From: Phormidium sp. FACHB-1136
GTDB lineage: Bacteria; Cyanobacteriota; Cyanobacteriia; Phormidesmidales; Phormidesmidaceae
Reading direction: 5' to 3'
DNA length: 64,000 nt
Assembly: GCF_014697375.1 (NCBI RefSeq)
Contig: NZ_JACJRS010000002.1
Span: 1-64,000 of the forward strand
Below the pieces are notes generated by a model that was not told where the DNA came from, made no database searches, and worked only from the letters and a program-made list of their open reading frames with translations. Position 1 is the stretch's first letter; every line of letters starts with the position of its first letter. A program made the translations under genes and the position numbers. Below are positions 1-64,000 of this stretch, one piece after another.

Positions 1-2
1 CT

Positions 3-703
3 CTACTTTTGCCTAAATTCATCGCCGCTAAGCTTAACCCCTTGCCCCCTCAGGTCTCCCAAAGCTTAGTAACTTAGTACCCCTGTCCAGAACTTATGAC
101 TGTCCAGTTGATATACAGAGAAATGCTTTTGTCCTTGACGCTGGATGTGGTCGTGGAGAATTTCTGAAAGGGTTTATTGAATGTGGTTTACAGGCGTATG
201 CAGTAGATCAGTCATCTGTTGCGCTCAGATATTTACCAGATGCTAGATTAAAGGTTTCTAATATTGAAACTGGCGGAATTCCTTATCCTGACAACTATTT
301 TGATGTTGTTTATTCAAAATCTGTTATTGAGCATTTTCACTATCCAGAAAGATTTGTAAGGGAAATCTATCGAGTGTTGAAGCCTGGGGGCTTAGTGATA
401 ACGATGTGCCCCGCCTGGGAATATAACTATCGAATCTATTTTGAAGACTATACCCACCGTACCCCCTTCATGCTGGGATCCCTACGAGACATTTTACTCA
501 TTCATGGGTTTGAAAATATCCAGGTTGAATTTTTTAGACAGTTGCCCATCCTTTGGTCGGGGTGGGGGAGATGGTTAGTTCCACTGGCTAAGCTAACGCG
601 AGTGTTAACACCAACCCAACTGAGTAGGCGCAGTAAATGGGTTAGATTTTCTAAGGAGGTTATGTTATTGTCAAGTGCACGGAAGCCCGATAATGAGCCC
701 TAG
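3..703 (+). pseudogene. Class I SAM-dependent methyltransferase, 5' end outside the window, frame-broken near the start
   Basis: The main frame reads from about position 80 to the TAG at 701-703. It carries a clear motif I (LDAGCGRGEF, about 134-163), an acidic motif II (AYAVDQSS), the motif IV stretch YFDVVYSKSVIEHF and the post-motif LKPGGLVITM, so this is a Rossmann-fold methyltransferase of Methyltransf_11 type. No ATG, GTG or TTG start lies in this frame upstream of motif I; only a CTG at 83. The other frame is open from position 3 to a TAG at 75-77. The 7-mer CTTAGTA occurs at 65-71 and 73-79; removing one 8-nt unit joins the two frames into one uninterrupted protein (QSLVPLSRTYDCPV across the junction). 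I infer a gene that begins upstream of the window and was broken by a small tandem duplication. An intact shorter protein starting at CTG 83 is the alternative. It precedes an isomerase gene with which it overlaps or abuts. Confidence 0.7.
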
Positions 704-1571
704 AAACCTACTGGATCAAGTTTCTAAAATTGGCTTTATTCAGGGTCGTCTCTGCAACCAAGTAGATGGTCAGATCCAGGCTTTTCCCTGGCAAGATTGG
801 GAAACTGAATTTCCTGTTGCAAATGCTCTTTCTATCTCCTTGATGGAGTGGACATTAGATCAGGATCGACTCTACGAAAATCCCTTGATGACCGCTACTG
901 GTCAAGATCAAATTCGTCAACTTTGTGACCAGTATGGTTTAGCAATTCCTTCCCTTACTGGTGATTGCTTTATGCAAGCTCCTTTTTGGAAGGCTGTTGG
1001 CTCGGATCGAGTTAAGCTTCAAGAGGATTTCCAAGCCATTTGTCGTGCTTGTACAATAGTCGGCATTCAGATGGTTGTGGTGCCTTTGGTTGACAATGGC
1101 CGATTGGAAACATCTGAGCAGGAAGATATCCTGGTTGAATATTTACTCAGTCAACAGTCTAATTTAGCTAACCTGGGAGTCTCTATCCTGTTTGAATCAG
1201 ATTTCTCTCCCACTGAATTATCCCGTTTCATCAATCAGTTGCCATCTAAACAATTTGGCGTTAACTATGATATTGGTAATAGCGCTGCCCTAGGATTGGA
1301 TCCCCGAGAAGAATTTTCGGCCTATGGTCATCGAGTCATGAATGTCCATGTCAAAGACCGGGTTTTAGGGGGAACAACCGTACCCTTGGGTGCGGGGAAT
1401 GCTGACTTTGAGACTGTCTTCGAGTCGCTGGCTCATTTGAATTATTCAGGCAATTTTATTCTGCAAACAGCCCGCGCTACGGATGGGGATCATGCCGGGG
1501 TACTGGCTCGGTATCGAGATTTGACCCAAGCCTGGATAGTGGGCTACGGCCTGGCAGGTGCCAGTAAATAG
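693..1571 (+). CDS. Sugar phosphate isomerase/epimerase-like TIM-barrel protein
   Basis: A protein of about 292 residues resembling the AP-endonuclease-2/xylose-isomerase-like TIM-barrel family. Its N-terminus has KIGFIQGRL, as seen in sugar-isomerase proteins of surface-polysaccharide loci. Later come LMEWTLD, a probable metal or substrate-site Glu in LFESDF, NYDIGNSAALG and the barrel-closing MNVHVKDR with the His expected at the metal site, then VPLGAGNADF. I chose ATG 693; an in-frame GTG at 675 lies closer to an AGGAGG at about 655-660 and is possible. The gene overlaps the end of the preceding methyltransferase and is followed after 6 nt by an SDR gene, so the group is probably one operon. 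The substrate cannot be read from sequence; a role in isomerising a sugar or keto-acid precursor of the locus is inference. Confidence 0.72.
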   Translation: MSPRNLLDQVSKIGFIQGRLCNQVDGQIQAFPWQDWETEFPVANALSISLMEWTLDQDRLYENPLMTATGQDQIRQLCDQYGLAIPSLTGDCFMQAPFWKAVGSDRVKLQEDFQAICRACTIVGIQMVVVPLVDNGRLETSEQEDILVEYLLSQQSNLANLGVSILFESDFSPTELSRFINQLPSKQFGVNYDIGNSAALGLDPREEFSAYGHRVMNVHVKDRVLGGTTVPLGAGNADFETVFESLAHLNYSGNFILQTARATDGDHAGVLARYRDLTQAWIVGYGLAGASK

Positions 1572-1577
1572 ACCAGG

Positions 1578-2333
1578 ATGGAACTGAATCTTACCGGTAA
1601 GACAGCCTTGGTCACTGGTGCTAGCCGTGGCATTGGCTTGGCCATCGCCACGGCCTTGCATCGAGAAGGCTGTAGTGTTGCCCTCAACGCTCGACAGCTA
1701 AACCCTCTTTATCAGGCATGTAGTCAGTTGCCTGGCTCCCTCCCCATTGTCGGAGATGTATCCTGTTTTCCCGAAGCCCAGAAAGTTGTAGCAGAGGTGA
1801 TCGCAGCATGGGGGCGTCTAGATATTTTGATCTGTAATGTGGGTAGTGGTCAATCCGTTTCCCCTGGTACCGAAACTCCTGACGAGTGGCAACGAGTATT
1901 TGCCCTCAACCTCTGGAGTGCCACTAACATGGTGTCCGCTGCAACGGAAGCTCTAGTTCTGACCCAGGGAAGCATTGTTTGTATTTCCTCCATCTGTGGC
2001 CTAGAGGTCATCCCCGGTGCTCCAGTCACCTACTCCGCTGCTAAAGCGGCATTAAATGCCTATGTCCGAGGCATTGCCCGTCCCTTAGGTCAGAAAGGAG
2101 TACGCATTAATGCCATTGCACCGGGTAATATCCTGTGTGATGGCTCGGTCTGGGCTCGAAGGCTTCAGGAAGATGCGGCAGCGGTAACAAGCATGCTGAA
2201 TCGGGATGTGGCTCTGAGGCGATTGGGAACCCCGGAGGAGATTGCTAATTTGGTGTGTTACTTAGCCTCTCCCTACGCTGGCTTTGCCAGCGGTGCCCTA
2301 TGGACTCTCGATGGCGGTCAGGTGCGCCATTAG
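1578..2333 (+). CDS. SDR family NAD(P)-dependent oxidoreductase
   Basis: 251 residues, the usual length for classical short-chain dehydrogenases. The cofactor site TGASRGIG is at residues 13-20, CNVGSG takes the place of the NNAG motif around 86-91, the catalytic Ser is in CISSICG (137-138), and Tyr152 and Lys156 form the YxxxK pair. The C-terminal ASPYAGFASG and TLDGGQ are typical of FabG-like members. In this setting it more likely oxidises or reduces a sugar or ulosonic acid than a fatty-acyl-ACP; that is inference from the neighbours. It starts at an ATG 6 nt after the isomerase and is followed by a second SDR gene after about 70 nt. Confidence 0.85.
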   Translation: MELNLTGKTALVTGASRGIGLAIATALHREGCSVALNARQLNPLYQACSQLPGSLPIVGDVSCFPEAQKVVAEVIAAWGRLDILICNVGSGQSVSPGTETPDEWQRVFALNLWSATNMVSAATEALVLTQGSIVCISSICGLEVIPGAPVTYSAAKAALNAYVRGIARPLGQKGVRINAIAPGNILCDGSVWARRLQEDAAAVTSMLNRDVALRRLGTPEEIANLVCYLASPYAGFASGALWTLDGGQVRH

Positions 2334-2402
2334 CCCTGTAATTTGGGCAAACCCGGTGTTGGCCCCCAAATCAATCAACATTTTTGCAACCCAATAATTT
2401 TT

Positions 2403-3236
2403 ATGGTAACTCATCGATTTGACCTGACCCATAAATCCGCGCTGATCACCGGGGCCGCTGGCTTATTGGGGGTTGAACATGCCGCTGCCCTTCTGGAGTG
2501 TGATGCCACGGTAATCTTGACAGACATCTCGTGGGAAGCTTTGGACGGGGCCAAGCGCTACCTCAGTCAATGCTTTCCGGATGGACAGGTTCACACCTTG
2601 GTCATGGATGTGTCACGTTTAGCTTCAGTGCAAGCGACTCAAGCCCAGTTATCCCAGTTAGGAATAGGGGTCGATATACTGGTGAATAACGCGGCTATAG
2701 ACCCTAAGGTAATGGGTGATCAGGGGATGGTAGAAACCTCGCGTCTGGAAAACTTTCCTCGAGATCAATGGGATTTGCAAATTGCGGTGGGTTTAACAGG
2801 CGCGTTTCATTGCAGTCAGGTGTTTGGTGCGGAAATGGCCTGGCGTGGTCAGGGTGGGGTGATTCTCAACATTGCTTCTGACCTTTCTGTTCTTGCTCCC
2901 GACCAGCGACTCTACTGCAAAGAGGGACTAGCCGCCGATCAGCAAGCGGTAAAGCCCGTGACCTACTCAGTTATCAAGGCAGGTTTAGTGGGACTGACTC
3001 GTTATCTGGCTACCTATTGGTGCGATCAAGGTGTGCGCTGTAATGCTCTTTCACCAGGAGGGGTATTTAACCAACAGAGTGAAGAGTTTGTGAAGCGATT
3101 AAGCGGTTTGATCCCCCTGGGACGTATGGCTACTCGTGAGGAATATCGGGCGGCAGTACAGTTCCTGTGTTCGGATGCATCCCGATACATGACGGGACAG
3201 AATATTGTGCTCGATGGGGGGAGGGGTGTATGGTAA
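2403..3236 (+). CDS. SDR family oxidoreductase (PtmA-like)
   Basis: 277 residues from ATG 2403. The longer reading from a TTG at 2343 adds 20 unrelated residues and is rejected. TGAAGLLG at 16-23 binds the cofactor, NNAAID lies at 95-100, the catalytic Ser is in NIASDLS (about 159) and Tyr188 and Lys192 complete the active site. The C-terminus has the SDR tail MTGQNIVLDGG. The layout, with an insertion around DPKVMG and a long segment before the catalytic Tyr, resembles SDRs found beside CMP-nonulosonate and Kdo-like genes (PtmA type), so a sugar-modifying role is likely. Its stop codon overlaps the start of the next gene by 7 nt (ATGGTAA), indicating translational coupling. Confidence 0.8.
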   Translation: MVTHRFDLTHKSALITGAAGLLGVEHAAALLECDATVILTDISWEALDGAKRYLSQCFPDGQVHTLVMDVSRLASVQATQAQLSQLGIGVDILVNNAAIDPKVMGDQGMVETSRLENFPRDQWDLQIAVGLTGAFHCSQVFGAEMAWRGQGGVILNIASDLSVLAPDQRLYCKEGLAADQQAVKPVTYSVIKAGLVGLTRYLATYWCDQGVRCNALSPGGVFNQQSEEFVKRLSGLIPLGRMATREEYRAAVQFLCSDASRYMTGQNIVLDGGRGVW

Positions 3237-5059
3237 AGCGCCAATTGGTTACTACCGCATTAGAAGCAACCTGGGCTACCGATGGTCAGCCCATTCTCTT
3301 CCTTGGCGAGTGGTGTAAACTGTTTGACCGTAGGCATGTTTGGGAAAGTCTAAATCATGTTGTAGCTCCCTACCATTGGGATGATCGCAGCAAACTCTTC
3401 CAGGATTACACCACCCTCCAGGTAGTTTATGAAGAAGCCCTAAAAGCCCTTAGCCAGCAACTCAATCAACAGCATGGGGTTAATTACTCTCTTCGTTACT
3501 GGCGAATATTAATAGGGCCATGGTTGGGTTACTTTATTCAGATGGTGTTTGATCGCTGGTTCATGATCAAGACTGTTCTTGACACTGAGGAAATCTCAAA
3601 TATCCAGATTCTTAAACGTCAACTAGGGCAAGGTGTACCAAATGATATGAACGATTTTATTGCTTTGTTTGTTGATGATCATTGGAATGAAATGATCTAC
3701 GGACAAATTCTCCAGTTCATGACTGTGCCTGTAACAGTCATTGAAGCACCTCAAGCCTATGAGCAGTCGGATTACAATAGTCAAAGGAAAGCTATAAAAC
3801 TTAGCCATTACTTAAAAAAGTCTGTTGTCTCAATTGCATATCTATTATCTAGTGTTCTGACTCGCTCAGACGACTATTTCTTTATCACCTCCTATCTCAC
3901 ACGCCAGCAAGATCTTTTACTACAGCTCAAGTTAGGACAAATACCTAAGATCTGGCGTTCCTCTGCTTTGCCCAGGTTTGATTACTGTAAAGCTCAGCGA
4001 AACTGGTTGTTAGATCTACCTAAAAACCGACTTCGTGCTGATTGGCATCCATTCTGTCAGCTAATCAGTTTGCTTGTGCCTCAGAATATTCCAACGTCTT
4101 ATCTGGAGGGCTATAGGGACTTAGCTCAGAAGAGCAGTGAACTCCATTGGCCTCACCGCCCAAAAGCAATCTTCACGAGTAATAGCTATAGTTCTGACGA
4201 TCTATTCAAGATTTGGGCAGCTGAAAAGGTCGACAGAGGTATCCCTTTAATCGTAGGTCAACATGGTGGTAACTATGGTATGGCACTTTGGAGCTTTCAT
4301 GAAAGTCATGAAATTGATATATCTGATCAATATTTGACTTGGGGTTGGACTGAGCCACGGCAAAACAAACTTATCCCTATCGGAAACTTAAAAGGGTTTG
4401 GCTCCACTGTTATCAAGCCCAATAAATCGGGTAAGGCTTTATTAGTAGAGATGGTTGTGCCTCGTTATAGCTATCACATGTATAGTGTTCCGGTGTCTGC
4501 AGGACAGTGGCAAGCGTACTTTAATGATCAGGTGAGATTTGTGAAAACGCTGCCTGATGTTTTACGTAAAAGCTTACTAGTTCGATTGTTTAGCCATGAC
4601 TGGAAAGCAGGGCAAGTTTCTCGCTGGCAGAAACAGTTTCCAGGCATCGAACTGGATTTCGGGACTCGACCGCTGAAGGAGTTGTTGTGGCAAACCCGTC
4701 TTTACATTAGTACCTACAACGCTACTACCTACCTTGAATCCTTATGTCTCAACTTTCCTACTCTGATCTGCTGGAATCCTTTACATTGGGAATTACGAGA
4801 TGGGGTACGCCCCTACTTTGACCTACTCAAAGAGGTTGGCATATTTCATGAAACGCCAGAAAGCGCCGCCCAACAAATGGCGAAAATTTGGGACAATATT
4901 GACGATTGGTGGTTGGATCCTGAAACCCAAAACGCTAGGGAGGTTTTTTGTCATCGCTATGCCCGCATACCTCCTAATCCCCTGGACACCCTGGCCCAAC
5001 TCTTTCGGAGCATCGCTGAAAAACATAGTGACCCAGTTGAGTCAACCCGAGACTGCTAA
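3230..5059 (+). CDS. LIC12162-family putative transferase
   Basis: 609 residues from ATG 3230, which overlaps the upstream stop. The N-terminal pattern LVTTALEATW, LFLGEWCKL, APYHWDDRSKL and the stretch NYSLRYWRILIGPWLGYF are what I recognise as the LIC12162 family (TIGR04331), first noted in Leptospira O-antigen loci. The C-terminal half (GQHGGNYG, LVRLFSHDW, the late STYNATTYLESLCLNFPTL) resembles the KpsC/KpsS-like CMP-sugar-using transferases in general layout. I therefore infer that it transfers the CMP-activated acidic sugar predicted for this locus, but acceptor and donor are unknown. No signal peptide or obvious membrane segment is seen. Base composition is more AT-rich than the SDR genes before it. 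Confidence 0.7.
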   Translation: MVKRQLVTTALEATWATDGQPILFLGEWCKLFDRRHVWESLNHVVAPYHWDDRSKLFQDYTTLQVVYEEALKALSQQLNQQHGVNYSLRYWRILIGPWLGYFIQMVFDRWFMIKTVLDTEEISNIQILKRQLGQGVPNDMNDFIALFVDDHWNEMIYGQILQFMTVPVTVIEAPQAYEQSDYNSQRKAIKLSHYLKKSVVSIAYLLSSVLTRSDDYFFITSYLTRQQDLLLQLKLGQIPKIWRSSALPRFDYCKAQRNWLLDLPKNRLRADWHPFCQLISLLVPQNIPTSYLEGYRDLAQKSSELHWPHRPKAIFTSNSYSSDDLFKIWAAEKVDRGIPLIVGQHGGNYGMALWSFHESHEIDISDQYLTWGWTEPRQNKLIPIGNLKGFGSTVIKPNKSGKALLVEMVVPRYSYHMYSVPVSAGQWQAYFNDQVRFVKTLPDVLRKSLLVRLFSHDWKAGQVSRWQKQFPGIELDFGTRPLKELLWQTRLYISTYNATTYLESLCLNFPTLICWNPLHWELRDGVRPYFDLLKEVGIFHETPESAAQQMAKIWDNIDDWWLDPETQNAREVFCHRYARIPPNPLDTLAQLFRSIAEKHSDPVESTRDC

Positions 5060-5085
5060 ACTTGTGGGCTGTGTTAGCCGTTACT

Positions 5086-5150
5086 ATGCCTAAAGTAGCC
5101 TGAACACTTCTTTTGCAGATCAGTTTAAAAGATGACTTATGCCTAAAGTA
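5086..5150 (+). repeat. Duplicated start region of the dehydrogenase gene
   Basis: The 12-mer ATGCCTAAAGTA occurs at 5086-5097 and again at 5139-5150, where it is the true start of the dehydrogenase gene. The first copy gives only a five-codon reading frame ending in TGA at 5101-5103. It may be the scar of a small duplication and could act as a decoy start or leader. Function is unproven. Confidence 0.5.
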
Positions 5151-6122
5151 CTGATTACCACCATTCCATTTGCTGAACGGAACACCTTCCCCTTGGAAAT
5201 GTTGCAATCCAATGATATCGACTATGTGATTAACCCCCTCGGCAAGAAACTCACTGAAACCGAGTTAGCTGAGATGATCGGTGACTTCGATGCCTTGGTA
5301 GCCGGTACCGAGCCGATTACCGATTACGTCCTGTCCTGTGCTCCCCGGTTAAAGCATATTTCCCGAGTAGGGATTGGCCTCGACAGTGTGGATCTGTTAG
5401 CTGCTGAGCAACGGGGTATCAAGGTCTCCTACACCCCCGATGCCCCAGCTCCTGCAGTGGCAGAGCTTACCCTGGGGTTAATGCTATCTCTGCTCCGTTC
5501 CGTCCATGTGGCCAATACCCAAATGCACCAGGGCCAATGGAAACGTCACTTTGGTCGGCGTCTGGCGGAAATTACCGTTGGCATCATTGGTGTCGGTCGC
5601 ATTGGTACGCGGGTTCTACGCCGCATGCGTGGGTTTGGAACCCCCCGCATTTTGGTCAATGATATTCTGCCCAATTTAGAACTCAACCGTGAATTTAAGT
5701 TAGAGTGGGCCGCAAAAGAGGATATCTACCGTCAAGCAGACCTAATTAGTCTGCACGTCCCCCTCACCCCTCAAACCCACAACATGATTCGTAAAGAGCA
5801 TCTGCTGTCGATGAAAGCCGATGCCCTGATCGTCAATACATCCCGTGGTGGGATAATCAACGAACAAGATCTGCTAGAGGTTCTCCAATCGGGTCACCTG
5901 GGAGGAGCAGCTATTGATGTGTTTGATCAAGAGCCCTACCAGGGAGACTTGACCAAGATCGAACGCTGCCTACTGACCAGCCATATGGGCTCGATGTCAG
6001 TGGATTGTCGAACCCGCATGGAAATCGAAGCCACGGAGGAAGCGGTTCGCTTCTTAACGGGTCATCCGCTCAATAGTTTAGTGCCGGAGACGGAGTACAA
6101 CATACAACGCCGAAAACGCTAG
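5139..6122 (+). CDS. D-isomer-specific 2-hydroxyacid dehydrogenase (phosphoglycerate-dehydrogenase-like)
   Basis: 327 residues. A flavodoxin-like catalytic domain is split around an NAD-binding Rossmann domain with GVGRIG (151-156). The catalytic residues typical of the family are visible: Arg236 in NTSRGGIINE, Glu265 in DVFDQEP and His282 in LLTSHMGS. Upstream, RVGIGLDSVD matches the first conserved block. It is shorter than SerA enzymes that carry a C-terminal ACT domain, so it is probably not a regulated serine-pathway enzyme. In this operon it most likely interconverts a 2-hydroxy acid and a 2-keto acid used in making the unusual sugar; this is inference. It lies 12 nt upstream of an epimerase gene. 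Confidence 0.85.
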   Translation: MPKVLITTIPFAERNTFPLEMLQSNDIDYVINPLGKKLTETELAEMIGDFDALVAGTEPITDYVLSCAPRLKHISRVGIGLDSVDLLAAEQRGIKVSYTPDAPAPAVAELTLGLMLSLLRSVHVANTQMHQGQWKRHFGRRLAEITVGIIGVGRIGTRVLRRMRGFGTPRILVNDILPNLELNREFKLEWAAKEDIYRQADLISLHVPLTPQTHNMIRKEHLLSMKADALIVNTSRGGIINEQDLLEVLQSGHLGGAAIDVFDQEPYQGDLTKIERCLLTSHMGSMSVDCRTRMEIEATEEAVRFLTGHPLNSLVPETEYNIQRRKR

Positions 6123-6134
6123 GAGTTAGCCATC

Positions 6135-7004
6135 ATGGTGCAGCAGATTTGCGTAATTGGGGGAGCCGGATTCCTGGGTTCCCATGTCTGTGATCAACTC
6201 AGTGCCGCCGGACACCACGTGCGGATTTTTGATCGCATCCCATCCCCCTGGCTACAACCTCATCAGGAGATGGTGGTGGGGGATATTCTTGATCTATCGG
6301 CTCTGGAGTCGGCGATCAGCGGTTGCGATGTAGTCTATAATTTTGCAGCCCTAGCGGATCTTAACCAGGCCCTGGACAAGCCTCTCGAAACCATTCGCAT
6401 TAATATTCTGGGTAATGGTCATGCCCTAGATGCCTGCCACCGTCATAAGGTGAAGCGGTTTATCTATGCCAGCACGGTGTACGTCTACAGTCGGGAGGGC
6501 GGCTTTTACCGATGTAGTAAGCAATCTGCAGAGCACTACGTGGAAGAATATCAGCGGGTCTACGGTCTGGATTACACCATCCTTCGTTATGGTTCATTGT
6601 ATGGTCCACGATCAGACCTGACAAATGGGCTTTATCGTATAATTAAGCAAGCATTAGAGACTGGAGTAGTTCGTTATGAAGGTAGTACCGAGGCGCTTCG
6701 TGAGTATATTCATGTAGAAGATGCAGCTCGAGCCAGTGTAGTGGCTCTGGGTAAGGAATTTCGTAATGAGAGCGTAGTACTTACCGGTCAGGAACCAATG
6801 CGGGTAATGGACTTATTGAAGATGATAGCAGAGATTTTAGGGCTTAAGAAACCCGTAGAATTTGTTGAATCTCATCAACTGGGACACTATGTACGTACAC
6901 CTTATGCTTATCAACCTAAGCTAGGACGTAAATACATACCACCACTCCATGTGGATCTAGGTCAGGGGTTAATTCAGTTAATTCAAGAGATTAGTTCCGA
7001 TTGA
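6135..7004 (+). CDS. NAD-dependent sugar epimerase/dehydratase (extended SDR)
   Basis: 289 residues. The NAD-binding glycine motif GGAGFLG is at 9-15, STVYVY carries the Ser/Thr position, and Tyr125 with Lys129 (YRCSK) is the catalytic pair; LRYGSLYGPRSD and EYIHVEDAARA follow the order seen in the UDP-glucose 4-epimerase and dTDP-glucose dehydratase superfamily. The specific sugar nucleotide cannot be assigned. The first ~470 nt are visibly richer in G+C than the rest, so the gene may be a recombinant. It follows the dehydrogenase by 12 nt and is followed by an FkbM methyltransferase after about 50 nt. Confidence 0.8.
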   Translation: MVQQICVIGGAGFLGSHVCDQLSAAGHHVRIFDRIPSPWLQPHQEMVVGDILDLSALESAISGCDVVYNFAALADLNQALDKPLETIRINILGNGHALDACHRHKVKRFIYASTVYVYSREGGFYRCSKQSAEHYVEEYQRVYGLDYTILRYGSLYGPRSDLTNGLYRIIKQALETGVVRYEGSTEALREYIHVEDAARASVVALGKEFRNESVVLTGQEPMRVMDLLKMIAEILGLKKPVEFVESHQLGHYVRTPYAYQPKLGRKYIPPLHVDLGQGLIQLIQEISSD

Positions 7005-7053
7005 TGAAAAACATTTAAGAGTATCTAATTACAACTATAAAGGGAGTTAAGTA

Positions 7054-7896
7054 ATGCCAAACAGCCTGAAAAACCTAGTAAAATCAGCTATTAAACAAAC
7101 AACAAAGATAATAAGTAAAACAAAGGCCGGCAGCTATTTTTTTGACCTAGCCTTAAGTGAGTCCATGAATAGGATCACATCCATTGTATACAATGGGGTA
7201 GAGCTTAGTTTTGCCACGCCCAATCAACTAAATAGCTGGCGGATTGATACATTCTCAACAAAGGAACCAGAAACTTTAGAATGGATTGATACTCTTCCCG
7301 ATAATTGTGTATTGTGGGATGTGGGAGCGAATGTGGGGCTTTATTCTTGTTATGCTTGTGCAAAAAAAAGCTCTACTGTATACGCTTTTGAACCTTCTGT
7401 GTTCAATCTCGAGCTATTAGCAAGAAATTTATTTCTGAATAGACTAAGCCAAAAAGTTACTATTGTTCCTTTCCCTTTATGCGATAATCGCTCGATCGCT
7501 TCGATGCGGCTAACTAGTACTGAGTGGGGGGGGGCACTTTCTACCTTTGGTAAAGAGTTTGGTTGGGATGGTGGGGTGCTTAAACAAAATTTTGAGTTCC
7601 GAACACTAGGTCTGAGTATGGATGAAACAGTTGAACTGTTAAAAATTCCCGTTCCTGACTATATAAAAATGGATGTAGATGGGTTAGAACATTTTATTCT
7701 CAAAGGTGGATCCCGAACTTTGAGTCAGATTAAAGGCATTTTGATAGAGGTGAATGATGACTTTTATGAACAAGCGAGTACTTGTAGTAAATTATTGACT
7801 GACGCTGGATTGATTTTGAGAGAGAAAAGGCACTCTGAAATGTTTGCTGACTCGGCATTTGGAAATACATACAACCAAATTTGGACTCGACCTTGA
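7054..7896 (+). CDS. FkbM family methyltransferase with a 9-G tract
   Basis: 280 residues. SAM-binding motif I is DVGANVGLYS at 89-98, followed by the acidic loop YAFEPSVFN and the late block DYIKMDVDGLEHF, the hallmark order of the FkbM family. These enzymes usually O-methylate sugars or small molecules. The codons for EWGGA contain an uninterrupted run of nine G residues at 7526-7534, in frame here. Insertion or deletion of one G would truncate the protein soon after. The stop codon overlaps the TTG start of the next gene (TTGA at 7893-7896). A Lys-rich amphipathic N-terminus precedes the catalytic domain; the target sugar is unknown. Confidence 0.85.
   Translation: MPNSLKNLVKSAIKQTTKIISKTKAGSYFFDLALSESMNRITSIVYNGVELSFATPNQLNSWRIDTFSTKEPETLEWIDTLPDNCVLWDVGANVGLYSCYACAKKSSTVYAFEPSVFNLELLARNLFLNRLSQKVTIVPFPLCDNRSIASMRLTSTEWGGALSTFGKEFGWDGGVLKQNFEFRTLGLSMDETVELLKIPVPDYIKMDVDGLEHFILKGGSRTLSQIKGILIEVNDDFYEQASTCSKLLTDAGLILREKRHSEMFADSAFGNTYNQIWTRP
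7526..7534 (+). repeat. Poly-G tract, 9 G
   Basis: Nine consecutive G residues inside the first FkbM gene, the longest homopolymeric G run I found in the window. It lies in AT-rich DNA. Such tracts are classic slipped-strand mutation sites. Confidence 0.9.
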
Positions 7897-8537
7897 TTTC
7901 CCCTCGACAAATTATAAGCTCTGCTAATCTAGTTTTCTGGGACTTTGATGGCGTGATCAAAGAATCAGTTGACGTCAAAACCAGGGCCTTTGAAGCTTTA
8001 TTCTTGCCCCATGGTTCGAACATTGCAACGAAAGTGCGTCTACATCATGAAGCCAATGGTGGTGTTTCTCGGTTTGAAAAGATGCCTCTTTACCTCACCT
8101 GGGCTGGTATTGAGCCAACTGAGTCAACAGTGAAAGCATGGTGCGATCGCTTTTCAGATATGGTGTTACAAGCTGTAGTGGAGTCGCCATGGGTACCTGG
8201 CACTTTGGAATACCTTGAGGAGCATTACCAAAACCAGTATTTTGTACTAGTGACTGCGACTCCCCAGAGTGAAATTGAAATTATTTTGCACCGTCTTGGC
8301 ATTGGACATTTCTTTAGGAGTGTATTTGGATCACCTATTAGCAAAATTAAGGCGATCGCAATAGTTTTATCTCAACTGCACTTGTCTAGTGAAGACGCTT
8401 TGATGATTGGTGATGCCGAATCAGATTTAATAGCGGCAGAAAAAAATCAAATTTCTTTCATATTGCGCCGAACACCAATTAATCATTCATTACAAACACG
8501 TTATCGAGGACCACAATTAAGTAACTTGAGTCTATGA
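7893..8537 (+). CDS. HAD family hydrolase, probable sugar-phosphate phosphatase
   Basis: About 214 residues from TTG 7893, which overlaps the preceding stop codon; a TTG at 7881 is the alternative. HAD motif I is WDFDGVIKES with the two Asp at about residues 17 and 19, motif II is in LVTATPQSE, the motif III Lys in SPISKIKA and motif IV in MIGDAESDL. A helical cap sits between motifs I and II, as in beta-phosphoglucomutase and phosphoglycolate phosphatase-like enzymes. Placed directly before the aldolase (4-nt overlap) and upstream of the KdsB-like gene, it would fit the phosphatase step that KdsC performs in Kdo synthesis. This role is inference. Confidence 0.82.
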   Translation: MISPRQIISSANLVFWDFDGVIKESVDVKTRAFEALFLPHGSNIATKVRLHHEANGGVSRFEKMPLYLTWAGIEPTESTVKAWCDRFSDMVLQAVVESPWVPGTLEYLEEHYQNQYFVLVTATPQSEIEIILHRLGIGHFFRSVFGSPISKIKAIAIVLSQLHLSSEDALMIGDAESDLIAAEKNQISFILRRTPINHSLQTRYRGPQLSNLSL

Positions 8538-9310
8538 ACAGACAAATTGCGATACAGCAAATCCGAGAAAAATTGGAGTCCGGAGGTGTGTCGTTAGGAA
8601 GTTGGATGCAGATTCCTCACGCCTCGGTTGCTGAGATTATGGGACAAGCAGGTTACGATTGGGTTGCGGTGGATATGGAACATGGTAGTATTTCTATCCA
8701 TCAGCTGCCTGATTTGTTTCGTTCCTTAGAACTAGGAAACACACTACCACTAGCGCGTATTGCTGAAGGAACCACTAAGGAGTGTAAGCAAGTCCTGGAT
8801 GCAGGAGCAGGTGGTATTATTGTACCTATGGTTCAAACTGCGGAGCAGTTGTTAGGAGTGCGTAGTGCTTGTCGTTGGCCTCCAGGTGGAACTAGAGGTG
8901 TGGGATTTTCCCGTGCTAATCTATTTGGTGAGCATTTTGATACCTATAGAGAAGAAGCTCAAGCTCCTCTTTTGGTGGCGATGATTGAGCACCAGCAGGC
9001 TGTTATCAATCTTGATGAGATTTTGGATGTAGATGGGCTAGATGCAATCTTGATTGGACCCTACGATCTGTCAGCGTCGATGGGACTAACAGCCCAGTTT
9101 GAACACCCAGATTTTCGAGAAGCGATGGCCCAAATTCTGGAGAAGGCAACTTTAAGCAAAGTACCAGCAGGGGTGCACGTGGTGCACCCCTCAAAATCGG
9201 AACTTGAGCAACGCATAAGTGAAGGTTATCGCTTTCTTGCCTATTCTATTGATGGAGTGATGCTATCAGTAATATCGAAACGAGGAAGTAGTTCAAACTC
9301 TCATAAGTGA
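8534..9310 (+). CDS. HpcH/HpaI family aldolase (class II pyruvate aldolase)
   Basis: 258 residues. The start WMQIPHASVAEIM, WVAVDMEHG, PLARI, IIVPMVQTAEQ, the RGVGFSRA loop and LIGPYDLSASMG are the conserved blocks of 2-keto-3-deoxy-glucarate/rhamnonate and 4-hydroxy-2-oxoheptanedioate aldolases. They include the catalytic His/Arg region and the Glu and Asp that hold the divalent metal. The family condenses pyruvate with an aldehyde, reversibly, giving 2-keto-3-deoxy acids. Its ATG overlaps the HAD stop by four bases (ATGA), so both are co-translated. With the CMP-sugar synthetase downstream, the biosynthetic direction is the likelier one; this is inference. No KdsA- or NeuB-like PEP synthase was found. 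Confidence 0.85.
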   Translation: MNRQIAIQQIREKLESGGVSLGSWMQIPHASVAEIMGQAGYDWVAVDMEHGSISIHQLPDLFRSLELGNTLPLARIAEGTTKECKQVLDAGAGGIIVPMVQTAEQLLGVRSACRWPPGGTRGVGFSRANLFGEHFDTYREEAQAPLLVAMIEHQQAVINLDEILDVDGLDAILIGPYDLSASMGLTAQFEHPDFREAMAQILEKATLSKVPAGVHVVHPSKSELEQRISEGYRFLAYSIDGVMLSVISKRGSSSNSHK

Positions 9311-9311
9311 A

Positions 9312-10073
9312 ATGAATGAAATGGAACAAGAAACAAATAACTTTAACTTTGTCCCTATATGTGGTCAGTCTGAGGAACGTAATCGGGAATATCTAGCGAA
9401 CTTCTCGCCTGATAAATACTGGAAATCACTAGTAGTCAGGAACTCACCGATAATTTTTGATATTGGTGCACATAGGGGTGAATCAGTGCGGTTCTTTAAG
9501 GAAATCTTTCCCGATTCGATTGTTTATTCATTTGAACCAGATCCGGATAACTTTTCTGAACTTGAAGCGTTAGTACACTCTTGTTCATGGGGGGGGAAAT
9601 GTTTACCCATCAAGATGGGTATTAGTGAAAAAGAAGGTAAGCAGCTTTTCTATCGACAGAACATCTCTCATTTGGGCAGTTTAATTCCTATCAACATGCA
9701 GTCTCGAGACTCTTTAGGATATGCGGCTAAGGCAGAAAACAAGCCAATCGAGGTTGATATAACAACTGTAGATGCGTTTTGCAATCTTCATAGTATTAGT
9801 CGCATTGATATCTTGAAAATTGATGTACAAGGCCATGAAATAGGAGTGCTCACCGGAGCAATTGAAATGTTAGGTCAAACTAGTTGTTGTACAGTTGAGG
9901 TCTCATTCTACGACTTTTATGAAAAATCAACTTCTCTTCTTGAGGTTGAACAAATTATGTCGAAAGCTGGACATAAGATTTTCGATATTTCCAAGATCTC
10001 CAAAAATCCGAAAAATTTCCGTACAGACTGGGTTGAGTTAGTTTATTGCAACGGTCAATTAAGACAAGGGTAA
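9312..10073 (+). CDS. FkbM family methyltransferase with an 8-G tract
   Basis: 253 residues. Motif I is IIFDIGAHRGESVRFF, followed by YSFEPDPDNF and the family block IDILKIDVQGHEIGVL, then VEVSFYDFYEK. It starts 1 nt after the aldolase stop; a second in-frame ATG lies two codons later. The codons for SWGGKC contain eight consecutive G residues at 9589-9596, in frame here. It is a different subgroup from the FkbM protein at 7054 and shares little outside the motifs. It probably methylates a hydroxyl of the glycan or of a precursor; the substrate is unknown. Confidence 0.83.
   Translation: MNEMEQETNNFNFVPICGQSEERNREYLANFSPDKYWKSLVVRNSPIIFDIGAHRGESVRFFKEIFPDSIVYSFEPDPDNFSELEALVHSCSWGGKCLPIKMGISEKEGKQLFYRQNISHLGSLIPINMQSRDSLGYAAKAENKPIEVDITTVDAFCNLHSISRIDILKIDVQGHEIGVLTGAIEMLGQTSCCTVEVSFYDFYEKSTSLLEVEQIMSKAGHKIFDISKISKNPKNFRTDWVELVYCNGQLRQG
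9589..9596 (+). repeat. Poly-G tract, 8 G
   Basis: Eight consecutive G residues inside the second FkbM gene, in frame. A single-base slip would truncate the enzyme. See the matching tracts at 7526 and 10468. Confidence 0.9.
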
Positions 10074-10077
10074 TTTC

Positions 10078-11057
10078 ATGAAAGAAGAAGAAATAAGACC
10101 TAAAGCTATATTTGATGAGTATCTCCGATTAGCAATGAAAGATGCCCAAACCTATTTTGATGCAGTAAAAAGACAACAAATTATATGTCCTGCATGCGAA
10201 ACCCCGGGGGTTCCAGCCTTTGAAAAATCTGGTTTTGTTTATGAACAATGTCCAAACTGCCAGACCCTTTATGTCAGCCCTCGCCCCGTTGCATGCGCTT
10301 TCTCACGCTATTATCGTGAGTCTCCATCCTGTCATTACTGGGCAACAACATTTTATAAAGAAACTGCCCAAGCTCGCAAAGAAAAACTTTGGAAGCCAAA
10401 GGCACGTCAAATTTACGAAATTATGGCTAAATTCTGTCCCACTCCAAATCTTTCGGTTGTTGATATAGGGGGGGGTACGGACTGTTTGCAGAGGAGATTC
10501 GGGAATTAACACTACAAAATCCAATTGTGATTGAGCCTAGTCCACATTTAGCAAGTGTTTGTCGTAACAAAGATATATTAGTAGTAGAAAAATTTTTAGA
10601 GGACTTGACGCCAAAGGATTTACCAAATACTCATAAAGTTTTTGTGAGCTTTGAGTTGTTTGAACATCTTCATGATCCTGGTTTCTTCATGAGTTGCTTG
10701 TACTCTCTAATGTTGCCAGGTGACATTTTTATTTTCACAACCCTGTCTGGTTTGGGACTTGATATTCAAGTTCTTTGGCAAGAATCTAAATCAGTAACCC
10801 CACCCCATCATCTGAACTTTTTTAATCCTTACTCAATAAAACTTCTTTTAAAAAGAACTGGCTTTGACACTATCCAAATTACCACCCCGGGCAAATTGGA
10901 CATAGATATTTTACGCAACAATGAAGCACTGGTAAAAGATCGTTTTTGGAAAACACTACTAGCCATAAGCAGCGAGAACGAAAAACAGAGTTGGCAGAAC
11001 TGGATTGCTGAACAAGGTTATAGTTCGCATATGTGGGTAATTTGTCGAAAACCATAA
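10078..11057 (+). pseudogene. Class I SAM-dependent methyltransferase with N-terminal zinc ribbon, frameshifted at a poly-G tract
   Basis: Two reading frames make one protein of about 326 residues. The first (10078-10509) has a zinc-ribbon-like segment with CPAC and CPNC pairs and TLYVSPRP, then runs into SAM motif I at SVVDIGGG. At the eight G residues at 10468-10475 it leaves the right frame and stops at 10507-10509. The other frame continues correctly from 10476 (YGLFAEEIREL) through VIEPSPHLASVC, FELFEHLHDP and HHLNFFNPYS to the stop at 11057. Nine G residues would restore a full-length enzyme. The layout is typical of methyltransferases acting on sugar nucleotides in polysaccharide loci. 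The gene may be phase-variable, a fixed pseudogene or an assembly error. Confidence 0.85.
10468..10475 (+). repeat. Poly-G tract, 8 G, at the frameshift
   Basis: Eight consecutive G residues in the glycine-rich SAM-binding loop codons. The two halves of the methyltransferase are out of frame across this tract by exactly one missing base. Confidence 0.9.
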
Positions 11058-11096
11058 GATACTAATCACAAATCATTTTATTTTGCTCATATCATA

Positions 11097-11840
11097 ATGA
11101 AGATTTTAGCTATCATTCCTGCTCGCATGGGGAGCAGTCGATTTCCTGGCAAACCCATGGCCAAAATTCTCAGTAAGCCCATGATCGGTCATGTCTATGA
11201 ACGGGTAGCGAAGTCTCCATTACTTGACCTTACAGCAGTAGCAACCTGTGACCGGGAAATACACGAGTATGTAGGGTCCATAGGTGGTAAGTCTGTTATG
11301 ACTGCAAGTACTCATGAACGGGCATCAGATCGCTGTGCTGAGTCCTTATTAAAACTAGAGCAGGAACAAACTACCCGTTATGATATCGTAGTTATGGTGC
11401 AGGGGGATGAACCTATGACTCATCCAGACATGATTACGGAAGCAGTGAGCCCCATGCTGAAGGATCCTACTATTCAGGTAACCAATTTACTGGGGGAAAT
11501 CCGCAGTACGGAGGAGTTTGAAGATCGTAACTGCATCAAGGTAGTTTGTGATCTGAAGGGGTATGCCCTTTATTTCTCCCGAGAACCTATACCTACTCGG
11601 AGTAAAGTGAGAGATATACCCATGGGAAAGCAGGTTTGCATTATTCCATTCAGGCGTGACTTTTTGCTTCAATACACCCAGCTACCTCCCACCCCTTTGG
11701 AAATAGCAGAATCTGTGGACATGATGCGTGTGCTGGAACATGGATATAAGGTGCAGATGGTGCCAACAAAGCATGATAGTCATGCTGTAGATACCCCCGA
11801 AGATTTAGTTATAGTAGAACGGCTGATGCAACCTATATAA
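11097..11840 (+). CDS. KdsB-like cytidylyltransferase (CMP-3-deoxy-ulosonate synthetase)
   Basis: 247 residues, the usual KdsB length. The nucleotide-binding N-terminus IPARMGSSRFPGKPMAKI is conserved; VMVQGDEPM supplies the metal-binding Asp, and YFSREPIPTRS, ESVDMMRVLEHGYKV and HAVDTPEDL follow the KdsB order. The usual ASGTDR block is changed to HERASDR, so the substrate may differ from Kdo. It would link CMP from CTP to a 3-deoxy-2-ulosonic acid. The cyanobacterial lipid A core is generally thought to lack Kdo, so a capsule or O-chain sugar is more likely. It is the last intact gene of this block before IS-damaged DNA. Confidence 0.85.
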   Translation: MKILAIIPARMGSSRFPGKPMAKILSKPMIGHVYERVAKSPLLDLTAVATCDREIHEYVGSIGGKSVMTASTHERASDRCAESLLKLEQEQTTRYDIVVMVQGDEPMTHPDMITEAVSPMLKDPTIQVTNLLGEIRSTEEFEDRNCIKVVCDLKGYALYFSREPIPTRSKVRDIPMGKQVCIIPFRRDFLLQYTQLPPTPLEIAESVDMMRVLEHGYKVQMVPTKHDSHAVDTPEDLVIVERLMQPI

Positions 11841-11898
11841 AAAATATGCCAGTACCCCTCGCATTTTAAAAGGAACTAGTCTTTCCGATTAAGTATCT

Positions 11899-12310
11899 AT
11901 GCTACCTAACCCAATGTCTACAATCCTCATTTGGGATCATCCCGACGCCCCGCCTGTCTCTCTAGCTGCGGGCAAAACCATAATTTTTTGGTGCAGCTAT
12001 TCTACTCATGATTTAGATTCTGCTGTTTCCATATGCCCTCTCTGCAGCTAAAGCACGTGGTTACTATTACAAAGCCAAGTATCTGTTCGAGATTAATGAG
12101 TGTTCAAAGGCGTTAGAAGAATTAGGCATCGGAGTTCGGTTAGACAAATCCTATCAGTCCCTATATTTTTTAGGCAAATTTCCAAAATTATGGCGCTTAG
12201 CCCATAACTACAAGGGATTACTCAGCAAATTTTGGTTTATTTTGAACCCACATTCCGCACCCTACAGCGATTTTCATGTAGTTAAACTCCAAAATCAAGA
12301 TAAGCTATAA
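11899..12310 (+). pseudogene. Broken hypothetical gene of about 137 codons
   Basis: A frame opening with ATG 11899 (or 11914) reads MSTILIWDHPDAPPV to a stop at 12049-12051. A second frame, offset by one base, carries coherent coding text from about 12030 to a TAA at 12308-12310 (YALSAAKARGYYYKAKYLFE, later WFILNPHSAPYSDFHVV). Removing one base near 12030 joins them smoothly (DLDSAVS then YALSAAK), so I read a single-base frameshift. I do not recognise the family. It sits between the KdsB-like gene and an IS4-like transposase and may have been damaged during that insertion. Confidence is low because no homolog could be compared. Confidence 0.4.
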
Positions 12311-12347
12311 TAAGGGTAATAAACTAAAATAGAGTAGAAGTGCTGTA

Positions 12348-13298
12348 CTAAATTTCGCTCAAACTCTCACATTTAAGGGTAAAAATCCGGTTGTTACATT
12401 GGTAGAAAAAGTTTATACTACAGCCACCTGTTTTACAATCTTTGAAGAATTGTTGAATTCCCCATCGACATCTATAGAGGCATAAAGTTTGTTTGAGATT
12501 TGGTAGATTCGTTAAGATATACCAAGGTTCTTTTGGTCCTTTATGACGATATTTTCTCTTCCAATAAACAGCGATATTAAATAACCCTAATTCATCTCCT
12601 TTACCACATTTAACTCCCTGATAAAACTTTGACATCCCCGGCTTAAATCCTTGGTTTTTAAGAACTTGATATTCAAGTCCTATTTCTTCTTGAAAATGAA
12701 GGTCTTTTTTCTGACGTAAAGCAAAGTAAACTCCTTGCTCATCAAGCCACTTAGCCAGTTTTGCACTATGAAATTCTCTATCTGCCAACACCACAATTCG
12801 ACATTTTTTCAACAACTTTATTGCTGTCTTTATCAATCTTTTTTGGGTTGATAAGTTACTATTTCCTACATGATTTAATGTTTCCCAATATAGTGGTAAG
12901 GCATGAGTACCCCATACCAATGTCACCATAAATATATTCCGTCCTTTCCACTGTGTTCTATCCAGTGCTACCATCCAGTAACCATATTTTTGATATTGTT
13001 TTTTATGAAAATAGCGGCGCTGTTCTCGATTCAATTGTTGTGGTGTTAACGATTGTCTAATCCAATATTTTATCAAGGGAAACCATAATAATTTTACGCA
13101 GAGTTTATTTATTCCTAAAAATCTTTGTAAATTACGTTTCCTGCTTTCATATTTAATTGGTTGGGGAAACAAACTCGCCAATTTTGACAGTTTTACTTGG
13201 CGATAAGCTTGTATCAATAATAACAATATCTCCAGTGTCAAATACTGCTGTTCACTCAAATGCTTTCGGAAAATTTTGTGATATGATTGTGGTAACAT
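12348..13298 (-). CDS. IS4-like (DDE) transposase, degenerate
   Basis: 316 residues on the minus strand, against the direction of the surrounding operon. The first catalytic Asp is in VALDRTQWKG, the second in VVLADREFHS, and the IS4 signature Y-x2-R-x3-E-x6-K appears as YRCRWGIQQFFKDCK. The position that should be Glu is Gln (codon CAA), so catalysis should fail. After KTGG the C-terminus diverges from what I expect in this family, suggesting a truncated or decayed end. Terminal inverted repeats were not identified with confidence. Its own start lies about 100 nt upstream of the next + strand gene. Confidence 0.8.
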   Translation of the reverse strand: MLPQSYHKIFRKHLSEQQYLTLEILLLLIQAYRQVKLSKLASLFPQPIKYESRKRNLQRFLGINKLCVKLLWFPLIKYWIRQSLTPQQLNREQRRYFHKKQYQKYGYWMVALDRTQWKGRNIFMVTLVWGTHALPLYWETLNHVGNSNLSTQKRLIKTAIKLLKKCRIVVLADREFHSAKLAKWLDEQGVYFALRQKKDLHFQEEIGLEYQVLKNQGFKPGMSKFYQGVKCGKGDELGLFNIAVYWKRKYRHKGPKEPWYILTNLPNLKQTLCLYRCRWGIQQFFKDCKTGGCSINFFYQCNNRIFTLKCESLSEI

Positions 13299-13401
13299 TT
13301 TGTTGTTTTGGGGCTCCCTTGCCCCTATTTTTTTACCCCCTTATTTTCTCAAATTATTGCCACATCTCATCTTCAACCCCCTTGTCACCCGGTAAGAAAA
13401 A

Positions 13402-15210
13402 ATGCGCTTTTTCCTAACTCATGCTCGTTTCCCCAACTTTAATTCCAACTCCTGGAACGGAAGATGGATATATGTTGGCAGAAACTACCTCACAATGAAA
13501 ACTTGGGAGCAACGTCTAGTTGGAGAGCGTATCTCCTTAAAAGAATTGATTCAAAAAGAGTCCGTCAAACAGCGCCCCCCTATTCTTGACTGGATTGCTA
13601 GACAACGAGAAGCTAATGATGATTCTCTCCATTGGTGGATGACTGACTTGGCAGGACGTAACAACATGTCTAGTCGCTTTTTTGATGATATCATCCATAT
13701 TGCTGCGCTTAAGTCTTGGGTCGATCAAAATTTATCCTATCAGGATGAGATTTTAGTTATATGTGAAGATAGCTATCTGCTTGCAACGATTGAAACTAAC
13801 TTGAAGCCACTGATCAAAATCCGTTCTCTGCTCGGATGGCAGATAATTTTACTGTTGGAGTCTGGTTATTACATACTTCGAGGATGTGCGACTTTAGCTC
13901 GGCAAATCTTATGCTTCTGGAAGCATTATCACGCGGCGCGAGCATCTCGTCCATCTAATCTACAGACTCCTCATGGAGAATTGTATCTGATTCATCAATG
14001 CCTTGATGATAAAGCCTTGACTAAAGATGGGCCACTCGCTTGTCGCTATTTTACAGTTTTACCTCAATGGTTAGAGAAACAGGGTAAGCAAGTTTATCGC
14101 TTACCTTGGCTCTTCGATATCTCATTACCTTTGAATAAAGTTTATCAAAAACTTCGAGAATCCTCATGTCTTATTCCAGAAGATTGGTTAACCTGGAGAG
14201 ATTATGTAGTCGCCTTATGGGATGGATACAATACTACTTTGGCTATCAATCATTCTATAGATTATGAAAGTTTGTACATCAAATTATTAGTAGTTCGCGA
14301 ACGTTTTAAACAGTTAGCAACAGGATTTTCTGTATCTCAGTTCTTTCTTTATAAACCTGTGCTGGGAAACTGGGGAAATGAACTAACAGGCTTGATTTCG
14401 ATTACCCACTACGAGTCAATGCAACCTGAACGAGTTCAACCTTATTTTTGTCGGACTAACGAAAAATTAAACTCAAAATCCATTGGATATTATCATAGCT
14501 TAGTCACTAGAGACTATCTGGCCTATCATAATTTTCCAGGGGAAACTGGATCGTTAGTTTTTCCTGATGTAATAATTACCAGTGGAGATTTAGCTCGTTC
14601 GGTTCTAATTGATCAGGGTTTAGATCCAGAGAAAGTACAATCAGGTCCAGCTTTAAGGCAGCAGTTCACTCCACCCGTGAGTGATGACAGCCGTAGGGCT
14701 CTAGCTGTTCTACTGTCTTTAGATTTACAAGCAGTAACCGAAACCTTAGATAAACTATCCGACCATCTTGATTGGATTAATAGCAATTTCAAGATTCCTG
14801 TCATGATTAAACCGCATCCCATGATGCGGAAAGAAGTCATATTAACTCAAATGAACTGGACTAATTTGCCTCAAGGGTGGCAATGGTGTGATGACGAGAT
14901 GATAGATGTGTTAAGCAAAGCACGGTGCTGTGTCACTATGGCTACGGCCTCTATTTTTGATGTTTTGCTGTCAGGTTGTATTGCATTGCCTCTAGATCGT
15001 GAACTTACCACAGCTTGGAATAGTGCCGATTTTCTAGAGACAGAATTTCCAGTATTAAAGACAGTGCCTAAGGAATATCTGCGCCAGCGATTAGAAGAAA
15101 TTTTTGTCAGTTCTCGCCAATGGTATGACGAGGAATTTATGAGCATTCGCGAAAAACTTCAAGTTGGGTTAAATCCCGTTTCCGATTCAACCTTAGCTCT
15201 TTTTCTGTAA
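13402..15210 (+). CDS. Large putative surface-polysaccharide transferase
   Basis: 602 residues from ATG 13402; ATG 13495 is an alternative that would remove RFFLTHARF and WIYVGRNYLT, which look like conserved sequence. No family name can be given with certainty. Visible features are an Arg/Trp-rich N-terminal domain with SLHWWMTDLAGRNNMSSRFF, a short hydrophobic segment around IILLLESGYYILRGCATLA, and a C-terminal part with SIGYYHSL, VMIKPHPMM and MATASIFDVLLSGCIALPLD. The KPHP and late Ser/Thr-rich acceptor-like motifs recall capsule KpsC/KpsS and polysialyltransferase-like glycosyltransferases. A transferase role is inference. The IS4-like element sits directly upstream and may have altered its promoter. 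Confidence 0.55.
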   Translation: MRFFLTHARFPNFNSNSWNGRWIYVGRNYLTMKTWEQRLVGERISLKELIQKESVKQRPPILDWIARQREANDDSLHWWMTDLAGRNNMSSRFFDDIIHIAALKSWVDQNLSYQDEILVICEDSYLLATIETNLKPLIKIRSLLGWQIILLLESGYYILRGCATLARQILCFWKHYHAARASRPSNLQTPHGELYLIHQCLDDKALTKDGPLACRYFTVLPQWLEKQGKQVYRLPWLFDISLPLNKVYQKLRESSCLIPEDWLTWRDYVVALWDGYNTTLAINHSIDYESLYIKLLVVRERFKQLATGFSVSQFFLYKPVLGNWGNELTGLISITHYESMQPERVQPYFCRTNEKLNSKSIGYYHSLVTRDYLAYHNFPGETGSLVFPDVIITSGDLARSVLIDQGLDPEKVQSGPALRQQFTPPVSDDSRRALAVLLSLDLQAVTETLDKLSDHLDWINSNFKIPVMIKPHPMMRKEVILTQMNWTNLPQGWQWCDDEMIDVLSKARCCVTMATASIFDVLLSGCIALPLDRELTTAWNSADFLETEFPVLKTVPKEYLRQRLEEIFVSSRQWYDEEFMSIREKLQVGLNPVSDSTLALFL

Positions 15211-15222
15211 AGAATTCTACCT

Positions 15223-16122
15223 ATGGAAAAGATAATCTACGCCTCACTTTCCCTGGTAAGCCGGATTTTTGGAAAAATATCTAGAATAATTAGTAATGCA
15301 GCAAATCAATTTGAACCTCAAGATATTCAGGAGAACTTAGTTCGTGAATCAACCCAATACAATATGGTTACAGCTCCTGATGAACCTTACTACGCAGAGC
15401 AATATTGGACATTCATTCGCCCTCATTTAGATCGACTTTCAGGTCAAATTCAAGCTATCGATCTCGGTTGTTGCCAAGGTCGTTTTACCTTGCGTTTAGC
15501 TCAGCTTTTTCCTACGGGGCAAGTCATTGCTTGTGATCTTTCTCCAGGCGCTATTTCTACTGCCAAGCAATATTCGCAAGAATCATCAGTTACTAACATT
15601 TCCTATAGAGTCCAGACTGTTTCAGAGTGCCTAAAAACTATTGAGCCAAATACCTGCGATGTCATTCTCATGACTGAGGTGACATTTTTTTACCCTGAAT
15701 GGCAGCTTGACTTGCCCAAGATAGTAGAATCTCTCAAGCCAAGGGGAATTCTAGTTATGTCGTTTAAGAGTAAATATTTTTATGCCCTAATGATCGCCCG
15801 TCATCGGGTCTGGGAAAATGTAGATATGCTAATAAATCAAACCCAGGGTCGGATTGGTAGAGGTTCTTCAGTAGAATTTACTTGGCAAACTTCAACGGAA
15901 ATTCGTGAAATTTTGACTGATAAATTTGGCCTAACTTTGCTCGATCTAGTGGGAATTGGAGTGGTATCAGGTATGGAAGGGCACGACCCCCATGATAATA
16001 TTGTTCAGCCTTCTTTGTTGAATAATTCAGAAAGAGAAGCATTAATGAAGTTAGAACTTGCGTTGGCTCCCCAAGTCCCTGATGCTGGGCGCTATATTTT
16101 AGCTGTTGCCCGTAAACCTTAA
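15223..16122 (+). CDS. Class I SAM-dependent methyltransferase
   Basis: 299 residues. An N-terminal helical segment is followed by motif I AIDLGCCQGRFTLRLA, the acidic loop IACDLSPGAI, motif IV CDVILMTEVTFFYPE and LKPRGILVMSF. The unusual Cys-Cys in the glycine loop does not remove the glycines needed for SAM binding. C-terminal ILAVARKP is common in sugar or lipid methyltransferases of polysaccharide clusters. It starts 12 nt after the 602-residue transferase and ends 6 nt before rfbG, so these genes are probably co-transcribed. Substrate unknown. Confidence 0.8.
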   Translation: MEKIIYASLSLVSRIFGKISRIISNAANQFEPQDIQENLVRESTQYNMVTAPDEPYYAEQYWTFIRPHLDRLSGQIQAIDLGCCQGRFTLRLAQLFPTGQVIACDLSPGAISTAKQYSQESSVTNISYRVQTVSECLKTIEPNTCDVILMTEVTFFYPEWQLDLPKIVESLKPRGILVMSFKSKYFYALMIARHRVWENVDMLINQTQGRIGRGSSVEFTWQTSTEIREILTDKFGLTLLDLVGIGVVSGMEGHDPHDNIVQPSLLNNSEREALMKLELALAPQVPDAGRYILAVARKP

Positions 16123-16128
16123 ATTTGT

Positions 16129-17241
16129 ATGTTAGAAGTCTTCAGCAATAAATTAATTTTAATTACAGGGAATACTGGATTCAAAGGATCCTGGCTGACT
16201 GCCTGGCTGCTTCGGCAGGGAGCCAAGGTTATTGGGCTATCGAAAGATATTCCATCCTCCCCCAGTCATTTTGAAGCGGCCAACATGGGAGATCGCATCA
16301 CCCAAACCTGGGGAAATATTGAAGATTTAGGAACGTGCCAGCAATTAATTCAACAATATCAACCGGATTTCATCTTTCACCTTGCAGCTCAACCTCTAGT
16401 TAGGCAGTCTTATCGCGAACCCCACACAACATTTACAACCAATGTTGTTGGAACACTCAATATTCTCGAAGCCCTGAGACTCTCGAACCATTCCTGTACC
16501 GCTATCCTGATTACTAGCGATAAGTGCTATGACAACGTTGAACAGGTGTGGGGCTATCGAGAAACTGATCGCCTAGGGGGAAAAGACCCTTATAGTGGTT
16601 CTAAAGGGGCATCTGAGCTGGTCATCCGCAGCTATGCTGCATCCTACTTTGGTGCTAGCGGCTCACCTGTTAGGGTCGCAGTGGGACGAGCTGGAAACGT
16701 TATTGGCGGCGGCGATTGGGCTAGTGATCGCATTGTCCCAGATACTATGAGAGCTTGGTCTTCCGATCAACCCGTCTTAATCCGCAATCCCCATGCTACC
16801 CGTCCTTGGCAGCATGTTCTAGAGCCTCTATCTGGTTATTTAACCCTAGCAGCAAAACTGGCCAATAACTCCCTTCTCAATGGTGAGACTTTTAACTTTG
16901 GACCCAGTGCAGAGCAAAACTACACGGTTGCCAATCTGCTGAATTCAATGCAACAGCATTGGACAAATGCAGCTTGGACAGATTGTTCCAACCCAGAATC
17001 CCTATATGAAGCTGGATTGCTCAAACTTTGTTGTGATAAAGCTTTACATTATCTGGGATGGAAGCCTATTTTAACGTTTAAAGAAACAGTTGCTTTAACA
17101 ACACAATGGTATCAAGCATACTACTCCGACAGTCGTGATGTCTGGTCAGTGACCCAAGAACAGATCGCCTGCTACGAAACCTATGCCCAAGAGCGTCAGT
17201 CCGTTTGGACGATTTCTTGTGCCTCACCCGCAACGAGTTAG
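16129..17241 (+). CDS. rfbG: CDP-glucose 4,6-dehydratase
   Basis: 370 residues, close to the 350-370 usual for RfbG. TGNTGFKGSWL at about 13-23 is the diagnostic NAD-binding motif of CDP-glucose dehydratases. HLAAQPLVRQSY, TSDKCYDN with the catalytic Thr/Asp/Lys region, and YSGSKGASE with the Tyr-Lys pair follow. AVGRAGNVIGGGDWASDRIVPD and RNPHATRPWQHVLEPL are characteristic. It converts CDP-glucose to CDP-4-keto-6-deoxyglucose, supplied by the rfbF product encoded downstream. The gene order rfbG, RmlC-like, rfbF, aminotransferase makes a compact CDP-sugar block. Confidence 0.93.
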   Translation: MLEVFSNKLILITGNTGFKGSWLTAWLLRQGAKVIGLSKDIPSSPSHFEAANMGDRITQTWGNIEDLGTCQQLIQQYQPDFIFHLAAQPLVRQSYREPHTTFTTNVVGTLNILEALRLSNHSCTAILITSDKCYDNVEQVWGYRETDRLGGKDPYSGSKGASELVIRSYAASYFGASGSPVRVAVGRAGNVIGGGDWASDRIVPDTMRAWSSDQPVLIRNPHATRPWQHVLEPLSGYLTLAAKLANNSLLNGETFNFGPSAEQNYTVANLLNSMQQHWTNAAWTDCSNPESLYEAGLLKLCCDKALHYLGWKPILTFKETVALTTQWYQAYYSDSRDVWSVTQEQIACYETYAQERQSVWTISCASPATS

Positions 17242-17275
17242 AATTCTTCTATGTGACTTCAATAATCTTTCCACT

Positions 17276-17716
17276 ATGTTAGATGGTGTACTTTTGACTC
17301 CGCTTCGCCGCATTTCCTTGGATGCAGGTGATGTTTTGCATGGGATCAAATCCTCGGATCCAGGTTATGTGGCGTTTGGTGAAGCCTATTTTTCCACCAT
17401 TCATTATGGTGTCATCAAGCCTTGGAAACGCCATAACCGGATGACTCTCAATCTTGTTGTTCCCAGTGGATCTATTCGTTTTGTATTATACGATGATCGC
17501 CCAAACTCCTCAACTCAGGGAAAAATTGAATCTACGATTGTTTCTCCCGAAAATTATCAGCGTCTCACTGTTCCTCCGAGGATTTGGATGGCATTTCAAG
17601 GTTTGAGTCAAGAACTCAATCTTTTGCTGAACCTCGCCGATCTTGAACACGACCCAGAAGAAATTGATCGGGCTGAACTTAACTTTGTCCCATTTGATTG
17701 GACGTTAAACTCATGA
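17276..17716 (+). CDS. RmlC-like cupin (sugar epimerase or ketoisomerase)
   Basis: About 146 residues from ATG 17276; the upstream extension inside rfbG is rejected. The segments GDVLHGIKSSDPGYVAFGEAYFS, IKPWKRHNRMTLNLVVPSG, RFVLYDDR and VPPRIWMAFQGLS fit the dTDP-4-dehydrorhamnose 3,5-epimerase and WxcM/FdtA-like cupin superfamily. It lies between rfbG and rfbF, so its substrate is probably CDP-4-keto-6-deoxyglucose. Whether it epimerises carbons or moves the keto group from C4 to C3 cannot be told from sequence. Its stop codon overlaps the rfbF start (ATGA). Confidence 0.75.
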   Translation: MLDGVLLTPLRRISLDAGDVLHGIKSSDPGYVAFGEAYFSTIHYGVIKPWKRHNRMTLNLVVPSGSIRFVLYDDRPNSSTQGKIESTIVSPENYQRLTVPPRIWMAFQGLSQELNLLLNLADLEHDPEEIDRAELNFVPFDWTLNS

Positions 17717-18477
17717 AAGTTATTCTTCTCGCTGGCGGTTTTGGCACTAGACTGGCTGAATATACTGAGATTTTGCCTAAACCAATGGTTCCCATCGGTA
17801 GCCAGCCTATTCTTTGGCATATCATGCAACTCTTTGCTGACTACGACCATAAAAACTTTTATATCGCCTGCGGTTATAAAGCAGATGTGATTAAGCAGTA
17901 TTTTCTCAACTATCCTGCTCTCAATGCTGACTTTACCATCAATCTTGGCACAGGAAAGGTGACGACCTTGATGAAAAAAGAAATTGATTGGCAGGTTAGC
18001 CTTGTATATACTGGAATCAACAGTATGACTGGGGGACGGATCAAACAACTTCAAGCCCTGATTGGGAACGAAACCTGTTTCCTAAGCTACGGAGATGGTT
18101 TAGCCGACATTAATCTAGATGATTTGCTGGCTTACCATCGCAGGCATGGTCGTATGGTTACAGTCACCGCAGTAAGACCCTCGGCTCGTTTTGGCGAATT
18201 AGAAATTTCTGATGGTCAAGTCATTTCTTTTCAAGAAAAACCTCAAGTTCGCCAGGGATGGATTAATGGAGGTTTTTTTGTGGTGGAACCTGAATTTTTT
18301 GATTTAATTGCAGGGGAGGATACCGTGCTAGAAGCTGAACCCTTAGAGAAAGCAACCGCCTTAGGTGAGCTGATGGCTTATCAGCATGAGGGATTCTGGC
18401 AATGTATGGACACTAAGCGTGATCGCGATCTACTAGAAAGCCTCTGGCAAAGCGGCAAAGCGCCTTGGAGTCGATAA
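17713..18477 (+). CDS. rfbF: Glucose-1-phosphate cytidylyltransferase
   Basis: 254 residues from ATG 17713, overlapping the upstream stop by four bases. The nucleotidyltransferase signature LLAGGFGTRLAEYTEILPKP is followed by MVPIGSQPILWHIM, SYGDGLADINL with the metal-binding Asp, VTAVRPSARFGELEI, FQEKPQ and INGGFFVVEPEFF, all in the order of RfbF. It makes CDP-glucose from CTP and glucose-1-phosphate, the entry step of the CDP-deoxysugar branch encoded here. Confidence 0.93.
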   Translation: MKVILLAGGFGTRLAEYTEILPKPMVPIGSQPILWHIMQLFADYDHKNFYIACGYKADVIKQYFLNYPALNADFTINLGTGKVTTLMKKEIDWQVSLVYTGINSMTGGRIKQLQALIGNETCFLSYGDGLADINLDDLLAYHRRHGRMVTVTAVRPSARFGELEISDGQVISFQEKPQVRQGWINGGFFVVEPEFFDLIAGEDTVLEAEPLEKATALGELMAYQHEGFWQCMDTKRDRDLLESLWQSGKAPWSR

Positions 18478-18478
18478 T

Positions 18479-19606
18479 ATGCTCTCAGAATCACCATCAT
18501 TGATCAGACTTTCTAAATCTTGCCTCACCGACGCAGAAAAGCAAGCTGTCATGGCAGTTCTAGACCGTGAATTTTTGGGCATGGGTCAGGAAGTCAACCT
18601 CTTTGAGCAAGAACTGACTAGCCTGTTTAAGCGGCCCGTTGCCTGCGTAGTCAACGGCACTGCTGCACTGCACCTGGCTCTGCAAGCCTGTGGGATTAGT
18701 AGAGGTGATGAGGTTTTAGTTCAATCCTTAACGTACGTTGCTTCTTTCCAGTCCATTACGGCAACGGGAGCAACTCCCATACCTTGCGATATTGACCCCG
18801 AAACTTTAACGCTGGACTGGAGAGACGCTGAAAAGCGCATTACATCTCGAACAAAGGCAGTGATGCCTGTTCACTATAGTGGGGGCGTGGGAAAACTGGA
18901 TGAGATTTATGATTTTGCCAGTCACTACGGGCTTAGAGTAATAGAAGATGCTGCTCATGCCTTTGGAACCAGATATCACGGTCAATTAGTGGGTAGTTTT
19001 GGGGATGTCACCTGCTTTAGCTTTGACGGGATTAAAAACCTTACCTCCGGGGAGGGGGGGTGTATTGTCTCTAACGACGAAGAGGTGATGGCTCGTGTGC
19101 GTGATGCCCGCTTACTAGGAGTAGAAAAAGATACAGAGAAACGCTTTCAAGGACAACGCAGCTGGGACTTTAATGTTACAGCCCAGGGCTGGCGATATCA
19201 CATGAGCGACATAATGGCAGCGATCGGGCGAGTACAGTTGCTGCGTTTCCCTGAATTGGCTGAGAAACGTCAAAACCTAGCTCGTTACTACGATAAAAAG
19301 TTGACTAGTCTTTCTTTGGTAACTCCCTTAGTCCATAATTATGAGGAAGTGGTACCCCATATTTACCCCATTTGTGTAGCAAATGAAATTTCTAGAGACT
19401 CCCTTCGTCAAAATCTGTTAAATTTTGGTATTCAAACAGGGTTACATTATCAACCCAACCATCATTTATCCTTGTTTTCTCCCAGTTCTAACTATGAATT
19501 ACCAGTTACAGATCAAGTATATCCAACACTAATGACTCTACCATTGCATCCTGACGTATCAACAGAACAAATCGACTTAATTAGCAAGAAATTATCGAGC
19601 TACTAA
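18479..19606 (+). CDS. DegT/DnrJ/EryC1/StrS family PLP aminotransferase
   Basis: 375 residues, typical of sugar aminotransferases and shorter than the ~435-residue CDP-specific RfbH dehydrase. The PLP-phosphate block VVNGTAALHLAL, the cofactor Asp in IEDAAHAFG (about 157) and the Schiff-base Lys186 in FSFDGIKNLTSGEGG are all present, so the enzyme is an aminotransferase rather than a 3-dehydrase, which has His at the lysine position. It starts one base after rfbF. Together with rfbG and the RmlC-like protein it should yield a CDP-amino-dideoxyhexose. C3 or C4 amination cannot be decided. Confidence 0.85.
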   Translation: MLSESPSLIRLSKSCLTDAEKQAVMAVLDREFLGMGQEVNLFEQELTSLFKRPVACVVNGTAALHLALQACGISRGDEVLVQSLTYVASFQSITATGATPIPCDIDPETLTLDWRDAEKRITSRTKAVMPVHYSGGVGKLDEIYDFASHYGLRVIEDAAHAFGTRYHGQLVGSFGDVTCFSFDGIKNLTSGEGGCIVSNDEEVMARVRDARLLGVEKDTEKRFQGQRSWDFNVTAQGWRYHMSDIMAAIGRVQLLRFPELAEKRQNLARYYDKKLTSLSLVTPLVHNYEEVVPHIYPICVANEISRDSLRQNLLNFGIQTGLHYQPNHHLSLFSPSSNYELPVTDQVYPTLMTLPLHPDVSTEQIDLISKKLSSY

Positions 19607-19646
19607 AAAATGCCAGAAGTCAATACTCAACCCTTACGGATGAACC

Positions 19647-20630
19647 ATGAATAAAGATCGGGAAGATTATCCATTAGTAAGCGTTATTATCAATTGCTAT
19701 AACGGTGAACGCTATTTGAGAGAAGCGATCAACTCTGTATATGCACAGACCTATCCTAACTGGGAAATTATTTTTGTAGACAATGCATCAGTGGATCAAA
19801 CTGCTGTCATTGCGAACAGTTATGATAATCGACTAAAATATTTCCGTAATCCTTTGACTATTAAACTAGGAGAGTCAAGGAATATTGCATGTAAGTACGC
19901 CGAAGGTGAGTTTTTAGCTTTTTTAGATTGTGATGATGTATGGATGCCGAATAAGTTAGAACTACAGATACCACTATTCTTGGAGAACTCAAGTGTTGGG
20001 ATAGTGATTAGCAATGCAGGCTATATCAAGCAAAGAGACATTCAAGAGGGTAGGGTTGCAATTCTCCCCCAGCAAGCATTAAAGAGTATGTACACCTTTA
20101 ATGATATTTTGTCAGATTATTTTATTACATTGAGTTCAGCAATAATTCGTGCAGACTCTTTACATGCCTTGGATCACTGGTTTGATGCAACACTTAATAT
20201 AACTGAAGAAGCCGACTTGTTTCTTCGTTTAGCTGTTGACTGGAAAATGACTTTGGTTAATCAGGTATTATGTTATTATCGACTTCATGATAATAATACC
20301 CACAAGACCTACGAGGTTATTCCTTTTCCAGATGAAATACATTATATATTTCTGAAGCTAGATAGTCTGTACCCAGAGTACTCTGAAGAGTATGAGTCAC
20401 ATAAAACCAAGTGGTTAAACATGGGGCATCAAGCTGTTTTACACTTTTATTGGAAAGAGGGTAATATAAGAAGTGCTTACAAAAGTCTTTTTCAGATAAA
20501 GCCCTTGACGTTTAAGGCTTATGCAAGACAACTTCTATGGCTATTTTTAATTCCCTTCAAAGGTGGAGGTTTCCATTTGTATTTTATGTTAGCTTCGCTT
20601 ATGGGGAAGAATGGCCCACCTCTTTTTTGA
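19647..20630 (+). CDS. Glycosyltransferase family 2
   Basis: 327 residues. A GT-A fold is indicated by the start PLVSVIINCYNGERYL, then INSVYAQTYPNWEIIFVDNAS and the DxD-type metal site FLDCDDVWMPNK around residue 95. The C-terminal part has ITEEADLFLRLA and LCYYRLHDNNTHK, common in rhamnosyl- and other inverting GT2 enzymes. The extreme C-terminus is hydrophobic (ARQLLWLFLIPF) and may touch the membrane. It ends the CDP-sugar block; transposon remains follow. Donor and acceptor cannot be assigned. Confidence 0.85.
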   Translation: MNKDREDYPLVSVIINCYNGERYLREAINSVYAQTYPNWEIIFVDNASVDQTAVIANSYDNRLKYFRNPLTIKLGESRNIACKYAEGEFLAFLDCDDVWMPNKLELQIPLFLENSSVGIVISNAGYIKQRDIQEGRVAILPQQALKSMYTFNDILSDYFITLSSAIIRADSLHALDHWFDATLNITEEADLFLRLAVDWKMTLVNQVLCYYRLHDNNTHKTYEVIPFPDEIHYIFLKLDSLYPEYSEEYESHKTKWLNMGHQAVLHFYWKEGNIRSAYKSLFQIKPLTFKAYARQLLWLFLIPFKGGGFHLYFMLASLMGKNGPPLF

Positions 20631-20808
20631 AAAAATCAAAGCTCACCAATGCTGTAATTCTGATAAAACGCCTTCCGTGTAAGAGGTAAGTTGAGTGTTG
20701 GATAAACTTTTACTCTCTTTAAGAGGGTTTAGTTCATTAATGTACTACTAGATCGATAACCACAATAGACCTTGTCGGTAATAAACCGCTCTGGGGAGCA
20801 TGTCACCT

Positions 20809-20984
20809 TTACAATAAGCAATTATGCTTAATTGTAGGTAGCGGTGAACCAATCAAGCCATTGAGATAAGCACAGCGATGAGCTAACACCTGTGGAACGT
20901 TCTCTCGCTTCCATTGCGCTCCTGATATCTGCACTCGACGCCCAATTTGTTTGATGGCTGACTCAACCGCTCCGGCACTGGACT
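20809..20984 (-). pseudogene. ISKra4-family transposase, 3' fragment
   Basis: On the minus strand about 58 codons are readable (SSAGAVESAIKQIGRRVQIS, then AQWKRENVPQVLAHRCAYLN) ending in TAA at 20809-20811. The pattern SGAVESAIKQIGRRVKISGAQW is what I know as the C-terminal end of ISKra4 transposases. The frame has no start, and nothing of the catalytic domain remains beyond 20984, so this is a relic of an earlier insertion. Confidence 0.7.
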
Positions 20985-21174
20985 ACTAAAGTGGGATGTC
21001 TTTTGAAACCCATGCTATGCAAGGACTTTGGGTAACGAGGAATCAAGAATCATACTTTTAGAAACCAGTGCCCGACAGAAGTGGGTGAAAGGCTTGAAAC
21101 CTCGTGACCCGAAGGGGAAAAGGTGAGGTGACATGAGACGCTGGAATTGCATATCTCAGAGGCTTTGCCATGTC

Positions 21175-21188
21175 GGTAGTGCATTAAT
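21175..21188 (+). repeat. IS1 left terminal inverted repeat
   Basis: GGTAGTGCATTAAT, an exact reverse complement of 22094-22107. It marks the left end of the element. Confidence 0.8.
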
Positions 21189-21246
21189 GCCTGGGACGGA
21201 GGAAAATCAGACCACACCACCACGATACCGCAGGGAGGAGCAGCCC

Positions 21247-22018
21247 ATGACCATCGAAATGACCTGTTCAACCTGTGGGTCTCACGACATCTCCAAGAAC
21301 GGAACCAGCCATCGGGGGAAGCAAAATTACAAGTGTTGGGACTGTGGTCGTCAGTTCGTGGAAAATCCGCAATGGCAACCGAAACCGAAGGAGACGAAGG
21401 AACTGGTGAATCGGTTGTTACACGAAAAGATCCCGTTGCTCGGGCATTGCCCGAGCAACGGAGACCTCGGAGAGTTGGGTGCAAGGTCAGGCTAATGCGA
21501 CCTACGAGGCGGTGCCCCAAGTCGCAGAGGTTGTCCCCAAACCGAAAGGCTCTCTGAAGGTGCAGATGGATGAACTGTGGTCGTTTATGGATCATAAAGG
21601 GAACCAGCAATGGGTCTGGCTCGCCATTGATGCCGAGACCCGGGAAGTGATTGGGTGTCACATCGGTAACCGTTCTCGGGCTTCAGCGAAGGCACTCTGG
21701 GAATCCCTGCCAGCGGTGTATCGCCAATGCGCCAAAGTCGATACGGGCTTCTGGGAAGCCTATGTCACGGTGATTCCGAGCAAACGTCATGAGGCCGTGG
21801 GTAAAGACAGTGGACTGACCAGTTACATCGAGCGCTTGAACAACACCCTGAGGCAGCGAGGCGCACGACTGGTGAGAAAGACCCTGTCGTTCTCCAAGAA
21901 GCTCGAGAATCACATCGGGGCCATCTGGTTGTTCATCCATGATTACAATCACAGCCTCCGGGAGAAGTTGGCCAAGCAAGGTCATCCGCTCTTGATAGTC
22001 CTATTTCGTACAGGCTAG
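21247..22018 (+). pseudogene. IS1 transposase, frameshifted and missing a catalytic Asp
   Basis: The N-terminal zinc-finger part starts at ATG 21247 (CSTCGSHDISKNG, CWDCGRQFVENPQW) and runs to a stop at 21493-21495. The correct continuation, GIARATETSESWVQG, is in another frame that carries the catalytic domain (MDELWSFMDHKGNQQWVW, SYIERLNNTLRQRGARL) to 22018. One extra G in the GGG at 21442-21444 explains the shift. In addition, the block normally reading TDxWEAY is DTGFWEAY, so the second Asp of the DDE triad is Gly. The first Asp and the Glu remain. Known IS1 elements use programmed frameshifting, but no slippery heptamer is seen here. Confidence 0.8.
21434..21460. repeat. 27-nt perfect palindrome at the IS1 frameshift
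   Basis: The 13-mer CGTTGCTCGGGCA (21434-21446) is followed by one T and then its exact complement TGCCCGAGCAACG (21448-21460). It covers the site where the transposase leaves frame. With one G less in the left arm the arms would no longer match perfectly. Confidence 0.9.
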
Positions 22019-22093
22019 AGAATAATCAGGCGACCCTAAAGGCCTTACGTCAGTAGCTTGCTGTTTTTTGGCTGTTTTTTCTCTGACCTGTAG

Positions 22094-22107
22094 ATTAATG
22101 CACTACC
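22094..22107 (-). repeat. IS1 right terminal inverted repeat
   Basis: ATTAATGCACTACC, the mate of the left end at 21175-21188. It lies 37 nt upstream of the FkbM gene start. Confidence 0.8.
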
Positions 22108-22144
22108 TACAAATATCCCCTGAAAACATTATCTAGAAAGAAAG

Positions 22145-22864
22145 ATGAAAAAAAACATCAAGAAAATAGCTAGAAAATTTAATATTGAGGTTAGTCGTTA
22201 TCATCCTGCTACATCACCAGCAGCACAGTTAAACAAAGTACTTGAGGTAGCCCATATTAATGTAATTCTTGATATTGGTGCAAATGAAGGGCAATTCGCG
22301 AAGGGAGTTCGAGATGATGGCTATCCAGGAAAAATTATTAGCTTTGAACCCTTGTCTACCGCAAGGGAAAAGCTTGTTAAGTTGGCTAGGCAGGATAATA
22401 ACTGGTTTATCCATAGTCAATGCGCCATTGGTGATCATGATGGTGAGATTGAAATCAACATCGCTGGTAACTCAGTATCATCGTCCGTATTACCAATGCT
22501 AAAATCACATTCCAACGCATCCCCTGAATCAGTGTATGTATCTTCTGAGAAAGTACCAATTTCGTGTCTAGATAGCGTAGCAAACCTCTATCTTGAGCCT
22601 GATTCAAATTTGTTTATCAAAATCGACACCCAAGGCTATGAGTGGCAAGTCCTGGACGGTGCCAGCGAGACCCTGAAGCGGGCACGGGGTGTCCTCTGCG
22701 AGCTGTCGTTAGTGCCTCTTTACGATGGTCAGCACCTTTGGCTCGATATCATTAATCGCCTAGAAGCTGAAGGCTTTATGCTTTGGGCGCTGCAAAAAGG
22801 TTTTACTGACCCGCATACAGGGCAGTCTTTGCAAGTGGATGGAATCTTTCTACGGCGTGACTAG
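22145..22864 (+). CDS. FkbM family methyltransferase
   Basis: 239 residues. Motif I ILDIGANEGQFAKGV, then ISFEPLSTAREKL and the family block FIKIDTQGYEWQVLDGA followed by LCELSLVPLYDGQ. This is the common short FkbM form. It follows the IS1 element closely, so it may be transcribed from a promoter in or beyond the element. Base composition changes within the gene: the line 22561-22620 has 22 G+C of 60, while 22681-22740 has 35 of 60, suggesting a recombination junction near 22,625. Substrate unknown. Confidence 0.85.
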   Translation: MKKNIKKIARKFNIEVSRYHPATSPAAQLNKVLEVAHINVILDIGANEGQFAKGVRDDGYPGKIISFEPLSTAREKLVKLARQDNNWFIHSQCAIGDHDGEIEINIAGNSVSSSVLPMLKSHSNASPESVYVSSEKVPISCLDSVANLYLEPDSNLFIKIDTQGYEWQVLDGASETLKRARGVLCELSLVPLYDGQHLWLDIINRLEAEGFMLWALQKGFTDPHTGQSLQVDGIFLRRD

Positions 22865-22888
22865 CTCGCCCCAGCCTTTGATACCTAA

Positions 22889-23218
22889 GCACTCGCCCAC
22901 GGCATCCAATGGGTACTCTCCCAGCTCGAAACCGGGCACCTCGACAAATTAGGCGCTAGCGCGGGCCAGCGTGAACGCCGAAGCCGAGCACAGACGAAAG
23001 ATGAGTGCCTACGAGCAGAGGAAGAAAGACGACGAGCAAGAGAACGAGAATCTCGACGCGATGATCTTGCAGACAAGGAAAAAGAACGCGCGGTGCGCCG
23101 AGATGGAGTCCAAAATCGATGGATTATTCTCCAACTACAACATCAACTTGCCCCAGAGGGAGACACCCGATCAGCCCTAGCGGATTTTGTCGCCTTCTTG
23201 CGGGAGTATAGGGATTAA
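22889..23218 (+). pseudogene. Start-less remnant of an Arg/Glu-rich protein
   Basis: A frame of 109 codons follows a TAA at 22886-22888 and ends with TAA at 23216-23218. It has no ATG, GTG or early TTG start. It begins HGIQWVLSQLETGHLDKLG, continues with a strongly charged, probably coiled-coil segment (AEEERRRARERESRRDD) and ends ALADFVAFLREYRD. The text looks like the C-terminal part of a real protein whose 5' part was lost. I do not recognise the family. It lies at the edge of the IS-rich patch. Confidence 0.45.
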
Positions 23219-23345
23219 TCCCAAGTCCGGGTTAGAAACCCCCGATTCCTAGCCCGACAAATGCTGTAGGGGTCAGGAGACCTGATCCTTTGACGGATTT
23301 GGGTTCCACAAGTTTTGTCAGTCAATCAGGCTCTCACGATTACCC

Positions 23346-24437
23346 ATGACCATCCCCCTCACGCCCGCTAGGCGACTGCTGATAACCGGAGGAGCCGGAT
23401 TTATCGGCTCTGCCGTTGTCCGCTATTTGATCCAGCACACGCCCCACACCGTCATCAACCTCGATAAGCTCACCTACGCAGGCAACCTCGAATCCCTCCA
23501 GCCCATTACCGACTCCTCTCGCTACTACTTCGAGCAGGCTGATATCTGCGATGCTGCTGCACTCACCCGTATTTTTGATGCCTATCACCCCACCGCTATC
23601 TTGCACCTAGCCGCCGAAACCCATGTGGATCGCTCCATTGATGGCCCAGCGGCCTTCATTCACACCAACATCGTTGGCACCTACACGCTTCTGGAGGCCG
23701 CTCGTCGGTACTGGCAAGATCTAGAACCAGAGACCAAAGCCCAGTTCCGGTTTCACCATATTTCCACCGATGAAGTCTTTGGCGATCTAGAGGAACGCGA
23801 GGGCTACTTTACCGAAACCACCCCCTACGCCCCCAGTTCCCCCTATTCCGCCAGTAAGGCCAGTTCCGACCACCTGGTGCGGGCGTGGCATCGCACCTAC
23901 GGCCTTCCCATCCTCATCACCAACTGCTCCAATAACTACGGCTCCTACCACTTCCCAGAAAAACTGATTCCCCTGATGATTCTCAACGCCCTAGAGGGCA
24001 AACCGCTCCCCGTCTATGGCCAAGGAGAGCAAATTCGGGATTGGCTCTATGTGGAGGATCATGCCCGTGCCCTTTATGCCGTACTCACCCAAGGCCGACC
24101 GGGCGAAACCTACGTCATCGGTGGCCACAACGAGGTGCGCAATATTGACGTGGTTCACCACATCTGCGACCTACTAGAAGAACTCGCCCCCCACAAACCC
24201 CCAGGCGTTTTGCGCTATGCCGACTTAATTACCCACGTCGCAGATCGCCCTGGCCATGACCAGCGCTACGCCATTGATGCCAGTAAAATTCAGCGGGAAC
24301 TGGGCTGGCAACCCCAGGAGACGTTTACCAGTGGTCTGCGTAAAACAGTCGCCTGGTATCTGGCCAATCGTGACTGGTGCGAACAAGCCTTATCCAATAC
24401 CTACGACCGCCAGCGCCTAGGGTTAACCCTAACTTAG
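23346..24437 (+). CDS. rfbB: dTDP-glucose 4,6-dehydratase
   Basis: 363 residues. NAD motif [11 protein letters not shown] at about 15-25, [38 protein letters not shown] with the dehydratase Thr-Asp-Glu triad, [10 protein letters not shown] with the catalytic Tyr and Lys, and [14 protein letters not shown] are diagnostic of RmlB. It converts dTDP-glucose to dTDP-4-keto-6-deoxyglucose, second step of dTDP-L-rhamnose synthesis. It is the first gene of a GC-rich rml block and is separated from rfbA by a Uma2 gene. Confidence 0.95.
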
Positions 24438-24557
24438 TTCATTCATCCGCTCCATCTTGACCGATGGCCAAGCCTTGGGAATAAGGAGTTGCAACCAGAG
24501 AATCGCGTTAAACTGAGGTCAATCTTGTGGAGACCCTAACTCTGGGGAGTCTAGATC

Positions 24558-25127
24558 GTGATCGCCACCTCAACTGTCAAGTCGGCTCTAACCTTAGAGG
24601 AATTTTTGGCATTGCCAGAGGCTAAACCCTACGCTGAATACATTGACGGCAACATTGAGCCAAAGCCCGTGCCCCAGGGAGAGCATAGTGTCCTTCAAAT
24701 CCGTTTAGGTACCACCATCAACCAGGTGGCTTTACCCCAGAAGCTAGCCCATGCCTTCACCGAGCTACGGTGCAATATCAACGGTCGCTCCCTAGTGCCT
24801 GATATTAGCGTGTTTCGCTGGGAGCGCATCCCCAAAACAGAAACGGGTAGAATCGCCAACCGCGTGGATACCTATCCCGATTGGGTGATCGAGATTTTGT
24901 CCCCAGACCAATCAGCTAATAAGGTTATCAAGAAAATCATGGTCTGTCTCCAGGCCGGAACTCAGTTAGCTTGGCTGATTGATCCAAAAGACGAATCGGT
25001 TCTGATCTTGAAGCCCCAGCAATTCCCCGAACTCAAATCTGACAAAGACGCATTGCCTATACTCGATTCCTTGTCGATGCTCGAGTTATCTGCTCAAGTA
25101 ATCTTTAGCTGGCTCAGTCTCGATTGA
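24558..25127 (+). CDS. Uma2 family endonuclease-like protein
   Basis: 189 residues. The N-terminal LTLEEFLALPEAKPYAEYIDG, LVPDISVFRWERI, YPDWVIEILSPDQS and LAWLIDPKDESVLIL form the PD-(D/E)xK-like fold of the Uma2 family (DUF820), which is greatly expanded in cyanobacteria. The Asp of PDI and the Glu of IEILSP are the expected catalytic acids. It interrupts the rml genes, but no link to rhamnose synthesis is known and its cellular role is unclear. Confidence 0.85.
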   Translation: MIATSTVKSALTLEEFLALPEAKPYAEYIDGNIEPKPVPQGEHSVLQIRLGTTINQVALPQKLAHAFTELRCNINGRSLVPDISVFRWERIPKTETGRIANRVDTYPDWVIEILSPDQSANKVIKKIMVCLQAGTQLAWLIDPKDESVLILKPQQFPELKSDKDALPILDSLSMLELSAQVIFSWLSLD

Positions 25128-25182
25128 AAACTGGGTCGTGGAATGGATCCCATTCTGAAAGGTCTTCTCCCTCGGTACTTGC

Positions 25183-26076
25183 GTGAAAGGAATCTTGCTA
25201 GCGGGTGGATCTGGTAGCCGCCTTTATCCCATCACCCTGGGTGCTTCTAAACAACTGCTGCCCATTTACGATAAGCCGTTAGTGTACTATCCACTATCGG
25301 TCTTGATGCTGGCGGATGTACGGGAAATCTTGGTGATCACGACTCCCCAGGACGAGCCAGCCTTTCGGCGATTATTGGGTACGGGGCAGCAGTGGGGCAT
25401 TGAATTAAGCTACGCTGTCCAGCCTAACCCCGATGGTCTGGCTCAGGCGTTTCTGATCGGCGAGTCCTTTATCGGCCAGGACTCCGTTTGCTTGGCCCTA
25501 GGTGACAATATTTTCTATGGCCAAAGCTTCACGGCACAACTCCACCAGGCCGCAAAGACCGTCACTTATCAGGGAGGAGCCACGGTCTTTGGCTACCAAG
25601 TCAAGGATCCGGAACGCTTTGGTGTGGTGGAATTTGATGCCAATGGTACGGTTCTTTCTCTAGAGGAAAAACCCCAGAAGCCTAAGTCGGATTACGCTGT
25701 GACCGGATTGTATTTCTACGACAACCAGGTCGTTGAGATCGCCAAACAACTGCGCCCCTCGGCTAGGGGTGAGTTAGAGATTACCGATATCCACTTGACC
25801 TACCTATCCCTGGGGCAGTTGCGGGTAGAGCGATTGGGGCGAGGCTTTGCTTGGCTCGATACGGGCACCCACGACAGTTTGCTAGAGGCAGCCCAGTTTG
25901 TCCAAACTCTAGAACACCGCCAGGGGCTAAAAATCGCCTGCCTCGAGGAAATTGCCTACAACAAGGGCTGGATTACCTCAGATCAACTGGCAGGACTCGC
26001 GGATAAGCTGGCCAAAAACGGCTATGGTCAGTATCTGCGGCAGTTGAGTCAACCCAACCCAACGCTGAATCTCTAG
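25183..26076 (+). CDS. rfbA: Glucose-1-phosphate thymidylyltransferase
   Basis: 297 residues from GTG 25183; no better ATG is near. [20 protein letters not shown] and [14 protein letters not shown] are the RmlA nucleotide-binding signatures, with [13 protein letters not shown] holding the metal-binding Asp and [26 protein letters not shown] and [15 protein letters not shown] following. It makes dTDP-glucose, feeding rfbB. It is 42 nt upstream of rfbC. Confidence 0.95.
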
Positions 26077-26118
26077 CTGCGATCCGTATCCTGCTTTGTA
26101 TTCTCCCCTGCCTACACG

Positions 26119-26685
26119 ATGAAAGTTTCGGCCACTCAACTCTCTGAAGTTAAGCTCGTGGAACCCCAAGTTCACCGGGATCAGCGGGGATTTTTCCTAG
26201 AGACTTACCATGCAAATCGCTACGCTGATCATCACATTGGCCCCCACTTTGTGCAGGATAACCTGTCGTTTTCTCAGCAGGGAATCTTGCGTGGGCTCCA
26301 TTTTCAGTGGCCCCATCCCCAAGGCAAACTCGTCTATGTGCTGCAAGGGGAGGTCTTTGATGTAGCGGTCGATGTGCGGGTGGGATCTCCAACCTTTGGG
26401 CAATGGGCAGGGGAAGTGCTATCGGCCCAAAATCAGAGACAGCTTTGGATACCTGAGGGGTTTGCCCACGGCTTTTGTGTCCTCAGCGAAACGGCCTTAT
26501 TTGCCTATAAATGCACAGACTTTTATCACCGTGACTCTGAGGTGAGCCTGCGATGGGATGACCCAGCGATCAATATCAACTGGCCTTTGGCGAATCCGCA
26601 GTTGTCCGATAAAGACGCCCAAGCTGCCTACCTTGCGGATCTGAGCGAGGATCAATTGCCTTGCTATGGCGAGGTGAAGCGATGA
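26119..26685 (+). CDS. rfbC: dTDP-4-dehydrorhamnose 3,5-epimerase
   Basis: 188 residues, a cupin of standard RmlC length. HRDQRGFFLETYH, FVQDNLSFSQQGILRGLHFQ with catalytic His61, GKLVYVLQGEVFDVAVDVR with the substrate-site Lys70, and WIPEGFAHGFCVLSE with FAYKCTDFYH holding the catalytic Tyr130 are all present. It epimerises C3 and C5 of dTDP-4-keto-6-deoxyglucose. The stop overlaps the rfbD start (ATGA). Confidence 0.95.
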   Translation: MKVSATQLSEVKLVEPQVHRDQRGFFLETYHANRYADHHIGPHFVQDNLSFSQQGILRGLHFQWPHPQGKLVYVLQGEVFDVAVDVRVGSPTFGQWAGEVLSAQNQRQLWIPEGFAHGFCVLSETALFAYKCTDFYHRDSEVSLRWDDPAININWPLANPQLSDKDAQAAYLADLSEDQLPCYGEVKR

Positions 26686-27578
26686 CCTCAGAATTACCGA
26701 TACCCTCCCAAGTCTCATCACCAAGTTGCAAAATCCTGATTACAGGGGCCAATGGCCAACTGGGGCAAGCCCTGAGAGCTACTGTTCCCCTTGGCTATAG
26801 GGTGATAGCGCTGGATCGACACCAACTAGATATTACCCATCGCACCGCCGTGGAGTCTTTCATTGCTGATCTCCAGCCCGATTGGGTGATCAACGCTGCC
26901 GCCTACACCGCTGTTGATCGGGCCGAATCGGAACCAGACTTAGCCTTTGCGGTTAATGGCGATGCGCCTGGATATTTGGCTGCTGCTCTGGCCAAAACGG
27001 GAGGGCGGCTTCTTCATATTTCCACCGACTTTGTGTTTGATGGCCAAGCCTCAACCCCCTACCCTCCCGATGCGGTGCCAAATCCGATCAATGTCTATGG
27101 CGCAAGCAAGCTAGAAGGAGAAAAAGCGGTTCAATCCCACCTTGGGGATCAGGCGCTGATTGTGCGCACGGCTTGGGTTTATGATGGCATCAACCGGAAT
27201 TTTGTTACCACGATGCTGCGGCTGATGGCGGAACGTGACGAGGTGCGGGTAGTGGCGGATCAGATTGGAACCCCAACAGCAACCCACACCCTAGCGACAA
27301 CACTCTGGCAAGGGCTGGCTCAGGATTGGCGAGGGATTTATCATGTCACCGATGCCGGGGTCGCCAGTTGGTATGATTTTGCGGTGGCAATTCAACGCCA
27401 TGGGCGTAAACTGGGCTTGTTAGATCACTCTATCCCCGTTATTCCAATTACGACCGCCGAATTTCCCACCGCCGCCCAACGACCAGCCTATTCGGTCTTG
27501 GATAAAGCCAAAACCTGGAGTGAGCTTAATGAGTTTCTATGCCACTGGGAAGAATCTTTCCACGATCAACTAATGTAG
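26682..27578 (+). CDS. rfbD: dTDP-4-dehydrorhamnose reductase
   Basis: 298 residues from ATG 26682, which overlaps the rfbC stop. ILITGANGQLGQAL binds NADPH, INAAAYTAVDRAESEPDLAF is the RmlD signature, and YGASKLEGEKAV carries the catalytic Tyr and Lys. AWVYDGINRNFVTTML and VVADQIGTPT complete the family pattern. It performs the last step to dTDP-L-rhamnose. The G+C-rich composition ends with this gene; the next 4 kb are AT-rich. Confidence 0.95.
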   Translation: MTSELPIPSQVSSPSCKILITGANGQLGQALRATVPLGYRVIALDRHQLDITHRTAVESFIADLQPDWVINAAAYTAVDRAESEPDLAFAVNGDAPGYLAAALAKTGGRLLHISTDFVFDGQASTPYPPDAVPNPINVYGASKLEGEKAVQSHLGDQALIVRTAWVYDGINRNFVTTMLRLMAERDEVRVVADQIGTPTATHTLATTLWQGLAQDWRGIYHVTDAGVASWYDFAVAIQRHGRKLGLLDHSIPVIPITTAEFPTAAQRPAYSVLDKAKTWSELNEFLCHWEESFHDQLM

Positions 27579-27668
27579 TAGTAAACCAGCGAAATTCCTG
27601 TTCAAGTAAATAGACAGCAGCATTAGTTACTTAGCTCCGATATACAGACATTAAAAGTATGAAAGTAA

Positions 27669-28580
27669 ATGGAAAATCTTGAGTTATTTTTATTAAACGA
27701 ACAATACAGCACCACACGCCTAGTCAGCACAAAGGTTCTGTCTGTCGCTGAAGAAAATTACTGTTACCCTGAAACCCTTCTATTTTTACCATTTATTGAT
27801 GACAGAAAAGGAGAAGGTGGCCTAAGAACCCAAGGTTACTTTAAAGTCAGCCTTCCTGAAAATCCTTTAGTAACTGTTGTCACCGTCGTTTTTAACGGAG
27901 AGAAGTATTTAGAGAGGACAATCCTAAGCGTCATCAATCAAGACTATGACAACATTGAATATATTATCATTGATGGTGGCAGCACAGATTCAACCCTGGA
28001 TATCGTTAGGCATTATGAACACGCCATAGATTATTGGGTGAGTGAGCCAGATAAGGGCATCTATGATGCAATGAATAAGGGGGTTCTTTGCACTAAGGGA
28101 GAATACGTAATACATCTAAATAGCGATGATTATTTTGAAAAGAATGTAATTTCAAGAGTTGTTTCTAAGATCAAGGACAACCCTGGATATGACTTATACC
28201 ACGGCTCTTTGTTGGTTCACAAAAGTAGTGGAAAAAGCGTTTGTAGAGTTGGTCATAACTTTCTACCTACTTCTATGCCTGCTTACCAACCAACCAGCTT
28301 TGTTCGTGTTAGTTCGGTGTCCAATCTAGAATGGTTTGATACTGATTATAAGATCGCATCTGATTTTAAATTCTTCAAGATTCTAAGGACTCAAAATTTT
28401 CGATTTTTAAATATCAACATGCTAATTACCCATTTTTCAGATGGTGGTGCATCTTCTAACAGTCTTGCTAGATTAACGGAGTTAAAGCTTATTTTGTTGG
28501 AGTTAGGATATTTGCCTATCATTGTCGAACTACTGCTACTGAGAATTAAAGTGATTGAGTACTTGCTTCCCAATTCATGA
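27669..28580 (+). CDS. Glycosyltransferase family 2
   Basis: 303 residues. About 70 N-terminal residues of unrecognised sequence precede the GT-A domain (LVTVVTVVFNGEKYLERTI, then IEYIIIDGGSTDSTLDIV). The block VSEPDKGIYDAMNKGV and the DxD-like site HLNSDDYFEK are typical of the WcaA/PglI-like GT2 subgroup acting on lipid-linked oligosaccharides. It starts the AT-rich cassette that lies between the rml genes and the epimerase at 31,392. Donor unknown. Confidence 0.85.
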   Translation: MENLELFLLNEQYSTTRLVSTKVLSVAEENYCYPETLLFLPFIDDRKGEGGLRTQGYFKVSLPENPLVTVVTVVFNGEKYLERTILSVINQDYDNIEYIIIDGGSTDSTLDIVRHYEHAIDYWVSEPDKGIYDAMNKGVLCTKGEYVIHLNSDDYFEKNVISRVVSKIKDNPGYDLYHGSLLVHKSSGKSVCRVGHNFLPTSMPAYQPTSFVRVSSVSNLEWFDTDYKIASDFKFFKILRTQNFRFLNINMLITHFSDGGASSNSLARLTELKLILLELGYLPIIVELLLLRIKVIEYLLPNS

Positions 28581-28642
28581 TTCTTTCTAAGTATAGGTCT
28601 GCACTTAAAAAAGCTATTTAAAATGTGAAGATATTTTGAACA

Positions 28643-29755
28643 ATGCATCAAACACTTTTACTTTTCTCCCTGTGGACAATATTCTCGATAAACGTATTCG
28701 GATTAGCTTTTTATCCTTCCTTTCTGGCAATCCTTTTCCTGCTCTTAAGAAAAAAGCTGAAGTACCCCAAAAAAATAATATTGCTAATTATAGGCTTTCT
28801 TGGGCTATCCATTATAGCAATCCTTTTGAAACCTTATCTATTTATAGATCTAATCAGATTTATTATATTATTTCTTTACTTCCTATATCTTAAAGCCTTC
28901 TGTAGCGAAGAAAAGTTGCATCAAGTCATTGATGTCTCGGTTGCAATTCTAGTTATATATGGTGTATTCCAGTATATTGCCATTATCACTGGCAATATCG
29001 GATATGCAACGGGACTCTTTGAACAGATCGGAGCATCTGGTCAAGGAGGTGCATATGATACGCGCGGAGGAATATTGAGAGTCGCATCCCTAACCTCAGA
29101 GCCGTCATATTTTGCCTTTACTGTTGGTGTATATTTCTTTATCACAAAAAAGACAATAATCAAATTTCTATGCATAATAGGCTACATCATTAGCTTTTCG
29201 TACATATCGATTTATGCTGCTTTGGGAATTACTGGATTTCTCCTTTGGAAAAAGCTCTTAAAACTTAATCTTTTTAGCTATATGCTTTTTGTATTTTTTA
29301 TTCATACCATTTTTGTTTACACTTACTATCAATCCATAGTAGCACTAGATATTGGAGGAACATTTTCTGCTAGGTATGGCGGTCTGGATTGGTATCTACG
29401 TTCTTCTGCTCCTGAGATGTTTTTAGGAGTCTTCAATGTCCCTGAAGAAGTAACTATCAGAAGAGGCTTCTCTAATATATCCTCTCTGGTAGTAAACTTC
29501 GGCCTATTAGGTTTTTTGGGGTATTGCTATTTTCTGTCAAAGCTAGGACGGTTTAATAATGTAGCCGTCCTAGCAATATATCTGTACGGATTTAATTACT
29601 ACTACATGACAGCATGGCCAACATTTATTGTTTTTATTTACATGATATATGTCAATGGAAAAAGCATCAGTGTCCGTAATTATCCCATGCTTCAATTCAG
29701 AAAAGACTATTCTGAGAGCTCTATGCTCAGTGAAAGAACAGACCCTACCTGTTAA
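28643..29755 (+). CDS. Polytopic membrane protein, probable Wzy-type O-antigen polymerase
   Basis: 370 residues with about ten hydrophobic segments spread over nearly the whole length, and a larger loop around ATGLFEQIGASGQGGAYDTRGGILR, followed by the SLTSEPSYFAF pattern seen in O-antigen ligase/polymerase families. Sequence is otherwise poorly conserved, as is usual for Wzy. A role in joining repeat units at the periplasmic face is inferred from topology and context. The frame runs 107 nt into the next glycosyltransferase; the last ~35 residues are hydrophilic and may be a chance extension. Confidence 0.65.
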   Translation: MHQTLLLFSLWTIFSINVFGLAFYPSFLAILFLLLRKKLKYPKKIILLIIGFLGLSIIAILLKPYLFIDLIRFIILFLYFLYLKAFCSEEKLHQVIDVSVAILVIYGVFQYIAIITGNIGYATGLFEQIGASGQGGAYDTRGGILRVASLTSEPSYFAFTVGVYFFITKKTIIKFLCIIGYIISFSYISIYAALGITGFLLWKKLLKLNLFSYMLFVFFIHTIFVYTYYQSIVALDIGGTFSARYGGLDWYLRSSAPEMFLGVFNVPEEVTIRRGFSNISSLVVNFGLLGFLGYCYFLSKLGRFNNVAVLAIYLYGFNYYYMTAWPTFIVFIYMIYVNGKSISVRNYPMLQFRKDYSESSMLSERTDPTC

Positions 29756-30515
29756 GGAGATAATTTGTATAGATGACTGTAGTACTGATAACACTGTAAA
29801 GATAATAAAAGAATTCATAACGGATCATCCTTATGTTCCCGTCAAGCTAGTTAAAAACACTGTGAATCGAGGACCTAGTTTCTCAAGGAACACTGGGTGG
29901 AACTTAGCACAAGAAAACTACATAGCATTTTTAGATTCTGATGATACTTGGCATCATCAGAAAGTTTTTTTTCAATACTCATGGATGCTAGAACATCCAG
30001 AGATTTCGCTATGTGGGCATTTGAACGTTATCGTTGACGAAAGTACAACCTCATCAAATAAATCTACTGTTTTCGACTCTTTAGGAACTCAGAAGAATCA
30101 ACGAGTTGATTATAAAAGGTCTCAAAATGAGTTTCTTAGTTGCTTCAGGGTTATAGTTTCTAATCCCTTCGTTACACCATCTGTAATGCTAAAGAAAAAT
30201 ATTAATAGTCGCTTTAATATAAATCAGCGATATTGTGAAGACCATTTGCTCTGGATGCAGCTATGTTGTTCTGGGAACAGAGCTGCTATTCTTAACATTG
30301 AACTGGCCTATGTTCATAAACAGCCTGCTAGTTTAAGCACAAATCGATGGAAGATGAGACAAGGAGAAATTCAGGCATATTTTCATGTTTGCAATTCAAG
30401 AGGAATTCTATATCTATTATTGCCAATCCTTGTATTTTTTTCAATTCTTAAGTATATAAGACTGGAAACTTTATTCTTTCTAAGAAAAATTATTCCAGTA
30501 ATTAGTATATTTTAG
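29649..30515 (+). CDS. Glycosyltransferase family 2
   Basis: 288 residues. KASVSVIIPCFNSEKTILRA, VKEIICIDDCSTDNT and the DxD-type FLDSDDTWHHQK define the GT-A domain; SRFNINQRYCEDHLLWMQL is the common acceptor-side block. The C-terminus ends in a hydrophobic stretch (YLLLPILVFFSIL) that may anchor it to the membrane. Its start lies inside the 3' end of the polymerase-like gene, an overlap of 107 nt, which is unusually long for bacteria. Specificity unknown. Confidence 0.85.
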   Translation: MSMEKASVSVIIPCFNSEKTILRALCSVKEQTLPVKEIICIDDCSTDNTVKIIKEFITDHPYVPVKLVKNTVNRGPSFSRNTGWNLAQENYIAFLDSDDTWHHQKVFFQYSWMLEHPEISLCGHLNVIVDESTTSSNKSTVFDSLGTQKNQRVDYKRSQNEFLSCFRVIVSNPFVTPSVMLKKNINSRFNINQRYCEDHLLWMQLCCSGNRAAILNIELAYVHKQPASLSTNRWKMRQGEIQAYFHVCNSRGILYLLLPILVFFSILKYIRLETLFFLRKIIPVISIF

Positions 30516-30564
30516 ATGTTAAGTCAATTGACCAATTGCATGAATTTCATCAGTCAATCAAGCC

Positions 30565-31395
30565 ATGCCAATCAAAATCACAATTTCGATTGTAACCTAT
30601 CATCCAGAAATAGATCTTTTAAAAAAAGTATTGTCAGCCATAATTTTCAGCAGCAACGAGTCAAGAAAATTTGGCCGCCTGTCAAATCTTGAAATATTTT
30701 TAGTAGACAACGGTAACGACTTTCATTCAGGTGTAAAGCCTCATTTTTTCGTAAATGAGCAGATAAATGAGAAAATGAATATAAAGTTCTTGACTGGTCA
30801 TGGCAATGTTGGTTACGGGCTAGGGAATAATCTCGCTTTTGAGAAATCTACGGGAGATTACTTTTTAGTTCTCAACCCTGATGTTCTCTTAGAAAAAGAT
30901 GCTCTTACTTCAGCATTATCTTTTATGGAAGCTAATCCAGATTGTGGCTTACTTTCCCCAAGCGCTATTGATAGCAGTCGCCAAAAACTATACCTTTGTA
31001 AAAGGTATCCATCGATTTTTGATCTTTTGATTCGAGGATTTCTACCTCGACGATTTAGACAGCTTTTCTCTAGTCGTTTGGCCAAATATGAGATGAGAGA
31101 TATCCTTGATAAGGAAGAGGTATTCTGGAATCCCGAACTTGTAAGTGGTTGCTTTATGTTATTTCGTAGAGATGTTTTTGAATCTTTGCAAGGCTTTAAC
31201 CCGAAATATTTTATGTATTTTGAAGATTTTGATATAAGCATAAGAACCAGAAAAATTTCCCCAATTGCTTATGTCCCGTCTGTGAAAATAGAGCATTATG
31301 GTGGCTATGCGTCTCGCAAAGGATTAAAACATATTTCTATGTTTCTGCGCTCTGCCATAACCTTCTTCAATAGCCATGGCTGGAAAGTACTATGA
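30565..31395 (+). CDS. Glycosyltransferase family 2, rhamnosyltransferase-like
   Basis: 276 residues. KITISIVTYHPEIDLLKKVL, EIFLVDNGNDF, GHGNVGYGLGNNLAF and LVLNPDVLLEKDALTS, then LVSGCFMLFRRDVFES and YFMYFEDFDISIRTRK, are the conserved blocks of WbbL/RfbF-like GT2 rhamnosyltransferases. With rfbBACD nearby, dTDP-L-rhamnose is the likely donor; this is inference. Its stop overlaps the next start (ATGA at 31392). Confidence 0.82.
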   Translation: MPIKITISIVTYHPEIDLLKKVLSAIIFSSNESRKFGRLSNLEIFLVDNGNDFHSGVKPHFFVNEQINEKMNIKFLTGHGNVGYGLGNNLAFEKSTGDYFLVLNPDVLLEKDALTSALSFMEANPDCGLLSPSAIDSSRQKLYLCKRYPSIFDLLIRGFLPRRFRQLFSSRLAKYEMRDILDKEEVFWNPELVSGCFMLFRRDVFESLQGFNPKYFMYFEDFDISIRTRKISPIAYVPSVKIEHYGGYASRKGLKHISMFLRSAITFFNSHGWKVL

Positions 31396-32369
31396 AAAAT
31401 GGCACCATACTCGTTACAGGTGCAAGTGGCTTTGTAGGTCAGAGTCTATGTTTTGAACTTCTTAAAAGAGGTGAGTGCCAAGATATCCTTGGGATTTACC
31501 GCTCTCAAAAATTAGTAGATACTTTACCCCGTTCAATACGACCTATTATTCTTAATTCTCTTCAAGATATCCCTCAAAGTATTGCTTTAGAAAAAGTAGG
31601 CTATGTGGTGCATCTGGCTGCCCGCGTCCACCAAATGCAGGACACCGCAGCCGATCCCCTCGCCGCCTTCCGTACCGTCAACACCACCGCTACCGCTAAC
31701 CTCGCCCAGGCAGCCGCCCTAGCCGGGGTCAAACGCTTTATCTACCTCAGTTCCATCAAAGTCAACGGCGAATACACTCCTATAGGCCAACCCTTCACCG
31801 CCCAGGATAGCCCTAACACCCAAGACCCTTACGGCATATCCAAGGCCGAAGCCGAAGTTCAACTTCGCCACATTGCTCAAACTACAGGAATGGAGGTCGT
31901 CATCATCCGCCCTCCCCTGGTCTATGGCCCTGGCGTTAAAGCAAACTTCCTATCCCTCATGCGCTGGTTAGATAAGGGCTATCCCCTGCCCCTCGGTGCC
32001 ATCCACAACCGTCGCAGCCTCCTGGCTCTCCCCAATCTCGTTGACTTAATCACCACCTGCCTCACCCACCCCGCCGCCGCCAACCAAACCTTTCTCGTCA
32101 GCGACAACGAAGACCTCTCCACCACCGACCTGCTCAGACGCCTCGCCAAAGCTCTGGATAAACCCGCCCGCCTGATCCCCGTGCCTATGCCCATCATCCA
32201 ATCTACTGCCCAGATTATCGGTAAACCTGCCCTAGCTCAGCGGTTGTGTGGTTCATTACAAGTTGACATTAGTAAAACCCAGACCTTACTGGGATGGACA
32301 CCTCCCGTCAGCGTTGATCAAGGTTTGCGCCTGACCGCCCAACACTTCCAGCAGTCCCGGAAACGGTAG
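31392..32369 (+). CDS. NAD-dependent epimerase/dehydratase (UDP-sugar epimerase-like)
   Basis: 325 residues. ILVTGASGFVGQSL at the N-terminus, VVHLAARVHQMQDTAADP, YLSSIKVNGEYT, YGISKAEAEVQL with the catalytic Tyr/Lys, and IIRPPLVYGPGVKANFLSLM are typical of WbpP/Gne-like UDP-GlcNAc/GalNAc 4-epimerases and related dehydratase-like proteins that often pair with an undecaprenyl-phosphate sugar transferase. The first 220 nt are AT-rich (20 G+C of 60 in 31501-31560) and the rest is GC-rich (39 of 60 in 31681-31740), so the gene is a mosaic. It is the last gene of the polysaccharide island. Confidence 0.82.
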   Translation: MKNGTILVTGASGFVGQSLCFELLKRGECQDILGIYRSQKLVDTLPRSIRPIILNSLQDIPQSIALEKVGYVVHLAARVHQMQDTAADPLAAFRTVNTTATANLAQAAALAGVKRFIYLSSIKVNGEYTPIGQPFTAQDSPNTQDPYGISKAEAEVQLRHIAQTTGMEVVIIRPPLVYGPGVKANFLSLMRWLDKGYPLPLGAIHNRRSLLALPNLVDLITTCLTHPAAANQTFLVSDNEDLSTTDLLRRLAKALDKPARLIPVPMPIIQSTAQIIGKPALAQRLCGSLQVDISKTQTLLGWTPPVSVDQGLRLTAQHFQQSRKR

Positions 32370-32418
32370 CCCCTCACTCGCGACCGTCTTGTAAAAGACC
32401 TAATTCCCCCTCTCCTAA

Positions 32419-32475
32419 ATTCATCCTCTATTTACCCCAGGTCTCTTGGCCTGGGGTAATTTGTGCTGCCAAAAA
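32419..32475. repeat. Hairpin direct repeat, left copy
   Basis: Contains TTACCCCAGG and its complement CCTGGGGTAA around a short loop, followed by AATTTGTGCTGCCAAAA. A near-identical copy lies at 33162-33216 on the other side of the DUF3782 gene. It could be a terminator-like hairpin, but no T-run follows the stem. Confidence 0.75.
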
Positions 32476-32548
32476 ATAGGCCGCCTGTCACCCTGCCGCC
32501 CCCTTAACGCGCCTGCTACAATACATTCAAACTACTTCCGCTCCTCCC

Positions 32549-33130
32549 ATGGCCACCCCCCAGCCCACCTACGACGACATCCTGAGGCTTTTCCAAGAAA
32601 CTGACCGCAAGTTCCAAGAAACTGACCGCAAGTTTCAAGAAACGGATCGCAAGATCCAGGAGGTTATCGAGGAAAACCGTCGTGTCAACCGGCAAGTGAG
32701 CAAGCAAATCAGCGAACTCGGTGGGGCGTGGGGGCGCTTTGTGGAAGACCTCGTGGCCCCCGCCTGCGAACGACTCTTTTTAGAGCGGGGCATTCCTGTC
32801 GATCAAGTCAGCCAGCGAAACAAACGGCACCACGAAGGTGACACCCTAGAAATTGATGTGCTGGTGGTGAACCAGGGGCACGTCCTGGCCGTGGAAGTGA
32901 AAAGCCGCCTCAGCGTGGCCGATGTCAAGGATTTCATCACTGATCTAGGGCGCTTCTCCGAGTTTTTTCCCGAATACGCGGATATGCAACTCTATGGAGC
33001 CGTTGCAGGCATCGGCATCGAATCCGGGGCCGACCGTTATGCCTATCGGCGAGGGCTGTTTGTGATGGCCCAATCCGGCGAAGACATGATGATTTTGAAT
33101 GACCTTAGCTTTCAACCCAAGGCTTGGTAA
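32549..33130 (+). CDS. DUF3782 family protein, PD-(D/E)xK nuclease-like
   Basis: 193 residues. The N-terminus is a predicted coiled coil built from a seven-residue unit (FQETDRK, three near copies at residues 15-35), encoded by a 21-bp tandem repeat at about 32591-32653. The C-terminal domain has LEIDVLVVNQGHVLAVEVKSRL with the Asp and the ExK pair of PD-(D/E)xK nucleases and ends YRRGLFVMAQSGED, ILNDLSFQPKAW. These proteins are numerous in filamentous cyanobacteria; their function is not established. A paralog lies at 49103. The gene is flanked by two hairpin direct repeats. Confidence 0.82.
   Translation: MATPQPTYDDILRLFQETDRKFQETDRKFQETDRKIQEVIEENRRVNRQVSKQISELGGAWGRFVEDLVAPACERLFLERGIPVDQVSQRNKRHHEGDTLEIDVLVVNQGHVLAVEVKSRLSVADVKDFITDLGRFSEFFPEYADMQLYGAVAGIGIESGADRYAYRRGLFVMAQSGEDMMILNDLSFQPKAW
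32591..32653 (+). repeat. 21-bp tandem repeat encoding FQETDRK
   Basis: Three head-to-tail 21-bp units (TTCCAAGAAACTGACCGCAA type); the first two are nearly identical and the third has synonymous changes. Copy number could vary without shifting the frame. Confidence 0.8.
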
Positions 33131-33161
33131 GCCTGACCTTGGATCTCTCACCCCTTAACCG

Positions 33162-33216
33162 ATTCCTCGTTTACCCCAGGTCTTTTGGCCTGGGGTAATT
33201 AGTGCTGCCGAAAAGT
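33162..33216. repeat. Hairpin direct repeat, right copy
   Basis: Same stem TTACCCCAGG/CCTGGGGTAA as the copy at 32419-32475, followed by AATTAGTGCTGCCGAAAA. It lies between the convergent DUF3782 and GT4 genes. Confidence 0.75.
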
Positions 33217-33220
33217 TGAT

Positions 33221-33252
33221 TCGATTACTGGGCTAGTCGATTACTGGGCTAG
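33221..33252. repeat. 16-bp perfect tandem duplication
   Basis: TCGATTACTGGGCTAG occurs twice head to tail at 33221-33236 and 33237-33252. The second copy contains the stop codon of the GT4 gene (TTA at 33241-33243 on the + strand). Confidence 0.9.
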
Positions 33253-34425
33253 CCCGCGATAGACGGCCTCTGTTTTTTGTGCCAGGGTGGGCCAACTGTA
33301 GCGGTCTTGTACTTTTTGGTGGCCCGCTTGCCCCATCTGGGCGGCAGTTTCAGGATGGTTGAGCAAATCCTGAAGGCAATCCGCGATTTCGGGTGTGGAT
33401 TGTTTCACTAGGTAGCCATCCTGCCCATTACTTATGACCTCCGCTACCGCCGGAATGGTGCAGCCAATCACGGGTTTGCCAAAACTCCAGGCTTCGGTAT
33501 ACACCCCACCAAAACTCTCCTGGCTAGAGGGCACACAGAGCACATCGCAGGCCGCTAGGGCGTTGGTTTTTGTCTGTAAATCCACCGCCCCCAGTTGATG
33601 AATGCGCGGATCAGCCATTTCTACAAAGGCCCGATCCGAATCCTTCACCGCTGGGCCAATGAAGACAAACTGGGTCTCTGGCTGCTGCTCCCACACCAGT
33701 GGGGCCGCTTCCAACACCTGCCGAAAGCCCTTGTAGGGGTAGTGTTGTCCCAAAAACAGCACCATCGGCCCAGCAGTCATACCGTGGGTGCGCCGGAACT
33801 CCTGGGCATCTGCCTGGGGAGCCAACACGGGGCCATGCCCGGTGACATGGATGCGGTCTTCCTGGACACCCAACCGATGTAAAATCTTGGCCTCGGTCTG
33901 GGTGAGGGCAATCACCGCATCAGCCCGTTGATAAAGCTTCAGATATTCTCGATAGCGCCAGCCCACCCAGCGAGGATGATGGACGGGAGTCAAAACAAAG
34001 GGAATCTCTCGCTGCTGGGCTACCTGCCAACTGGCGTAGGTCAGCCCCTCCCGACCAATGCGGACATTGTGGATCAGGTCGCTTTTACGGGCCAGATCCC
34101 CAATGGATTCTGCCATCACCGCTGCAATGGGGGGCAAGGCCACCGCCATCCAGGGGTAGTACAGCGGCAACCAAGGGGCCATCCGCAGTTTTTCTGGATA
34201 GCCAAAGCCCAGACGATGAACGGGAATGCCATCTATCTCATAGTCGTAGCCTTGGCTATGGGCCTTGAGGGTGGTGCCCAGCAGCCAGTCGGTGCGGTTA
34301 TGGTTCCAACAGGTGGCAACTTGGATGGAATGCCGCCCCTGAAACTGCTGTGCCAAAAGGTGCTGGTGAAGCTGGGCACCGCCAATGTAGGGTGGATAAG
34401 CGGTGAGGGTGTAGAGAAGGTTCAT
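33241..34425 (-). CDS. Glycosyltransferase family 4
   Basis: 394 residues from the ATG at 34425 (MNLLYTLTAYPPYIGGAQLH); upstream ATG/TTG codons to 34446 are less likely. GT-B fold: N-terminal YPPYIGGAQ, the linker VHVTGHGPVL, then VLFLGQHYPYKGFRQVLEA and the C-terminal donor-site Glu-x7-Glu in SSQESFGGVYTEAWSFGKP. It probably transfers a hexose from a nucleotide sugar to a glycan at the inner membrane. It is transcribed toward the polysaccharide island, away from frr and pyrH. Confidence 0.9.
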   Translation of the reverse strand: MNLLYTLTAYPPYIGGAQLHQHLLAQQFQGRHSIQVATCWNHNRTDWLLGTTLKAHSQGYDYEIDGIPVHRLGFGYPEKLRMAPWLPLYYPWMAVALPPIAAVMAESIGDLARKSDLIHNVRIGREGLTYASWQVAQQREIPFVLTPVHHPRWVGWRYREYLKLYQRADAVIALTQTEAKILHRLGVQEDRIHVTGHGPVLAPQADAQEFRRTHGMTAGPMVLFLGQHYPYKGFRQVLEAAPLVWEQQPETQFVFIGPAVKDSDRAFVEMADPRIHQLGAVDLQTKTNALAACDVLCVPSSQESFGGVYTEAWSFGKPVIGCTIPAVAEVISNGQDGYLVKQSTPEIADCLQDLLNHPETAAQMGQAGHQKVQDRYSWPTLAQKTEAVYRGLAQ

Positions 34426-34665
34426 TGACCCAACCATAACTTTCAATCCTTAACCCTGATTCTGGCGTCTAAGGTGCCTACCTATCGTTGTGCAATTTGC
34501 GATAGGAGACTACCCATGCTCAGTTTTGAGCGTATGATCCCAAGAAAATGGCAGGGCAAGCCCGTATTTGCAATCGCTCCCAAGGCTATCTAGGCATAGG
34601 CGGCGAAGATCCGCGATAACCTAGCACAACCCTGGAAGCTGGTGGATCAAACCCTAGGATTGGGT

Positions 34666-35226
34666 CTACACCGTGGTGATGTCCTTTTCTTTGATGGCCA
34701 GCAGATCATCCAGCTTGGCGATGTATTTATCGGTAAGCTTTTGGATTTCGTCCTGGTAATCACGGGATTCGTCTTCGGAAATCTCGCTGGCTTTTTCCAG
34801 TTTTTTGATGGCGTCGATGCCGTTGCGGCGCTGGTTGCGGATGGACACCCGACCTTCCTCAGCAATTTTGTTAGCGGTTTTCACAAATTCCTGCCGCCGC
34901 TCGGTGGTGAGGGGAGGAATATTGAGCCGAATCACCTTGCCGTCGTTGTTGGGGGTGAGGCCCACATCGGACAGGGAAATGGCCCGTTCGATGGCGGTTA
35001 GGGTGCTGCCGTCGTAGGGCTGAATCATCAAGGTGCTGGCATCGGGGGTGGAGATGTTGGACATCTGCTTGAGGGGGGTGGCCACGCCGTAATACTCCAC
35101 CTCAATCCGGTCTAGCAGGGAGGCATTGGCCCGCCCGGTGCGAATAGTGTTGAAGTTGCGCTGGGTGGCCTCATTGGCCTTCTGCATTTGGTCTTCAATT
35201 TCAAGCAAAATATCGTCAGCTGACAT
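34666..35226 (-). CDS. frr: Ribosome recycling factor
   Basis: 186 residues, family length about 185. The N-terminal [53 protein letters not shown] and the C-terminal long helices with [13 protein letters not shown] are characteristic. It releases ribosomes from mRNA after termination together with EF-G. I chose the ATG at 35226 over GTG 35229. It overlaps the 3' end of pyrH by about 10 nt, the usual pyrH-frr arrangement. Confidence 0.96.
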
Positions 35227-35944
35227 CACAAGCCTCTCCTACAATCGTGCCAATGGGGTCACCCATCAGCGCCCGCTTAATGTTACCAGGCACCGACAGG
35301 TCAAATACCATGATAGGGATGTTGTTGTCCTTGCACAGGGCAATGGCAGTGCTATCCATCACCTTGAGGTCATGCTGGAGCACATGGCCATAGGTGAGGG
35401 TGCGAAAGCGTTTGGCCTCCGGGTTAATTTTAGGGTCAGAGTCGTAAACGCCGTCAACCTTGGTGGCTTTGAACACCACTTCGGCGTTAATTTCGGCGGC
35501 GCGGAGGGCGGCGGTGGTATCCGTTGTAAAAAAGGGATTGCCGGAACCCGCCCCAAAAATAACCACCCGGTTTTTCTCCAGGTGGCGAATGGCGCGGCGG
35601 CGAATGTAGGGTTCGGCCACTTCCTGCATGGCGATGGCCGTTTGTACACGGGTGGGCACCCCCTTGCGCTCCAGGGAATCTTGCAGGGTCATGGCATTCA
35701 TCACCGTGGCAATCATGCCGATGTAGTCCGCCGTGGCCCGATCCATCCCCGCCGCCGAACCCATGATGCCGCGAAAGATGTTGCCTGCGCCCACCACAAT
35801 GGCGATTTCGATGCCCTCTTCTACCACCTCCGCAATTTCCGAGGTGATGGCTTCCACCACGTTGGGGTCAATGCCGTAGGCCAGTTCGCCCATCAAGGCT
35901 TCACCACTCAGTTTCAGTAAAACGCGCTGATAGGGAGTCGTCAT
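35216..35944 (-). CDS. pyrH: UMP kinase
   Basis: 242 residues from ATG 35944; 17 upstream residues in the same frame are not conserved. [70 protein letters not shown] and [18 protein letters not shown] are hallmark PyrH blocks. It phosphorylates UMP to UDP with ATP and supplies pyrimidine nucleotides, including those for nucleotide sugars. It is co-transcribed with frr. Confidence 0.96.
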
Positions 35945-36013
35945 AGGAGGTCGGTGTAGGTTGAGTGTAGTAAGGTCTAGAAAGCCCCACACCACTATAC
36001 CGAGTACTTTGCA

Positions 36014-36685
36014 ATGATGCTGACTGCCCTAGCCCAAATTGGCATCGTTTTAACCTGGTTGGGCCTAGTGGGGGGCGCAGCGGAGGGGGTGCGACGGTTC
36101 ACCTCGGCCAACCCTGAAATTACCCGCAAAATCGTTCACATCGGTGCAGGGCAAGTAATTCTACTGGCTTGGTGGCTGCAAACACCCGCTTGGATGGGGA
36201 TTACCGCTTCGGTGTTATTTAGCATCGTGGCTTTACTGTCCTACCGCTACCCGATTCTGCCGGGAATCAATGGCGTGGGTCGCCACAGTCTCGGTACGTT
36301 TTTCTACGCTACTAGCATTGGTCTACTCACCGCCGCTTTTTGGCCGATGGATTTACCCCAATACGCCGCCCTCGGCATTTTGGTGATGACCTGGGGCGAT
36401 GGCCTTGCTGCCCTAGTGGGGCAAAATTTTGGTCGCCATCCCTATAAAATCCTAGGCAGCACCAAAAGCTGGGAAGGCAGTTTAACCATGCTAGTCATGA
36501 GCTTTACGGTTAGCCTGCTGATTCTGGGATGGACCGCAGGGTTGACGATGCCTGTCTTCATAACAGCAACCCTGGTCGCCCTCGCCGCCACTCTCCTAGA
36601 AACCCTATCCTTCTATGGCCTGGACAACCTCACGGTGCCCCTGGGCAGTGCCGTTCTAGCCTATGGGTTGCTGACGATGCTTTGA
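36014..36685 (+). CDS. Phytol kinase-like / polyprenol kinase family membrane protein
   Basis: 223 residues with about six or seven membrane segments. The family block [17 protein letters not shown] near residues 38-54 and the conserved cytidylyl/kinase segment [21 protein letters not shown] with [12 protein letters not shown] match VTE5-like phytol kinases and dolichol kinases. In cyanobacteria such proteins recycle phytol from chlorophyll breakdown to phytyl phosphate for tocopherol or chlorophyll synthesis, using CTP. It faces away from pyrH across a 70-nt gap. The exact alcohol is inferred. Confidence 0.8.
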
Positions 36686-36981
36686 TTAAGCGGCTCAATG
36701 TCTCTGGAATTTGCCCCTAGCCGCTGTCCATGAGGCCGTGAGCGACTGCGAAATGCACCAAGATCTATATATTGGCCCTAGAGGCCGAGGAGGAACGCTA
36801 CCGTTTGCAGGTGGGAGGGATTTCCCTTGAGCCTAACGCTGTTGCTGGATGAGGATAGTCAGGCCAAGTGGGTGGTCAACCTACTGAGGTCGGCAGAAAT
36901 ATGCAACGATGTCGAAACAGAGCAGCCCCGTTGATGGACGCTGCGTCATCCATGCCTAGCTGATCGCCCCCAACGCCCGCC
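36686..36981. other. Intergenic region before mutS
   Basis: About 296 bp. A short open stretch (ILALEAEEERYRLQVGGISL, about 36770-36850) has coding-like text but no start and a stop soon after. It may be a trace of a decayed gene. No terminator or clear promoter was recognised. Confidence 0.35.
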
Positions 36982-39726
36982 ATGTCTGGTTCCCCCGCTG
37001 ATTCCCCCATCGAGTCATCCTCTGTGGATACGCCCTCCGCTGAGCTGCCCCCTACGGATTTATCCCCAGCGCAGCTTGACCTGCCAGAGCGGTTGGCCAA
37101 ACATACGGTGCGCTACGCCGACCATCGCGCGGTGAACTGGGACGACCTAACGCCGATGATGCGGCACTACGTGGAGATGAAGGAGCAGTATCCCCATGCC
37201 CTGGTGCTGTACCGGGTGGGGGATTTTTTTGAGACCTTTTTTCAGGATGCCATTGCCATTGCCCGCGAGCTGGAGCTGGTGCTGACCAGTAAGGATGCCG
37301 GGAAGGCGATTGGGAAGGTGCCCCTGGCGGGGATTCCCCACCATGCGCTGGATCGCTACTGCACGCTGCTGGTGGAAAAGGGCTACGCCATCGCCATTTG
37401 CGATCAGGTGGAGGATCCGGCCCTGGCCCAGGGTTTGGTGAAGCGGGAAGTAACCCGCGTCATCACCCCCGGCACGGTGATCGAAGAGGGGATGCTGAGC
37501 GCCAGCCAGAATAACTTTTTGGCCTCGGTGGTGGTGGCGGGGCACCATTGGGGGCTAGCCTTTGCCGATGTGTCTACCGGAGAATTTTTGACCACCCAGG
37601 GCGAGGATACGGAAGCCCTGGCGCAGGAACTTTTGCGGCTGCAACCCGCCGAGGTGCTGTTTCCGGTGGATGCGCCCAACCTGGGGGCGATGCTGCGACC
37701 GGGGGATCGGTCGGATCAGCTACCGGATTATCTACCCCGCCAATTTTGCTATACCCTGAGGCCCCAAGGCCCCTTTAGCCAAAGCGAGGCTCGGCAGCGT
37801 TTGCTGCAACGGTTTCGGCTGCGGTCGCTAGAGGGCCTGGGCTGCGACCATTTGCCCCTGGCGGTGCGGGCGGCGGGCGGTTTGTTGGACTATTTAGAGG
37901 ACACCCAAAAGACGGTGCAGGCTCCGTTGCAGCCCCTCAGCACCTATACCCTGTCGGCCTATCTGGTGATCGACCACCAAACCCGCCGCAATTTGGAAAT
38001 CACCCAAACCCAGCGGGACGGCACCTACAACGGCTCGCTGCTGTGGGCGCTAGATCGCACGGTGACGGCCATGGGCGGGCGCACCCTGCGGCGATGGCTG
38101 CTACAACCGCTGCTGGAGGTCAAAGGCATTCAGGCCCGCCAGGACACGATTGCAGAACTGTTGCAGGACGGCAATTTGCGGCAAATGCTTCAGCATCGTC
38201 TGCGGCAGATTTATGATTTGGAACGGCTGGCGGGTCGGGCTGGATCGGGGACGGCCAATGCGCGGGACTTGGTGGCGCTGGCGGAATCCTTTCTGCGGTT
38301 GCCCGACTTGGCGGCGCTGGCGGAACGGGCCAAATCCCCTTACCTAAAAGCCCTACAGTACGTGCCCCCAGAACTAGAGCAACTGGGTCAAACCCTACGG
38401 GCGCATCTGGTGGAAAATCCGCCCCTTTACCTCACGGAGGGCCACCTGATTCGCGATGGGGTGAACGCCCAACTGGATAATCTGCGGCAGCAGGCGGTGG
38501 ATGATCAGCGGTGGATTGCCGAACTGGAACCCGCCGAACGCAAGCGCACCGGAATTTCTACCCTCAAAGTGGGCTTCAACAAAGCCTTTGGCTACTACAT
38601 CAGCATTTCCCGCGCCCGCGCCGACCAAGCCCCCGACGACTACATCCGCAAGCAAACCCTCACCAACGAAGAGCGCTACATCACCCCAGAACTGAAGGAA
38701 CGGGAGGCGCGAGTCTTCAACATTGAGGCGGAGATCAACGCCCTGGAGTACGAAATTTTTAACCAACTGCGGGAACAGGTCGGTGCCCAGGCAGAACTGA
38801 TCCGCAAAGTGGCCGCCGCCGTCGCCGCCGCCGATGTGCTCTGTGGTTTGGCGGAGGTGGCCGTCTTCCAGGGCTATTGCCGCCCGGAAATCGAGGATTC
38901 CCGCGCCATTGCCGTCACCGAGGGCCGCCATCCCGTAGTGGAACAGCTTTTGCCCGCTGGATTCTTTGTGCCGAACTCCATTTATTTAGGGACAATGCCA
39001 GCGGATCGCGAGTCCGCCACCGAGCAGGATTTGATTATCCTCACCGGGCCAAACGCTAGCGGCAAAAGCTGCTATCTGCGCCAGGTGGGGCTGATTCAAC
39101 TGATGGCCCAGGTGGGCAGTTTTGTCCCCGCCAAGTCCGCCCAGTTGGGGGTGTGCGACCGCATCTTCACCCGCGTGGGAGCGGTGGACGACCTGGCCAG
39201 CGGCCAATCCACCTTCATGGTGGAAATGAACGAAACCGCCAACATCCTCAACCACGCCACCCCCCGATCCCTGGTGCTATTGGACGAAATTGGGCGCGGC
39301 ACCGCCACCTTCGACGGCCTCTCCATCGCCTGGGCCGTGGCCGAATACCTGGCCCTCGATCTGCAAGCCCGCACCATCTTCGCCACCCACTACCACGAAC
39401 TCAACGAACTCTCGGCTCTGGTTTCTAATGTGGCGAATTATCAGGTGACGGTCAAAGAAATGCCCGACCAAATTATCTTTCTGCACCAGGTGCAACCGGG
39501 CGGGGCCGACAAATCCTACGGCATTGAAGCGGGTCGCCTCGCCGGACTACCGCCCTCGGTGATTCAACGCGCCCGCGACGTGATGCAGGAAATTGAACGG
39601 CACAGCACTATCGCTGTGGGGCTGCGGGGGGAAGCACCCAGAACCCCCAACCCCCGCCGCCGTACCCGAGAGGGCGGTCATGCCTACGATCCCTCCGAGC
39701 AGTTGGATCTCTTTGGCAAGTCCTAA
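36982..39726 (+). CDS. mutS: DNA mismatch repair protein MutS
   Basis: 914 residues. The mismatch-reading motif is [12 protein letters not shown] (Phe-x-Glu form) near residue 77. The connector and lever domains follow, then the ATPase with Walker [15 protein letters not shown] at about 690, the ST box [10 protein letters not shown], Walker [17 protein letters not shown] and the His-containing [12 protein letters not shown]. It recognises mispairs and recruits MutL. The N-terminus has a 50-residue extension rich in Ser, Pro and Asp before the conserved domain. A C-terminal [14 protein letters not shown] tail resembles the beta-clamp contact region. Confidence 0.95.
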
Positions 39727-39781
39727 CTATGGCCATGCGGGGCTATCCCCGTCTCCCAGGACTAGACTGCGTTAGGGCGCA

Positions 39782-41020
39782 TCAGCGCAGTTCGTCGGGG
39801 AGGGCGGTGGGTTTAACGGCAATGGTGGTATTGGCGTTGTTACGGCGCAGGGAAATCGTTAGGTCTTCGCCAATTTGGCTGGCCTCCACCTGAGCCTGTA
39901 CCTCGGTGGGGGTGGTCACATCGGTATCGTTGATGCGCTGGATGATATCTCCGGGGGCCAATCCGGCGGCTTCGGCGGGGCTACCCTCCAATACGCGCAC
40001 AATCAGCACCCCGGTCTCGTCGGGCTGGAGGTTCATCTGTTGCTGGCTGTTCAGCTCCTGAATGGCTTCGGGGGTGAGTTCCACCATTTGAATGCCCAGG
40101 AAGGGATGTTGCACTTCCCCGGTGGCAAAGAGTTCGTCGGCGATGCGTTTGGCCGTTTCGATGGGAATGGCAAAACCCAGCCCCTGGGCATTGGCGCGAA
40201 TGGCGGTGTTCATGCCGATCACCTCACCCTGATCGTTCAGCAGGGGGCCACCGGAGTTGCCCGGATTGATGGCGGCGTCGGTTTGGATGAACTGCACCCG
40301 TTTGTCGGGGATGCCCACTTGGTTGCTGGTGCGACCAATGGCGCTGATGATGCCAGCGGTAACGGTGTTATCCAACCCTAGGGGGTTGCCAATGGCGATG
40401 GCCCACTGACCGGGCGAGAGGTTGGCGGTGCTGCCTAGGCGCACGGTGGGCAGCGGGTCTGTCGATTCAATTTTCACCACCGCCACATCGGTGACCGAAT
40501 CCACGCCGATCACCTGGCCATCAAAGGTGCGGCCATCGCGTAGGGTGACCTTGACCGTGCGGGTGCCGTCTACCACATGGGCATTGGTGAGAATGCGGCC
40601 ATCGGCGCTAAGGATAAACCCCGATCCCGTGCCCTGCTCTAGGCGGTCGGGCACCATGTCTGGGGGCAGTTCTTCGCCAAAAAAGCGGCGAAAGAGCGGG
40701 TTGTTAAAGGTGTCTGGATTCAGTTGCGACACCGACCGTTCCGCATCAATGCGCACCACCGCTGGCCCCACCTGCTCCACCGCCGTCGCAATAAAGTTTG
40801 AGGCGATAATGGCCAGGGGAGCCGAGGAGGGGGGAATCTCGTCGGCAGGCTCAGCGGGGAGAGACAGGGCTGCCAGGGAAGACTCTGATTCCGTTGGGGC
40901 TGTTTCAGCGGACTGGGCCGCCATGAGATGATCGACATAGTAATGCCCAGCCCAGCCGACCCCACCACCCAAGGCTAGGGCAGCGGCAATCCAGACCCCT
41001 TGCGATCCTATTCTGCCCAT
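39782..41020 (-). CDS. HtrA/Deg-type periplasmic serine protease
   Basis: 412 residues. A strong Shine-Dalgarno (AGAGGAGGG) ends about 6 nt before the ATG at 41020, so the ATG at 41041 is rejected. A membrane segment (WIAAALALGGGVGWAGHYYV) acts as signal anchor. The catalytic triad is visible: His in ILTNAHVVDG, Asp in SVTDVAVVKIE and Ser in INPGNSGGPLL. A single PDZ domain follows (GVLIVRVLEGSPAEAAGL). It matches cyanobacterial HhoA/HhoB/HtrA proteins; which of the three cannot be decided. Divergent from the regulator gene at 41326. Confidence 0.9.
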   Translation of the reverse strand: MGRIGSQGVWIAAALALGGGVGWAGHYYVDHLMAAQSAETAPTESESSLAALSLPAEPADEIPPSSAPLAIIASNFIATAVEQVGPAVVRIDAERSVSQLNPDTFNNPLFRRFFGEELPPDMVPDRLEQGTGSGFILSADGRILTNAHVVDGTRTVKVTLRDGRTFDGQVIGVDSVTDVAVVKIESTDPLPTVRLGSTANLSPGQWAIAIGNPLGLDNTVTAGIISAIGRTSNQVGIPDKRVQFIQTDAAINPGNSGGPLLNDQGEVIGMNTAIRANAQGLGFAIPIETAKRIADELFATGEVQHPFLGIQMVELTPEAIQELNSQQQMNLQPDETGVLIVRVLEGSPAEAAGLAPGDIIQRINDTDVTTPTEVQAQVEASQIGEDLTISLRRNNANTTIAVKPTALPDELR

Positions 41021-41325
41021 GTGCCCTCCTCTTGACAGCATCCTACGCCTTTCGTCCTCGGCTTTACCCTAGGCGATGTCCTAGGCCGTCGGTGGGCCGT
41101 GTGCAATGTTTTGTATCAGCGTGACGGCGCGTGCCTTTACTGTAGCGAATATCCCCCCGTTTATGACGGCCCCAGGCGACTTTTATCAAGGCCGTGAAAC
41201 CGAGGGCAGGAAACCGAGGGCGGAAACCCTACCGGAGAGGGGGGCATATTTCTACCGCACCGTGCAGTCTTGTCTGGGACATTCCGGGTTACATTGGGCA
41301 TTGACCCCGTGCAGCCCCTAACGCC
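41021..41325. other. Divergent intergenic region, protease/regulator
   Basis: About 305 bp between two divergent genes, so it must hold both promoters. I could not identify individual promoter elements or operators with confidence. Confidence 0.5.
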
Positions 41326-42021
41326 ATGTCTGACTACACTGGAAACATTTTGCTGGTTGACGACGAACCCGGTCTGCGGGAAGCGGTACAAGCCTACCTA
41401 GAGGACAGTGGCTTTGCCGTCCGCACCGCCAGCAATGCCCAGGAAGGCTGGGCACGGCTCCAGGAAGAAACCCCAGACGTGTTGATCTCAGACATTATGA
41501 TGCCCCAGGTGGATGGTCACGCTTTTTTGGCCCAGGTGCGAGAAGACATCCGCTTCAAGGGTTTACCCGTGGTGTTTCTCACTGCTCGCGGCATGACCAA
41601 AGACCGCATCCAGGGCTACAACTCCGGCTGCGATGCCTATCTTTCTAAGCCCTTCGACCCCGAAGAACTGGTGGCGGTGGTGGGGAATTTAATTGAACGC
41701 CGCGCCGCCCAAAGCCCCGACACCGGAGACCTGCCCGACATTGCGGTGATGGCCCGCCAAATTGAAGAAATCAAAGCCATGCTGACCCAAAAGGGCGGTG
41801 TGGTCAAAATGACCTCCGATGTCAACATCGACCTCACCCCCCGCGAACAAAGCGTGCTGGATTTGGTGGCCGAAGGGCTGATGAACAAAGAAATTGCCAG
41901 CCGCCTCGATACCAGCGTTCGCAATGTGGAAAAGTACGTCAGCCGCCTGTTCAGCAAAACCGGAACCAACAGCCGCACCGAACTCGTCCGCTTTGCCCTA
42001 GAGCACGGCCTGGTCAGCTAG
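41326..42021 (+). CDS. NarL/LuxR-type response regulator (Ycf29/Rre1-like)
   Basis: 231 residues. Receiver domain: ILLVDDEPGLREAV with the acidic pair, the phosphoacceptor Asp in VLISDIMMPQVDG (about residue 57), Thr in VVFLTARG and Lys in YLSKPFDPEEL. A linker leads to a LuxR-type helix-turn-helix: LTPREQSVLDLVAEGLMNKE, IASRLDTSVRNVEKYVSRLF. The overall form resembles the cyanobacterial and plastid Ycf29/Rre1 group, which responds to stress; the exact subgroup is tentative. No kinase gene is adjacent. Confidence 0.85.
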   Translation: MSDYTGNILLVDDEPGLREAVQAYLEDSGFAVRTASNAQEGWARLQEETPDVLISDIMMPQVDGHAFLAQVREDIRFKGLPVVFLTARGMTKDRIQGYNSGCDAYLSKPFDPEELVAVVGNLIERRAAQSPDTGDLPDIAVMARQIEEIKAMLTQKGGVVKMTSDVNIDLTPREQSVLDLVAEGLMNKEIASRLDTSVRNVEKYVSRLFSKTGTNSRTELVRFALEHGLVS

Positions 42022-42177
42022 CTTCCTTAACCTCAGTTCGAGATAACCTCAGTGGCCCAATGCCCTGAAAGCCCAGCCTGACGGGAAGCAGGCTACCCCC
42101 AGCCCTACAGCATCTTTTGTCAGCCAGCCAGCCTCCAGACTCTCTCCCACCGCCGCGAAAATAGAGCCCGTATCACT

Positions 42178-42212
42178 CCCCCTAGCCATCCTTTTTTTAA
42201 GATGACTAGGGG
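42178..42212. terminator. Hairpin between convergent regulator and pilQ genes
   Basis: CCCCTAGCCATC pairs with GATGACTAGGGG (one mismatch) around a loop rich in T and A. It lies between the two convergent 3' ends and is followed on the + strand by TATCTTTA. It may terminate transcription from either side. Confidence 0.55.
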
Positions 42213-42248
42213 TATCTTTAGCGTTTTAGGCTTGGCGAAGGAAGTCAA

Positions 42249-44348
42249 CTAGCGCTGCTGATTCTCCAGCATTTCCTGCACCTGCTCACCGGGGGTATAG
42301 CGGTAGCCCCAAACCGCTTGGTCGGAGTCATCAAGGATTTGTGGAGTCAATAGAACAATTAGCTCGCGGCGTTCATTGGTAGTAGTTTGACGGCGAAACA
42401 ATGCCCCTAGGATAGGGATATCACCAAGGATAGGAACCTTAGTTACATCATTTCGTTCAGTTTCCTGAATAATGCCAGACAAGATCAAGGTTTGGCTGTC
42501 ACGCACACGAACTAAGCCGGAGTTAAGAGAGCGTCTGGACAATAAAACAACAGGTGTCCCCGTTGGATCCGCAATGACGTCAACTGGAGACGATATTGTA
42601 GGGGCAGCTGATAACGATACAAAGCCATTATCGTCAATACGATCAACCCGGATGAGTAACGACAACCCTGCTTGCTCTCTCTCTACTCGGGACTCAGTTA
42701 TATCACGACTTGTACTCCCCCCATCATCCGACTCAGAACTTGCCTCAGATTGTGTCACAAACCCGACTGGGACATCAGTTGTAAGAGAAACAGTAGCTGT
42801 CTGATTTTCCTGAATAATCAAGGTCGGGTCGGTAAGGATTTTTGAATTGCCACTTTCTATGCTAGCTAGCAAATTCAAAATGAAGTTGCTAGATCCAGCA
42901 ACTCCTTGAATACGTGAGATGCCAAGAACACCATTCGCTATATCGAAGCTAAAGCTTCCTGTTTGAAACGAGAAGCTTGTGCCGAAATTATCGATTGAGC
43001 TAAGGTTTACATCAATAACGCGCACGTTGACAGCAACTTGACGGCGACGGATATCCAGCCTCGTTAATTGCTCAGTAGCCATATTAACTAGATCTACCCG
43101 ACCAACAAGCGTTACCGAGTTCGTTCTCTCATCGCCAATTACCTGGAGCCCTCGAAAAATAGGTGTACTATCCTCATAATCGACCCGCCTTGTTTCAACC
43201 GCAGTCACCGTAGTGGTTTCGGTTTGAGTCAAAGGTGGAGCGTTTTCTGTTACTGCAACTGCGTTTACGTTAGTGACTAAACGATCTCGGCTGATAGCAC
43301 TTTCTGCCCCTAATGCCACTAGAAAGTTAGCAGCAACATCAGCAGTAACTTGGTTTAGTCGTAGGGTGCGCGTCATGATGTTTTGAGCTGAAACCGGTAG
43401 CTGAGGGCCAACGTAAATACTGCGGCCTACCTTGTTGGCTTCTAGACCACTGATACGCAGAACGTGGTTAAACACATCCTGCACCGATTCGTCTTCAATA
43501 TCTAAGCTAACCAGGGTGCCCTCGCCGCCGCCTTCTGCTGCGGCTGCGCCGTCGCCTGCGGCTGGCGTGTAAACCAAGTTTAGCCCAGCGGCACGGGCCA
43601 GCAAGCCCAATACTTCACGGGCGGGGGCATCGCGCAGTAGCAGCCGAGGGATGCGTTCGTTGGTGCCTAGGTCAATAGTCCTGAAGCTCGTGATGCTTTC
43701 CGCGAAGGACATATCACCCACCGGGGGGGCCACGGCGCGGGGCAGGAAGGGGGGAGCCTGTTGCAGTTGAGGCTGGGGCACGGGCACGCCATCGATCACC
43801 ACCTCTGGGTTGGGCACCAGCACATCGGGTTGGGCTGGGGGCGGTGTGACGGGGATAGATTGGGCTTGGGCCAGGGTAGCGGGTGGGTTGGGGTCGGGCA
43901 CTGTTGCCAAGGTTTCTGGAACAGGGGTGGGGGCTTGGGCCATAGCGCCATCCTTCCGCACCGACAGCACGACACGGTTGCCAGCAGCGTTGACAGCACC
44001 CGTAGGGGCTTGATCCGTGCCCTCAATGGTGACCCGTACACTGTTGGCATCCAGCGGCACCACCGACACCAGGGCAATGCCGGGAGTGGGGTTCTCCTGT
44101 TGGAATCGCTCGCCCTCCGGCAGGTTCAGTTGGGTGCGGGTGAGGTCGGCTCGGAGGGTGTTGCCTTGGTGGGTGGTAAACACATTGCTGGCGTCATCAC
44201 CCTCGGTATCGAACACCAGGTCTAGGCCCGTTGCCGTGGGGTTGAGGCGCACGTTGGTGATGCTAGTAGCAGCCGTGGCGGGGGCGGCAGGCAGGGCTAG
44301 AAGCGCACCACTCAGCAATAGGGGGGATAGGCGGGTTAAGGGATTCAC
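42249..44348 (-). CDS. pilQ: Type IV pilus secretin PilQ
   Basis: 699 residues. A signal peptide (LLLSGALLALPAAPATAA) is followed by an AMIN domain (TSITNVRLNPTATGLDLVF), a Pro-rich linker, a secretin N0/STN domain (LLLRDAPAREVLGLLARAAG), N1 and the C-terminal secretin channel with VNVRVIDVNLSSIDNFGTSF, a Gly/Ser-rich gate and VPILGDIPILGALFRRQ. It forms the outer-membrane pore for the type IV pilus, serving motility and DNA uptake in cyanobacteria. The central part (about 42,300-43,450) is more AT-rich than the ends. Last gene of pilMNOQ. Confidence 0.94.
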   Translation of the reverse strand: MNPLTRLSPLLLSGALLALPAAPATAATSITNVRLNPTATGLDLVFDTEGDDASNVFTTHQGNTLRADLTRTQLNLPEGERFQQENPTPGIALVSVVPLDANSVRVTIEGTDQAPTGAVNAAGNRVVLSVRKDGAMAQAPTPVPETLATVPDPNPPATLAQAQSIPVTPPPAQPDVLVPNPEVVIDGVPVPQPQLQQAPPFLPRAVAPPVGDMSFAESITSFRTIDLGTNERIPRLLLRDAPAREVLGLLARAAGLNLVYTPAAGDGAAAAEGGGEGTLVSLDIEDESVQDVFNHVLRISGLEANKVGRSIYVGPQLPVSAQNIMTRTLRLNQVTADVAANFLVALGAESAISRDRLVTNVNAVAVTENAPPLTQTETTTVTAVETRRVDYEDSTPIFRGLQVIGDERTNSVTLVGRVDLVNMATEQLTRLDIRRRQVAVNVRVIDVNLSSIDNFGTSFSFQTGSFSFDIANGVLGISRIQGVAGSSNFILNLLASIESGNSKILTDPTLIIQENQTATVSLTTDVPVGFVTQSEASSESDDGGSTSRDITESRVEREQAGLSLLIRVDRIDDNGFVSLSAAPTISSPVDVIADPTGTPVVLLSRRSLNSGLVRVRDSQTLILSGIIQETERNDVTKVPILGDIPILGALFRRQTTTNERRELIVLLTPQILDDSDQAVWGYRYTPGEQVQEMLENQQR

Positions 44349-44438
44349 AGTTCACTCCTCAGTGGCGATGGCACGACGATTAGGACAGGGGAGGGTTGAT
44401 GTCGGCAGCAATGGTAGATGGGCCTGGGAATGGCAAAC

Positions 44439-45371
44439 CTATGGCGGTGGCGCTCCCTCTGGCGGTGGCGCTCCCTCTGGCGGTGGCGCTCCATCCGCTC
44501 CGGCTTCTCCCTCCGCCGCTGGTGGCGGTGGCGGTGGCGGTGGGGTAGCGGGGTCGATGGCGGGCACCAGCACCTCTAGGGTAAAGGAGGTATCTAGTTG
44601 GCGACTAATGCCTGCTAGTTGTTCCTCGCTGGCTCCCCCTGGAGGGGACGCAATTTCCTGGGTAAGGTCGCGGATCACGATCAACGGCTCTAGGCGCTCA
44701 ATGTTGCGGAGAATGCTGAGGGTTTGGGGAAACAACGCCCGCATGGACACATCCACCGTCTGGCGATTGAGATTGCTGGCCAGTTCCGGTGGGCCTCCTT
44801 CTCCTAGGGATACGGGCTGCGACGGCGTAAACTGGATTAGTTCGGAGGTGTAGATCTGGCGCTGGGTGACGGGGTCTCCGGCAAAGGCACTGCGCACCTG
44901 CTGAATTTGAGCTTGGTTGAGCCCCAGGGCAGCCAGTTGTCCCTGATCAATGCGGTTAAAGTCGGCCCGCAACACATCCTCAATGGCGGCATTGCTGTTT
45001 TGAATTTGTTGGTTGATATCGATCATCAACGTCTCGAGGCTACTGCTACTGCCCAGTAAGCTATAGATGGCAACCCGCTGTTGAATGGTGGTATCCAGTT
45101 GGGCCTGGAGGTCGGCCAACCCTTGCAGGCTACTGCGCTGTTGATCGACCTGGGATTGCAGGTCGTTTACCTGCCCCTGAATGGTGCTAATCTGCTGGCG
45201 CACCGGACGAACCAGGAAGTTATAGAGCGCAAAGGAAGCCGCCACCCCCAATAGCACAATGGCCAAAGCCTGCACCGGAGGGGTAAGCTGCATCCCAAAC
45301 ACCGTGGGATAGGCTGGGCCAAGATCGGCCTCTTGACCGTCCTCGGGCATAAAATCTCCAGTCATCGTCAT
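44439..45371 (-). CDS. pilO: Type IV pilus assembly protein PilO
   Basis: 310 residues. One membrane segment (QALAIVLLGVAASFALYNFL) is followed by a coiled coil (ISTIQGQVNDLQSQVDQQRS) and a ferredoxin-like periplasmic domain (VDVSMRALFPQTLSILRNIE). The C-terminus is Pro-rich and ends in repeated GAPPPE units encoded by an 18-bp repeat. It partners with PilN in the inner-membrane alignment complex. Its ATG overlaps the pilN stop (TAATG). Confidence 0.88.
   Translation of the reverse strand: MTMTGDFMPEDGQEADLGPAYPTVFGMQLTPPVQALAIVLLGVAASFALYNFLVRPVRQQISTIQGQVNDLQSQVDQQRSSLQGLADLQAQLDTTIQQRVAIYSLLGSSSSLETLMIDINQQIQNSNAAIEDVLRADFNRIDQGQLAALGLNQAQIQQVRSAFAGDPVTQRQIYTSELIQFTPSQPVSLGEGGPPELASNLNRQTVDVSMRALFPQTLSILRNIERLEPLIVIRDLTQEIASPPGGASEEQLAGISRQLDTSFTLEVLVPAIDPATPPPPPPPPAAEGEAGADGAPPPEGAPPPEGAPPP
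44443..44496. repeat. 18-bp tandem repeat at the pilO 3' end
   Basis: GGCGGTGGCGCTCCCTCT occurs about three times head to tail (third copy altered). It encodes the GAPPPE repeats of PilO on the minus strand. Unit length is a multiple of three, so copy changes would keep the frame. Confidence 0.85.
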
Positions 45372-46156
45372 TATTCGATCACTCCTTCTTCTCTGAGGGC
45401 GCGTAGCCGAGTCACTAAGCCCACGGCTCCCTGGCGCTCCAACTCATCAATGAGCTGAGCGGAGGGGGTGTTGGTAATGTTGGCGCGAATGGTGTAGTCC
45501 ACTAGGTAGGTGGGGGTATTGGGCGGGGTGCCGGGGCAACGACCATCCACCGCCGGGTCGAGCAGTTCACTCTGCTGGGTGGCCTCGGTAATCGCCACGG
45601 TAGCCCCCTGAAGCAGCGGCGACCGCCCCAGGATGAGGGCAAAATCATTCACATCGTCGAAGGAGCAGGCCACACCCTGAAGAAGCACCCCACCCGCCCG
45701 AGGCGGAACAAGGCTGGGATCGCTGGGTAAGGGCGAACCGCCATCTTGGCTAATGTTGGTAATTTGAATGCGGGTGGGGGTGCGGTCGCGAATATCCTCA
45801 AGCAGGGCCGACCAGGGAACAATGTCGTTGAAAACTCCGACAAAGGCGTTGTTTTCGGCTCGAACCGCATCAATTTGCCCTTGAAGATTGCCTAGTTCCG
45901 CCAACTGTGCCTGGATTTGGGCGAGTTCGCTTTCTAGGTTGACCTTGCGGGCCTGAAGTTGCCTGAGTTGCCCCTGGCTCACCAGCCAGTAGGCTCCGGC
46001 CAGACCAATGGGAACCAGTGCCCCCAGCAAGCCGTAGATCAACGGGCCTCGATTCACCGCTGCGCCGCCGCCATCACCACCACCACGGGCCTTCGGTTTT
46101 GCTTCGTAAACCCGAGGTTCGCGATCCTTGAGAAAGTTAATATCGAGGCTATACAT
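45371..46156 (-). CDS. pilN: Type IV pilus assembly protein PilN
   Basis: 261 residues. The cytoplasmic N-terminus starts MYSLDINFLKDREP, matching the short PilM-binding N-terminal motif (INLL type). One membrane segment (LIYGLLGALVPIGLAGAYWL) follows, then a coiled coil (ARKVNLESELAQIQAQLAEL) and a periplasmic domain (GVLLQGVACSFDDVNDFALI). It is located 2 nt after pilM and overlaps pilO by one base, a tightly coupled operon. Confidence 0.9.
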   Translation of the reverse strand: MYSLDINFLKDREPRVYEAKPKARGGGDGGGAAVNRGPLIYGLLGALVPIGLAGAYWLVSQGQLRQLQARKVNLESELAQIQAQLAELGNLQGQIDAVRAENNAFVGVFNDIVPWSALLEDIRDRTPTRIQITNISQDGGSPLPSDPSLVPPRAGGVLLQGVACSFDDVNDFALILGRSPLLQGATVAITEATQQSELLDPAVDGRCPGTPPNTPTYLVDYTIRANITNTPSAQLIDELERQGAVGLVTRLRALREEGVIE

Positions 46157-46158
46157 GG

Positions 46159-47265
46159 CTACATCACCTCCCGTAGGCCCAAACCGATTACCGTGGCCAG
46201 TTCCGCCCGCTGATTCTCTGGAATATCCTCGGTTAGCTCCAAGGATAGGGCCGAGATCGGATCAATCTGGCTGGTGGGAATGCTCAACCGCTGGGCCAAA
46301 AACTCATCGAGTTGACCAATGGAAGCCCCTGGCCCCGCCAGCAACAACTGGGCTACCTCCATGTCCTCCTCTTGGTTGAGATAAAAGTCGATGGATCGGC
46401 GCAATTCGTCGGACAGTTCGCCCAGCACCCGCAGCATGGCCGTGGTGCCGGGGTTGGTGCCGCCGCCCACCTGCACCGCCCCCACCGTATCCATACTCTG
46501 AATCGGCACCGTCATACCCTGGAGCAGTTCTGTATTTCGAGAGGGGGGTAGATTCATGGCCCGACTGAGGGCGCTTTGAATTTGAAACGTCCCGGTGGGC
46601 ACCGTGCGGGAAAAGTGGGGCACCCCATCCACCACAATGGAGATCTCGGTGCTTTCAAACTCAATATCCACCACGGCGGCCGCTTCTTGGGGGGTAAACT
46701 GCCGTAGCTGCTCGCGAATGGTGCGGATCAGAGCGAAACTTGAGGTTTCCAGTACATTGAGGGTCAAACCGGCCTGGGCAAAAACCTCGGTGTAGGGGTC
46801 TGTGAGGTCTTTGCGTACCCCCACCAGCAGCACCTTCACCTTTTCAATGCCATCCTCATCCACAAAGTAGCCCAGCTTTTGGTAGTCTACGTCGGCCTCT
46901 TCGCGGGGGAAGGGCAGATAGAGGCTGGCCTCCTGGTTCAGAACCATCTCTCGCAGTTCTTCATCGTCTAGCTCGGCGGGAACCGGGATAATCTTGGCAA
47001 TGGCTCGTCCGGGGATAGCCGTGGTGGCCCGCTTTACCTTTACCTTGCTCTGGGTGAGTAGTGATTGAATCGCATCGGCCATCGCTGCCGTATCCAGAAT
47101 TTGACCTTCCTCATAAACCCCCTCCGGCAGTTCCACCGACTCTAGGGTGACCAACTTGAGACTCGTACCCTGCTTCTTGAGTTGGGCTAAGGTCACCTTG
47201 TCGGGGGCCAGTTCAATGCCCACACCCCGAGGTTTGCGATTAAACAGTGCTTTTAAACTATCCAC
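46159..47265 (-). CDS. pilM: Type IV pilus assembly protein PilM
   Basis: 368 residues, an actin-like ATPase fold. Visible blocks include GVGIELAPDKVTLAQLKKQG, VKRATTAIPGRAIAKIIPVP, AAVVDIEFESTEISIVVDGV and IDFYLNQEEDMEVAQLLLAG with an adenine-pocket glycine pair. It is cytoplasmic and binds the PilN N-terminus to align the pilus machine. First gene of the operon; about 525 bp separate it from purT on the other strand. Confidence 0.92.
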   Translation of the reverse strand: MDSLKALFNRKPRGVGIELAPDKVTLAQLKKQGTSLKLVTLESVELPEGVYEEGQILDTAAMADAIQSLLTQSKVKVKRATTAIPGRAIAKIIPVPAELDDEELREMVLNQEASLYLPFPREEADVDYQKLGYFVDEDGIEKVKVLLVGVRKDLTDPYTEVFAQAGLTLNVLETSSFALIRTIREQLRQFTPQEAAAVVDIEFESTEISIVVDGVPHFSRTVPTGTFQIQSALSRAMNLPPSRNTELLQGMTVPIQSMDTVGAVQVGGGTNPGTTAMLRVLGELSDELRRSIDFYLNQEEDMEVAQLLLAGPGASIGQLDEFLAQRLSIPTSQIDPISALSLELTEDIPENQRAELATVIGLGLREVM

Positions 47266-47790
47266 GACAGTATCCGCAAAGTGGGTAAATGAACGTTCGT
47301 CTGCCCCAAGGAGTGAGGGCCAGTTTCACCCTCACTTTATTCCCCAGACTCCTGAGGAATAAAGGTTTCTAGGCCATTAAAACGAGTAGAGATAGCCTCT
47401 ATCCCAAAAGTGCTAACGAATGGTACACAATTTGTTTGAGAATTTCCACTGTGCTAGAGGAAGCGGAAAAACATCGGTACGGAAGCAACCCTAGGCTGAC
47501 GGTGAGGTCTCTCCACGACCTGTGATCCATCGCTATACCTACATCAAAACGGCCCCCAAGAGCTTCCCCAAAGTAAGGTGTACCTCAATCCAAGGTGTAT
47601 CCCCAGCCAAACGATGCATCCCCATCTCTCCCGGCCTATCCATCCAGGGCGGACGGGTCAGCCCACGGTGCTCCGGCCATTCCCCAGCGGACTAGGTTAA
47701 GGTCTGGCATTATCAGCGATGTTAGCGAGATTTCGGAAAACTGAGCACTTAATATTGAGAAACATGATCGTTTACCCCACCGTTGCCCCT
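47266..47790. other. Divergent intergenic region, pilM/purT
   Basis: About 525 bp with promoters expected for both the pil operon and purT. I see no RNA gene or clear binding site. Open frames in it lack coding character. The 72 nt before ATG 47791 can be read in frame with purT but do not match known PurT N-termini. Confidence 0.5.
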
Positions 47791-49005
47791 ATGATCCTCT
47801 CCCTTGGCACCCCCCTGACCGAATCGGCCCAGCGTTTGCTTTTGCTGGGGTCGGGCGAACTGGGTCGCGAAGTGGCCCTAGAGGCCATGCGCCTTGGCCT
47901 AGAGGTGATTGCGGTGGATCGCTACGACCACGCTCCAGCCATGGCCCTAGCCCATCGCCGCCACGTCATCGACATGCTGGATGGCGACGCCCTGCGCCGC
48001 GTCATCACCCAAGAACAGCCCAGCCTCATCGTGCCGGAGGTAGAAGCCATCGCCACCGATACCCTAGTCGCCCTAGAGGCCGAGGGCTGGCGGGTTATCC
48101 CCACCGCCCGCGCCACCCAACTGACCATGAACCGCGAGGGCATCCGTCGCCTAGCCGCCGAGGAACTGGGCCTAAAAACCTCCCCCTACCGCTTTGCCGC
48201 CACCGAAGCCGAGTACCTCGCTGCCGTGGATGCAGTGGGCCTGCCCTGCGTGGTGAAGCCGATCATGAGTTCCTCCGGCAAGGGCCAAAGCACCGTGCGG
48301 TCTGAAGCTGAAGTCAAAGCCGCCTGGGCCTACGCCCGCGAAGCCGGACGAGGCAAAAGCGACCGGGTGATTGTGGAGGGCTTCATCCCCTTCGACACCG
48401 AAATTACCCTGCTGACGGTGCGGGCTAGCGACGGCACCCACTTCTGCCCCCCCATCGGCCACCGCCAAGAATCCGGCGACTATCGTGAATCCTGGCAACC
48501 CTGCCCCCTCCACCCCGATACCCTGGCCACCTGTCAGGCCATCGCCCGCCAAATCACCGACGCCCTGGGCGGCTGGGGCCTGTTTGGGGTGGAACTGTTC
48601 ATCGCCGGAGACCCCGACCAAGCCCAAACCGTTTACTTTAGCGAGGTCAGCCCTCGCCCCCACGACACGGGCATGGTCACCCTAGTCAGCCAGCACCAGT
48701 CGGAATTTGAACTCCACGTTCGGGCCATCCTGGGCCTGCCCATCGGCGAGATTACCCAAATCCAGCCCGGAGCCTCGGCGGTGATCCTCTCCCCCGGCAA
48801 AAGCGATGGCCCCTGCTACGAAGGCTTGGAAGCCGCCCTGCAAATCCCCACCAGCAAAGTGCGTCTCTTCGGCAAACCCAACGCCACCCCCAACCGCCGC
48901 CTAGGCGTTGCCCTCGCCCTAGGCGACACCGTGGAACAAGCCAAGGAACGCGCCATCGCCTGCGCCCAACAGGTGAAGGTGATCACTCAAAGTCCCCCTT
49001 TGTAA
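47791..49005 (+). CDS. purT: Formate-dependent phosphoribosylglycinamide formyltransferase (GAR transformylase 2)
   Basis: 404 residues from ATG 47791, matching the family start [26 protein letters not shown] (E. coli PurT has 392). ATG-grasp enzyme: [46 protein letters not shown] with the ATP-binding Lys and Gly loop, [10 protein letters not shown] and [16 protein letters not shown] with metal-binding Glu. It uses formate and ATP to formylate GAR in purine synthesis. Confidence 0.95.
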
Positions 49006-49023
49006 GGGGGATTTAGGGGGATC
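48986..49023. repeat. Short dispersed repeat at the purT stop
   Basis: An AAAGTCCCCCTTT arm and its partial complement AAGGGGGATTTAGGGGGATC flank the purT stop codon. This type of hairpin is widely scattered in cyanobacterial genomes and could act as a transcription terminator or mRNA stabiliser. Related elements occur at 49868 and 51286. Confidence 0.6.
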
Positions 49024-49102
49024 CCAAAAGCTGACAGGGTAGCCCTAGATCGGTCAGTTACCATAGATTTAAGCGTTCTCATGTTTGGCGGGAAGAACGA
49101 CC

Positions 49103-49741
49103 ATGGCAACCACATCCGAAGAAGTCTGGCGAATTTTAGGCGAACTAGCAGAGGCCCAAAAGGAAACCGAGCGACAATTACGAGAAACCGATGAGATCTT
49201 GAAACAACGCTTCCAGGAAACCGAGCAACGCTTCCAGGAAACCGATCAGATGCTGAAACAGCGATTCCAGGAAACGGAACGCTTGATGCGTCGCCAAAAT
49301 CAGCAGTTCAACGAACAGCTAGGCAAGCTGGGCAACCGCCTAGGGGAATTTGTGGAATGGCAGGTGCGTCCCGTTGTCGTGCGCTTGTTTCAAGAGCGGG
49401 GCATTGCCGTCCATGAGTTTTACCCTGGAGCCTCGGCCCAGCGTGACGGAGAGGGCATTGAGATTGACCTGCTAGTGGTGAACTCTACCGAGGCCATCTT
49501 GGTGGAAGTGAAGAGCAAACTGACCCAGACCGATGTGGACGAGCATTTGGAACGGCTAAGCAAATTTAAGCGGCTGATGCCTCGCTACGGCGATGTTCGC
49601 GCCATGGGAGCCGTGGCCGCGATGGTGGTGCCCGACGATGTAGCCCGCTACGCCTACCGCCAAGGGCTGTTTGTGATGGCGCAATCGGGGGATAGCGTTG
49701 TCATCCTCAACGATGCCACCTTTCAACCGCGTCGTTGGTAG
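49103..49741 (+). CDS. DUF3782 family protein, PD-(D/E)xK nuclease-like
   Basis: 212 residues from ATG 49103; a TTG at 49085 is less likely. A long charged coiled coil (RETDEILKQRFQETEQRFQE) is followed by GRLGEFVEWQVRPVVVRLFQ, then EIDLLVVNSTEAILVEVKSK with the Asp and ExK of the nuclease fold, and the ending YRQGLFVMAQSGDS, ILNDATFQPRRW. It is a paralog of the protein at 32549 and shares its unit FQETD. No partner gene is evident; function not established. Confidence 0.82.
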   Translation: MATTSEEVWRILGELAEAQKETERQLRETDEILKQRFQETEQRFQETDQMLKQRFQETERLMRRQNQQFNEQLGKLGNRLGEFVEWQVRPVVVRLFQERGIAVHEFYPGASAQRDGEGIEIDLLVVNSTEAILVEVKSKLTQTDVDEHLERLSKFKRLMPRYGDVRAMGAVAAMVVPDDVARYAYRQGLFVMAQSGDSVVILNDATFQPRRW

Positions 49742-49867
49742 TTCCGCCTAGCGGTAGGATAGGGTAACTCCTGCTAGACAGGGTTTTGATGTGTTGTGAC
49801 CATAGCTCGGGTATCCCGAGTGGATCGCAAAGTCCCCCTAGCCCACCCTGACGGGAAGCAAGCTACA

Positions 49868-49953
49868 CCCTCACCCCCTCTCCCAGGAAGGAGAGGGGAG
49901 CCGGAAATCCTTCAAAGTCCCTCTCCCCATGGGAGAGGGATTTAGGGTGAGGG
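49868..49953. repeat. Palindromic repeat upstream of the sugar-binding protein gene
   Basis: 86-bp element with the ends CCCTCACCC (49868-49876) and GGGTGAGGG (49945-49953), and inner arms CCCCTCTCCC/GGGAGAGGG. A related copy lies at 51286-51379 after the gene. It resembles cyanobacterial dispersed palindromic repeats or a MITE. Confidence 0.75.
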
Positions 49954-49983
49954 CCAACTCCGTTCAGATATCCCCAACTCCCC

Positions 49984-51279
49984 ATGAAACGACGTTCCTG
50001 GCTTCGCTACACCCTTCTTGCCCTCACGGGCTTGCTGCTCAGTTGGCTCGTTGCCTGTGGTGGTGGGCAACCCAGCGGGTCGGGGTCGGGCACCGGGGCA
50101 GCAGGGGGCCAGGAGGTCGAGTTCTGGACGATGCAGCTTCAGCCGGATTTCACGGATTATTTCAATGAGCTAATTGCCCAGTACGAGGCGGAAAATCCTG
50201 GCGTTACCGTGCGCTGGGTGGATGCACCCTGGGCCGATATGCAGAGCAAAATTCTCACCGCCGTTACCGCTGGCACCGCGCCGGATGTGGTGAACCTCAA
50301 CCCCGACTTTGCCGCCCAACTGGCCAGCCGCAATGCCTGGTTGCCCCTGGATGACAAGGTGAGTGAGGCGGATCGGGCGGTGTATTTGCCCAACATCTGG
50401 CAGGCCAACACCCTCAACGGCCAGAGCTTTGGTATTCCTTGGTACCTGACCACCAACGTTATCCTTTACAACCAAACCCTGCTGGAACAGGCCGGAGTAG
50501 AGCCGCCCGCCACCTACGAGGAACTGGCCACCGTGGCCCAGGCGGTGAAGGAAAAAACTGGAAAATACGCCTACTTCACCACCTTTGTGCCAGAGGACTC
50601 CGCCGATGTGCTGCAATCCTTTGTGCAGATGGGGGTGACCTTGGTAGACGACCAGGGCAAGGCCGCCTTTAACACCCCCGCAGGCAAGGCCGTCTTTCAA
50701 TACTGGACGGATCTGTACACCAACGACCTGCTGCCCAGGGAAGTGCTGACCCAGGGCCACCGTCGCGCCATTGAGTTGTTCCAGGCTGGAGAAGTGGCGC
50801 TGCTGTCTACTGGGGCAGAATTTTTTCCCACCATCGAAACCAACGCCCCCGACATCGCTGCCGTGACCCAAAGCGCCCCCCAAATTAGCGGCGACACGGG
50901 CAAAAAGAACGTGGCTGTGATGAACCTCGTCATCCCCGCCAGCAGCGATGTCCCCGATGCCGCCCTCGATTTCGCCCTGTATTTGACCAACGACGCCAAC
51001 CAACTCGCCTTTGCCAAGGCCGCCAACGTGCTGCCCTCCACCGCCGCCGCCCTGCAAGACGAGTACTTCCAGGTCAACGACAGCGCCGCCCCAGGGGTAG
51101 AGCAGGCCCGCTCCGTCAGTGCCGCCCAAATGGGCCAAGCCGAAGTACTGATTCCCGCCATGGATGGCATTAAGGAACTACAAGCCATCCTCTACGACAA
51201 CCTGCAAGCCGCCATGCTGGGCCAAAAAACCGTCGATCAAGCCATCAGCGATGCCGCCGCCGAGTGGGATGCCCGGTAG
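49984..51279 (+). CDS. ABC transporter sugar-binding lipoprotein
   Basis: 431 residues. A lipoprotein signal peptide with lipobox LVAC is followed by a Gly/Ser linker and an extracellular solute-binding protein family 1 domain: EVEFWTMQLQPDFTDYFNEL, APDVVNLNPDFAAQLASRNA, GIPWYLTTNVILYNQTLLEQ, and YLTNDANQLAFAKAANVLPS. It would capture an oligosaccharide or polyol in the periplasm and present it to an ABC permease, but no permease or ATPase gene is nearby. The gene is isolated between two palindromic repeats. Confidence 0.9.
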   Translation: MKRRSWLRYTLLALTGLLLSWLVACGGGQPSGSGSGTGAAGGQEVEFWTMQLQPDFTDYFNELIAQYEAENPGVTVRWVDAPWADMQSKILTAVTAGTAPDVVNLNPDFAAQLASRNAWLPLDDKVSEADRAVYLPNIWQANTLNGQSFGIPWYLTTNVILYNQTLLEQAGVEPPATYEELATVAQAVKEKTGKYAYFTTFVPEDSADVLQSFVQMGVTLVDDQGKAAFNTPAGKAVFQYWTDLYTNDLLPREVLTQGHRRAIELFQAGEVALLSTGAEFFPTIETNAPDIAAVTQSAPQISGDTGKKNVAVMNLVIPASSDVPDAALDFALYLTNDANQLAFAKAANVLPSTAAALQDEYFQVNDSAAPGVEQARSVSAAQMGQAEVLIPAMDGIKELQAILYDNLQAAMLGQKTVDQAISDAAAEWDAR

Positions 51280-51285
51280 CATTGC

Positions 51286-51379
51286 CCCTCACCCCCAGCC
51301 CCTCTCCCAGAGAGGAGAGGGGGGCCGGAGGCTATTCAAAGTCCCTCTCCCAACTTTGGAGAAGGATTTAGGGTGAAGG
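51286..51379. repeat. Palindromic repeat downstream of the sugar-binding protein gene
   Basis: About 94 bp, starting CCCTCACCCCC and ending GGATTTAGGGTGAAGG, with inner CCCTCTCCC arms. It is closely related to 49868-49953 and in the same orientation. It may form a hairpin that ends transcription. Confidence 0.7.
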
Positions 51380-51443
51380 CAACGAGGGCAAGCCGGAAGC
51401 CAGTTTCTCAAAATTGCGATTCTTGGCTGATCACGAACTTACG

Positions 51444-52766
51444 CTACTCAGCCTGGGATTCCGTGGCGAAGAAATGGCCAATCAGGTACAGCGACCCGCA
51501 GAAGACCTTGAGCGATGCTGGATCACTCGCCAAAGCTGTTAGACCCTGGTGAAGATCGGCGTAGGTGCCACAGTGCGACAGATCGCAGCAGACAGATTGG
51601 GCCACCGCTGCTAGATCGTCTGGAGTAGCGGACAGATGCTCTGGCACAGGCACCAGGTAGAGGCTATCTCCCGGTCGCAGCAGGGCTTCAAACACTTCGC
51701 GATGATCCTTGGTGGTCAGCATTCCTATCAACCAGGCCACGCCTGGTTCAGAGTTTTGAGTCTGGGCTGAGGAGGACGATTCTGCCTGAATCAGCCAAGT
51801 ATCCACATAACGGCGCAACACCTGGGCCGCAGCGGGGTTGTGGGCACCGTCAATCAGCAAGGGGTGTGCTTGTCCAGCGTCATCCTGCCAGCTCACCCAC
51901 TGCAACCGACCGGGCCACCGGGCCGCCCCCATCCCCTGCACAATGGCCGCATTGGGGATTTTCCACCCCTGCCGCCGCAGTTCTAGCAGAGCCTCCACCG
52001 CCAGGGCCGAATTGACAAGCTGGTGCTCCCCTGGAAAAGGCAGCGGATAGGTCAAGCCGTCCTGGGCCGTTGCGTAGCGGGCTTGATTGTCACCCACGGG
52101 CTGAGCCGGATGGGGCCACACGACAGGACAAGCTAACTCTACCAACCGCGCCTTCACCACCGATTCCGCCTCTGGGGGCAGGGGGCCAACCACCGCAGGC
52201 CGTCCGGGTTTGAGGATGCCCGCCTTTTCCCGCGCAATGTCTGCCAGGGTAGGGCCAAGGCGCTGCCAATGCTCCCGACTGAGGGAGGTGATCACGCTCA
52301 CCAGGGGTGCTTCAACTACGTTGGTAGCATCCAGCCGTCCCCCCAGGCCCACCTCAATCACCGCCACATCCACCTCGGATTCCGCAAAATACAGCCAAGC
52401 CGCCGCCGTAAACACCTCAAACTGGGTGGGCGAAGGCTGGGCTGGATCGATGGCGGCAATCACCCGATCCAGGACACGCCGCAGATCTGCGGCCTCAATG
52501 AGTTGCTCATTAATGCAAATGCGCTCCCGCCAGCTCACCAAATGGGGCGAGGTATAGCGCCCCACTCGGTAGCCCGCCGCCCCCAGTACCGAAGACAGAT
52601 AAGCACAAACGGAACCCTTGCCGTTGCTGCCCGCCACATGGACAATTGGCACCCGCCGTTGGGGATGGCCCAACGCACCCAGCAGAACCTCGATGCGTTC
52701 TAGACCCAGATCCACTCCAAAGCGACCAAAGCTGTCCAGCAGTGCAGTAATGTCAGATTCGTCCAT
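51444..52766 (-). CDS. folC: Dihydrofolate/folylpolyglutamate synthase
   Basis: 440 residues. The P-loop is VHVAGSNGKGSVCAYLSSVL, followed by YTSPHLVSWRERICIN, FEVFTAAAWLYFAE, EVGLGGRLDATNVV and the LIDGAHNPAAAQVLRRYV block of the C-terminal domain. These are Mur-ligase-like signatures of FolC. It adds glutamate to folates and usually also to dihydropteroate. It has its own upstream region and lies in the same direction as glnB. Confidence 0.94.
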   Translation of the reverse strand: MDESDITALLDSFGRFGVDLGLERIEVLLGALGHPQRRVPIVHVAGSNGKGSVCAYLSSVLGAAGYRVGRYTSPHLVSWRERICINEQLIEAADLRRVLDRVIAAIDPAQPSPTQFEVFTAAAWLYFAESEVDVAVIEVGLGGRLDATNVVEAPLVSVITSLSREHWQRLGPTLADIAREKAGILKPGRPAVVGPLPPEAESVVKARLVELACPVVWPHPAQPVGDNQARYATAQDGLTYPLPFPGEHQLVNSALAVEALLELRRQGWKIPNAAIVQGMGAARWPGRLQWVSWQDDAGQAHPLLIDGAHNPAAAQVLRRYVDTWLIQAESSSSAQTQNSEPGVAWLIGMLTTKDHREVFEALLRPGDSLYLVPVPEHLSATPDDLAAVAQSVCCDLSHCGTYADLHQGLTALASDPASLKVFCGSLYLIGHFFATESQAE

Positions 52767-52879
52767 CGTTATGGGCTCGCTCCATCCTGTTGTATGTCAG
52801 CTTTCGATCCTAGCGTTTGATCCTCATCCGAGGCCGATGGCTCTTGGGATCAGACAGAACCTATAAACAAGAAACCCAT

Positions 52880-52908
52880 AAAAAAGACGCAAGCCTAGGC
52901 CGCGTCTT
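52880..52908 (-). terminator. Rho-independent terminator downstream of glnB
   Basis: On the minus strand AAGACGC pairs with GCGTCTT around GGCCTAGGCTT, followed by a T-run. It sits 95 nt past the glnB stop and would separate glnB from folC. A second hairpin, AGCCTAGG/CCTAGGCT at 52942-52970, is followed by T residues on the + strand. Confidence 0.8.
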
Positions 52909-53002
52909 TCTAGCCAATATGAATGTCTCAAGGCAGATACAAGCCTAGGAATTTTAGGAAACCCTAGGCTGTTTTTTGATTTGCGTGCTAGCGTACAGCC
53001 AA

Positions 53003-53359
<357 letters not shown>

Positions 53360-53421
53360 TTAGCGTGACCGCTGACAATCTCAGCCGAACTATGTTTAGC
53401 GATCTTGACCCCTTAAATACT

Positions 53422-53435
53422 GTATCCCTTGATAC
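53422..53435 (-). promoter_or_regulatory. NtcA-type binding site upstream of glnB
   Basis: GTATCCCTTGATAC fits the NtcA consensus GTA-N8-TAC exactly (palindromic, so readable on either strand). Its near edge is 81 nt upstream of the glnB ATG. In cyanobacteria glnB is a known NtcA-dependent gene activated under nitrogen limitation. Binding here is predicted only. Confidence 0.78.
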
Positions 53436-53472
53436 AAAGAGCAAACTGTCGGGGAGAAGACAAGGCTTTTCT

Positions 53473-54156
53473 CTAGCGGGAGGTATTGAGCAGTGGCCTC
53501 ATAATCAAAAAACCAGCCCCAAAGGCACTCACCACAATCAACAGAATCGTAGCGGCCAGCCATAGTCCGCTCAAGTCCGCATTGCGCTCTCGGCTTTGGC
53601 CAGGGCGATAGGGGTCTAGACGCTCCTCCGTGTAGAGCATCCGGGGCTGAGTAGCGGGTTGGGGGCGTTTCGTCTTAGGCCGCATGGCTTTGGCTGAACC
53701 CTGGGCTCCCTTGGCGCTAAAGACCTGGGTCACTTGGCTGGTGAGGTGAGACACCCCCCCCAGGGAGAACCCGTGACCATCCGCTTGAGACCGATCAGCG
53801 GCATCCATCGCGGCCAAGGGCGACGTCCGAGGGGGTTCCACAGCGATGGGCTGAAGGCCATAGGTCGGCTGGGCCTGGGCCAGATCGCTAGGATCAGTGG
53901 CGTGGACGCCTACCACTTGCTTGAGGTGGGCCGCTGACTCGGCGAATTTCAGCATTTCCTGACGCAGGTACACATTTTGCTGACCCAACTGTTGATTTTG
54001 CTGGGTTAAGGACTCTACTAGAGCTTGGGTCGCTTTGAGTTCTGTGGCCAACTCACGATAGACCGATATCGGCACTGAGGGGGTCTGTCGAGATCCCTGA
54101 CCCCAATCCGTTGCGGAGGACTGCACGAGGGATTCTGAGGAATAGGAGGCGTTCAT
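53473..54156 (-). CDS. Hypothetical coiled-coil protein with C-terminal membrane anchor
   Basis: 227 residues from ATG 54156; TTG 54174 is less likely. Residues about 35-85 form a coiled coil (LATELKATQALVESLTQQNQ, LGQQNVYLRQEMLKFAESAA). A Pro/Gln-rich basic middle (RPKTKRPQPATQPR) follows, and the C-terminus has one hydrophobic helix (LWLAATILLIVVSAFGAGFL) with only about ten residues after it, as in a tail-anchored protein. I recognise it as a cyanobacterial hypothetical type but cannot name a function. An 8-C run (53754-53761 on the + strand) is in frame. Confidence 0.7.
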   Translation of the reverse strand: MNASYSSESLVQSSATDWGQGSRQTPSVPISVYRELATELKATQALVESLTQQNQQLGQQNVYLRQEMLKFAESAAHLKQVVGVHATDPSDLAQAQPTYGLQPIAVEPPRTSPLAAMDAADRSQADGHGFSLGGVSHLTSQVTQVFSAKGAQGSAKAMRPKTKRPQPATQPRMLYTEERLDPYRPGQSRERNADLSGLWLAATILLIVVSAFGAGFLIMRPLLNTSR

Positions 54157-54683
54157 AGCGGGTATCGGCAGCAAGTAACGACAGAATGTCTAGGGATTAA
54201 AAATGGTCTGCCCAAGGGTAAAACAGTTTGGCAAAATTGAATCAGATATTACTAGGAATTTCGTAAAGAAAATCTTAGACTTCGTGCCCACCCAGAGCCT
54301 TACGGATGGCTTCAGCCTGGGGGAAAAGCCAGTGTATGAATCCACGGGGTATACCGTAGCGTCTTCGACACAGGTGCTTGATGGGGGAGTGGCACTATCG
54401 TCACAGATCAGAATACAGTCCTAGCCTAAAACATTCGTCTCCGGCAAGGCGGCTATCTCCCATTCAATTAGACCGATTGCGAAGTGACTAGGGGAGCTTC
54501 CGGCCTGCTGCGAAGTGACTAGGGAAATTTCTGAAGCCTTTGTGTAGCCTAACCTCCCAAGACTTTTGAGTGACATTGCCGAAGCGCTTATCAAGCTAGG
54601 CTTCCAAAGAGGGTTAGGCTGATGACGCAACGCCCCACCTATGGTTAGCCTGTGAGAACCTGAATTAGAGGGTTAATGCGCCC
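54157..54683. other. Intergenic region between the coiled-coil gene and mraY
   Basis: About 527 bp without a convincing gene. It contains a 16-nt direct repeat (TGCGAAGTGACTAGGG near 54478 and 54509) and an inverted pair AGCCTAACC (54546-54554) with GGTTAGGCT (54612-54620). These could be remnants of a small palindromic element. No RNA gene was recognised. Confidence 0.5.
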
Positions 54684-55778
54684 CTAACGCAGCCCTAAGG
54701 CCAGCACAGCCAAGATCGCCATCGTCGCGTAGGCAGCCGTCACAACCTGGGTTTCTGACCAGCCTGATAGCTCAAAATGGTGGTGTAATGGAGCCATCTT
54801 AAAGAGCCGTTTGCCGACCCCATCTGGGCCTTTCGTCGCTTTAAAGTAGCCCACCTGAAGAATGACCGACAGGGTTTCTGCAAAAAAGAGGAACGTGAGC
54901 AACGTCAGAGCAAACAGGTTGCCGCTGAGGAGACCGACTGCGCCTAAGGCTGCCCCTAGGGACAAGGAACCCGTGTCGCCCATGAAAACCTTAGCAGGGT
55001 TGCGATTGTGCAGTAAAAACCCTAAACAAGCACCGCTCATCGCCGCGCAAAACACCATCAAGCCGGGATGAGTAGGAGACGTCACTGCCGCTAAACCCCA
55101 GAAGGCGATGGCTCCGGTGCCCCCCATCAAGCCGTCTAGACCATCGGTAAGGTTGGTGGCGTTGCTCTCGGCTACCAGCACAAACCCCGCTAAAGGCCAA
55201 AACAACAAACCCAGGGGTAAGGCAACGCCCAGGGGCAAGGCAACGGTGGTGATTGTCGCAGGCTGCGTCGTGAGCATCCACAGACAGAACAGCACCGCGA
55301 GGATAATCTGCAAAAACAACTTCGTTTTTGGGGAGATACCTTGGTTAGATCTCAGGCGCAGCACCTGCCAGTCATCTAGCCAACCAATGGCCCCATAGGC
55401 TAGGGTAAGGGCCGATACCGCCAGGACATCCTGGGAGAATCCGGTGGCAACCAGGGCCAAGACAACGGCGACAGGAACAAAGAAAATGCCGCCCATGGTA
55501 GGGGTTCCGGCTTTTTTGAGGTGTCCTTGGGGGCCTTCCTTACGAATAAACTGGCCTGTCTTAAAGGCTCGTAGCAGGGGCACGACCCAATACCCTAGGC
55601 AACCACTGATAGCCGCCGCCACAAATAGAGGGATTGTCATAGACGTGCCCAGACCGTAGTTGTGACCCAGACTGGCATCTACAACCAGGGATGCAGCTCC
55701 CAAACCCGCTGCTAGCGTCCAGAGCAAAGACTTGCCACTGAGACCGATTCCCTTTGAGGCGAAAAACTTCGCATCCAC
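54684..55778 (-). CDS. mraY: Phospho-N-acetylmuramoyl-pentapeptide-transferase
   Basis: 364 residues with about ten membrane helices. RKEGPQGHLKKAGTPTMGGIF is the MraY N-terminal signature; the catalytic Asp pair is in AIGWLDDWQVLR, NATNLTDGLDGLMGG the second signature, and FMGDTGSLSLGAALG with the MAPLHHHFELSGW loop the third. It makes lipid I from UDP-MurNAc-pentapeptide and undecaprenyl phosphate. It stands apart from other mur genes here. Confidence 0.96.
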   Translation of the reverse strand: MDAKFFASKGIGLSGKSLLWTLAAGLGAASLVVDASLGHNYGLGTSMTIPLFVAAAISGCLGYWVVPLLRAFKTGQFIRKEGPQGHLKKAGTPTMGGIFFVPVAVVLALVATGFSQDVLAVSALTLAYGAIGWLDDWQVLRLRSNQGISPKTKLFLQIILAVLFCLWMLTTQPATITTVALPLGVALPLGLLFWPLAGFVLVAESNATNLTDGLDGLMGGTGAIAFWGLAAVTSPTHPGLMVFCAAMSGACLGFLLHNRNPAKVFMGDTGSLSLGAALGAVGLLSGNLFALTLLTFLFFAETLSVILQVGYFKATKGPDGVGKRLFKMAPLHHHFELSGWSETQVVTAAYATMAILAVLALGLR

Positions 55779-55949
55779 GATGATTCCTCAAATTCCATCA
55801 CACCACACACCACAGGAGTTTACTGGAGAACTTCACCATTGACTAGCCATGGACGGTGGAAATAGTCAGGAAGCGTAGAAGTTTTCGACCCCGGTTGCGA
55901 TAAACCTTCACAAGACTTAATGGGTGATTGGGTGTACCGTCAACCGCGT

Positions 55950-56198
55950 TTAGTCGTCGTCATCCAGAGCGAGATCGCTGTCATCGTCGTCGTCAAAGCT
56001 ATCGTCGCCCCCCATGAGATCGGAAATTTCCTCGCTCTCCGGTTCATCCGGAAAGGTTTCGACGGGCTCGCGGGTACGGAGTCGGCCCATGCTCTCCAGC
56101 CAGGTCAAGATTGAAACCTCACCGGAGGAGGGCAAAATGGGAGCCTTGGCACTGCGGGGCACCTGCCGAAGGGACGGATTATAGATGGGATTGGACAT
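55950..56198 (-). CDS. DUF3134 family protein
   Basis: 82 residues. The N-terminal half NPSLRQVPRSAKAPILPSS, then SILTWLESMGRLRTREPVET, fits the cyanobacterial DUF3134 family, whose members share the LRQxPRxxxA and WLExxGR blocks. The C-terminus is an unusual run of acidic residues ending in DDDDDSDLALDDDD, which could bind metal or a basic partner. Function unknown. It ends 172 nt before the mraY start region and is divergent from the PAP/fibrillin gene. Confidence 0.75.
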   Translation of the reverse strand: MSNPIYNPSLRQVPRSAKAPILPSSGEVSILTWLESMGRLRTREPVETFPDEPESEEISDLMGGDDSFDDDDDSDLALDDDD

Positions 56199-56372
56199 GG
56201 GCGAGCCAAATAGGTGGTCAGGAAATTGAAAATTCTTAGCACTCTATTATAGCAGGGCGGTTCTCGTCATCTTCCACACCGCACTACGACACGACGATAA
56301 CGTCGGCAAGCCCGATGGTGTCTGCCGGATAGTTTTCGCCTATGATGCTGAGGACGGTTCACAATCAACCGC

Positions 56373-56966
56373 ATGTTGGGAAAAACCGAACTATTAGAGA
56401 TAATCGCCCCGCTCAATCGTGGGATTCTGGCCACCACCGCAGATCGGCTAACGGTGGATGCTGCCGCCGTGCGATTGGAGGAGCGTAACCCCACGCCAAA
56501 TCCTCTCTCCGCAACGGATCGTTTAGGGGGAAACTGGCGTTTGCTCTACACGACCAGCCGGGAGTTGTTGAATATTGACCGTTTCCCCCTAGCTTCTCTC
56601 GGCCCCATTTATCAATGCATTCGACTGAAGGATAACCGGATTTATAACCTTGCTGAGGTGGTTGGGCCACCCCTGTTATCTGGGTTAGTGACTGTCGCAG
56701 CCCGGCTGGAACCTGTGTCGGATCGCCGGGTCAACGTCCGATTTGAACGGGGTGTTTTTGGCCTCCAAAAGCTGCTGACCTACCAATCCCCCAACCAATT
56801 TATCTCGGTTCTAGAGACCACCCCCCACCTGTCCCTGCTCAAAGGCATCGACTTTACCCTCAATGCCGAACGACAAGCGGGCTGGCTAGAGGTTACCTAC
56901 CTGGATGACGACCTTCGCATTGGCCGGGGCAACCAGGGCAATTTGTTTGTTTTGGCGAAGGAATAA
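56373..56966 (+). CDS. PAP/fibrillin family protein (plastid-lipid-associated)
   Basis: 197 residues. ELLEIIAPLNRGILATTADR, LGGNWRLLYTTSRELLNIDR, IYQCIRLKDNRIYNLAEVVG and the late LEVTYLDDDLRIGRGNQGNL are the conserved blocks of the PAP/fibrillin family, a lipocalin-like fold. In cyanobacteria these proteins associate with thylakoids or lipid bodies and are linked to photoprotection. The ligand is not known. GRGNxGNLFVL at the C-terminus is the family hallmark. Confidence 0.88.
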   Translation: MLGKTELLEIIAPLNRGILATTADRLTVDAAAVRLEERNPTPNPLSATDRLGGNWRLLYTTSRELLNIDRFPLASLGPIYQCIRLKDNRIYNLAEVVGPPLLSGLVTVAARLEPVSDRRVNVRFERGVFGLQKLLTYQSPNQFISVLETTPHLSLLKGIDFTLNAERQAGWLEVTYLDDDLRIGRGNQGNLFVLAKE

Positions 56967-57187
56967 CCCCCTCCAGCCCCCCTGGCAACCCAGTATCCCC
57001 GCCGTCACATCCAGAAAACCGTAGGGGCAAGGTCGCTCTAACCGATCCCACCCCAAACACAAAGGAGCAGGTGCATGACCTACTCCTTCGTTGCGTTTGC
57101 CTAGGTTTTAGCGCGTACCTACGGACTTATTTCCAATTGCCTCAACGATGATGGGCCAGGAGAAGGTATCCGCATTAGCCGAAATCA

Positions 57188-57742
57188 CTAACCCTGGAGA
57201 ACACTGGCCACAATTTGCTGCTGATCTCCGGCCACCACAGCGCCCTCCGGCAGGTTCAGATCGGCCACGGTGATGGCGTCGCCCACGGCCAACCCAGAGA
57301 CATCCACATTGATGACTTCAGGAATATCCACGGCCTTACACTTCACCGTGACTTCATTCACTTCGGTGTTCAGCATCCCGCCGCCATCTTTGACGCCCAC
57401 GGGTTCGCCGACAAAGTTCAGGGTCACGCCCACTTCCACGGCATCCTGGGCTTTCACGGCGAAGAAGCTGAGGTGATACACCAGGTTCTTCCAGGGGTGG
57501 CTTTGCACCTCCCGCAGCAACGCCTTACCGCTCCAGGGCAGGTCGGGAATCGTGATATCGATCATCGTGTTGTTGATCGCCACTTTCCGCAACAGCAGGT
57601 CAGCGGACTTTTGATCCAAGGTTAACCCCACCGAATCGGTGCCGTTGTGGCCGTAGAGTACCGCAGGCAGTAGTCCTTCGCGCCGCAGGGCATTCGGTTT
57701 CATTTTAGGATCCCGCGCTTTACATTCAATGGACAGTTCCAT
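57188..57742 (-). CDS. rplY: 50S ribosomal protein L25/general stress protein Ctc
   Basis: 184 residues from ATG 57742; a longer frame to 57787 is not conserved. MELSIECKARDPKMKPNALRR and LLPAVLYGHNG start the 5S-rRNA-binding domain, followed by LREVQSHPWKNLVYHLSFFA and a C-terminal TL5-type beta domain (GMLNTEVNEVTVKCKAVDIP). The long two-domain form is the Ctc type. It lies 64 nt downstream of the purA stop on the same strand. Confidence 0.92.
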   Translation of the reverse strand: MELSIECKARDPKMKPNALRREGLLPAVLYGHNGTDSVGLTLDQKSADLLLRKVAINNTMIDITIPDLPWSGKALLREVQSHPWKNLVYHLSFFAVKAQDAVEVGVTLNFVGEPVGVKDGGGMLNTEVNEVTVKCKAVDIPEVINVDVSGLAVGDAITVADLNLPEGAVVAGDQQQIVASVLQG

Positions 57743-57805
57743 AGCCAATCTCCCCCGTAGGTAATCTAGGTAATCAACAAAAGACACAAAACCCGGTGAG
57801 CCACC

Positions 57806-59146
<1,341 letters not shown>

Positions 59147-59261
59147 CTAGACTCTTAAGTTCACACAAATTCCCATTATCGTTATCAGGCTCTACCCCTG
59201 TCAAGTTTTTTCTGATGCATTACGGTGGATCCTAACGCATCTTGCTGAAGATTCCGCTGAC

Positions 59262-59666
59262 CTACTTAGACTTAGTCGCGGCTTTGTAGGCAGCCCAGCC
59301 CCCATACTCAGAGATATCGGGCCAGCCATGCTCGTCAATTAAGGCTTTGGGATAGAGGAAGGCTGTAGCCGTACCACCACCGACCAGTTTTACCTGTTCA
59401 GGATACATGTGGGGCGGTTCATTGTCCTTGAGGTAGGTGTATTGCTCTGGGGTCATGGCGTAGAGTTCACCAGGGATGGAAATCCCGCCTTCGCCAACCT
59501 CATAGATACCGGGGTGCCAACCGTCTTTCACCGAGTGCAGGCGGTAGATGGGGGCGGTTTGGGCCTCCCCTCCAAAGGTGGCATCTTGCAGGTTCTGGTT
59601 ATCCGGCTGCCCGCGCAGGGCCGATCCACAAATAAATACCGTGATGGTGTCCGATGGTTGAGTCAT
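59262..59666 (-). CDS. Gamma-glutamylcyclotransferase-like (allophanate hydrolase C-terminal-like) protein
   Basis: 134 residues. ITVFICGSALRGQPDNQNLQ, APIYRLHSVKDGWHPGIYEV and ISIPGELYAMTPEQYTYLKD resemble the GGCT-like domain found at the C-terminus of allophanate hydrolases and as free-standing proteins. The Tyr/Gly-Ser N-terminal motif and Glu in PGELYAM are the likely active site. Substrate is unknown; no urea amidolyase genes are nearby. Confidence 0.72.
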   Translation of the reverse strand: MTQPSDTITVFICGSALRGQPDNQNLQDATFGGEAQTAPIYRLHSVKDGWHPGIYEVGEGGISIPGELYAMTPEQYTYLKDNEPPHMYPEQVKLVGGGTATAFLYPKALIDEHGWPDISEYGGWAAYKAATKSK

Positions 59667-59930
59667 GGCGATCTTGTCTGATTCTTAAGAATGATCACTG
59701 CTGGGTGGGGTTGGTGGCATTCCCGGCCTAAAACATCAAGGACGAAACGTTGATGGAGACCCCGCAAGAGACCTCCACCGAGGGAAACCACTAGCCAAGA
59801 TATAAACCTATCACCTTAGGGCAGCTATCGCCTGAATATGGGCACCTCTAGGAATCTGGATCCTTAATTAAGGTACGACTCTTGTGGGTCAGCTATCTTG
59901 ACTGATACTGATAGTGGACACTTGGGCGAA

Positions 59931-60539
59931 CTAAATAATACGACCGTTGGGCTCTAGCAAGCCGAGGCGATAGACCCCGCCGGTGATGGTGATTAGGGTG
60001 TCGTCTCCCCGTCGGGCCAGTTTGGCCGCGATCTCTAGTAGTTTCGCGGCATCGGTGTCTTGCTTGAAAATGCTGTAGTAGCGGTTGCGGTAGGCCAAGG
60101 CAGCTAGGGGCTGGGTAACATCGGGTACCTGAATTTGGCAGGGTTGACAGGTTTGGGAATCGATGATCAGCAGGCAATTTTTGGGGCCAAACACGGGATA
60201 GATCCGATGGTTGGGCTGGCGGGCTGGTGGGGCGTACTGGGCTTGGGGTTCGTAGGCCCAGAGGGCATAGCCCTGTCTGGTGAGGGTAATGGCGACTTTG
60301 TCGTCCCGCTTCCCGAGTCGGGCCACAATGTCCAACAGTTTATTGGGGTTGGTCACCACTTTGAAGAAGCTGTAGAACTGGTTATCAACGTAGACGGCAG
60401 ACAGGCGGTGGCCCACGTCATCAACCCAGATGTGGCAAGGGGTATAGAGATCTCGTTCGAAGAGCAGCTTACATTCAATGGCGTGGGCGGGGGAATCGGC
60501 TAAGGCCGCAAGGGAGTCAAGGGGAGAGGGCACGGTCAT
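59931..60539 (-). CDS. Hypothetical protein with two internal repeats
   Basis: 202 residues from ATG 60539; the TTG at 60569 is rejected. Two repeats of about 75 residues are evident: the first has YTPCHIWVDDVGHRLSAVYV, YSFFKVV, LLDIVARLGKRDDKVAITLT and YALWAYEP; the second CQPCQIQVPDVTQPLAALAY, YSIFKQD, LLEIAAKLARRGDDTLITIT and YRLGLLEP. The C-terminus ends NGRII. No signal peptide. I do not recognise a named family; the duplication suggests a small alpha/beta unit that dimerises in cis. Confidence 0.65.
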   Translation of the reverse strand: MTVPSPLDSLAALADSPAHAIECKLLFERDLYTPCHIWVDDVGHRLSAVYVDNQFYSFFKVVTNPNKLLDIVARLGKRDDKVAITLTRQGYALWAYEPQAQYAPPARQPNHRIYPVFGPKNCLLIIDSQTCQPCQIQVPDVTQPLAALAYRNRYYSIFKQDTDAAKLLEIAAKLARRGDDTLITITGGVYRLGLLEPNGRII

Positions 60540-60947
60540 AGGGGAGGTAGGGCGATATATCACGATCAAAACCGAGGCGTGACCCCAGGCGAAGGGTAGA
60601 CCTACCCCATACCATGGGAGACGTTGCGGAATTTCCCAACCCTGAAATGACGGATTTTAGTCTTGCCAAGGGATAACGGGGCGAGGGAATTTACGGAGAT
60701 CGTAATTACTCCCTAGTGTACCGATTTTACTTTCGACGGGGGAGTATGCTGCCACACCGTTTTTGGCCCATGAATAAGGATGCCCTAGGGATGTGTCTCT
60801 GATGCCTTGGCTGCGGAGGTTGGGTGGCCTGCACCAAGGTGGGTGGCCCTGACACTGGGACGGAGCCTTGAACAGAGCCATTTTGAACGGATCAATTCCT
60901 GATATGGTGAGACTAAATGCCCTTACAGGATTTCCCTCGCAGGATCT
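60540..60947. other. Divergent intergenic region before chlD
   Basis: About 408 bp between a minus-strand hypothetical gene and chlD. It should hold promoters for both. No binding site, terminator or RNA gene was recognised with confidence. Confidence 0.5.
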
Positions 60948-62996
60948 ATGGTTGCCACGGTAGATGCTCCGATTCCAATTGTTTTTCCCCTTGCGGCGGT
61001 GGTCGAGCAGGGGGCCATTAAAATGGCGCTCTTGCTAGCCGCCGTGGATCCTAGCTTGGGCGGGGTGGTCATTGCCGGACGACGAGGAACGGCCAAGTCG
61101 GTGATGGCGAGGGCACTGCACCAGTTGTTGCCCCCCATTGAAGTAGTGGAAGGATCCTGCTGCAACGCGGATCCCACCGATGCCCATCAATGGGACGACC
61201 AAACCCTGGCCCGATTTCCCGCCGGAGAAGCCACCGCCGATCTGCCGACGCGGGTGGTGCCTGCGCCGTTTATCCAGGTGCCTCTGGGCGTCACCGAAGA
61301 TCGACTCCTGGGTTCCGTGGATGTGGCCAAGTCCATCCAGGCAGGGGAAAGCGTCTTCCTGCCCGGTCTCTTGGCGGAGGCCAACCGAGGAGTGCTGTAT
61401 GTGGATGAACTCAATCTCCTGGACGACCAAATTGCCAACCTGCTGCTGGCAGCCCTAACGGATCGGCGTAACCAGCTAGAACGGGAGGGGCTGAGTTTCC
61501 AGCATCCCTGCGCTCCCCTGCTGATCGCCACCTACAACCCCGAAGAGGGACCGCTGCGAGATCATTTGCTGGATCGCATTGCCATTGCCCTGTCGGCAGA
61601 TGGGGCGCTGACCTTGGAAAATCGGGTGGCGGTGGTGGATCAAACCAGTCGCTATGCGGCGGATGCCCAGGGCTTTTTGGCCGACTATGCCGATGAAATT
61701 GACGCCCTTAAGACTCAAGTTATTTTGGCGCGGGAATGGCTGAAGGAGATTACCATCAGTCGCGAGCAGGTGCAGTACCTTGTGACGGAGGCGCTGCGGG
61801 GGGGCATCCAGGGGCATCGGGCCGAGATTTTTGCGGTGCGGGTGGCCAAGGCCCATGCCGCCCTAGAGGGTCGGGCTGAGGTAAACGCCGACGACCTGCG
61901 GGTAGCGGTGGAACTGGTAATTGTGCCTCGGTCGCAGTTTGCCCAGGAGATGCCGCCGGAGGAAGCACCGCCGCCGCCGCCCCCCCAATCCAATCCCGAA
62001 GATAACGAACCTCAGGATCAGCAGGAGGATCAGGACAATCAGGACGATGAGGACGAAGACGAGTCTGAGAACGACGAGGATGAAGCGCCCCCCAGCATCC
62101 CCGAAGAGTTTGTGTTTGACCCAGAGGGGGTGATCCTCGATCCTGCCATGCTGGTCTTTGCCCAAACCATGGGTCGCCAGGGCGCATCGGGGCGGCAGAG
62201 TCTGGTATTTTCCGATGAGCGAGGCCGCTACATCAAACCCTTTTTGCCCCAAGGGCCAGTGCGCCGCATTGCCGTGGATGCCACCCTGCGAGCGGCGGCT
62301 CCCTACCAAAAGTCGCGGCGGGAACGTCAACCCCATCGGCGGGTAGTGGTGGAATCGGGGGACATTCGGGCCAAGCGCCTAGCACGACGAGCAGGATCAC
62401 TCATTATCTTTGTGGTGGATGCTTCGGGGTCGATGGCCCTGAACCGGATGCAGTCGGCTAAGGGGGCGGTGCTGAACTTGCTGACCGAAGCCTACCAGAA
62501 TCGCGACCAGGTGGCCCTCATTCCCTTTCGGGGGGAACAGGCCGAAGTATTGCTGCCCCCCACCCGATCCATCGCCATGGCCCGTCGTCGCCTAGAGCGG
62601 ATGCCCTGCGGGGGAGGATCGCCCCTGGCCCACGGGCTCACCCAGGCGGTGCGGGTGGGCACCAATGCCCAGCAGTCGGGGGATATTGGCAACGTGGTGA
62701 TTGTAGCGATTACCGATGGTCGGGGCAATATTCCCCTTGCCCGATCCCTGGGTGAGACCCTCGATCCAGCGGAAAAGCCCGACATCAAGCAGGAACTCCT
62801 AGACATTGCCGCCCGGATTCGGGGCATTGGTCATCAGTTGTTGATTATCGACACTGAGCGCAAATTTGTCTCCACGGGCTTTGGCAAAGAATTGGCCAGA
62901 ACCGCTGGAGGGCGCTACTATCAGCTTCCTAAGGCGACGGATCAGGCCATTGCCGCGATGGCACGGGGAGCCATCGCGGATATGAAGACTGGGTAA
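60948..62996 (+). CDS. chlD: Magnesium chelatase subunit D
   Basis: 682 residues. The AAA+ module has a modified Walker [10 protein letters not shown] at 43-51, the [20 protein letters not shown] and [20 protein letters not shown] blocks shared with ChlI, then a Pro-rich and acidic linker ([10 protein letters not shown] followed by a Glu/Asp run, about 340-385). The C-terminal integrin-I/VWA domain has the MIDAS motif DASGSM with Asp491. Together with ChlI and ChlH it inserts Mg2+ into protoporphyrin IX in chlorophyll synthesis. Confidence 0.95.
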
Positions 62997-63126
62997 ACTC
63001 CGGTAACGTTAAGCTTCTCCATGGCGCTTCCCCCAGCGGAGTAGGGCAATATGAGGATGATCGGACAGTGAGGTCGCTTCAGACCTCCGCCCCTCAACCG
63101 ATAGCCAAGTCCTATCCTGTGTTGCT

Positions 63127-64000
63127 ATGGAACATCCTGTGCCCTCTCTCTCTGGCGGACAACGCCTGCTGGCGGCCATCATGGTCACCGATGCTGTGGG
63201 GTTTAGCGCCCGCATGTCGGTGGATGAGGGTCTGACCCTGCAACTGATTGAGCGAGATTTAATCTTGATTGCCCAGATTTGCGTTGACTTTGGCGGCAAA
63301 GTCCTCAAGTCAACGGGGGATGGCCTGTTGATGTACTTCCTGAGTGCAGTGGAGGCGGTCTCCTGCGGTCTGGAGATGCAGCGGCGTCTGGTGGATCAAG
63401 CCATCGGGCTAGCGCCGGATCAATACCTCGACCACCGGATTGGCATCCATCTGGGGGATATTGTTGTCAGCGAACAGGATGTGATGGGTAACGGCGTGAA
63501 CATTACCGCCCGCCTCCAGACCTACGCCCAACCCAGGGGGCTTTGCGTATCGCAGACGATTTTTGATGTCATCAAAGCCCGCCTCAACCTAAATGCCACC
63601 TTTCTGGGGGCATTAAACTTGAAAAATATTCACGAACCCGTCCCGGCCTACCAGATTACCCTCTACCCGGACTTCGATTCTGGCCCGCTCTCCACCGGAG
63701 ACCCCACCTACACCGTACCGATGAGTGCCGATGCCCTCCTGGGTGTCGCCATCCAGACCCTCACCACCCACGAACAGGCTATTCGCATTAAAAAGCTTAT
63801 CTTTGCCACCTACCAGCAAGCTTGGGAGAACGATCCCTCGGTGCTAGATCAGTTCGATCTCGATACCCTGCTGGTGTCCCTGCGGGAACGCTACGCTACT
63901 TTGGACGATCTGGAGCAACAATTACAGCGGGTCGTATTGGGGCTCAATCGACAGGGGGTGTATGCGGAAGTAGCGGCGCTCATTATGCGCGAGGTTCAGT
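63127..64000 (+). CDS. Class III adenylate/guanylate cyclase domain protein (partial, runs off the window)
   Basis: At least 291 residues from ATG 63127 with no stop before the window end. The cyclase homology domain has AIMVTDAVGFSARM with metal-binding Asp22, GGKVLKSTGDGLLMYF with the adenine-site Lys61 and metal-binding Asp65, RIGIHLGDIVV, and GNGVNITARLQ with transition-state Asn125 and Arg129. The Asp at about 118 before GNGVN favours adenylate over guanylate cyclase activity. The region after about residue 190 (TIQTLTTHEQAIRIKKLIF type, LRERYATLDDLEQQLQRVVL) is a predicted effector or helical domain. No start-proximal membrane segment is seen. Confidence 0.88.
   Translation, partial: MEHPVPSLSGGQRLLAAIMVTDAVGFSARMSVDEGLTLQLIERDLILIAQICVDFGGKVLKSTGDGLLMYFLSAVEAVSCGLEMQRRLVDQAIGLAPDQYLDHRIGIHLGDIVVSEQDVMGNGVNITARLQTYAQPRGLCVSQTIFDVIKARLNLNATFLGALNLKNIHEPVPAYQITLYPDFDSGPLSTGDPTYTVPMSADALLGVAIQTLTTHEQAIRIKKLIFATYQQAWENDPSVLDQFDLDTLLVSLRERYATLDDLEQQLQRVVLGLNRQGVYAEVAALIMREVQ

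Follow-up and report, generated by a model that had tools for sequence, protein, structure and literature searches.

The closest described systems are the routes to Kdo and the nonulosonates, which use KdsA or NeuB, a KdsC-type phosphatase and KdsB or NeuA. The locus described here resembles them in uniting a carbon-joining enzyme, a HAD phosphatase and a CTP transferase in one operon, but a class II aldolase stands in place of the PEP synthase, the phosphatase matches models other than those of KdsC, and a dehydrogenase and an SDR are added. Its KdsB-like protein shares the fold family and the CTP and metal residues of KdsB, the CMP-Kdo synthetase, but falls in a separate clade with altered sugar-domain residues and other partner genes. 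The aldolase belongs to the same family as the catabolic HpcH/HpaI enzymes HpaI, GarL and RhmA and has the same catalytic His, Arg, Glu and Asp, yet it sits in a polysaccharide operon, where its predicted role is synthetic. We propose, with a probability of roughly 60% for the two statements taken together, that the dehydrogenase, SDR, HAD phosphatase, aldolase and KdsB variant form a single, horizontally spread biosynthetic cassette, and that its product is a CMP-activated 2-ulosonic acid which is neither Kdo nor a NeuB product. In the most likely course, an aldose or its phosphate would be condensed by the aldolase with a C3 oxo-acid, either pyruvate or hydroxypyruvate that the dehydrogenase provides. 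A phosphate would then be removed by the HAD phosphatase and the CMP-linked donor made by the KdsB variant, from which a transferase with a GT-B fold, of the TIGR04331 or TIGR04326 family, would transfer the acid to a surface polysaccharide.

The window, by which we mean the whole 64,000-nucleotide stretch of DNA analysed, carries these genes on the forward strand. An LIC12162-family transferase (3230-5059; TIGR04331, 511.1 bits, cut-off 225) is followed by the cassette members: a PGDH-like 2-hydroxyacid dehydrogenase (5139-6122; PF02826, 177.1 bits), an extended SDR resembling epimerases and dehydratases (6135-7004; PF01370, 156.2 bits), a HAD phosphatase with a TTG start (7881-8537; PF13419, 46.1 bits), an HpcH/HpaI class II aldolase (8534-9310; PF03328, 120.8 bits, cut-off 25) and the KdsB-like cytidylyltransferase (11097-11840; PF02348, 156.9 bits, cut-off 22.6). 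The HAD gene starts within the upstream FkbM-type gene (7881 versus 7896) and overlaps the aldolase gene by four nucleotides (8534-8537). All genes named in the initial annotation are present on this strand, with profile scores above the cut-offs given. Three methyltransferase features were absent from it. One is an FkbM-type gene at 7054-7896 (PF05050, 55.6 bits), of a kind often found inside the cassette; another is a second FkbM-type gene at 9312-10073 (PF05050, 79.6 bits), whose ORF cluster comprises six loci including the window. The third is a broken methyltransferase at 10078-11057, listed as two ORFs in different frames (10078-10509 and 10527-11057), with a 325-aa homologue at locus L049 that is a methyltransferase (PF13489).

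Partner genes were counted at 80 loci with a variant kdsB, out to 7 kb from that gene. An HpcH aldolase was found at 65 of these loci, the 2-hydroxyacid dehydrogenase at 61, the HAD phosphatase at 50 and the SDR at 63 if distant matches are included (53 at 30% identity or more), with all four together at 44; under a stricter cut the figures were 63 (HpcH), 58 (dehydrogenase), 47 (HAD), 53 (SDR) and 41 (all four). None of the four partners occurred at the 27 control loci with canonical KdsB, all of the window's phylum, where KdsC-like matches were found at five and an FkbM match at one; FkbM1-type matches lie near 32 of the 80 variant genes. Evolutionary distances among the partners correlate with those of KdsB (r = 0.79 for HpcH, 0.76 for HAD, 0.61 for the SDR and 0.50 for the dehydrogenase), with 0/500 permutations for each partner and without correction for species relatedness. 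These genes do recur as a set: aldolase, HAD phosphatase, dehydrogenase, SDR and KdsB variant constitute a cassette with correlated divergence. Carriers belong to many phyla, and their patchy distribution suggests horizontal spread. The cassette offers a defined gene set for a putative CMP-sugar in organisms that, by record title, include Nitrosomonas, Prochlorococcus and Chlorobium. Titles and abstract openings of the open-licence papers found in searches for this pathway or its parts contained no description of this gene set, although we do not claim its absence from print.

The exceptions are informative about an unlikely alternative, in which the dehydrogenase makes the 2-oxo group: the SDR, at some loci together with a 6-phosphogluconolactonase, would oxidise an aldose phosphate to an aldonate, the PGDH-like enzyme would oxidise C2, the HAD enzyme would dephosphorylate and the KdsB variant would activate the product, leaving the aldolase a side role. 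Counting against the preferred reading, no aldolase was found at five loci that have 7 kb or more of flanking DNA in either direction (L088, L101, L113, L123 and L126), and the dehydrogenase is present at L113 and L123. It adjoins the variant kdsB where no aldolase was found at L113, L119, L120 and L123, and lies one gene away at L084, with L084, L119 and L120 ending at contig ends. A 6-phosphogluconolactonase ORF cluster (the L053 member matches TIGR01198 at 151.7 bits, over the cut-off) recurs at 19 loci, 16 of Nitrosomonas type plus L053, L056 and L070. Moreover, Arg236 (59/59 homologues), Glu265 (59/59) and His282 (58/59) of the dehydrogenase, presumably its catalytic triad, are conserved. 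However, it is the divergence of the aldolase, not that of the dehydrogenase, that tracks KdsB best, and the SDR, whose Y125xxxK129 motif is conserved in 54/54 cassette homologues, is closer in a PDB search to UDP-sugar epimerases than to uronate dehydrogenase. Also against the preferred reading, the composition differs at L078, L079, L090, L093 and L097, which lack SDR and HAD but have a Gfo/Idh oxidoreductase and an isomerase-like gene with an SIS domain. The models matched by the cassette phosphatase are those of HAD_2 and phosphoglycolate phosphatase, not those of KdsC, and the enzyme retains Asp21 and Asp23 (47/48 cassette homologues each) and Lys155, Asp178 and Asp182 (48/48 each).

The variant KdsB-like proteins form a distinct clade (support 100/99) apart from canonical KdsB. 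When 81 variant members were compared with 29 canonical KdsBs, the residues Arg10, Arg15, Lys19, Arg78, Gln98, Asp100 and Arg157 (KdsB residues in E. coli numbering) were present in all 81 and all 29, and Asp235 in 81/81 and 22/29; Arg10, Arg15, Lys19, Arg78, Asp100 and Asp235 are the CTP-loop and metal residues. At positions 181, 185, 210 and 211, which we take to be Kdo contacts, canonical KdsB has His, Tyr, Glu and Gln (each 29/29), whereas the variants have Gln (81/81), Ile (79/81), Asp (81/81) and Met (81/81); Arg164, Gly75, Thr125 and Asn96 are altered as well. The HERASDR block that had been noticed in place of ASGTDR is real, and its change of Gly to Ala or Cys is common to all 81 subfamily members. 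As judged from these alignments, the variant has a changed sugar (C-terminal) domain with the CTP and metal residues retained; the roles of the CTP-loop and metal residues in KdsB are treated in an excerpt of PMC3149649.

That the variant is simply an ordinary second CMP-Kdo synthetase is barely credible, even though model names would suggest it. Among the NCBI models named for KdsB, the window protein exceeds the cut-offs of two subfamily models named Kdo cytidylyltransferase (NF009905, 301.8 bits against 255, and NF003952), and 20/20 sampled variants match these models at E 1e-30 or better, the comparison with cut-offs being for the window protein. It nevertheless falls below three others, including both equivalogs (TIGR00466, 148.4 against 155.2; NF003948, 172.8 against 281), and the residue changes described above also speak against a Kdo substrate. 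So do the carriers. In the 52 carrier genomes searched, KdsA over the cut-off was found in 37 and WaaA in 35, while 13, the window's genome included, have neither KdsA over the cut-off nor WaaA (the Kdo-transferase domain). The gene set thus occurs without kdsA over the cut-off in these 13; in the 37 genomes with an ordinary KdsA the comparison separates nothing. An excerpt of PMC3087551 likewise describes cyanobacterial lipopolysaccharide as lacking Kdo, and Nitrosomonas europaea as having only lpxK of nine pathway genes. A subfamily whose sampled members match Kdo cytidylyltransferase models probably makes something else. A plasmid search with the KdsB query returned 45 records, all below 60% identity; 20 of them are 36-40% identical and, where annotated, are named kdsB.

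Neither a Kdo synthase nor a Kdo transferase was found in the window's genome, and the initial annotation was right that the window lacks KdsA and NeuB, as far as the ORFs of positions 1-34000 are concerned. It had also named beforehand, as the contrary case, a KdsA or NeuB serving the locus from elsewhere. No KdsA was found, but the genome does encode one NeuB, on contig C258 (PF03102, over the cut-off), beside an SIS-domain gene (PF13580) and a HAD gene whose matches to Kdn and Kdo phosphatases fall below the cut-offs. This NeuB could in principle make an acid that the window enzyme, the sole PF02348 (CTP_transf_3) match in the genome, activates, with the aldolase unrelated; we regard this as very improbable. 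The NeuB appears to be interrupted by a repeat, because the reading frame runs out within a 75-base sequence present in 18 copies, and the protein's matches to two NeuB models stop early, at 274/329 and 268/327. NeuB-type matches lie within 7 kb at just 3 of the 80 variant loci and anywhere in the DNA examined around them at 11, and that DNA gave no KdsA match. The C258 NeuB itself has matches of 30-42% at nine loci, the best, at 42%, covering a part. Because the NeuB, HAD and SIS-domain genes read off a contig end of C258, we considered whether C258 adjoins the window's contig, and set this aside as unproven: the last 600 and first 700 bases share no 14-base word, the two contigs end in different repeats, and the similarity of the C258 NeuB to proteins of the nine loci is low.

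Returning to the aldolase of the proposed cassette, its catalytic residues His50, Arg75, Glu152 and Asp178 are each present in 65/65 cassette aldolases. Together with the linkage, they support the earlier proposal that it replaces a PEP synthase and suggest a natural role for HpcH aldolases that is biosynthetic rather than degradative, although the enzyme could instead work in the cleavage direction. The pyruvate donor and 3-deoxy product of that proposal were assumptions. His215, also found in 65/65, occupies a donor-pocket leucine position, with Leu in RhmA and HpaI. Because of this histidine, mostly with a 2-hydroxyacid dehydrogenase encoded nearby, hydroxypyruvate is a possible donor, and a 3-hydroxy product is therefore left open. 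According to an excerpt of PMC10099721, the hydroxyketoacid aldolase SwHKA accepts hydroxypyruvate, with Phe210 in place of the conserved leucine; it is of the same family as the cassette enzyme, which has His, and we infer that the two positions correspond. A more specific reading, possible if rather doubtful, is that the dehydrogenase yields hydroxypyruvate, directly or via phosphohydroxypyruvate, which the His215 aldolase adds to an aldose to give a non-deoxy (Ko-like) 2-ulosonate and hence a new CMP-sugar. This would be an aldol route unrelated to KdsA and NeuB, spread over many phyla and including bacteria without the Kdo pathway. After comparison, His215 and Phe135 were left as candidate cassette-specific residues, with a gap at 215 in three of five non-cassette comparators; Tyr177, which had seemed specific against two E. 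coli enzymes, was dropped, as it occurs in three non-cassette homologues. An aldolase query of viral contigs matched one stretch, which was no relative.

Five transferases could not be assigned to a Pfam family. The transferase models are GT-B folds, for which the fold search names no donor. For the LIC12162 model (pLDDT 84.4, GT-B fold), the best Foldseek match was TagF, a CDP-glycerol enzyme. This match, the replacement in the C-terminal domain of positions invariant in canonical KdsB, with CTP and metal residues kept, and the frequency of the neighbouring hydroxyacid dehydrogenase would suit a variant whose substrate is a hydroxy acid or acid phosphate that is not ulosonic, yielding a CMP- or CDP-linked unit for a TagF-like transferase. 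We consider this quite improbable, since TagF is one among many GT-B matches, WaaA included, and a phosphatase and aldolase suit a sugar acid better. Under the preferred reading, in which a CMP-activated ulosonic acid is transferred, a second type of candidate transferase comes from an ORF cluster present at 18 of the 80 loci, a protein of which follows kdsB and whose L049 member matches TIGR04326 at 531.7 bits. The window's 602-aa protein (13402-15210, forward strand) scores 20.4 bits where the cut-off is 250, below family level, and is at most a remote relative of this surface-carbohydrate family.

The window opens where its contig does, within a repeated element, and this cuts the region upstream of the cassette. 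The element end at 1-108, also absent from the initial annotation, has 14 further copies in the genome at 97-100% identity. Downstream of it lies a second module on the forward strand, comprising a TIM-barrel isomerase-like protein (675-1571; PF01261, 74.2 bits) and two short-chain dehydrogenases (1578-2333, PF13561, 170 bits; 2343-3236, PF13561, 136.2 bits). The isomerase and SDRs had been placed in an operon starting at 3230; the genes are real, but these three sit upstream of that position. The isomerase-like gene precedes the second short-chain dehydrogenase and the LIC12162 gene at L073, L085, L089 and L113, and the ORF cluster of the first short-chain dehydrogenase comprises L073, L085, L089 and the window.

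The window's cassette, which encodes a 2-hydroxyacid dehydrogenase (PGDH), an extended SDR, a HAD phosphatase, an HpcH/HpaI aldolase (HpcH) and a KdsB-like protein, is real and conserved. Judging from sequence comparison, it probably yields a CMP-activated sugar acid that is not Kdo, and it has probably gone unrecognised so far; no description of it was found by title or abstract opening in the open-licence literature. All genes named in the initial annotation are present with family scores matching their descriptions, and the 4-nt overlap of the HAD (7881-8537) and aldolase (8534-9310) genes was borne out. An alignment of two KdsB-like proteins, scanned against genome contigs, gave 298 relatives, the best 80 of which were used as loci. 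Within 7 kb of the variant kdsB, these best 80 carry relatives of the aldolase (65), dehydrogenase (61), SDR (63, distant relatives included) and HAD (50), with all four together in 44. A stricter cut (at least 30% identity and 70% coverage, within 8 kb), where several losses are due to contig ends, left 63, 58, 53 and 47, respectively, and all four in 41. For comparison, 27 neighbourhoods of canonical KdsB were taken, all within the window's phylum and some truncated at contig ends. None of the four partners was found there; a KdsC-like HAD occurs in five of them and an FkbM gene in one.

The order PGDH-SDR-HAD-HpcH-KdsB is shared by the window and many close relatives, while Nitrosomonas-type loci are arranged KdsB-HpcH-PGDH-SDR-HAD. 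Among rows whose KdsBs are less than 88% identical, pairwise distances correlated with those of KdsB for HpcH (r=0.79, n=52), HAD (0.76, n=38), SDR (0.61, n=44) and PGDH (0.50, n=48), with 0 of 500 permutations for each, in statistics that ignore species relatedness. Residues expected for catalysis, whose roles we assume, are conserved in PGDH, SDR and HAD. A 6-phosphogluconolactonase gene lies near the cassette in 16 Nitrosomonas-type loci and in L053 (where it matches TIGR01198), L056 and L070.

Matches shorter than 225 columns or containing stops were left out; duplicate removal then reduced the 82 variant and 36 canonical KdsB rows to 81 and 29 (two of the 80 loci, L082 and L104, fall outside the 81). 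The variant keeps the CTP and metal residues. It departs from the canonical enzyme at four positions (E. coli numbering) that we take to be direct Kdo contacts: His181, Tyr185, Glu210 and Gln211, each in 29/29 canonical rows, are replaced by Gln (81/81), Ile (79/81), Asp (81/81) and Met (81/81). Canonical Arg164, Gly75, Thr125, Asn96 and Asp50 are also altered, and the strict KQVxxIP string of the variants is missing from seven variant rows. At the second metal-site residue, Asp235 in E. coli, seven of the 29 canonical rows have Asn and all 81 variants Asp. In Aquifex KdsB, PMC3149649 assigns Kdo binding to residues 100-210, which make up the C-terminal domain. A tree was built from 41 variant rows (the window's and 40 chosen at random) and all 29 canonical ones and midpoint-rooted for drawing only; a branch supported at 100/99 separates the variant from the canonical rows, and some long branches meet, including that of E. 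coli KdsB. Of the NCBIfam models, two that are named Kdo cytidylyltransferase have cut-offs that the window protein exceeds, and it falls short of three others; 20 of 20 sampled variants match all five models at E 1e-30 or better.

The proposal that the aldolase stands in for KdsA or NeuB was upheld in part: the window's genome (5,983,598 bases, 260 contigs) has no KdsA by a TIGR01362 search, and its sole PF00793 match reads as a DAHP synthase, but a PF03102 search found one NeuB, on contig C258. There it forms one run (52-2127) with a HAD gene, whose matches to Kdn and Kdo phosphatases are both below cut-off, and a SIS-domain gene. This NeuB looks interrupted, since its frame stops at base 52 within a 75-base stretch of 18 copies (identical at 17 other places, nine at contig base 1) and its matches to two NeuB models end at 274/329 and 268/327. 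The window's KdsB-like gene is the genome's only PF02348 match, so this NeuB might conceivably supply the acid that it activates, but the rarity of NeuB-type matches within 7 kb of variant kdsB (3 of the best 80 of 298 relatives) speaks against such a supply. Anywhere in the sequences of these best 80 loci, NeuB-type matches occur at 11 loci and KdsA matches at none.

Co-occurrence without kdsA, suggested as a check, held for some carriers only. Among 52 genomes searched (50 from the 80 loci, the window's own G000, and G163, a second genome of its phylum), KdsA exceeds cut-off in 37 and a Kdo-transferase domain occurs in 35. Thirteen have neither (G000, G163, G653, G657, G658, G666, G667, G671, G673, G674, G675, G676 and G677), and some of these absences may be gaps, completeness figures covering G000 and G163 alone. 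They include three Nitrosomonas genomes with cassette genes, G671 (L103), G673 (L110) and G675 (L118), one titled as a chromosome. G630 and G649 have the transferase domain and no KdsA above cut-off. In the 37 KdsA-bearing genomes the variant comes in addition to an ordinary Kdo pathway, which is neutral evidence; overall, these gene contents suggest that the cassette needs no Kdo pathway. A passage of PMC3087551 describes cyanobacterial LPS as lacking Kdo and credits Nitrosomonas europaea with lpxK alone of nine Kdo2-lipid A genes.

The aldolase is likely the carbon-joining step. His50, Arg75, Glu152 and Asp178 are invariant in 65 cassette sequences; PMC8560999 and PMC11194214 describe Arg70 and His45 of HpaI and a metal-binding Glu and Asp of SwHKA. 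His215 is likewise invariant, in contrast to Leu216 in RhmA, Leu212 in HpaI and Phe in PDB protein 4mf4; across five non-cassette comparators, this column holds Leu in RhmA, Phe in one enzyme of the window's phylum and three gaps. In SwHKA, aromatic residues in place of a conserved leucine favour hydroxypyruvate (PMC10099721). Phe210 of SwHKA, we infer, occupies the same position as His215. HpcH enzymes accept hydroxypyruvate with glyceraldehyde or erythrose (a passage of PMC7610986). Among solved structures, the cassette's 2-hydroxyacid dehydrogenase is closest to phosphoglycerate dehydrogenases and to glyoxylate or glycerate reductases. Its presence makes hydroxypyruvate a real candidate donor, and the 3-deoxy nature of the product need not hold.

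Alternatively, the dehydrogenase itself may form the 2-oxo group. This route is still viable given the loci in which no aldolase was found, including L088, L101, L113, L123 and L126, where 7 kb or more is available on either side, and given L078, L079, L090, L093 and L097, which have a SIS-domain and a Gfo/Idh-type gene without SDR and HAD (family scans covered L079 members). The dehydrogenase lies beside kdsB or one gene away in L113 and L123, as in the shorter L084, L119 and L120. An AroB-like gene also occurs in L079 (TIGR04425) and L090. Near variant kdsB and PGDH in L084 and L113, a single frame seems to encode a glycosyltransferase-2-like part and, after it, a part resembling zinc alcohol dehydrogenases; L119 has a member of the same ORF cluster.

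The distribution is patchy, as that of transferred genes is. Within the window's phylum, presumably the Cyanobacteria, aldolase relatives occur in 3 of 386 genomes (E 1e-40), its own among the three, and the G163 KdsB-like protein matched G163 only among 300 genomes of its family (E 1e-50). In G163, the HAD, aldolase and KdsB-like genes are directly consecutive, and the same stretch holds a separate NeuB (PF03102) on the opposite strand. By record title, the best 80 of 298 relatives, many of them binned metagenomes, span several Proteobacteria classes, Chlorobi, Nitrospira, Nitrospinota, Chloroflexi, Bacteroidia, Neomarinimicrobiota, Syntrophomonas, Saganbacteria, Phycisphaerae, Elusimicrobia, Treponema, Prochlorococcus and Actinomycetes.

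The window's LIC12162 protein has a GT-B model (pLDDT 84.4) with fold matches to TagF first and WaaA among others. Downstream of kdsB, 18 of the best 80 loci share one ORF cluster, whose L049 member is TIGR04326 (531.7 bits; GT-B model, pLDDT 87.4). Neither predicted model identifies a particular donor. The methyltransferase at 10078-11057 is frameshifted, being two ORFs in different frames in the window versus a single 325-aa frame in L049. The window covers bases 1-64000 of contig C112 and opens with the last ~108 bases of a repeat that has 14 further copies in the genome, so genes upstream may be missing. Repeats begin many of the genome's contigs, and transposase-like ORFs can be read within the polysaccharide region at 12348-13298 (minus strand) and 21050-22018.
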